A DNA stretch of 33,562 nucleotides from Alteromonadales bacterium alter-6D02 (lineage in GTDB: Bacteria; Pseudomonadota; Gammaproteobacteria; Enterobacterales; Psychrobiaceae): assembly GCA_002835545.1 (NCBI GenBank), contig PIZK01000037.1:1-33562 (forward strand). The letters are read 5' to 3'. Shown in pieces: positions 1 to 33,562 of this stretch. Made by a program: the position numbers and the translations under genes. Within the stretch, counting starts at the first letter, position 1, and each line of letters starts with the position of its first letter. The notes beneath the pieces were generated by a model. The model saw only the letters and a list, made by a program, of their open reading frames with translations, had not been told where the DNA came from and did not search any database.

Positions 1-231
1 GTAGTGACGTGTTGGAGTATCGTACTCAACGTGAGAAGTAGAGATGGTTATACCACGTGCTTTCTCTTCAGGAGCGTTATCGATTTGATCGAATGCTTTT
101 ACGTCACCGCCGTAAGTTTCTGCTAATACTTTAGTGATAGCAGCAGTTAGAGTTGTTTTACCGTGGTCAACGTGGCCGATAGTACCAACGTTAACGTGCG
201 GCTTGGAGCGGTCAAATTTTTCTTTAGACAT
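1..231 (-). CDS. tuf: Elongation factor Tu, N-terminal part (cut by window edge)
   Basis: GTPase that delivers aminoacyl-tRNA to the ribosomal A site. Only the first 77 residues are inside the window; the gene continues beyond the left edge. The start is the ATG at 231, preceded by an AAGGC ribosome binding site. The P-loop GHVDHGKT is at residues 19-26 and the switch I segment RGITIST at 59-65, both diagnostic for EF-Tu. It lies 64 bp downstream of fusA with no terminator between, so it is the last gene of the str operon (rpsL-rpsG-fusA-tuf). Many gammaproteobacteria carry two tuf copies; whether a second exists cannot be seen here. Confidence 0.97.
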
Positions 232-295
232 GATATAGCCTTTTTATATATATGTTAAAACCAATACCTAATGTGGTAAGGGTCAAATTAAATTT

Positions 296-2392
296 TTATC
301 GTTTGCCAGAGACTACTGCATCAGCAATATTCTGTGGCGCTTCACTGTACTCTAGGAACTCCATAGAGTAGGAAGCTCGGCCCTGTGTAGCAGAACGTAG
401 ATCGGTAGCATAACCGAACATTTCTGATAAAGGAACCTTAGCGAAAACTAGTTTAATACCAGCAACGCCATCTTCCATCCCTTCAATCATGCCGCGGCGA
501 CGGTTTAGATCACCAACAACATCACCCATCCAGTTTTCTGGCGTGGTTACTTCAACCTTCATCATTGGTTCAAGTAAGACAGGACTTGCGTCGAGCGCGC
601 CTTGTCTAAAGCCCATAGAACCAGCCACTTTAAAGGCTACTTCATTTGAGTCAACATCATGGTATGAACCATCGATAAGCGTTACTTTAATATCAAGCAT
701 CGGGTAACCAGCGACAACGCCCTGGTTCATCGAGTCATGACAACCCTTATCAACAGCACTAATGTATTCCTTAGGAACAGCACCACCAACGATTTCATTA
801 AAGAATTCGTAGCCGGCGCCCTGCTCATTAGGCTCTAGTTTAAGAACAACATGACCATATTGGCCACGGCCACCAGATTGACGTACAAACTTACCCTCTG
901 CTTCCACAGTACTACGGATAGTTTCACGGTATGCAACCTGAGGCTTACCGACGTTACAATCAACGCCGAATTCACGCTTCATGCGATCTACAATAATATC
1001 TAAGTGCAGCTCACCCATACCTGAGATAACAGTCTGACCCGTTTCAGCATCGGTTTCGACGCGGAATGACGGATCTTCAGCCGCTAGTTTACCTAGGGCA
1101 ATTGCCATCTTCTCTTGAGCAGCTTGCGTTCTTGGCTCTACTGCAATCGCAATAACAGGCTCTGGGAACTCCATGCGCTCTAAGATAACTTTGTTATCAG
1201 GGTCACATAAAGTATCACCAGTAGTTACATCTTTGAGACCGATAGCCGCGGCGATATCGCCAGCACGGACTTCAGTGATCTCGTTTCGATCATTAGCGTG
1301 CATTTGCACGATACGGCCTAGACGCTCACGTTTCTGCTTAACAGAATTATAGACGTGAGCACCAGACTCAACTACGCCTGAATAAACACGCATGAAAGAA
1401 AGCGTCCCCACGAATGGGTCGGTAGCAATCTTAAATGCTAATGCTGCAAAAGGTTCATCATCACTCGACGGACGTGTTACTTCGTTATCGTCCATATCAA
1501 CACCAGTGATTGCTTTTACTTCAGTCGGTGCAGGCAAGTAATCTACGACAGCGTCGAGAACGGCTTGCACACCTTTATTTTTGAAGGCAGAACCACAAGT
1601 TGCTAATACGATTTCGTTTGCTAGTGTACGTTGGCGAAGCGCGGCTTTAATCTCTTCTTCAGAGAGTTCACCTTCTTCAAGATACTTATCCATTAGTTCT
1701 TCAGTTGCTTCAGCAGCTGCTTCTACTAATTCTTCACGAAGCTCTTCTGCACGACCTTGTAAATCGGCAGGGATCTCTTCATAAGTGAATGATGCACCTT
1801 GATCATCTTCGCTCCAGTTAATCGCCTTCATCTTAATCAGGTCGATTACGCCTTTGAAGTCTTCTTCCGTTCCAATATTTAAATGGATTGGAACACACGT
1901 AGCGCCAAGACGGTTGCGAATTTGATCGACAACCACTTCAAAGTCTGCACCAGTACGGTCCATCTTATTAACGAAGACTATGCGAGGCACTTCGTATTTA
2001 TCGGCTTGACGCCATACAGTCTCAGACTGCGGCTCCACACCTGATGAACCACAAAAAACAACAACGGCCCCATCAAGCACACGTAGTGAACGTTCAACTT
2101 CAATGGTGAAGTCTACGTGTCCAGGTGTATCAATAATATTGATACGGTGCTGTTTGAACTGTTTTTCCATCCCCGACCAAAAGGTTGTAGTGGCAGCAGA
2201 AGTGATCGTGATACCACGCTCTTGCTCTTGCTCCATCCAATCCATAGTCGCAGCGCCATCATGAACTTCACCAATCTTATGAGAAAGACCGGTGTAGAAC
2301 AAAACACGCTCAGTTGTCGTGGTTTTACCCGCGTCAACGTGGGCAACGATACCGATATTACGGTACAGTTCAATGGGTGTATTACGTGCCAA
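296..2392 (-). CDS. fusA: Elongation factor G
   Basis: Ribosomal translocase GTPase. I place the start at the TTG at 2392 (698 residues), not at the ATG 30 bp upstream: an AGGAAA site at 2400-2405 sits 7 nt before the TTG, and the resulting N-terminus [23 protein letters not shown] matches where EF-G proteins normally begin. Counting from that start, the G-motifs are AHVDAGKT (17-24), DTPGH (88-92) and NKMD (142-145). The C-terminal domains IV and V are complete and the length is normal (E. coli is 704). It lies between rpsG (74 bp upstream) and tuf. A TTG start for so highly expressed a gene is somewhat unusual. Confidence 0.97.
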
Positions 2393-2466
2393 AATGATGT
2401 TTCCTATATACAACAAACGCAATGTTCAGAAGCTGTGCAACTGCCCATCGCGTTTTTAAAACTATT

Positions 2467-2937
2467 TTACCAACGGTAGTGTGCGAATGCTTTGTTCGCA
2501 TCTGCCATACGGTGTACGTCTTCACGTTTCTTAACTGAAGCACCCTTGTTATCAAGAGCGTCAACTAATTCACCAGCTAGGCGTTGAGCCATAGATTTTT
2601 CACCACGCTTACGCGAGAACTCAACTAACCAACGCATAGCTAATGCGTTACGACGTACTGGACGTACTTCTACAGGTACTTGGTAAGTAGAACCACCAAC
2701 ACGGCGAGATTTTACTTCCACTGTAGGACATACGTTTTCTAGTGCTTGTTCGAATAATTCAACATGGCCTTTACCTGATTTCTCAGCAGCGATGTCTAAT
2801 GCACCGTATACGATTTTTTCTGCGGTAGATTTCTTACCGTCAACCATTACGATGTTTACGAATTTTGCCAGGATCTCTGATTTAAATTTAGGATCTGGAA
2901 GGATTTTTCGTTGACCTATGACGCGTCTTCTTGGCAT
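2467..2937 (-). CDS. rpsG: 30S ribosomal protein S7
   Basis: Primary 16S rRNA-binding protein that nucleates assembly of the 30S head. It has 156 residues, the usual length, starting [21 protein letters not shown], with the conserved [13 protein letters not shown] segment in the middle. The start ATG at 2937 has a GGAG site a few bases upstream. It is the second gene of the str operon. In E. coli S7 binds the rpsL-rpsG spacer as translational repressor; the 83-bp spacer here (2938-3020) is the equivalent place, but I cannot verify the fold. Confidence 0.98.
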
Positions 2938-3020
2938 CTTAATTCTCCAATGTATTTCAGGTTACCCCAAAACAGGTTAATACTTAGTTTCGTTTGCTTG
3001 GCCTTACTGTCGGAGAGCTA

Positions 3021-3395
3021 TTAAGCCTTAGGCTTTTTAGCACCGTACTTAGAGCGACCTTGACGACGATCAGCTACGCCAGAACAATCTAATGTTCCAC
3101 GTACTGTATGGTAACGAACACCAGGTAAATCTTTAACACGACCACCGCGGATTAAGATCACGCTATGCTCTTGTAAGTTATGACCTTCACCACCGATGTA
3201 TGAAGTTACTTCGAATCCGTTAGTTAAACGAACACGAGCAACTTTACGTAGTGCTGAGTTAGGTTTTTTAGGTGTAGTAGTATATACACGAGTACATACA
3301 CCACGACGTTGTGGACAAGCTTCTAAAGCAGGTACGTTAGTTTTTGATACCTTCTTTGTACGAGCGTTGCGCACTAGTTGATTAACTGTTGCCAT
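3021..3395 (-). CDS. rpsL: 30S ribosomal protein S12
   Basis: Decoding-centre protein, 124 residues. The loops [10 protein letters not shown] and [13 protein letters not shown] are intact; K43 and K88 (counting Met) are the residues found in streptomycin-sensitive strains, and D89, the methylthiolation site in E. coli, is present. The start ATG at 3395 has an AGGAGC site 4 nt away. It is the first gene of the str operon, with its own promoter at 3481-3509. Confidence 0.98.
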
Positions 3396-3480
3396 TATAG
3401 CTCCTAGTTAGTTGACTTCAGCCTGCTAAAAGCAGACTCATTTGGGTGAAAAATCTATCCCCAAAAAATGGGGACGCGAA

Positions 3481-3509
3481 ATTCTATGCGTAACGCGGCC
3501 ATGTGTCAA
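3481..3509 (-). promoter_or_regulatory. Promoter of the rpsL-rpsG-fusA-tuf operon
   Basis: On the minus strand, TTGACA (3504-3509), a 17-nt spacer and TAGAAT (3481-3486), followed by a GC-rich discriminator TTCGCGTCCCC. This is a near-consensus sigma70 promoter, and such a discriminator is typical of stringently controlled ribosomal promoters. The predicted start is about 78 nt upstream of rpsL. The leader opens with a short hairpin (TCCCC 3458-3462 with GGGGA 3470-3474). Confidence 0.85.
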
Positions 3510-3642
3510 GAAATAACCAATTCTGTAATGTTACGTAGTTCAAATAAAATACCTAATAGAAAACTTAGTTAGAGTCACGATATCTATCTGAACCTTATCT
3601 AACTTTCCTTTTGAAAAAAAACATGTCAGTATACTTCCTCCA

Positions 3643-3669
3643 TAAGGATTTAATAAATAAGGATTTAAT
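3643..3669 (+). repeat. Tandem 15-bp duplication carrying a Shine-Dalgarno motif
   Basis: TAAGGATTTAAT occurs at 3643-3654 and again at 3658-3669, a 15-bp period. Each copy contains AAGGA. Only the second copy (3659-3663) is correctly placed, 7 nt before the GTG at 3671; no start codon follows the first at a usable distance. Confidence 0.85.
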
Positions 3670-3670
3670 T

Positions 3671-4608
3671 GTGAGATATATTAAAACATTTACTTGCTTG
3701 CTTGCTTGCTTGCTTCATTTTCATCAACCGCCAATACTGTGATAAAAAGTAATCTCTACGGTAAGTTATTACAAACCTCTGATGATACCTTCCAGTATCA
3801 CTCTGCGAACCAACAGAAAAAAATCCTTATCAGGACAAATAGTGAATTAGAGACTACATTTATTTTCGATGATGGAAGCTTCTTTAAGATTAGCCCTAAA
3901 ACGTCACAAGTGACTCGCTACAGTAGACTCACAGGACAAACTGAGGTTCTTGCATTCGATAATTCAAGTTTGCAACAATGGACTTTAGCCTCTTCTATAC
4001 AATCTATTCACGCGAACTTTTTAGAGTTTTCAAGTGCACATCAAACACAGCCTAAGCCACAACCATTATGTGATGACCCTTTTGAAAGTGAGCATTGCGA
4101 TCGTATACAACCCGCCCCCTCTCACGAAATCTTTGATTCCCCCGAACTCACTTTATTCGACTCTAAGCCACTTTATGGTGCAAGCCAGTGTGGATATGAA
4201 AAAGATCAATACGAGATGGAGGGCTATAATGGCTTTGCGACACTAGAACGGTGTTCACGTGTCGCATCAATAGGGACAGCCGTAGCCGCCATTGGCGTCG
4301 CAGGTTCTATAGGTGGCCTTGGTGCTCCGCTAGTAGGTACATTACCAGCATATGCCCTAGCTGCAGCTAATTTAGCTGATACTAGATTCCAATGTCAAAG
4401 GGCTAGCCGAGCAGCTTATCGTACTTATACTCAGTGCTTAGAGAAGCATGAAAGCAACTCTGATAATGAAGGTTCTGGCACTGTCGGCCCAGGTAGTGCA
4501 ATCTCATCTTCCATTTGTACGAAAGTAACCCAATATAAGGTTTGCAACAAAAGCGGTGACTGTAATTATTGGACAGAATCTTCCTATACTCCGTGCATGA
4601 CTAATTAA
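3671..4608 (+). CDS. Cysteine-rich secreted protein of unknown function, probably phase-variable (currently out of frame)
   Basis: I do not recognise a family. The long open frame runs from a TTG at 3694 to 4608 (304 residues) and that TTG has no ribosome binding site. A GTG at 3671 has AAGGA 7 nt upstream, but its frame ends at a TGA at 3740 after 23 codons. Between them is a CTTG repeat tract (3693-3715). One extra CTTG, or two fewer, joins the frames and gives a signal peptide MRYIKTFTCLLACLLASFSS followed by TANT. The body (numbering from 3694) contains a beta-rich N-terminal part (16-115), an Ala/Gly-rich hydrophobic stretch (about 189-229) that could insert in a membrane, and ten cysteines from residue 126 to 301, clustered at the C-terminus, suggesting disulfides in the periplasm or outside. 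A candidate -10 TATACT (3630-3635) lacks a good -35. It is followed by a small membrane protein gene. The span 3671-4608 is not a multiple of three because of the frame break. Confidence 0.7.
3693..3715 (+). repeat. CTTG tetranucleotide tract (5.75 copies) in the signal-peptide region
   Basis: Five full CTTG units plus CTT, without interruption. The unit length is not a multiple of three, so slippage changes the reading frame of the gene at 3671-4608. In the present state the GTG frame is interrupted; six full copies would restore it. Confidence 0.95.
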
Positions 4609-4634
4609 GGTGAACCTAATATAAAAGGAAAAAT

Positions 4635-4928
4635 ATGAAAACTCCTCCATCAAATAGCTTACATGATAAACTTGTCACATTTTTTGAAAAAGTGTTTGGA
4701 CCCATTATAGCAGTCAATTTTAATAGAGCATTCTCTTTCTTATTTACAGCTATATTGATAATTATATTAACTATTTTACAAGACAATTACATATTAACTA
4801 TGATTGTTTTATATCTGTTTGGCATGATGATGATATTGGCTAATATGGTTGAGCGATACATCGAGCAGAGATTAGCGCAACTCGATTGCAAATGCCGCAC
4901 TTCAGATAAAAGCCATAATAAAGACTAG
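4635..4928 (+). CDS. Small two-helix membrane protein, unknown function
   Basis: 97 residues, no family recognised. The ATG has an AAGGAA site (4625-4630) 4 nt upstream. Two hydrophobic helices are visible, about 32-48 (FSFLFTAILIIILTIL) and 53-72 (ILTMIVLYLFGMMMILANMV), separated by a very short polar turn (QDNY), so a helical hairpin with both ends on the same side is likely. The C-terminal tail is charged and contains a CKC motif. It starts 26 bp after the cysteine-rich secreted protein gene and is probably co-transcribed with it. A partner, chaperone or immunity role is possible but is only an inference from the pairing. Confidence 0.7.
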   Translation: MKTPPSNSLHDKLVTFFEKVFGPIIAVNFNRAFSFLFTAILIIILTILQDNYILTMIVLYLFGMMMILANMVERYIEQRLAQLDCKCRTSDKSHNKD

Positions 4929-5023
4929 TTACATAGGCGCTGCATACTTCTTTACCCCTCATGCAATCGGCTCACATGTGACACTAAAATTAGTAATCAC
5001 CTTAACACTCAGTAATTAAAAAC

Positions 5024-5051
5024 AAAAAAGGCTCCCGAAGGAGCCTTTTTT
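5024..5051. terminator. Bidirectional terminator between rpoC and the plus-strand island
   Basis: Stem GGCTCC (5030-5035) and GGAGCC (5040-5045) with a four-base loop, A6 on the left and T6 on the right. Read on the minus strand it is a C(TTCG)G tetraloop followed by T6, an excellent rho-independent terminator for rpoBC. Read on the plus strand it ends the 3671-4928 pair. Confidence 0.9.
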
Positions 5052-5080
5052 CATTTAAGCATTAAGCTCAAGAGTCTTCA

Positions 5081-8000
5081 TTATAAAGCGCTATCGTCAC
5101 CTAGTGAACCTAATAGGTCCGCTAAGTTAGCTTCAGCTTCGTCAGTATCAATCTTCGTCACTTCAGGCTCTTCAGCTTTGTTACGACGATTTTGATGATA
5201 AGCGAAACCAGTACCCGCTGGAATTAAGCGACCAACGATTACGTTTTCTTTCAGACCACGTAAATCATCAGACTTACCACTTACTGCGGCTTCCGTTAGT
5301 ACACGTGTTGTTTCTTGGAACGATGCAGCTGAGATGAATGACTCAGTTGCAAGCGACGCTTTAGTGATACCCATTAGGTTACGCTCAAAACGTGCAGGCT
5401 CTTTACCCGCTTCTTCCAATTCACGGTTAGCAACTTTAACTTGAGAATACTCAAGCGTTTCGCCAACTAAGAAGTTACTGTCACCAGTGAAGGTAATAGT
5501 ACACTTACGTAGCATTTGACGAATGATTGCTTCACAGTGCTTATCATTGATTTTTACACCCTGTAGACGATAAACGTCTTGAACTTCGTTCACGATATAG
5601 TTCGCTACGTCGGTAATACCGCGCAGGCGTAAAATATCATGTGGCGACTCAGGTCCATCGGCAATAACCTCACCTTTTTCAACCTTCTCACCCTCGAACG
5701 CGTTCAGGTTACGCCACTTAGGAATCATTTCCTCATAGTGATCGCTACCATCAGCTGGAGTAATTACTAAACGACGCTTGCCTTTAGTTTCCTTACCGAA
5801 TGAAATTGTACCGCTGATTTCAGCAAGAATCGCAGGCTCTTTTGGCTTACGAGCTTCGAATAAATCGGCTACGCGAGGTAGACCACCCGTGATATCACGA
5901 GTTTTCGAGCTTTCTTGTGGAATACGCGCTAATGCATCACCAACATTTACCGTTGCACCATCTTCAAGGTTAACGATTGCGTTACCAGGTAAGAAGTAAA
6001 TAGCAGGTACTTCAGTACCAGCGATTAAGACATCATTACCTTTATCATCAACTAACTTAACAGCAGGACGCATCTCTTTACCAGCAGCAGCACGTTGTGC
6101 AGCATCAATAACAACAACAGATGATAAACCAGTTAGTTCATCTGTCTTCTTATCCATGGTAATACCATCGATTAAGTCAACGAATTGAACCTTACCTTGT
6201 ACCTCAGTAATGATTGGATGCGTATGCGGATCCCAGTTTGCTACGATTTCACCAGCAGCAACTTCAGCATCATCACCTTTCTCTAAGATAGTACCGTAAG
6301 GCACTTTATAACGCTCTTTCTCACGGCCCATTTCATCGATGATCGTTAACTCTGACGAACGAGAAACGATAACCAACTTGCCATCAACATTATCAACATG
6401 CTTAGAATTATGTAGCTTGATAGTACCTGCATTTTTAACTTGAACGTTATTTTCAGCAGAAGCTCGAGATGCTGCACCACCGATATGGAACGTACGCATC
6501 GTAAGCTGTGTACCCGGCTCACCGATTGATTGAGCAGCAACAACACCTACTGCCTCACCCATGTTAATCAAGTGACCACGTGCTAAATCACGACCGTAAC
6601 AGTTGGCACAAACACCAAAGTCTGAGTCACAAGTGATAATAGAACGTACCTTAACTTGGTCAACGGAGTTAGCTTCAAGCATGTCAACTAACGCTTCATC
6701 AAGCATTACATTACGCTCAACTAATACTTCGTCTGTTGTACCAGGCTTGATAATATCTTCCGCAACTACACGACCTAATACACGCTCGCGTAGTGGTTCA
6801 ACAACATCACCACCTTCGATTAATGGTGTCATCATTAGACCGTCTAATGTGCCACAATCTGTATCAGAGATAACTAAATCTTGTGCAACATCTACTAAAC
6901 GACGAGTTAAGTAACCCGAGTTAGCCGTCTTAAGTGCCGTATCGGCCAAACCTTTACGAGCACCGTGAGTAGAGATAAAGTACTGAAGTACGTTTAGACC
7001 TTCACGGAAGTTTGCAATGATTGGCGTTTCGATGATTGAGCCATCCGGCTTAGCCATCAGACCACGCATACCCGCTAGCTGACGAATCTGTGCAGCACTA
7101 CCACGAGCGCCCGAGTCGGCCATCATAAATACGCTGTTAAACGACGGTTGAGTCTCTTCTTCGCCATCACGGTTAATCACCGTTTCAGTCGATAAGTTGT
7201 CCATCATCGCTTTAGAAACTTTCTCGTTAGTACCAGCCCAGATATCGATCGCTTTATTATAGCGCTCACCTGCGGTTACAAGACCTTGAGAGAACTGCTC
7301 TTGAATCTCAGCAACTTCTGCTTGTGCAGCGTTGATTAGCGTTTCTTTCTCATCAGGGATTACCATGTCATCGATACCAACCGAACAACCAGAAATAGTT
7401 GCGTAGCTGAAACCGGTGTACATGAGTTGGTCAGCGAAGATAACAGTATCTTTTAAGCCAACTTCACGGTAACACGTGTTTAGTAACGTCGAGATTTGCT
7501 TTTTACCTAACGGCTTGTCTAGCAAGCTGTATGATAAGCCTTTTGGCATAATACGTGAGAATAACGCACGACCAACAGTCGTATCAGTTAGCTTAGTAGA
7601 AGCAACTAATTCACCGTTCTCGTCTTTTTGATATTCTGTAATACGTACTTTGATGCGTGCATGAAGTTCAGCAAAACCTGTACGGTAAGCTTTTTCTACT
7701 TCATCAATATCAGTGAACGCCATCGCTTCACCCTTACCATTAACACAATCACGTGTTAAGTAGTAAAGACCCAATACAACGTCCTGTGAAGGTACGATGA
7801 TCGGCTCACCATTAGCTGGTGATAGGATGTTATTCGTTGACATCATTAACGCACGTGCTTCAAGCTGAGCTTCGATAGTTAACGGTACGTGTACCGCCAT
7901 TTGGTCACCATCGAAATCGGCGTTATAAGCCGCACAAACCAATGGGTGAAGCTGAATCGCTTTACCTTCGATTAGTACTGGTTCAAACGCTTGGATACCT

Positions 8001-9295
8001 AGTCTATGAAGAGTAGGTGCACGGTTAAGCATTACTGGATGTTCGCGGATAACATCTTCTAAGATATCCCAAACTTCAGCAACTTCACGCTCTACCATTT
8101 TCTTCGCAGCTTTGATGGTAGTCGCCATGCCTAGTGATTCTAGTTTACCGTAGATAAATGGCTTGAATAATTCAAGTGCCATTTTCTTAGGTAGACCACA
8201 CTGATGCAGGCGTAAAGTAGGGCCTACGGTGATTACCGAACGACCAGAGTAATCAACACGCTTACCAAGTAAGTTCTGACGGAAACGACCTTGCTTACCC
8301 TTGATCATATCAGCAAGAGATTTAAGCGGACGCTTGTTAGAACCTGTGATAGCACGACCACGACGACCGTTATCTAATAGTGCATCAACAGACTCTTGTA
8401 ACATACGCTTTTCGTTACGTACGATAATGTCTGGAGCAGCTAAGTCTAGAAGACGTTTTAGACGGTTGTTACGGTTGATTACACGACGGTATAAATCGTT
8501 TAGATCAGATGTCGCAAAACGACCACCTTCTAGTGGTACTAATGGACGTAGATCTGGCGGAAGAACTGGTAATACAGTCATGATCATCCACTCAGGGTTG
8601 TTACCTGATTCGTGGAATGCTTCCATTAATTTAAGACGCTTAGTGATTTTCTTACGCTTTGTTTCAGAGTTAATTGACGGTAACTCTTCGCGCATTTCTT
8701 CGATTTCTCGAGCTAATTCTAATTGGCCTAAAAGCGCTAATACCGCTTCTGCACCCATCTTAGCTTCGAACTCATCACCGTGCTCTTCTAGTGCATCTAA
8801 ATACTCTTCTTCTGTAAGAATTTGAGACGCTTCTAGATCTGTCATGCCCGGCTCTGTAACAACGAATGATTCGAAGTAAAGAACACGTTCAATGTCACGT
8901 AATGTTAGATCTAATAATAGACCGATACGAGACGGTAATGATTTTAAGAACCAAATGTGAGCAACAGGGCTTGCTAAGTCGATGTGGCCCATACGGTCAC
9001 GACGAACTTTAGATTGAGTAACCTCAACGCCACATTTTTCACAGATAACACCACGGTGCTTCAGACGCTTGTATTTACCACACAAACATTCGTAATCTTT
9101 GATTGGACCAAAGATACGAGCACAGAATAAACCTTCGCGCTCAGGCTTAAAGGTACGATAGTTAATAGTCTCTGGCTTTTTAACTTCACCAAATGACCAT
9201 GAACGAATCATATCAGGAGAAGCAAGACCGATTTTGATTGCATCAAATTCTTCGGTTTTGTTCTGCTGCTTTAGAAACTTCAGTAAGTCTTTCAC
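5081..9295 (-). CDS. rpoC: DNA-directed RNA polymerase subunit beta'
   Basis: Catalytic subunit of RNA polymerase, 1404 residues, close to the E. coli length. The start codon is GTG at 9295 with AGGAGA at 9301-9306. The N-terminal zinc site has cysteines at 70, 72, 85 and 88 ([19 protein letters not shown]). The catalytic loop [12 protein letters not shown] carries the three magnesium-binding aspartates. A second zinc site includes the [11 protein letters not shown] segment, and the trigger loop follows ([19 protein letters not shown]). It is co-transcribed with rpoB, 80 bp upstream, and ends 30 bp before the terminator at 5024-5051. Confidence 0.99.
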
Positions 9296-9375
9296 TTTTA
9301 TCTCCTAGAGGAGTTAAGGTGCACTTTTACCGTGCACCACAAATTCGAATCTCAATCTATAAAGCTAGATTGGGC

Positions 9376-12300
9376 TTACTCTTCATCAAGCTCGATGTTG
9401 ATCGCTAGAGAGCGGATTTCTTTCAACAATACGTTGAACGATTCCGGCATACCAGGATTCATATCATGCTTACCATCAACGATGTTTTTATACATCTCGG
9501 TACGACCGTTAACGTCATCAGACTTAACAGTTAGCATTTCTTGAAGTGTATATGCAGCACCGTATGCTTCTAGTGCCCATACCTCCATCTCACCGAAACG
9601 CTGACCACCGAACTGAGCTTTACCACCTAGTGGTTGCTGAGTTACAAGTGAGTAAGAACCAGTAGAACGAGCATGCATTTTGTCATCAACTAAGTGATTT
9701 AGTTTCAGCATGTACATGTAACCAACAGTTACAGGACGCTCGAACTGATCACCAGTACGACCATCAAATAATGTTAGCTGACCAGACTCTGGTAACTTAG
9801 CAAGCTTCAACATTTCTTTGATTTCAGCTTCCGTTGCACCATCGAACGCCGGTGTTGCCATTGGCAGACCACCTTGTAAGTTCTTCGCTAGGCGAATCAC
9901 TTCTTCGTCGCTAAATTCACTGAGATCTACTTTTTGATCACACTTACCAATGGCGTATGCGCGTTGGATGTAATCACGTAACTCTGCAATTTGACGTTGC
10001 TCTGCTAACATTTCAGTAATTTGGTCACCAACACCACGAGCCGCTAAGCCTAAGTGAGTTTCTAAGATCTGACCGATATTCATACGAGACGGTACACCCA
10101 GTGGGTTAAGTACGATATCTACCGTACGACCAGTCTCATCATGCGGCATATCTTCCACAGGACAAAGTTTAGAGATAACACCTTTGTTACCGTGACGACC
10201 AGCCATCTTATCACCCGGTTGGATGCGACGCTTAACAGCAAGGTAAACTTTAACAATCTTAAGTACGCCAGGCTGTAAGTCAGCACCTTGAGTGATCTTA
10301 AGACGCTTGTTCTCAAACTGCTTATCGAAATCAGCTTTAGTTTCAGCGTGTTGAGCAGCAATTTGCTCTAATGCAGTTTGGCTAGCTTCGTCATTTAACG
10401 TTTGCTCTAACCATTCACGACGTGGCATTGCACTTAACTGAGCTTGTGTTAAACCAGAAGCAAGTAGTAATTTCTCTGCACGTTCAAAAATACCATCTTC
10501 TAAGATAGTGAAAACGTCAGTTAAATCTTTCTTCGCTTCTTTAAGCTGCATTTGTTCAATTTCTAATGCACGCTTATCTTTTTCAACACCGTCACGGGTA
10601 AATACGTGAACATCGATGATCGTACCGCTTACACTGTTTGGTACACGCAGCGAGCTGTCTTTAACGTCCGATGCTTTTTCACCGAAGATAGCTCTTAATA
10701 GCTTCTCTTCAGGAGTAAGTTGTGTTTCACCTTTAGGTGTCACTTTACCTACTAAGATGTCGCCACCTTTAACTTCAGCACCGATGTAAACAACACCTGA
10801 CTCATCAAGCTTGCTTAATGCTGCTTCACCAACATTTGGAATATCAGCAGTGATATCTTCACTACCTAACTTAGTATCACGAGCGATACAAGTTAATTCC
10901 TGAATGTGGATTGTGGTGAAACGATCTTGTTGAACTACACGCTCAGAAACAAGAATCGAATCCTCAAAGTTATAACCGTTCCAAGGCATGAACGCGATAC
11001 GCATGTTTTGGCCTAGTGCCAAATCACCCATATCTGTTGATGGGCCATCGGCCATCACGTCGCCTTTAACAACCACTTCGCCAGACATTACTGTTGGACG
11101 TTGGTTAATACAGGTATTTTGGTTAGAACGCGTATATTTCGTTAAGTTGTAGATATCGATACCCGCTTCACCAGCGACTAACTCATCTTCGTTAACTTTA
11201 ACTACAATGCGAGAAGCATCAGCGTAATCAACCACACCACCACGCTTAGCAACAATGGTAACACCAGAGTCAACTGCGATAGTTTTTTCCATACCAGTAC
11301 CAACTAATGGCTTATCAGCTCTTAGAGTTGGTACGGCCTGACGTTGCATGTTCGCACCCATTAAGGCACGGTTAGCATCATCATGCTCTAGGAATGGGAT
11401 AATCGATGCAGCCACAGAAATAATTTGCTGTGGTGATACATCCATATAGTCAATTTGATCACCGTGCATAAAGGTAGATTCACCCTTAGTACGACAAGCA
11501 ACTAATTCTTCAGCTAAGCGGTTATCTTTATCGATAATCGCAGAAGCCTGTGCAACAACGAAGTTTGTTTCTTCGATAGCTGATAAGAAATCAACTTCAT
11601 CAGTAACAACGCCATCAACTACTTTACGGTATGGTGTTTCTAAGAAACCGTAATCATTGGTTTTAGCGTAAGACGCTAATGAGTTGATTAGACCGATGTT
11701 TGGTCCCTCAGGCGTTTCGATTGGACATAAACGACCGTAGTGAGTCGGATGTACATCTCGAACCTCAAAGCCAGCACGTTCACGCGTTAAACCACCAGGG
11801 CCTAATGCAGAGATACGACGCTTATGAGTTACTTCAGATAATGGGTTATTTTGGTCCATGAACTGAGATAACTGGCTAGAGCCAAAGAATTCTTTAACAG
11901 CAGCAGAAATAGGCTTAGCGTTAATTAAATCTTGTGGCATAACTTCAGCTAAGTCACCAAGAGATAAACGCTCTTTTACAGCACGTTCTACACGTACTAA
12001 ACCAACGCGGAATTGGTTTTCAGCCATTTCACCAACTGAACGAATACGACGGTTACCAAGGTGATCGATATCATCCACTTCGCCTTTACCGTTTCGGATA
12101 TCAATCAGGGTTTTCATAACCGCGATAATATCTTCTTTCGATAACGTGCCCGTGCTTAAATCTTCATCGCTATTAACACGAGCGTTAAATTTCATACGAC
12201 CTACTTTAGATAGATCATAACGCTCTTCATTGAAGAATAAGTTTTCGAATAAACCTTCAGCAGCATCTTTCGTTGGTGGCTCACCAGGACGCATCATACG

Positions 12301-13404
12301 GTAGATTTCAACTAACGCTTCTAAGCGATTCGTTGTTGAATCAACACGCAATGTGTCTGACATGAATGGGCCGTTGTCTAGGTCATTGAAGTAGATAGTA
12401 TCGAACTGTTTGATACCCGCTTCTGACATAGCAGCTAAGCTTTCTAACGTAATCTCGTCATTAGCATTGATGATAACTTCACCTGTATCACTGTTAACGT
12501 GAGTACGGTTTACCACTTTACCAATAACGTATTCAGTAGGTACTTCTACTGTTGTTAGTTTTGATTTTGTCATTTGACGAACGTGACGCGCTGTAATACG
12601 ACGACCCGTTTCAACAATCACTTCACCTTCTGCATCTTTAATATCAAATACAGCAGTGTCGCCACGTAAACGATCCGGGTAAAGATCCATGATGATCTTA
12701 CCGCGCTTAATCGCAAAACCTGTAGTTTCAAAGAATAGATCTAAGATCTCTTCAGTTTCCATGCCCATGGCACGAAGAATAATAGACGCAGGTAGTTTAC
12801 GACGACGATCGATACGTACGAATACAGCATCTTTAGGATCGAATTCGAAGTCTAACCATGAACCACGGTAAGGAATAACACGTGCATTATGCAGGATCTT
12901 ACCTGATGAATGTGTTTTACCTTTATCATGATCGAAGAATACACCAGGAGAACGGTGTAATTGAGAAACGATAACACGCTCTGTACCATTGATTACAAAA
13001 GTCGCATTGTCAGTCATTAATGGGATTTCGCCCATGTAAACTTCTTGCTCTTTAATATCTTTGATAGTCCCTTTTGGTGCTTCACGATCAAATAATACTA
13101 AACGAAGTTTTACGCGTAATGGCGCACTATAAGTGATACCACGGATTTGACATTCTTTAACGTCAAATACTGGTGTACCTAGCTTATAGCTGACATATTG
13201 CAGTTCTGCATAGCCAGAAAAGCTCTTGATAGGGAAAATAGATCGGAATGCGGCTTCTAAACCAAGCTCACCTTCGTGATCCATGCTGATAAATCTGGCA
13301 AAAGAGTCCTTTTGGATATCCAAAAGCTGTGGGATTTCAACCACTTGAGGACGCTTACCAAAATCCTTACGGATACGTTTTTTTTCGTTACTAGAGTAAA
13401 CCAT
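9376..13404 (-). CDS. rpoB: DNA-directed RNA polymerase subunit beta
   Basis: 1342 residues, the same length as in E. coli. The ATG at 13404 is preceded by GAGGAA. The rifampicin-binding region ([15 protein letters not shown], then [14 protein letters not shown]) has the wild-type residues at the classic resistance positions. The C-terminal active-site region [13 protein letters not shown] and the clamp-anchoring part [25 protein letters not shown] are intact. It is separated from rplL by an unusually long 479-bp stretch with an attenuator-like hairpin, so its expression relative to rplJL is probably set there. Confidence 0.99.
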
Positions 13405-13883
13405 TGGTTTCCTCGAATTAGCTGACGTTTGACAACTGTTATCTAGCTTTATGGTATTGATTTACCACCTAAATAACCGCGAAAATAATAACACTTTTGG
13501 TAAGAACCTACCCAGTAATCTCTGGTAGGGACTGGATACTAAATTTAACAATAGCTCTCAAATTGAGTCTGACATCATCAAATAAGTATGTTTACCAATT
13601 TCCTTAATAACCTGAACATTTTTCACGGTCTAAACGAATGATAGCCGCGTTATTTATTATCTATGTAGAACAACTATATATGATAATAAATGCCTTGCTC
13701 TAATCCGTTTATCCTCGTTACAAAATTGGTCAGTTAATTAATACAATTGGTAGTAAAACTCATGGCGTAAATAGTGTGAAATCTGCCATGTTTTTTAGCG
13801 CAAAAAGGCTGGTGATTATAAAATCACCAGCCTTGCGCCTAATTATGCAATATAACTAGGCGGCACTCAAATAAGGGTTAACC
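13405..13883 (-). promoter_or_regulatory. rplL-rpoB spacer, 479 bp without a gene
   Basis: No open frame of note. It holds the strong hairpin at 13802-13832 directly after rplL and a second, bulged hairpin (CCTACC 13507-13512 with GGTAGG 13524-13529, extended by CAG/CTG across a one-base bulge). In E. coli this spacer contains a partial terminator and an RNase III site, and the same roles are plausible here. I searched the minus strand for a dedicated rpoB promoter and found no convincing -35/-10 pair. Confidence 0.5.
13802..13832 (-). terminator. rplL terminator/attenuator
   Basis: Perfect 11-bp stem GGCTGGTGATT (13807-13817) and AATCACCAGCC (13822-13832) with a 4-nt loop. On the minus strand it is followed by T5. 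It sits 51 bp after the rplL stop. Because rpoBC follow on the same strand, it is probably a leaky attenuator that lowers rpoBC transcription relative to rplJL, as known in E. coli. Confidence 0.85.
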
Positions 13884-14249
13884 TTATTTAAGTTCAACTG
13901 TAAGACCTGCGTCTTCCAGAGTTTTCTTAAGCTCTTCAGCTTCTGCTTTCTCAACGCCTTCTTTGATGGCAACTGGAGCAGATTCAACCATAGCTTTAGC
14001 TTCTTTAAGGCCTAGACCTGTAGCGCCACGAACAGCTTTGATTGCAGCAACTTTAGCGTCACCGAAAGAAGCAAGAATTACGTCGAATTCTGATTGCTCT
14101 TCAGCAGCTTCAGCAGCACCACCAGCAACAGCAACAGCTGCAGCAGCAGAAACGCCGAATTTTTCTTCCATTGCTTCGATTAGTTCTACAACGTCCATTA
14201 CTGACATTTCAGCAACAGCGTTTAGGATATCGTCTTTAGATACAGACAT
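13884..14249 (-). CDS. rplL: 50S ribosomal protein L7/L12
   Basis: Stalk protein, present in several copies per ribosome, that recruits translation GTPases. I set the start at the ATG at 14249 (121 residues, [20 protein letters not shown]), which matches the family. The frame extends 9 codons upstream to another ATG, but AGGA at 14259-14262 supports the inner start. The order is N-terminal dimerisation domain, Ala-rich hinge (about 37-52) and the globular C-terminal domain with [15 protein letters not shown]. It follows rplJ. Confidence 0.97.
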
Positions 14250-14345
14250 GGTATACATTCCTAATATTGTGAACACAATTCAAGATGAATTTGCGTTCTA
14301 AAAAATTGATTATAAAAACAGTGATAAAGTCTCGATATCGAGAGA

Positions 14346-14837
14346 TTACGCTGCTTCTTCCTTCTGATCGCGAATTGCCGCAATAGTGCGAACAAGTTTG
14401 CCAGCAGAAGCTTCTTTCATTGCGCTCATTAGTCGTGCAATAGCTTCGTCTTTCGTTGGAAGCGTTGCAAGAACTTCTGGGTCACAAGAAGCGCCTTCAA
14501 ATGCAGCAGCTAGTACTTCAAAGTTTTCTTCAGCTTTCGCGAAGTCTTTAAAGATACGAGCACCAGCACCCGGATGTTCACTTGAAAATGCAATCAGAGT
14601 TGGACCTTTGAAAGTATCAGATAGACACTCAAAATCAGTACCAACTAGAGCACGTTTAACTAGCGTATTACGTACAACTTGTACATGAACACCAGCTTCA
14701 CGAGCTTGCTTACGCATAGCTGTCATTGCACCTAAAGTAACACCACGAGAGTCAGCAACTACTGCAGACAGAGCGCTTTTGGCGACCTCATTGACTTCAG
14801 CAACGATTGCTTTTTTGTCTTCAAGTCTTAATGCCAT
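14346..14837 (-). CDS. rplJ: 50S ribosomal protein L10
   Basis: Base of the L7/L12 stalk, and autorepressor of its own operon in E. coli. The start is chosen at the ATG at 14837 (163 residues, [20 protein letters not shown]) because AGGAG at 14846-14850 is 8 nt from it; the in-frame ATG at 14843 is only 2 nt from that site. Conserved ADSRGVT and RNTL motifs bind 23S rRNA, and the C-terminal helix that anchors L12 dimers is present. A 369-bp leader lies upstream. Confidence 0.97.
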
Positions 14838-15125
14838 TGGCATAACTCCTGGTTCACTCCGAGATAACTCGGAACTTTAGTAAAACCCTAAATCAAAACA
14901 ACTTAGAGTGTGAACACGGTAAAAAAACAAAACATAGGAATGTTTGGATTCACACCGTCTGCGTAGGACATACTTTTTACAAATACGATTAAGCGTTGTT
15001 TTTACGAAATCACTAGTAAACTAGGTGACTTCAGTCAATCGCAGCTCCTACGGTCTTGGACGAGAGCTTGACCTTAATAAATGAAATAATCATCTACTAA
15101 TCTGTCAAACCTCAACCCATTAGGG
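14838..15125 (-). promoter_or_regulatory. rplJ mRNA leader, probable L10 autoregulatory element
   Basis: Long untranslated leader between the rplJ promoter and the rplJ start, with no gene. In gammaproteobacteria the L10-(L12)4 complex binds here to repress rplJL translation. One stem is visible: GTGTGAA (14908-14914) with TTCACAC (14949-14955). The identification rests on position and this partial structure; I did not fold the whole leader. Confidence 0.6.
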
Positions 15126-15131
15126 CGCAAA

Positions 15132-15166
15132 ATTATACAGCAGTTGACTAATAAAACAAGTGTCAA
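15132..15166 (-). promoter_or_regulatory. Promoter of rplJL(-rpoBC)
   Basis: On the minus strand, a consensus TATAAT (15132-15137) with TTGTTT (15154-15159) 16 nt upstream, followed by TTTGCGCCC. A TTGACA (15161-15166) also lies nearby but at 23 nt, which is too far to be the partner -35. It sits just downstream of the rplA stop. Confidence 0.65.
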
Positions 15167-15212
15167 ATTAACCAACGTTTGTGATCACGCCCTAAGATAA
15201 TACTAAATAGTA

Positions 15213-15917
15213 TTAGCTAGCTTTTGTCTCGATAGTTGCTTGGTCGATTTCAACACCAGCACCCATTGTAGTAGACAAAGTAACTTTCTTAAGGAAAGTA
15301 CCTTTAGCACCAGATGGCTTAGCTTTGTTTAAAGCGATAAGCAGTGCTTCTAGGTTTTCTTTAATTTGAGTGTTATCAAAGCTAACGTTACCGATTGTAG
15401 AATGGATGATACCATTCTTGTCGTTACGGTAACGAACCTGACCAGCTTTAGCATTTTTAACTGCTGTAGCAACGTCTGGAGTTACAGTACCAACTTTCGG
15501 GTTAGGCATTAAACCACGTGGGCCTAAGATAGTACCTAACTGACCAACAACGCGCATTGCATCTGGAGATGCGATAACTACGTCAAAGTTCATTTCGCCG
15601 CCTTTAACAGCTGCAGCTAGGTCATCCATACCAACGATGTCTGCACCAGCTTCTTTAGCTTTCTCTGCATTTGCACCTTGAGTGAATACAGCAACGCGTA
15701 CGTTACGACCAGTACCGTGTGGTAAAACAGTCGCGCCGCGAACGTTTTGGTCAGAACGACGTGGGTCAACACCTAGGTTAACCGCTACATCTACACTTTC
15801 AGTGAATTTAGCAGTTGCTAATTCTTTTAAAAGTGTAACTGCTTCGTTGATATCGTAAGCTTTTAGTGAATCAGTCTTTTCACGGATAAGCTTCATGCGC
15901 TTAGTTAATTTAGCCAT
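15213..15917 (-). CDS. rplA: 50S ribosomal protein L1
   Basis: Stalk protein at the ribosomal E site, 234 residues as in E. coli. It shows the conserved [19 protein letters not shown] and [15 protein letters not shown] segments. In E. coli L1 represses its own mRNA near the rplK start. The ATG at 15917 follows rplK by 5 bp, so the two genes are translationally linked. Confidence 0.98.
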
Positions 15918-15922
15918 TATTC

Positions 15923-16351
15923 TTATCCTTCTACGTTCAGACCCATTGCACGAGCAGAGCCGGCAATAGAGTTAACATTCGCTTCTAAATCAGCACCAGT
16001 TAAATCAGCTGCTTTAGTAGCAACGATTTCTTCTAACTGTGCACGAGTTACAGTACCAACCTTTTCAGTGTTTGGACGGCCTGAACCACTCTTGATACCA
16101 GCAGCTTTCTTAAGAAGGTAAGCAGCAGGTGGAGTCTTAGTTTCGAACGTGAAAGAACGATCGTTGTAAACTGTGATAACTACAGGTACTGGAGCACCTT
16201 TATCAAGTGAATCTGTTGCTGCGTTGAACGCTTTACAGAATTCCATGATGTTAACACCGTGTTGACCTAATGCAGGACCTACCGGTGGTGACGGGTTAGC
16301 TGCACCAGCAGCAACCTGTAGCTTAATATAAGCTTGGACTTTCTTAGCCAT
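15923..16351 (-). CDS. rplK: 50S ribosomal protein L11
   Basis: 142 residues, the typical length. It has the N-terminal proline-rich [24 protein letters not shown], which forms the thiostrepton-binding region with 23S rRNA, and the C-terminal RNA-binding domain. In E. coli L11 is needed for RelA activation. The ATG at 16351 is preceded by a TAGGAAAT site. It is the first gene after the promoter at 16438-16466. Confidence 0.98.
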
Positions 16352-16428
16352 TTTTCTATTTCCTAGTGTGGGTATAACGCCTATTAATACGTCTAATTTA
16401 GACCTACCTTCAGCTTCCCGTTAATTAA

Positions 16429-16466
16429 GGGCGGCGAATTATAGCGATAATTCGCCGCCCTGCCAA
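16429..16466 (-). promoter_or_regulatory. rplKA promoter embedded in a perfect 14-bp inverted repeat
   Basis: On the minus strand, TTGGCA (16461-16466), a 17-nt spacer and TATAAT (16438-16443), then the GC-rich discriminator TCGCCGCCC, typical of stringent promoters. The spacer, -10 and discriminator lie inside a perfect palindrome with arms 16429-16442 (GGGCGGCGAATTAT) and 16447-16460 and a 4-nt centre. No T-tract flanks it, so it is not a standard terminator. Confidence 0.8.
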
Positions 16467-16730
16467 GTAAACTGCTAGTTATTTAACCAACTAAGTTAAA
16501 TACACCAGCAATTCACCTTAAATTACAATATCTCTTAGATAAAAATAATTAATTTATCTCAAAGCTGTTTGGTGCAAACTCTAGGAGAACGCGCGCAGCT
16601 TACGCATGTAAGTACTTCAGGCTTCCTGCCTTACGCTCTCCGAGCCGACTGTGTCGTTCAAATCTATTCCCGATAAATTTGTGAGCACGTTCGACACAGA
16701 GGTTGTGCCTAACAGCGACGAGGTAATTAA
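16467..16730 (-). other. nusG-rplK spacer with structured elements (no gene)
   Basis: Between the nusG stop and the rplK promoter. Two inverted-repeat structures are visible: CTGTGTCG (16649-16656) with CGACACAG (16692-16699); and an outer stem (16584-16591 with 16634-16641, one G-U pair on the minus strand) enclosing two small hairpins, CTTAC/GTAAG (16599-16612) and CAGG/CCTG (about 16618-16628). No clear T-tract was found. It could be a terminator region, a processing site or a dispersed repeat. Confidence 0.5.
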
Positions 16731-17285
16731 TTATTGGTCGTCTTTTTCGATTTGGCCAAACTCTAGTTCTACTGGAGTTGAACGACCAAAGATAAGAACA
16801 GACACTTTTACGCGACTTTTCTCGTAATCCACTTCTTCAACTGTTGCATTGAAGTCAGCAAATGGACCATCGTTAACACGAACAATCTCGCCCACTTCAA
16901 ATAGTGTGCGCGGTTTAGGAGAGTCAACAGAGTCTTGTAAGCGTTGTAGGATACGCTCAGCTTCAGCTGAAGATATCGGCGCAGGGCGGTCACTTGTTCC
17001 GCCAATGAAGCCCATTACGCGAGGAACGTTCTTCACTAAATGCCAGCTATCTTCATTCATCACCATTTTAACTAACACGTAGCCTGGGAAGAATTTACGA
17101 GTACTTTTACTCTTTTTACCTGCACGCATTTCGACAACTTCTTCAGTTGGAACAAGAATCTCTTCGAAAAGATCTTCCATCTCGTGAATAGCAACATGCT
17201 CGATAAGTGTTTTCTGTACACGTTGTTCGTAACCTGAAAAGGCTTGTACAACGTACCATCTAAATTTTGGTTGTTCTTCTGACAT
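16731..17285 (-). CDS. nusG: Transcription termination/antitermination factor NusG
   Basis: Elongation factor that binds RNA polymerase with its N-terminal NGN domain and Rho or S10 with its C-terminal KOW domain. I set the start at the ATG at 17285 (184 residues, [20 protein letters not shown]). An upstream in-frame ATG would add 11 unsupported residues, and AGG at 17295-17297 favours the inner one. Conserved motifs are [22 protein letters not shown] and the KOW part [19 protein letters not shown]. It starts 4 bp after secE ends; its ribosome binding site lies inside secE, so the two are coupled. Confidence 0.97.
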
Positions 17286-17289
17286 AATA

Positions 17290-17673
17290 TTAAACCTGGA
17301 TGCCTGTAATAAAGCCAACGACTCTGACTAAAATGCCGTCTAGTCCCCATAGGACTAATGCCATCACACCTGTTGCTGCTAATACGATTAATGTTGTATT
17401 AATAGCTTCTTTACGTGTTGGCCAAACGACTTTACGAATTTCAAGACGAGATTCCTTCGCGAATGCAATTGCATCACGACCTTTCTCTGTTTGCGAAGCA
17501 ACAGCCATTGCAACACCTACTGCAGCTAACACGCCAATCGCACGTATTAACACAGAAACTTCTTCACCGTAGATATAGTTACCTACAACAGCACCAGCTA
17601 ATAATCCGATGACGACAATCCATTTAGCTAGATCCATCGACCCGCCCTGGCTTTCAGTATTTGTTGCGTTCAT
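17290..17673 (-). CDS. secE: Preprotein translocase subunit SecE
   Basis: Essential membrane subunit of the SecYEG channel, 127 residues as in E. coli. It has three hydrophobic segments (about 14-34, 40-59 and 94-117). The conserved amphipathic cytoplasmic stretch [20 protein letters not shown] precedes the third helix and is diagnostic. It forms an operon with nusG. Upstream lies a leader with two strong hairpins and a candidate promoter. Confidence 0.97.
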
Positions 17674-17744
17674 TTTACCACTGTCCCAATAGTTGTATCG
17701 CTACCCAAAGGCTTACTGCCCAAGGGGATTCACAGTTCATTACA

Positions 17745-17813
17745 TCGCTATTTAGAACACATAGTATCTCTAAATAGCGACCATAAATTAAGCCCTGTCG
17801 AAACAGGGCTTAA
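17745..17813 (-). other. Two adjacent perfect hairpins in the secE leader
   Basis: Hairpin 1 is TTAAGCCCTGT (17788-17798) with ACAGGGCTTAA (17803-17813), 11 bp, with a TTCG loop when read on the minus strand. Hairpin 2 is TCGCTATTTAGA (17745-17756) with TCTAAATAGCGA (17769-17780), 12 bp with a 12-nt loop. Neither is followed by a strong T-tract on the minus strand. They may be a leftover terminator of a gene once upstream, or a leader structure controlling secE-nusG. Apart from these and the candidate promoter, the 335 bp between secE and the gene at 18009 show nothing. Confidence 0.7.
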
Positions 17814-17828
17814 AAAAATTAGCGCGTT

Positions 17829-17857
17829 ATTGTAATTTGAACCACAAGATATAGCAA
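17829..17857 (-). promoter_or_regulatory. Candidate secE-nusG promoter
   Basis: On the minus strand, TTGCTA (17852-17857), a 17-nt spacer and TACAAT (17829-17834), followed by AACGCGC. Another possible pair is TTGTCA (17870-17875) with TATATC (17848-17853) at 16 nt. The assignment between them is uncertain. Confidence 0.5.
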
Positions 17858-18008
17858 GGTATTAAGCGGTGACAACACTTAAAAAATGTGAGTGAGAAGC
17901 CATAATTAGATTGTTTTATCATCCATTGGTGTAATACAATCGATGGCGTTGTGGCTAATACTTTAGACTAAAATTAAGATTAGGGTAACACCTAACATTG
18001 GAATATTT

Positions 18009-19346
18009 TTGATTAAACGACGTGCATCATTCGAAAAGTTTTTGCAATCTCCGTTTGCAATGATACTGCCTATTTCAATATGGGCTGTACTGACTTTTTC
18101 ATCATTCTATTGGAATCATCAAATAATCCAAAGCTCTAGCCATCAAGCATTCACAATGCGTGGTGAAATGAGTAAGAATCTTTCAGATATTATCATGACT
18201 TGGGCTAGCAGCCATGAAGCTATCTATGTCCCTCTCACTGAAAAAACACCATCAAGTCCCTATTTTGATATTAAAAATAAAGATATTAAAACAAGTGATG
18301 GAGTAGCGCTGACTCAATTATCTGCCGGGCAAATTCTCTCTCAGCTAAGTTTGCTACTCGATAAAGACTCGGTTGAATTTCAATTAATTTCAACTCAACC
18401 ACTAAACCCCGCTAACCAAGCCAGTACTTGGCAAATAAAAGTGTTACAGTCGCTGTTAGATGATTCACAACGTCATATAGAAGAACGAAACGGGCAGTTT
18501 TATTATATTGCCCCCCTGTTCGCTGAACAAAGCTGCTTAGATTGTCATAAGGACAACCAAACTGCAGACTTACTCGGCGCCGTGAGTTTTAATTACCCCA
18601 TTGAGCGCCTCGAACAGCGACTCGATCCTCTTCACAATCAAAACACTTTTATCCATAGCGCGATTTTTATCATCCTGAGTTTGATTAGCGCACTAGCAAT
18701 CTATCACGTAAGATCATTAGTTAATCGGATATCCGCACAAAAAGCACAGCGTGAAGAGACGATACGTTTAAAAACAAAAAACCTGCATCAAGAAATTGAA
18801 CAACATAAAGTTGCTCGCGCTGAATTGCAACGCCTCGCGACTCACGATCCACTCACGGGGATCAGAAACAGACGCCATTTTATTGATTCATTGCACAACG
18901 AAATTAAGCGATATCAACGCTATAAAAGTAACTTCTCCCTATTAATGCTCGATTTAGATCACTTTAAAAAAGTAAACGATACCTATGGCCATGATTGCGG
19001 AGATTATGTACTGCAATGTTTTGCTAAAGAAATTCAAGAAAATTTACGACAAAGCGATGTGTTTGTCCGTTATGGCGGAGAAGAGTTTGCAATTATAGCG
19101 ACTAATACTCAATTAGACGCTGCTGAACGCTTTGCTCAAAAATTAACTAAAACAGTAGAAGCATTAACAATTATTTATCACCAGCAAACTGTTAACATCA
19201 CCGTAAGCATCGGTGTGGCCGCACCATCACTTTTAAAAACGTCAAGCCCAGAATCCTTAATATCGCTTGCCGATAGTGCGCTATATCAAGCAAAAGCATT
19301 AGGGCGTAATCGTGCTATTTGTGCGACGCCGGATTACGATACTTAA
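18009..19346 (+). CDS. Membrane diguanylate cyclase with periplasmic haem-type (DUF3365/Tll0287-like) sensor
   Basis: Makes the second messenger c-di-GMP. The 445 residues are arranged as membrane helix 1 (18-35), a periplasmic sensor domain (about 40-210) with a CLDCH haem c attachment motif at 176-180, helix 2 (214-233), a short coiled coil (245-275) and a GGDEF domain (276-440). The active-site motif is GGEEF (356-360), a working variant, and RQSD at 347-350 is the product-inhibition site five residues before it. The sensor resembles DUF3365 proteins, which bind haem c and may sense redox state or a gas ligand; the ligand here is unknown. The start is a TTG with a weak GGAA nearby; an ATG at 18060 would shorten the first helix. 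It is divergent from secE and 38 bp before the response regulator. Confidence 0.88.
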   Translation: MIKRRASFEKFLQSPFAMILPISIWAVLTFSSFYWNHQIIQSSSHQAFTMRGEMSKNLSDIIMTWASSHEAIYVPLTEKTPSSPYFDIKNKDIKTSDGVALTQLSAGQILSQLSLLLDKDSVEFQLISTQPLNPANQASTWQIKVLQSLLDDSQRHIEERNGQFYYIAPLFAEQSCLDCHKDNQTADLLGAVSFNYPIERLEQRLDPLHNQNTFIHSAIFIILSLISALAIYHVRSLVNRISAQKAQREETIRLKTKNLHQEIEQHKVARAELQRLATHDPLTGIRNRRHFIDSLHNEIKRYQRYKSNFSLLMLDLDHFKKVNDTYGHDCGDYVLQCFAKEIQENLRQSDVFVRYGGEEFAIIATNTQLDAAERFAQKLTKTVEALTIIYHQQTVNITVSIGVAAPSLLKTSSPESLISLADSALYQAKALGRNRAICATPDYDT

Positions 19347-19384
19347 CCTGTGTAAAACATATCTAGCGACATGGAGCGCCCCCT

Positions 19385-20743
19385 TTGAATCAACCTACCA
19401 TTTTAGTCGTCGATGACCGACCCGATATTCGTATGAGCGTTAGTTTTATCCTTGAAGATAATAATTATGCTTTTGTTGAAGCCCAATCCCCAGTCCAAGC
19501 ACAACAAATCATCAAAGAACAGCAAGTAGATCTCATTTTATTAGATATGAATTATTCTCTTGATACGACTTCCGGTGATGAGGGATTAGACCTATTGCGT
19601 TGGCTTGCTAAACATGAACCCAATTTACCCGCTGTTGCGATGACTGCATGGTCAAATGTTGAATTAGCAGTCAAGTCAATGCAAATTGGTGCTAGCGACT
19701 TTATCGAAAAGCCCTGGAAAAATCAGCGTCTCTTACAGATCATTGCACAGCAGCTTGCGTTAGCTGGATTAAAAAATCAAAATCAACAATTAAAACAGCG
19801 CTTGGAGCCAAAGAAAGAGGCCAGCTATCAATGGCAATCTCCATGTATGGTTCAACTGATTAGCCAATTAGAAAGTGTCGCTAGTGCCGATGTTTCTATA
19901 TTACTCACCGGAGATAATGGCACAGGAAAAAGCCAAATGGCTAAACATATCCATCAACTATCTCATCGTTGTAACGCCCCTTTCATTAGTGTCAATATGG
20001 GAGCTATTTCAGAATCACTATTTGAAAGTGAAATGTTTGGCCATACCAAGGGCGCTTTTACCGACGCAAAAAGTAGCCGCATCGGTCGATTTGAGCTGGC
20101 TCAGGCAGGTACTTTATTTCTTGATGAGATTGCGAATATACCAATGTCTCAGCAGGCAAAGTTATTGCGAGTTGTTGAGTCTGGTGAGTTTGAGGTATTG
20201 GGGTCAAGTAAAACACAATCGTCTAACTGCCGCTTCATCAGTGCATCAAATGGTGAGTTCGAGAAATTAATTAGTGAAGAGAAGTTTCGAGAAGATCTGT
20301 TTTATCGTTTAAACACTTTGGAATTTCGTATGCCGTCATTAAACGAGCGAACCGATGATATTATACCTCTTGCTCAATTTTTCATAAGCCAGTACGCTCA
20401 AAAATATAATAGACCAACAGTTGCATTAGATAATAGTGCAAAAACGGCTTTATTATCTTACCCTTGGCCCGGTAATATTCGTGAACTGAGCCACGTTATC
20501 GAAAGAGCGATTTTACTACATTCAAATAGTACTAATACCCTAAATGCAGATAATCTACCGCTTACGCCACAAAAGCAAAGCCAATCTCTGCCTTTTATGA
20601 CATTAGAACAAGCAGAGGTCCGCCTGATCGAACAAGCCTTAGCGACGACAGAGCAAAACATACCCAAAGCAGCTCAACTCCTCGGACTAACAAAGTCTTC
20701 TCTATATAGACGAATAGAAAAATATGAGCAATTACAAAAATAA
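19385..20743 (+). CDS. Sigma54-dependent NtrC-family response regulator
   Basis: Activates transcription with sigma54 RNA polymerase after phosphorylation. The 452 residues comprise a receiver domain (5-120) with acidic pocket D10/D11, phospho-acceptor D54, T87 and K109; an AAA+ domain (about 150-380) with Walker A GDNGTGKS (176-183), Walker B LFLDEI (244-249) and the FREDLFYRLN region (301-310); and a C-terminal Fis-type helix-turn-helix (about 423-445). The sigma54-contacting loop reads GAFTDA (223-228) instead of the usual GAFTGA. The start is a TTG at 19385 with GGAG 8 nt upstream. It overlaps the histidine kinase by 20 bp, and its likely target is the exporter operon starting at 22187, which has a sigma54 promoter signature. 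Confidence 0.93.
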   Translation: MNQPTILVVDDRPDIRMSVSFILEDNNYAFVEAQSPVQAQQIIKEQQVDLILLDMNYSLDTTSGDEGLDLLRWLAKHEPNLPAVAMTAWSNVELAVKSMQIGASDFIEKPWKNQRLLQIIAQQLALAGLKNQNQQLKQRLEPKKEASYQWQSPCMVQLISQLESVASADVSILLTGDNGTGKSQMAKHIHQLSHRCNAPFISVNMGAISESLFESEMFGHTKGAFTDAKSSRIGRFELAQAGTLFLDEIANIPMSQQAKLLRVVESGEFEVLGSSKTQSSNCRFISASNGEFEKLISEEKFREDLFYRLNTLEFRMPSLNERTDDIIPLAQFFISQYAQKYNRPTVALDNSAKTALLSYPWPGNIRELSHVIERAILLHSNSTNTLNADNLPLTPQKQSQSLPFMTLEQAEVRLIEQALATTEQNIPKAAQLLGLTKSSLYRRIEKYEQLQK

Positions 20744-21995
20744 CTCGCTTGAATGGTACTTAGTCATGCGTTTTTTATTAATCGCGGCTGTGATTCTTGG
20801 TTTAAGCTGGTTGTTACTATTACAATTTTCGTGGTCAAGCTGGGATAGCGCCATTATCTTAGGCGTCATTGCTAGTGTGCAACTTTGGTTAATGAGCCAC
20901 TGGTTTAAAAAAATCATATCCGCCTTTGATCGCGGTTTACTCCACTTAGAGTCAGTGCAAGCCGAGGACTATAACCAATTCGCTAAATCAGACTTCGCCC
21001 ATGGTCAAGTGGCTAAATTCCATGCCCAATTAAAGCAATTAAGCTTATATTTAGCCAACCAAAAGTCTCGGTATGATCAGCATGTTTTTTTGGTTTATCA
21101 ATTAATCGATCAATTAGACACTCCTATTCTAGTGTTTAATAAAAATAATAAACTAAGCTATGCCAACGGTGCGTTTTCACAGCTCTATGCTCAACCGTGG
21201 CAAATGTATCGTAATGCTTCACCTAAACTATTGGGCTTAGTCCAACATGAAAACAGGTGGTCTTTAGCCGAAAAAGAGCAACAGTGGCAAGTAAGTCAGA
21301 GTCAATTTATCGATGACGGAGAAACACACCAGCTATTAGTGTTTACCAATATTGAAACGGCATTGCGCGATAGTCAGCAAGCCGCATGGCATCAAATTAT
21401 CCGTGTCATGAGCCATGAAATACGCAACTCCTTAACCCCCGTGTCATCACTCGCCGAAGGCTTAGCTACCCGTGCAGAAAAACCCCGAGATAAACAGGCC
21501 CTCGATTTAATTTCTGAACGTTGCCACCACCTACAAGACTTCGTCAGCCGTTATTCTTCGCTATCACAACAATTCAATTTAAATCCAAGCCATGTAGAGA
21601 TTCAATCTCTCAAACAACGTTTAACTGGTTTATTTAACCAGCACACTCTAATTATTGAAAGCTCAAATATTCAGTGGCTGTGGGCCGATCAAACTTTCAT
21701 CGAGCAAGTCCTCATTAATTTAATCAAAAACGCCATTGAAGCGTCAGCCACCACAATCACGCTGCACTTCTCACAGCACCAAAGTAAAGCTCATATTACT
21801 TTAACTGACAATGGCCACGGCTTTGCCAATTTAGATAATTTGTTTGTACCGCTCTTTACAACTAAACCCGAAGGTCAAGGAATTGGGTTAAGTTTTTGTC
21901 GTAATATTATCACCCAACATAATGGACAAATTGAGTTAACAAATAATTCAGACCATGGGGTTACTGTTGCAATAACACTCCCCATTAAAACTTAA
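20724..21995 (+). CDS. Sensor histidine kinase (partner of the preceding regulator)
   Basis: Membrane histidine kinase, 423 residues. Helices at about 13-33 and 41-59 are joined by a very short loop, so there is almost no periplasmic domain and the signal is probably sensed in the membrane or cytoplasm. A PAS-like segment (about 118-210, QLDTPILVFNKNNKLSYANGAFSQLY split around residues 130-155) precedes the H-box MSHEIRNSLTP with H231. The ATP-binding part has N-box NLIKNAIEA (332-340), G1 DNGHGF (362-367) and G2 GIGLS (386-390). The gene overlaps the regulator by 20 bp, so they are translated as a pair. The lack of a sensory loop resembles kinases that watch an associated transporter, here perhaps the ABC system downstream. 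Confidence 0.92.
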   Translation: MSNYKNNSLEWYLVMRFLLIAAVILGLSWLLLLQFSWSSWDSAIILGVIASVQLWLMSHWFKKIISAFDRGLLHLESVQAEDYNQFAKSDFAHGQVAKFHAQLKQLSLYLANQKSRYDQHVFLVYQLIDQLDTPILVFNKNNKLSYANGAFSQLYAQPWQMYRNASPKLLGLVQHENRWSLAEKEQQWQVSQSQFIDDGETHQLLVFTNIETALRDSQQAAWHQIIRVMSHEIRNSLTPVSSLAEGLATRAEKPRDKQALDLISERCHHLQDFVSRYSSLSQQFNLNPSHVEIQSLKQRLTGLFNQHTLIIESSNIQWLWADQTFIEQVLINLIKNAIEASATTITLHFSQHQSKAHITLTDNGHGFANLDNLFVPLFTTKPEGQGIGLSFCRNIITQHNGQIELTNNSDHGVTVAITLPIKT

Positions 21996-22048
21996 TTTTC
22001 ACAATTCTCAGCCGCCTCCTCTGCATTATCACCAGTTCACTTTTGAAA

Positions 22049-22076
22049 TTTGGTAGTTCGATATCGGACTACCAAA
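22049..22076 (+). promoter_or_regulatory. 28-bp palindrome, probable enhancer site for the NtrC-type regulator
   Basis: Arms TTTGGTAGTTCGAT and ATCGGACTACCAAA pair at 13 of 14 positions, with no spacer. It lies 56 bp upstream of the sigma54 promoter element at 22133-22148, about 85-110 bp before the predicted transcription start, the usual place for such activator sites. No T-tract follows, so a terminator for the kinase gene is less likely. Confidence 0.7.
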
Positions 22077-22132
22077 CCTTAACCACACCACAAAATAAAC
22101 ATAAACCTATGATATTAAACAAAAACAAAAAC

Positions 22133-22148
22133 TGGCACATTATTCGCT
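22133..22148 (+). promoter_or_regulatory. Sigma54 (RpoN) promoter of the exporter operon
   Basis: TGGCAC, five bases, TCGCT: the invariant GG (22134-22135) and GC (22146-22147) are exactly 10 bases apart. It differs from the consensus TGGCAC-N5-TTGCW by one base (C for the second T). The predicted transcription start near 22159 lies before the ATG at 22187 and after the other in-frame starts of the adaptor gene. Confidence 0.75.
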
Positions 22149-22186
22149 TACCTAGTTATTGTTATCAACAAATAGAATTGTTTATT

Positions 22187-23446
22187 ATGGATGTAGTTAA
22201 AAAAAAGCAGCACAGTAAATTACCACTATCAAAGAATGCGTTAACTATCTTTGGTGGTTTGTTATTACTAATCACCTTAGCCGTTTGGGCAAATCAATCT
22301 ACTAGCTCTGTTAGCGTTGCTCGCGGCAGCATCATCATCGATAAAGTAAAACACGGTGATCTCGCTGTAGTCATCGAAGGCTATGGCGCTTTGAAATCAG
22401 ACAAACAGCAACTCATCACAACATTTTCACGAGCTACAGTTAAAGAAATCGTGCTCAAGCCAGGTGCAACAGTCAAAGCAGACAGCGTTATCGTTGAGCT
22501 CGATAATCCAGAACTACAACAGCAACTCGACAGTGCTAAACGAGACCTAGCACAAGCGAGTGCTAATTTACGTCAATTAAAGTTGAATAATCAGCGTGAA
22601 AAGCTCAATGAATCTGCAATGCTCGCACAAATAACAGCGGACTATGAGACGGCGTCTTTAAAAAAGCAGGCTGAGCAGAAATTAGCCGAACAAGGCATTG
22701 TGTCAAAACTAAATTATCAGCAAACAGTGCTAAATGAGCAGCAGTTAAAAAAGCGCATCAACATATTAAAACAACGCTTACATCAATTGAATTTAGTCCA
22801 TGAGGAGTCTGTAAATATTGCCCAAGAGCGTGTTTTACAGCAGCAAGGGTTACTTGATATCTCACAGGCTCGTCTCGACAAACTAACAGTACGTGCCGGA
22901 TTTGACGGTGTTTTACAGCGCTTGTCAGTGGAGTTAGGACAAAGCTTAACACCCGGACAGGAAATCGCATTAATTGGTAGTGTCACTGACTTAATCGCTT
23001 TAATTCGTGTTCCACAAAGTCAAGCCCAACAAATCATGGTCGGCCAAAAGGCAATCGTAGATACGCGTCGCGATAAAATTGATGGTGTTATTTCACGTAT
23101 TGATCCTATCGTTGCAGACAATACTGTTGAAGTTGAAATAGCCCTTCCAAAGAATTTACCTGCAAGCGCGCGCCCAATGCTTAGTGTTGATGGCACCATC
23201 ACCGCTGATACGTTAAAAGGGGTTAGCTATATTCAGCGCCCTGCCAACGTAAAAGCCAACACCCAGGTGTCGCTATATCGCATTAATGGTCAGACTGATA
23301 ACGCTGAGTTAGTTCCTGTTTCATTAGGTCGTCAGGCCGGTCGTTACATTGAGATCACATCGAAAGTCACTAAAGATGATCAGTTTATTATTTCTGACTT
23401 ATCGAATTTAAAAACAACATCACAAACTTTAGACATTAAGTCTTAA
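22187..23446 (+). CDS. HlyD/MacA-type periplasmic adaptor of an ABC exporter
   Basis: Membrane-fusion protein linking an inner-membrane ABC transporter to the periplasm or outer membrane. I chose the ATG at 22187 (419 residues, MDVVKKKQHSKLPLSKNALT), since the open frame extends 48 codons further up only through the sigma54 promoter and palindrome. One N-terminal membrane anchor (about 17-35), then a lipoyl-type half (VVIEGYGALKSDKQQLI), a long Gln/Leu-rich coiled-coil hairpin (about 100-215), the second lipoyl half (VRAGFDGVLQRLSVELGQSL) and a beta-barrel. It is followed by the ATPase and permease genes. The ribosome binding site is weak. The substrate is unknown; peptides or toxic amphiphiles are plausible by family. 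Confidence 0.9.
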   Translation: MDVVKKKQHSKLPLSKNALTIFGGLLLLITLAVWANQSTSSVSVARGSIIIDKVKHGDLAVVIEGYGALKSDKQQLITTFSRATVKEIVLKPGATVKADSVIVELDNPELQQQLDSAKRDLAQASANLRQLKLNNQREKLNESAMLAQITADYETASLKKQAEQKLAEQGIVSKLNYQQTVLNEQQLKKRINILKQRLHQLNLVHEESVNIAQERVLQQQGLLDISQARLDKLTVRAGFDGVLQRLSVELGQSLTPGQEIALIGSVTDLIALIRVPQSQAQQIMVGQKAIVDTRRDKIDGVISRIDPIVADNTVEVEIALPKNLPASARPMLSVDGTITADTLKGVSYIQRPANVKANTQVSLYRINGQTDNAELVPVSLGRQAGRYIEITSKVTKDDQFIISDLSNLKTTSQTLDIKS

Positions 23447-23487
23447 TTAAACCTTATTTAAATCACTAATTACAAAGAAGACAGATT

Positions 23488-24204
23488 ATGAGCAATATAA
23501 AAATACAAATGAAAAACATCGCTAAGGTCTTTGAAACTGATGAGTTGGAAACTCATGCACTAAAAAGCATCGACTTAATTATTCGAGAGGGCGACTACGT
23601 TTCAATTTCAGGTCCTTCAGGCTGTGGCAAATCAACATTACTATCCATCTTAGGCTTATTAGATATGCCTAGTGGCGGCGAGTATTTTATTGAAGAACAT
23701 AATGTGACAGACCTTAGTTTGGATCAAGCTGCTGAAATGCGCAGTAGTAAAATCGGCTTTATCTTCCAATCATTTAATCTGATCGATGAGCTATCGGTAT
23801 TTGATAACGTTGCGCTACCATTGCGCTACGGTAAAGCTAAAATGACTGATGAGCAAATTAAACAACGCGTCTTAGAATGTCTAGAGCTTGTTGATATGAC
23901 CCATAGAACGAGCCATAAACCAAACCAACTGTCAGGTGGACAACAGCAACGAATTGCCATTGCAAGAGCGCTTGTGGCTAAACCTGCAATTTTACTCGTT
24001 GATGAGCCAACAGGAAACTTAGACTCAAAGAGCGGCGATCAAGTCATGGATGTATTAGAAAAACTCAATCAAGCCGGCACAACAATATGTATGGTAACTC
24101 ATGATCCTCGTTATGCTGATATGGCAACAACTCAGCTTAAACTACTCGATGGTTCGATTCTAACCACCCCAACACTTGCCAGCGTTGAGCAGGAGGCTGT
24201 ATGA
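23488..24204 (+). CDS. ABC transporter ATP-binding protein (MacB/LolD class)
   Basis: Cytoplasmic ATPase, 238 residues, of the exporter. All motifs are present: Walker A GPSGCGKS (42-49), Q-loop FQSFN with Q94, signature LSGGQQ (148-153), Walker B ILLVDEP with E173, D-loop and switch H205 (VTHD). The sequence around the signature is that of the MacB/LolD/FtsE group, which pairs with FtsX-type permeases. It starts 41 bp after the adaptor and its stop overlaps the permease start by 4 bp (ATGA), so the two are translationally coupled. Confidence 0.95.
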   Translation: MSNIKIQMKNIAKVFETDELETHALKSIDLIIREGDYVSISGPSGCGKSTLLSILGLLDMPSGGEYFIEEHNVTDLSLDQAAEMRSSKIGFIFQSFNLIDELSVFDNVALPLRYGKAKMTDEQIKQRVLECLELVDMTHRTSHKPNQLSGGQQQRIAIARALVAKPAILLVDEPTGNLDSKSGDQVMDVLEKLNQAGTTICMVTHDPRYADMATTQLKLLDGSILTTPTLASVEQEAV

Positions 24205-26630
24205 GTCAATTTCTATACCAACAAAAGCAGGCTTGGGCAGGGCTAAAGAAAAAGCCAGGCTTTGTCAGTGCGATCTTAATGACCATGGGGACAACTCTAG
24301 GTGCACTCCTGTGTATTTTAACCCTTGCCTATGTCTTAATTGCAAAGCCACTGCCTTACCCCGAACAGGATAGCTTATTTAAAGTTGATACTATTATTAC
24401 CAATGATAAAGACGAAGAGATGGGACGTGCTTATACATACCCAAATCTGATTCACCTTTATGAAAACCAAACAATGTTTAGCGAAACAGCTTTGCTGTTT
24501 GTCTCTGAAGATGTATTAATAAACTCGCTATCGCAACCAACTTTGCAAATGTCATTTGTGACACCAGAGTACTTCAGCTTACTCGGCGCAAAAATGGCGC
24601 TAGGTCGTTCATTTGAAGCAACGGAAGCTAAAGACACTAACAACCCTGTAGCCATTATTAGTCAACAAACATGGCAAACTGAGTATGCTAAAGACCCGCA
24701 AATCATCGGTAAAAAAATGGACTTTAGCGGGACTAGTTTTACCATTGTTGGCGTTTTATCAGACTCATTTATTGAGCCGGAACTGTATGAAACAGGCACA
24801 CAAGCACATGTATTCTTGCCATGGGATTATAACCACGCCCACCCGCGTGCACGTCAAGCTTGGGGCAACATTAATGACTCTCAGCTTTTTTTAGCCAAAA
24901 AAACCTCTGCCATGACCATCGAACAGGTTAATCAGACACTAACCACCTTAGTTAATGATAAATGGCGGGAAAACGTTGCTTCGGTTGAGTTTTTCAAAGG
25001 TTGGAATATGGAGATAGACAGTCGTTCATTTAAACACGTAATCTTGGGTGACAGTGAGCAGACAGTTTTTCTATTGCTTGCCGGCGTTATCGGTTTGGTA
25101 CTTATCGCTTGTGCTAACATTGCCAACCTATTCATTTCTCGTACAGCTGAACAGCAACGTCAATTAGCTATTCGTGCAGCCGTAGGCGCAAGAAAAAGTG
25201 ATTTATTTAAAACAATTTTTGCTGAAACCAATTTGCTTATGATGCTCTCAGTAGCGATCGCATTAGTGCTATCTTCTGTCGGCTTCTTCGTCATGAAAGC
25301 GTTTTTGGCAGCACAGTTACCACGAGTCAACGAACTAGCCATCAACTGGTTTACGTTAAGCTCTGCCGTACTCATCGCATTATTATTAGCTTTATTCTTT
25401 GCTCGTTTAAGTACACGTATGATTAACTATAAAGCGTTAAATTCGACGTTACAATCAAGCGGTAAAGGGACAGGAATTCAAGTATCGAAAAGCATTAGAA
25501 AACTATTGATTATTAGTCAAGTAGCTATAGTGACCTCACTGGTGTTCATCAATATTAGCCTATTTCAAGATGCCAAGAAGTCTATTCAGCAACCACTGGG
25601 CTTTACGACTGAAAATTTAGCAACGCTGAGCTTATCTATTTCTTCTTCGACGATGCCACCACGTGAAGAGCTAATGCCAATAATCACGGAATTGAAGAAC
25701 AAGTTGTTAGAGCTTCCACAAGTCAAAGCAATTAGTCAATCTAGTGCACCGTTGAATGGCTTTAACTTAAATGCTCAAACTGCGCTTAACACAAACATTC
25801 ATTATGTCGCACATACTAAGCATATTGATAATAACTATTTTGACATGGTAGGTCAGACAGTACTTGAAGGTGACAATTTTAGTGCAGCAGATATCAAAGA
25901 TCATAATCGCGTGATATTAGTCAATGATGTCTATGCTAAACAGTTAGCTCCAGAAGGCAGTGCCATTGGTCAAAAGATTGAATTTGGTGGAGACTCTACT
26001 AGTACCATTATCGGTGTCGTTCAGGGAACGCTTCTACCGGGGCGTACTGAGATCCCAATTCAGGCCTATCGTCCAGGCACTTTAGCAGGTACAACCTTGA
26101 CACTACAGTTAGAGCCGGGGCAAGAGATCACGCGAGAACAAGCAGTAAAAGTACTGAAAGAAGTGACTAACCAGTTTACCGTATTTAATTTGGTTGCTTT
26201 AGATCGCCTGAAAGCGGAAATGCTATTCACTCAATATACCACTGCGATTACGAGCGCTGTACTAGCCATATTAACCATCATCTTATCGACTATCGGCTTA
26301 TACGGTATTCTAAGCTATAGCACGCAAATGCGTAGTTTTGAGATCGGTACTCGCATGGCAATAGGGGCGAAGAGAAAAGATCTCATTAAATTAATTATTC
26401 GAGAAAACTCAACACCTGTTGCCGTCGGTGTATTCGTTAGTATCTTAGCTATCTTAGCTCTCTACATTGGCTTTGATGAAGAACTGGTCGTTTACGCTTC
26501 CTTCCAGTTAGTACCCGTTTTTTTAGTTACCGTGGTATTAATTAGTTTGATTGCACTCTTCGCTTGTTACTGGCCACTAAGGCAGTTCATCAACCGTCCT
26601 GCAATCCATTCATTACGTGGTAGTGAATAA
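24201..26630 (+). CDS. Large ABC permease with two MacB/FtsX modules
   Basis: Inner-membrane subunit, 809 residues, with about eight membrane helices: 21-48, 287-312, 342-366, 384-402, 434-454 and three in the C-terminal 135 residues. Two periplasmic MacB-like domains lie at about 50-285 and 460-675. Each FtsX module carries the coupling motif after its first core helix (RQLAIRAAVGA at about 320-330; FEIGTRMAIGAKRKD near the C-terminus). MacB itself has one module and dimerises, so this protein looks like a fused, asymmetric dimer. AGGAGG lies 4 nt before the ATG. A bidirectional terminator follows. The family is mechanotransmission-type: it works with periplasmic partners rather than making a pore. 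Confidence 0.92.
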   Translation: MSQFLYQQKQAWAGLKKKPGFVSAILMTMGTTLGALLCILTLAYVLIAKPLPYPEQDSLFKVDTIITNDKDEEMGRAYTYPNLIHLYENQTMFSETALLFVSEDVLINSLSQPTLQMSFVTPEYFSLLGAKMALGRSFEATEAKDTNNPVAIISQQTWQTEYAKDPQIIGKKMDFSGTSFTIVGVLSDSFIEPELYETGTQAHVFLPWDYNHAHPRARQAWGNINDSQLFLAKKTSAMTIEQVNQTLTTLVNDKWRENVASVEFFKGWNMEIDSRSFKHVILGDSEQTVFLLLAGVIGLVLIACANIANLFISRTAEQQRQLAIRAAVGARKSDLFKTIFAETNLLMMLSVAIALVLSSVGFFVMKAFLAAQLPRVNELAINWFTLSSAVLIALLLALFFARLSTRMINYKALNSTLQSSGKGTGIQVSKSIRKLLIISQVAIVTSLVFINISLFQDAKKSIQQPLGFTTENLATLSLSISSSTMPPREELMPIITELKNKLLELPQVKAISQSSAPLNGFNLNAQTALNTNIHYVAHTKHIDNNYFDMVGQTVLEGDNFSAADIKDHNRVILVNDVYAKQLAPEGSAIGQKIEFGGDSTSTIIGVVQGTLLPGRTEIPIQAYRPGTLAGTTLTLQLEPGQEITREQAVKVLKEVTNQFTVFNLVALDRLKAEMLFTQYTTAITSAVLAILTIILSTIGLYGILSYSTQMRSFEIGTRMAIGAKRKDLIKLIIRENSTPVAVGVFVSILAILALYIGFDEELVVYASFQLVPVFLVTVVLISLIALFACYWPLRQFINRPAIHSLRGSE

Positions 26631-26638
26631 TAAAAAGT

Positions 26639-26674
26639 AAAAAAGGGAAACTAAAACTGTTAGTTTCCCTTTTT
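26639..26674. terminator. Bidirectional terminator between the exporter operon and ppnP
   Basis: 10-bp stem GGGAAACTAA (26645-26654) and TTAGTTTCCC (26660-26669), 5-nt loop, with A6 on the left and T5 on the right. It serves the convergent genes on both sides. Confidence 0.92.
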
Positions 26675-26689
26675 ATATCACCGTCTATC

Positions 26690-27013
26690 TTAGTTTAAAT
26701 AAGAACAAATATAATCACAGGCCTCATCAATTTTCAGGCTAAATTGCGAATTCGCCGGAACATTATAAGACTGCCCAGCTTTAAATACTTGCCAAGACTG
26801 ACCCGGTAACAACACTTGCATTTCACCTTGAGTCACTTCCATTACCTCCGCTGCTTCAGTATTAAACGTGTATTCACCAGCAAGCATTACACCCAACGTT
26901 TTTTCGCTGCCATCACTGAGGATTATTTTGTGTGAGACCACTTTGCCATCGAAATAAATATTCGACTGGGTGATTGCAGTGACAGATTCAAACTGGGTTG
27001 TTACTTCAGACAT
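26690..27013 (-). CDS. ppnP: Pyrimidine/purine nucleoside phosphorylase PpnP
   Basis: Small cupin-fold enzyme (formerly YaiE/DUF1255) that splits nucleosides with phosphate into base and ribose 1-phosphate. It has 107 residues with GVMLAGEYTFNTEAAEVMEV, LLPGQSWQVFKAGQSYNVPA and a C-terminal YICSYL, all matching the E. coli protein in order. It is about a dozen residues longer at the N-terminus than E. coli PpnP; AAGGTG upstream of the ATG at 27013 supports this start. It is a single gene between the exporter and yjjX, with 114 bp to the yjjX stop. Confidence 0.92.
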   Translation of the reverse strand: MSEVTTQFESVTAITQSNIYFDGKVVSHKIILSDGSEKTLGVMLAGEYTFNTEAAEVMEVTQGEMQVLLPGQSWQVFKAGQSYNVPANSQFSLKIDEACDYICSYLN

Positions 27014-27127
27014 AAAACACCTTTATTTTATACGTAAAATGAAAGTAATCTAGCATGCAGTTTAGCTGACAGCACATTATCAATAGGGCTAATATCTGCT
27101 TCTGCTATTCAGGACATTAAACGCATT

Positions 27128-27670
27128 CTATTGCTCAAATAAAGATGCATGAAAGAACTTAGCTAAGGCTAATACCGCCGCTTGCCGGTAGTTCCCTTCT
27201 CTCGTCGCCAAGCCATTAGTTAGCAAACCAATTGCGCCACCTTTTTGCTTGATATTATGCGTACTAAATAGCTTATCCATGAGGGGCCCTAACTCTGCCC
27301 CCTCAACAAGTGATTGATAAACAGACTGTGGCAAAGGTAAATTTGCACTTCTACCAACACTCAGTTGCTTACCATCAGATATCGCAATATAAGCAAACGT
27401 GGCTGGACCATCCTCAAAATTATCAACACCCCCTTCAATCGCTGCATAAAAGTCAGCTTGAGCGTGTTGCTGGCAATAGTTTAATCGATTCACTGCACCA
27501 TCTCGTGTCTCTTGAGTTGTCATCGGTTGTTCCCTGACTAATGAGGGAGCATTTATTCCTTGGCACTCTATCTCGTCATTAGGGTAATAAAGCGCTAATG
27601 CACTTTTAATAGCGTTAATCTTGACAGGGTTATTAGAACCCACCACGACTCTAAATTTTTGAGATGACAT
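27128..27670 (-). CDS. yjjX: Inosine/xanthosine triphosphatase (YjjX family)
   Basis: House-cleaning NTPase that hydrolyses ITP and XTP so they are not built into nucleic acids. I use the ATG at 27670 (180 residues, MSSQKFRVVVGSNNPVKINA); the frame extends 18 residues further but without family-like sequence. The N-terminal GSNNPVK is the nucleotide-binding loop; TRDGAVNR, the acidic AAIEGGVDN and LLTNGLATREGNYRQAAVLALA are conserved. E. coli YjjX is 170 residues. It is divergent from the cis/trans isomerase gene, with about 150 bp between start codons. Confidence 0.9.
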   Translation of the reverse strand: MSSQKFRVVVGSNNPVKINAIKSALALYYPNDEIECQGINAPSLVREQPMTTQETRDGAVNRLNYCQQHAQADFYAAIEGGVDNFEDGPATFAYIAISDGKQLSVGRSANLPLPQSVYQSLVEGAELGPLMDKLFSTHNIKQKGGAIGLLTNGLATREGNYRQAAVLALAKFFHASLFEQ

Positions 27671-27823
27671 GCTTACTTTTCCACTTAAACTTAACTTTCG
27701 CTCGGAGCATAGCATGCACCACAATGCAGATAATAGTTCAAGGTAAAGAAAAAAGACTAACCCCTACCACTAAACTCAATTAAAATAGCAGTCTAGTTTT
27801 TCGCCTAGGACATGGAACCACTT

Positions 27824-30220
27824 ATGCGCTCCCTTTCAAGCTCGCGTTTACAGTCGGCCTTACTTTTAACGCTATTTTTAAGCGCTTGTGCCATCATTCC
27901 TCAGCTCGAGCTCGATGAACTATACGGAGAAGAAAATCCTACACGTTTTATCCAGCCTGTTATCGCAACAAATGACAGCCCTTTAAGCTATGACGCCAAC
28001 GCCAAGGGGATTATCGATAAGCGTTGTACGGTATGTCATGGTTGCTATGATGCGCCGTGCCAACTCAACTTGGCCTCGTATGACGGTTTAGCGCGTGGAG
28101 CTAGCAAAGAGCAAGTTTATTCCGGCTCTCGATTGATTGCCGCTGAACCTTCTCGGTTATTTATTGATGCACATTCACCGCAACAATGGCGAGAGAAAGG
28201 CTTTTTTCCAGTACTAAACGAACGAGCTCCCTCCGGCGACCAAGAAGCAAGTGTGATGCATCGCCTGCTCACATTAAAACAGCAACATTCACAGCAATTA
28301 GATAACCGACCGTTATCTCAGCAACTGTATGACTTTTCACTCGATAGAAGTCAATCTTGCCCAACGACAGCTCAGCTAGCGAGCTTTGAACAATCGACAC
28401 CTCACTGGGGAATGCCTTACGGACTACCAAAACTTTCGCACAATGAATACACAACACTCAGCCAATGGCTAACTGCAGGCGCACCAGTAAAGCAGTTGCC
28501 TGCCTTAAGCGCCGAACTACAAACACAAGTAAACAATTGGGAACAATTTCTAAACCAAGATAGCTTAAAAGCGCAACTAATGGCACGGTATATCTATGAA
28601 CATTGGTTTCTAGCCAACTTATACTTTGACCCATCTGGCAGTGCCCACCAAAGAACATTTTTTAAGTTAGTTCGGTCTAAGACACCACCACAACAACCGA
28701 TTACTGTTATAGCTACCCGAACCCCTTTTGAAACACCGGGAGTCGATAGGGTTTATTACCGCTTACAGCGAGTCACTGCAACTATTTTATCAAAAACCCA
28801 TATGCCTTACGCACTCAATGAACAGCGTATGAAAAAACTAACAAAATGGTTTCTCAATGATCACTATCAAGTCACATCCCTGCCTTCCTATGATTTGAAA
28901 ACGGCATCAAATCCATTTGTTACTTTTGCTCAAATTCCAGCAAATTCGCGTTACCGATTTATGCTTGAAGAAGCTCGCTTTACGATCATGGGTTTCATCA
29001 AAGGACCAGTCTGTCGAGGTCAAATAGCATTGAATGTTATTAACGATCATCTCTGGGTCATCTTTGCCGCCCCTAACGATGATGCGTCAGAGCAACACCG
29101 ATTAAATGCCATAGAGCAACATGGTATTATCAAGGCAACCAAAAATTTACGTTTACCAGCGGACTCAGGTAGTACCGCTGGTATTCTTAATTGGCGCCAA
29201 TATGCAAAACATCAAATGGCGTATTTAGAAGCGAAATCACAGTATGTAAATACAATTTACCAAGAGGGTTTTAAACCATCTCTACAATCCGTTTGGGATG
29301 GTGATGGCCATAACCCAAATGCCGCGTTAACTATTTTCCGCCACTTCGATACTGCTTCAGTTGAATATGGGTTAATCGGTGAACAACCTCAAACAATGTG
29401 GCTTATTGGTTACCCTTTACTCGAGAAGATACATTACTTATTGGTTGCAGGCTTTGACGTGTATGGCAACTATGGTCATCAATTAAAAACGCGTCTTTAC
29501 ATGGACTTCCTTAGAATGGAAGGTGAATTCAACTTGCTCGGATTATTGCCCAAAGAGGCAAGGTCTCCCCTAATTAATCAGTGGTACCAAGGCGCACCAG
29601 AAACAACCGAAAAGTATTTTACTGACACCCGTTTATTATTAAACAGTGAAAGCGGAATTACCTACACCACACAACAGCCATATCAAGAGCTGCAACAAAA
29701 AATAAAGCGTCATCTAGAACCAACCTTTATGCACCAGTTTACGCTTGATACCGCCAAGCTAGAACAGAGAAGCATTGATTTATTGAAGAGAATTAATCAA
29801 CTAAGCGGTGTTAAAACAAAACTACTCGCCCAAACAAGTATCCTAAGTATCGAAACAGCAACAAGAAAGCTAGAACATTTCACACTACTTCATCATAATG
29901 CGCATAAAAACGTAGCACATATTATTGCTGAAGAAGAACGTCGCTTACCGCAACAGGACTCACTGACTCTCGTACAGGGGTTCATTGGGGCATACCCAAA
30001 CACGTTCTTTCGTGTCAAAGAATCGCAATTAGAACAATTTGTCATTGCATTGGAACAGCTCTCAAGTGAGCTAGATTATCACTTTTTATTAAACCAGTTT
30101 GGTATTAGAAGAACACACCCAAATTTCTGGCAATATAGTGATTCAGTTCACCAATCGTTTAAAAAGTGGCAACCTCTAGAGTATGGCCTGCTAGACTATA
30201 ACCGTTTAGAAAACCGATAA
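27824..30220 (+). CDS. cti: Fatty acid cis/trans isomerase, lipoprotein with haem c motif
   Basis: Converts cis to trans double bonds of membrane phospholipid fatty acids, a rapid response to solvents, heat or osmotic shock. The protein acts in the periplasm. The first start (ATG at 27812) has its AGGA only 1 nt away, so I prefer the second ATG at 27824 (798 residues). A lipoprotein signal ends at LSAC (22 residues from the chosen start). The haem attachment motif CTVCH is at 68-72, within RCTVCHGCYDAPC, typical of the family. The conserved part with SYDGLARGASKEQVY and the long C-terminal helical domain are complete. Usual lengths are about 770-800. The genes around it are unrelated, and such enzymes are usually controlled by activity rather than transcription. 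Confidence 0.93.
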   Translation: MRSLSSSRLQSALLLTLFLSACAIIPQLELDELYGEENPTRFIQPVIATNDSPLSYDANAKGIIDKRCTVCHGCYDAPCQLNLASYDGLARGASKEQVYSGSRLIAAEPSRLFIDAHSPQQWREKGFFPVLNERAPSGDQEASVMHRLLTLKQQHSQQLDNRPLSQQLYDFSLDRSQSCPTTAQLASFEQSTPHWGMPYGLPKLSHNEYTTLSQWLTAGAPVKQLPALSAELQTQVNNWEQFLNQDSLKAQLMARYIYEHWFLANLYFDPSGSAHQRTFFKLVRSKTPPQQPITVIATRTPFETPGVDRVYYRLQRVTATILSKTHMPYALNEQRMKKLTKWFLNDHYQVTSLPSYDLKTASNPFVTFAQIPANSRYRFMLEEARFTIMGFIKGPVCRGQIALNVINDHLWVIFAAPNDDASEQHRLNAIEQHGIIKATKNLRLPADSGSTAGILNWRQYAKHQMAYLEAKSQYVNTIYQEGFKPSLQSVWDGDGHNPNAALTIFRHFDTASVEYGLIGEQPQTMWLIGYPLLEKIHYLLVAGFDVYGNYGHQLKTRLYMDFLRMEGEFNLLGLLPKEARSPLINQWYQGAPETTEKYFTDTRLLLNSESGITYTTQQPYQELQQKIKRHLEPTFMHQFTLDTAKLEQRSIDLLKRINQLSGVKTKLLAQTSILSIETATRKLEHFTLLHHNAHKNVAHIIAEEERRLPQQDSLTLVQGFIGAYPNTFFRVKESQLEQFVIALEQLSSELDYHFLLNQFGIRRTHPNFWQYSDSVHQSFKKWQPLEYGLLDYNRLENR

Positions 30221-30400
30221 GAGATTTTTTATTAACGTTTGTTGATTTCGAAAAATAATTATCGCTTTCTATTCTCAGGCGTTTATTGTTATATTCTATC
30301 CTGTAGATATAAATATATAGCGATATTTACATGTATTAACTATAATTTGGCTAGGAAAAAGGACATTCTTAAAGCGCACTAATATATTAAGGGAAGTACT

Positions 30401-32350
30401 TTGAGCACTATCAACCGTAGATATACAAAAACCTTCATCGGTTTTTTTCTGATGTTTACTTTTATGATTTATACGCTATTTACTAATGCGTTACACACAA
30501 AAGTAGATAATTTACATCAGCAGTATTCCACTTTTACCGCCTCTCAGTCTGACCTCACCGCCCTTACAACTGCAGAACAGCTCATTAGCGGTGCGTTATT
30601 TTTATCACCGTTAACCAAGCACTTAAATAAGCTAGCTATCTTGGTCAGCCCTAATGCACAAGACACTAATATTGAACTGATCTATTTAAACCCTATCATA
30701 CTCGATACGGCACGTGAGCTTGCTTTACCCTTTATTGCCTTAATTATTTGCCTATTTACCACTTTTCTTATTGCCAGCAACTCTCAACGAGAAAAGCATC
30801 GTCACGCCGTTAATCAGCTCTGTAAAAAGACTGATAACCTCATTGCTGTTTTCAGTGATAAAAATGAAGTACCGCAAGAGCATCCAGCGACAATTCGATT
30901 ATCGCTGGCGCTAGATTTCTTATTATCCAAAGTTAATGACTATCAAGCACACAGCAAACGCAATGCTGACTGCGATAAATTAACTCAGCTCGTTAATCGT
31001 CATTGCTTTTTAGAACATATCAATCAGCGAATCAATTTTAACGCCAAAGAGCCTGCTTACCGCAGTGGCTTATTATTTATTGACCTAGACGGCTTCAAAC
31101 AGGTCAATGACTCTTTTGGTCATTCCTTTGGTGATGAAGTATTAATTCAGGTAGCAGAACGCTTAAAGACTGTCGTAAGAAGTCAGAATCTTAGCTTTCC
31201 TGATAGCCCGCAAGGACTCGAATTAAACTTAGCTCGCCTGGGTGGTGATGAATTCACCTTGTTTATAGAGCACCTAGATAGTCCACACCTAGCTGTTGAA
31301 GTTGCACAACAAGTATTAAAAGAGCTCGAGCGGGATTTCATTCTTGGTAATAAGACAATCAAGATAAGTGCCAGTGTCGGTATCGCTGTGTACCCCGACA
31401 GTGCCAATAGCCCAGAAACTCTAGTACAAATGGCAGATGTTGCCATGTATCGAGCTAAAGTCGATGGCCGAGGTATCTACCGTATTTACTCTAAAGAAAT
31501 GAGCAACACATTACGTCGTTACCATTATCTGCTAGAAGAAATGCGCATTGCACTAACCACCAATAGTTTTTATCTCACTTTTCAACCGATAGTTCACGTT
31601 GAAGGCTGTGCGATAAGTTACTTTGAAGCTCTAGTGCGTTGGCAGCATCCAGTTGAAGGTATTATTACCCCCACTGAATTCATTCCCATTGCCGAAGACT
31701 CTAATCAGATTTTACAGTTAGGGGATTGGATTTTATTTGAGGCCTGCCGACAAATGTCAGCATGGTATAACGCCGGTATGAATAAGACTCAGATTTCTGT
31801 TAACGTGTCTAATATTCAATTAAAACATCGCTCAATCTATCGTTGGGTGATGGATACACTAAAGAAAACTGGACTACCGCCATCAGCACTCATGCTTGAG
31901 ATTACTGAATCATGCTTTATTGATATTTCCAGTGAGATAATTTCAGAATTAGAGAGGTTACGTCAAGAAGGTGTTTGCATCGCGATTGATGATTTCGGTA
32001 CGGGCTTTAGTTCATTAGCGATACTAGCAACATTACCTGTCGATGTATTAAAAATAGACCGTATGTTCATTACTCAAGCGACACAAAACCCTAAGCACAG
32101 CAAGATCCTAAAATCGATTGTCGAGCTTTCTCAGCGACTCAATCTAAAAGTTGTTGCAGAAGGTATCGAAGACGTTAATCAATTAGAGTTGCTAAAATCA
32201 CTTGGGGTTGTCTATATTCAAGGTTACCTATTTAGCCGGCCAGTATCACCAGTGAGTGTGGGTGAAAAAGTGTTAAATCAGAATATTGGTCACCTTGCTC
32301 ATAATGGCACAGGAGTTTGGGATATGGCTCCTGAAAAGGCTAAAGTTTAA
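30401..32350 (+). CDS. Membrane GGDEF-EAL protein (c-di-GMP cyclase/phosphodiesterase)
   Basis: 649 residues. Helix 1 (about 11-30), a small periplasmic loop of about 75 residues, helix 2 (about 108-126), then a GGDEF domain (about 190-365) and an EAL domain (about 380-620). The GGDEF motif at 281-285 is intact, but there is no RxxD inhibition site before it and the segment 260-278 is longer than normal. The EAL domain has all key motifs: FEALVRW (408-414), NVS (468-470), EITES, IDDFGTGFSS (529-538), KIDRMFI and AEGIE. It should therefore degrade c-di-GMP; the cyclase may be active, regulatory or both. The start is a TTG at 30401 with GGGAAG (30391-30396) upstream. The 180 bp between cti and this gene show no terminator. 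Confidence 0.93.
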   Translation: MSTINRRYTKTFIGFFLMFTFMIYTLFTNALHTKVDNLHQQYSTFTASQSDLTALTTAEQLISGALFLSPLTKHLNKLAILVSPNAQDTNIELIYLNPIILDTARELALPFIALIICLFTTFLIASNSQREKHRHAVNQLCKKTDNLIAVFSDKNEVPQEHPATIRLSLALDFLLSKVNDYQAHSKRNADCDKLTQLVNRHCFLEHINQRINFNAKEPAYRSGLLFIDLDGFKQVNDSFGHSFGDEVLIQVAERLKTVVRSQNLSFPDSPQGLELNLARLGGDEFTLFIEHLDSPHLAVEVAQQVLKELERDFILGNKTIKISASVGIAVYPDSANSPETLVQMADVAMYRAKVDGRGIYRIYSKEMSNTLRRYHYLLEEMRIALTTNSFYLTFQPIVHVEGCAISYFEALVRWQHPVEGIITPTEFIPIAEDSNQILQLGDWILFEACRQMSAWYNAGMNKTQISVNVSNIQLKHRSIYRWVMDTLKKTGLPPSALMLEITESCFIDISSEIISELERLRQEGVCIAIDDFGTGFSSLAILATLPVDVLKIDRMFITQATQNPKHSKILKSIVELSQRLNLKVVAEGIEDVNQLELLKSLGVVYIQGYLFSRPVSPVSVGEKVLNQNIGHLAHNGTGVWDMAPEKAKV

Positions 32351-32417
32351 AAGCTAAACTATTTTCTGTCATTCTATAAATGGTATGTAGCTTTAAGTTA
32401 TAAGCGAGGAGTTAGAG

Positions 32418-33044
32418 ATGAATGCAGTAAAAGTAACCCACCCATTAATTGAACATAAACTCGGTTTAATGCGCGAAGATGGCATTAGTACGAAACACTT
32501 TCGAGAGTTAGCTTCTGAAGTCGGTAACCTACTAACTTATGAAGCTTCGCGTGACTTTGAGTTAGAAAATAAAACAATTGAAAGTTGGAATGGTCAAATA
32601 ACCGTCCAGCAAATCGCAGGTAAGAAATTAACTGTTGTCCCTATTCTGCGCGCCGGTCTAGGCATGATGGATGGCGTGTTAACTTCTATACCTAATGCGA
32701 AAATCTCTGTTGTTGGCATGTACCGTAATGAAGAAACCCTAGAACCTGTTTTTTACTTCGAGAAGCTAGTTAAAGACATTGAACAACGCCTAGCACTTGT
32801 TGTCGATCCGATGTTAGCCACTGGAGGCTCAATGATTGCGACCATCAACCTATTAAAAGAGAGGGGCTGTACTAACATTAGAGCCTTAGTCTTAGTCGCA
32901 GCGCCGGAAGGCTTAGAAGCAATGCATAAAGCTCACCCTGACGTCACTATCTATACCGCAGCTGTTGATTCTCACCTCAATGAAGATGGATATATCTTAC
33001 CGGGTTTAGGTGATGCTGGAGACAAGATTTTTGGAACTAAATAA
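32418..33044 (+). CDS. upp: Uracil phosphoribosyltransferase
   Basis: Pyrimidine salvage: joins uracil and PRPP to give UMP. 208 residues, the same as in E. coli. The PRPP-binding motif is [23 protein letters not shown] and the C-terminal uracil-binding segment [20 protein letters not shown] are conserved. GAGGAG sits a few bases before the ATG at 32418. It stands alone: in many relatives uraA (uracil permease) follows, but here a repeat array follows instead. Confidence 0.98.
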
Positions 33045-33060
33045 ATTCCCAATCATCGCA

Positions 33061-33487
33061 AGTAACAGGCTGAGTAAGATCCCGGCTTAAAACACTACCG
33101 GGATGACAGTGATTACCTTAAAGGCGTCAATCGTCATCCTCGAGGTGGTTTCATCGAGGACCTACTACAACACGTTGCTAATTCAAGTGAGTAACAGGCT
33201 GAGTGAGATCCCGGCTTAAAACACTACCGGGATGACAGTGATTACCCTAAAGGCGTCAATTCCTCGAGGTGGTTTCATCGAGGACCTACTACAACACGCT
33301 ACTAATTCAAGTGAGTAACAGGCTGAGCAAGATCCCGGCTTAAAACACTAAGGGATGACAGTGATTACCTTAAAGGCGTCAATCGTCATCCTCGAGGTGG
33401 TTTAATCGAGGATCTCATATCACGCGCTGCCTAATTCAATGTACTACACATTGCACAAGATCCCGGCTAAAAGACTGCCGGGATGAC
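33061..33487. repeat. Tandem array of about 125-bp units with paired REP-like hairpins
   Basis: Three near-identical units start at 33061, 33190 and 33314 (periods 129 and 124; the second has a 5-bp deletion), plus a fourth partial unit with only the first hairpin (33460-33484). Each unit has hairpin A (ATCCCGG with CCGGGAT, 33079-33085 and 33098-33104 in unit 1) and hairpin B (TCCTCGA with TCGAGGA, 33137-33143 and 33154-33160), in opposite orientation (GATC...GATGAC versus GTCATC...). In unit 3 hairpin A is damaged. No coding frame, so this is a BIME-like intergenic mosaic. It fills the roughly 500 bp after upp. Confidence 0.88.
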
Positions 33488-33504
33488 TGACTTTTCTTCA
33501 GACA

Positions 33505-33531
33505 CAAAAAAGCCCACCGAAGTGGGCTTTT
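33505..33531 (-). terminator. Terminator, strongest for a leftward gene beyond the right edge
   Basis: Stem AGCCCAC (33511-33517) and GTGGGCT (33522-33528). On the minus strand the loop is TTCG and the stem is followed by a run of T; on the plus strand the T-tract is short. It may also stop transcription of upp. Confidence 0.85.
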
Positions 33532-33541
33532 ACATTTACGA

Positions 33542-33562
33542 TTAGCCGAAGCTAAAAGTAAA
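33542..33562 (-). CDS. Possible last six codons of a leftward gene
   Basis: On the minus strand the edge reads FTFSFG then TAA, ending 11 bp before the terminator at 33505-33531. Alternating aromatic residues near the C-terminus would fit an outer-membrane beta-barrel, but six residues cannot decide this. Confidence 0.3.
   Translation of the reverse strand, partial: FTFSFG

Follow-up and report, generated by a model that had tools for sequence, protein, structure and literature searches.

A perfect CTTG repeat tract at the signal-like start of an out-of-frame, cysteine-rich ORFan gene in a member of the Psychrobiaceae: a candidate contingency locus

In the window (the whole stretch of 33,562 nucleotides that was analysed, which makes up all of contig C31), a pair of ORFan genes lies between rpoC, which converges on the pair, and rpsL, which diverges from it (Table 1). 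Both a housekeeping setting and a gammaproteobacterial host had been proposed from the sequence alone, and both are borne out; the host belongs to the Psychrobiaceae and is presumably marine. The first gene of the pair is preceded by a GTG start codon at 3671-3673, with the motif AAGGA at 3659-3663, 7 nt upstream. The frame from this GTG opens with MRYIKTFTCLLACLL, traverses the CTTG tract, and ends at TGA 3740-3742. The gene frame runs from a TTG at 3694 to the stop codon at 4606-4608 (304 codons, 296 of them beyond the tract); upstream, TAA 3682-3684 closes it. With the number of copies in the assembly, the start and the gene are out of frame, the GTG being in frame 2 (mod 3) and the gene in frame 1. 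Since the repeat unit of 4 nt is not a multiple of three and the tract lies between the translation start and the gene body, the copy number sets the frame. A further ATG, at 3623, is in frame with the GTG and, by eye, has no ribosome binding site; by eye, none was found either for the gene-frame starts TTG 3694 and TTG 3706 in the repeat and GTG 3739. The AAGGA motif at 3659-3663 is the probable ribosome binding site of the GTG. A 15-nt sequence is duplicated in tandem here (3642-3656 and 3657-3671, alike at 13 of 15 positions), and the motif lies within the second copy. This duplication, which doubles the AAGGA motif, could slip too. Every coordinate of the original prediction was rechecked and holds, namely the GTG, the AAGGA at 7 nt, the 5.75 CTTG copies, and the stop at 3740, and so do its frame arithmetic for joining the start to the gene and its placing of the beginning of the 304-codon frame at a TTG in the tract that lacks a ribosome binding site.

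Table 1. Features of the locus, in window coordinates.
Feature	Positions	Strand	Basis
15-nt tandem duplication, ATAAGGATTTAATAA / ATAAGGATTTAATTG, with two AAGGA motifs	3642..3671	+	read from sequence
Short GTG frame, reads MRYIKTFTCLLACLLHFHQPPIL and then TGA; putative signal-peptide start broken within the tract	3671..3742	+	sequence, translation
CTTG repeat tract, 5.75 perfect copies	3693..3715	+	repeat counts, genome search, simulations
Gene frame, open from the tract TTG onwards, with 296 codons beyond the tract; cysteine-rich ORFan, presumably exported	3694..4608	+	ORF list, codon score, homology searches
GTGA, gene-frame GTG 3739-3741 overlapping short-frame TGA 3740-3742; possible restart point	3739..3742	+	sequence
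97-aa ORFan with hydrophobic segments (by eye)	4635..4928	+	ORF list, homology and family searches
Terminator-like stem-loop, 12 pairs with T-rich tail, between the ORFan pair and converging rpoC	5024..5051	-	stem-loop scan

The second ORFan starts 26 nt downstream of the first and is probably carried on the same transcript. Its codon score (0.039) is below those of all 143 sampled ORFs, no homologue was found in 393 other genomes of the order, and its matches in Pfam and NCBIfam are only far below the cut-offs, with none in PHROGs. It could be a partner of an exported protein, for example a membrane anchor or an immunity-type protein. A promoter scan of 3380-5090 gave no plus-strand promoter-like site in 3380-3670; over the whole scanned region it gave 7 sites vs 5.1 in shuffles, which says little. 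The gap between rpoC and rpsL (window 3396-5080) holds different genes in the relatives L015 (4847-8487), L017 (4637-8280), and L019 (3192-8051): two of them carry frames of 728, 199, and 141 aa, and another carries a frame that looks by eye like a reverse transcriptase. In L018 and L020, no rpoC tail was detected in the roughly 8.6 and 10 kb, respectively, nearest to rpsL; two of the nine genomes compared had no rpsL match, and the contig of L016 was too short to tell. Overall, it seems that this site varies in gene content within the genus.

At the other end of the window, a unit of 124 nt is repeated 3.4 times at 33061-33487, at the contig end, after a frame at 32418-33044 that resembles upp by eye. 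The first 120 bases of this unit have 23 matches in the genome, four of them in the window, and many of these cover only about 30 nt including a palindrome. Since several matches lie near contig ends (C1, C45, C6), a dispersed REP-like family may have broken the assembly.

The CTTG tract is real and exceptional, and lies far outside chance. CTTG x4 occurs in the window as two overlapping matches at one place, whereas 0.00 were expected from 100 shuffles of the window, and this place is the single site of CTTG x4 in the whole genome of 3,992,016 bases. The tract is also the sole perfect period-4 tract of at least 14 nt in a sample of 376,280 bases (9.4% of the genome), composed of the window and 342,718 further bases, which came from the first 20 kb or less of the contigs C1-C20. 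In 20 simulated genomes of the same size and the same first-order base make-up, the longest period-4 tract was 19 nt, vs 23 nt here. These shuffles, searches, and simulations agree with the original prediction, in which the tract was described as uninterrupted CTTG copies at a contingency locus. Elsewhere, the sampled part of the genome has few such repeats and, since it holds no second tract of this kind, the genome does not look like one with many such loci.

Among 388 genomes of the order, the present one included, CTTG x5 or more was found in 23, vs 2 of 388 for the reversed control. The 22 other tracts, one per genome, were compared with the present one, and all but one of them (21 of 22) exceed 5.75 copies. 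Half (11 of 22) precede a frame of at least 90 codons on the CAAG strand, and nine of these eleven lie no more than 17 open codons from the 5' edge of a CAAG-strand frame that has at least 200 codons after the tract. Ten of the 22 precede no frame of at least 90 codons on either strand, so the presence of a tract does not by itself show a switch. The only one of the 22 with a CTTG-strand frame of at least 90 codons is L021, with 12.25 copies before 285 open codons; it was rejected as a parallel, as its flanks are unlike a signal peptide. L025 and L034 were also translated and likewise set aside, as their long frames are on the CAAG strand. Of the tracts compared, no other combines a signal-like core of CTTG with a long frame downstream. 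CTTG x4 also occurs in at least 120 stretches of viral_contigs.

The gene body is a candidate coding sequence. The 296 codons after the tract contain no stop, for which the chance is about 7e-9 in one random frame. Of all six frames, the gene frame alone has a codon score above zero, at 0.100 bits per codon. This score is low, with just 2 of 143 sampled ORFs below it; the seven codons upstream of the tract score -0.165, and they are too few to weigh. Ten of the 296 residues are cysteines, and 3 of 179 sampled ORFs match or exceed this proportion; such a content would suit an exported, disulphide-bonded protein. In the translation, the second half of the protein contains a glycine- and alanine-rich hydrophobic stretch. 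The downstream frame is thus cysteine-rich and free of further lesions.

No relative of the 296-aa protein was found in 393 other genomes of the order, including eight other genomes of the genus, in 368 other genomes of the class (a few of which are also in the order set), in the plasmids and viral_contigs, or in genome_contigs, where the search detects close relatives only. With E values of up to 1 allowed, it matched no family in Pfam, NCBIfam, or PHROGs. The best sequence match in the PDB (E 0.14) is not meaningful, and a structure predicted without an alignment (mean pLDDT 44.9, pTM 0.26) was not used.

The N-terminus encoded from the GTG, MRYIK, carries two positive residues and is followed by a hydrophobic stretch with a best 9-residue mean of 2.68. 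In the gene frame, a hydrophobic stretch (2.59) is followed by SFSSTA-NT, a plausible cleavage site with the small residues SSTA before NT. The features of a Sec-type signal (positive N-terminus, core, and small residues) fit when the two pieces are read apart, but the core is made by the repeat. A crude signal rule was passed by the GTG frame, as well as by 35 of 179 sampled ORFs, and was failed by the product that starts at the TTG in the tract. These results accord with a signal-like N-terminus, as had been proposed for the codons before the tract. However, CTTG reads Leu-Leu-Ala-Cys (LLAC), which is hydrophobic, in all three frames; therefore, the tract resembles a signal core wherever it is placed, and the signal-like hydrophobicity is owed partly to the repeat itself. 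What would argue for export is the N-terminus, together with the cysteines and the end that resembles a cleavage site.

It appears reasonably likely that the locus is a simple-sequence contingency locus which was assembled out of frame, and the original interpretation is probably right in kind. This reading draws on a tract beyond chance, a ribosome binding site with a signal-like start, an open cysteine-rich frame, and published parallels. Strand slippage at the tract during replication would add or remove whole copies. Roughly a third of the possible copy numbers would join the start to the gene and give an exported protein, while the remaining two classes would end at TGA 3740 or TAA 3750, with little product or none; the assembled copy number belongs to the class that ends at TGA 3740. 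Since the repeat encodes LLAC in every frame, any joined state would retain a hydrophobic signal core, which would lengthen by four residues per three repeat units. Counting against a switch, the tract is short, the codon scores of the gene and of its neighbour are low, and the 376 kb sampled hold no second tract.

A different history, though an unlikely one, is that of a young pseudogene, in which an ORFan that once worked was thrown out of frame at the repeat and has begun to decay, so that the tract would be a scar and there would be no switch. The frame is indeed broken in the sole known copy, no homologue shows purifying selection, and the gene ranks low among the sampled ORFs by codon score. 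However, no second lesion is present across the 296 codons, and the break coincides exactly with the one long period-4 tract that the sampled sequence contains, as a reversible slip would have it. It is less probable still that the copy number is in error, the true genome being in frame and the present count having come from the assembly or from a minority of the culture. Short tandem tracts are error-prone in some sequencing, and the assembly is fragmented into 45 contigs; yet the completeness of the genome is rated at 100% and its contamination at 0%, a tract of 23 nt would be easily spanned by short reads, if short reads were used, and the tract would be slip-prone even if its count were wrong.

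Two further explanations involve events in translation. In one, which is given only a slight chance, ribosomes that terminate at TGA 3742 of the short frame would start again at GTG 3739, making a signal-less mature protein in the cytoplasm, and the in-frame states would export it. If this were true, the repeat would set three states of one gene (exported, cytoplasmic, and little or none). The GTGA overlap is in the correct frame and sits two codons beyond the supposed cleavage site between STA and NT. However, by eye there is no ribosome binding site before GTG 3739, a disulphide-type protein may misfold in the cytoplasm, and any TGA that follows A, G, or T gives such an overlap in that frame, so that it could well be due to chance. 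The overlap nevertheless bears on the OFF state which had been assigned to the assembly: the out-of-frame assembly stands, but the overlap, which the original prediction had not noted, means that the present state need not be fully OFF. In the other explanation, ribosomal frameshifting, for example a -1 slip on TTT 3719-3721, would join the frames with no change in the DNA. The gene frame is the -1 frame and a run of four T permits perfect re-pairing, but no classical X_XXY_YYZ slippery heptamer is seen by eye, single-codon ribosomal slips are rare, and the CTTG tract would be left unexplained; this mechanism is regarded as very improbable.

Most known switches that are driven by repeats come from host-adapted pathogens and commensals. 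If the contingency-locus reading is true, an isolated switch in a probably marine host, with almost no such repeats in its sampled genome and on a gene for which no relative was found, would suggest that a single contingency locus can arise along with a new gene. With the repeat doubling as the hydrophobic core of the signal, every in-frame state would keep an export signal. The locus is moderately interesting for its host, for its ORFan gene, and for a repeat that would serve as the signal core.

Close precedents have been published. In Histophilus somni, a 79-bp AAGC tract gave subpopulations of +1 and -1 unit in a single-colony culture (PMC6889271). In Neisseria, the autB report describes AAGC repeats within the DNA of the signal sequence, with 2-10 copies among 102 meningococcal isolates, of which one was in phase, and its authors expect less frequent switching with fewer repeats (PMC5118866). 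Slippage at copy numbers this low is therefore documented in another bacterium, though not at the present locus. The repeat of autB and autA (Neisseria, Haemophilus) is of the same class as the present one, since AAGC is CTTG on the other strand, rotated. The coding strand is the opposite one, however, so that the AAGC strand encodes Q/A/S/K and CTTG here encodes L/A/C; and autB encodes an autotransporter and is known to vary among isolates (PMC5118866), whereas the present gene is an unrelated ORFan. Membership in the autA/autB autotransporters was considered for the 296-aa protein and rejected, given that neither Pfam nor NCBIfam yielded a match with an E value of 1 or less. In the opa genes of Neisseria gonorrhoeae, the published account places CTCTT repeats in the leader sequence and reports switching at about 1e-3 per cell per generation (PMC3745409). 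The opa repeat is a pentamer present in many gene copies and the one described here is a tetramer in a single ORFan; in both, the repeat lies in DNA that encodes a leader peptide (PMC3745409), or here a signal-like one, and has a unit that is not a multiple of three, so that changes in copy number would turn the frame on or off.
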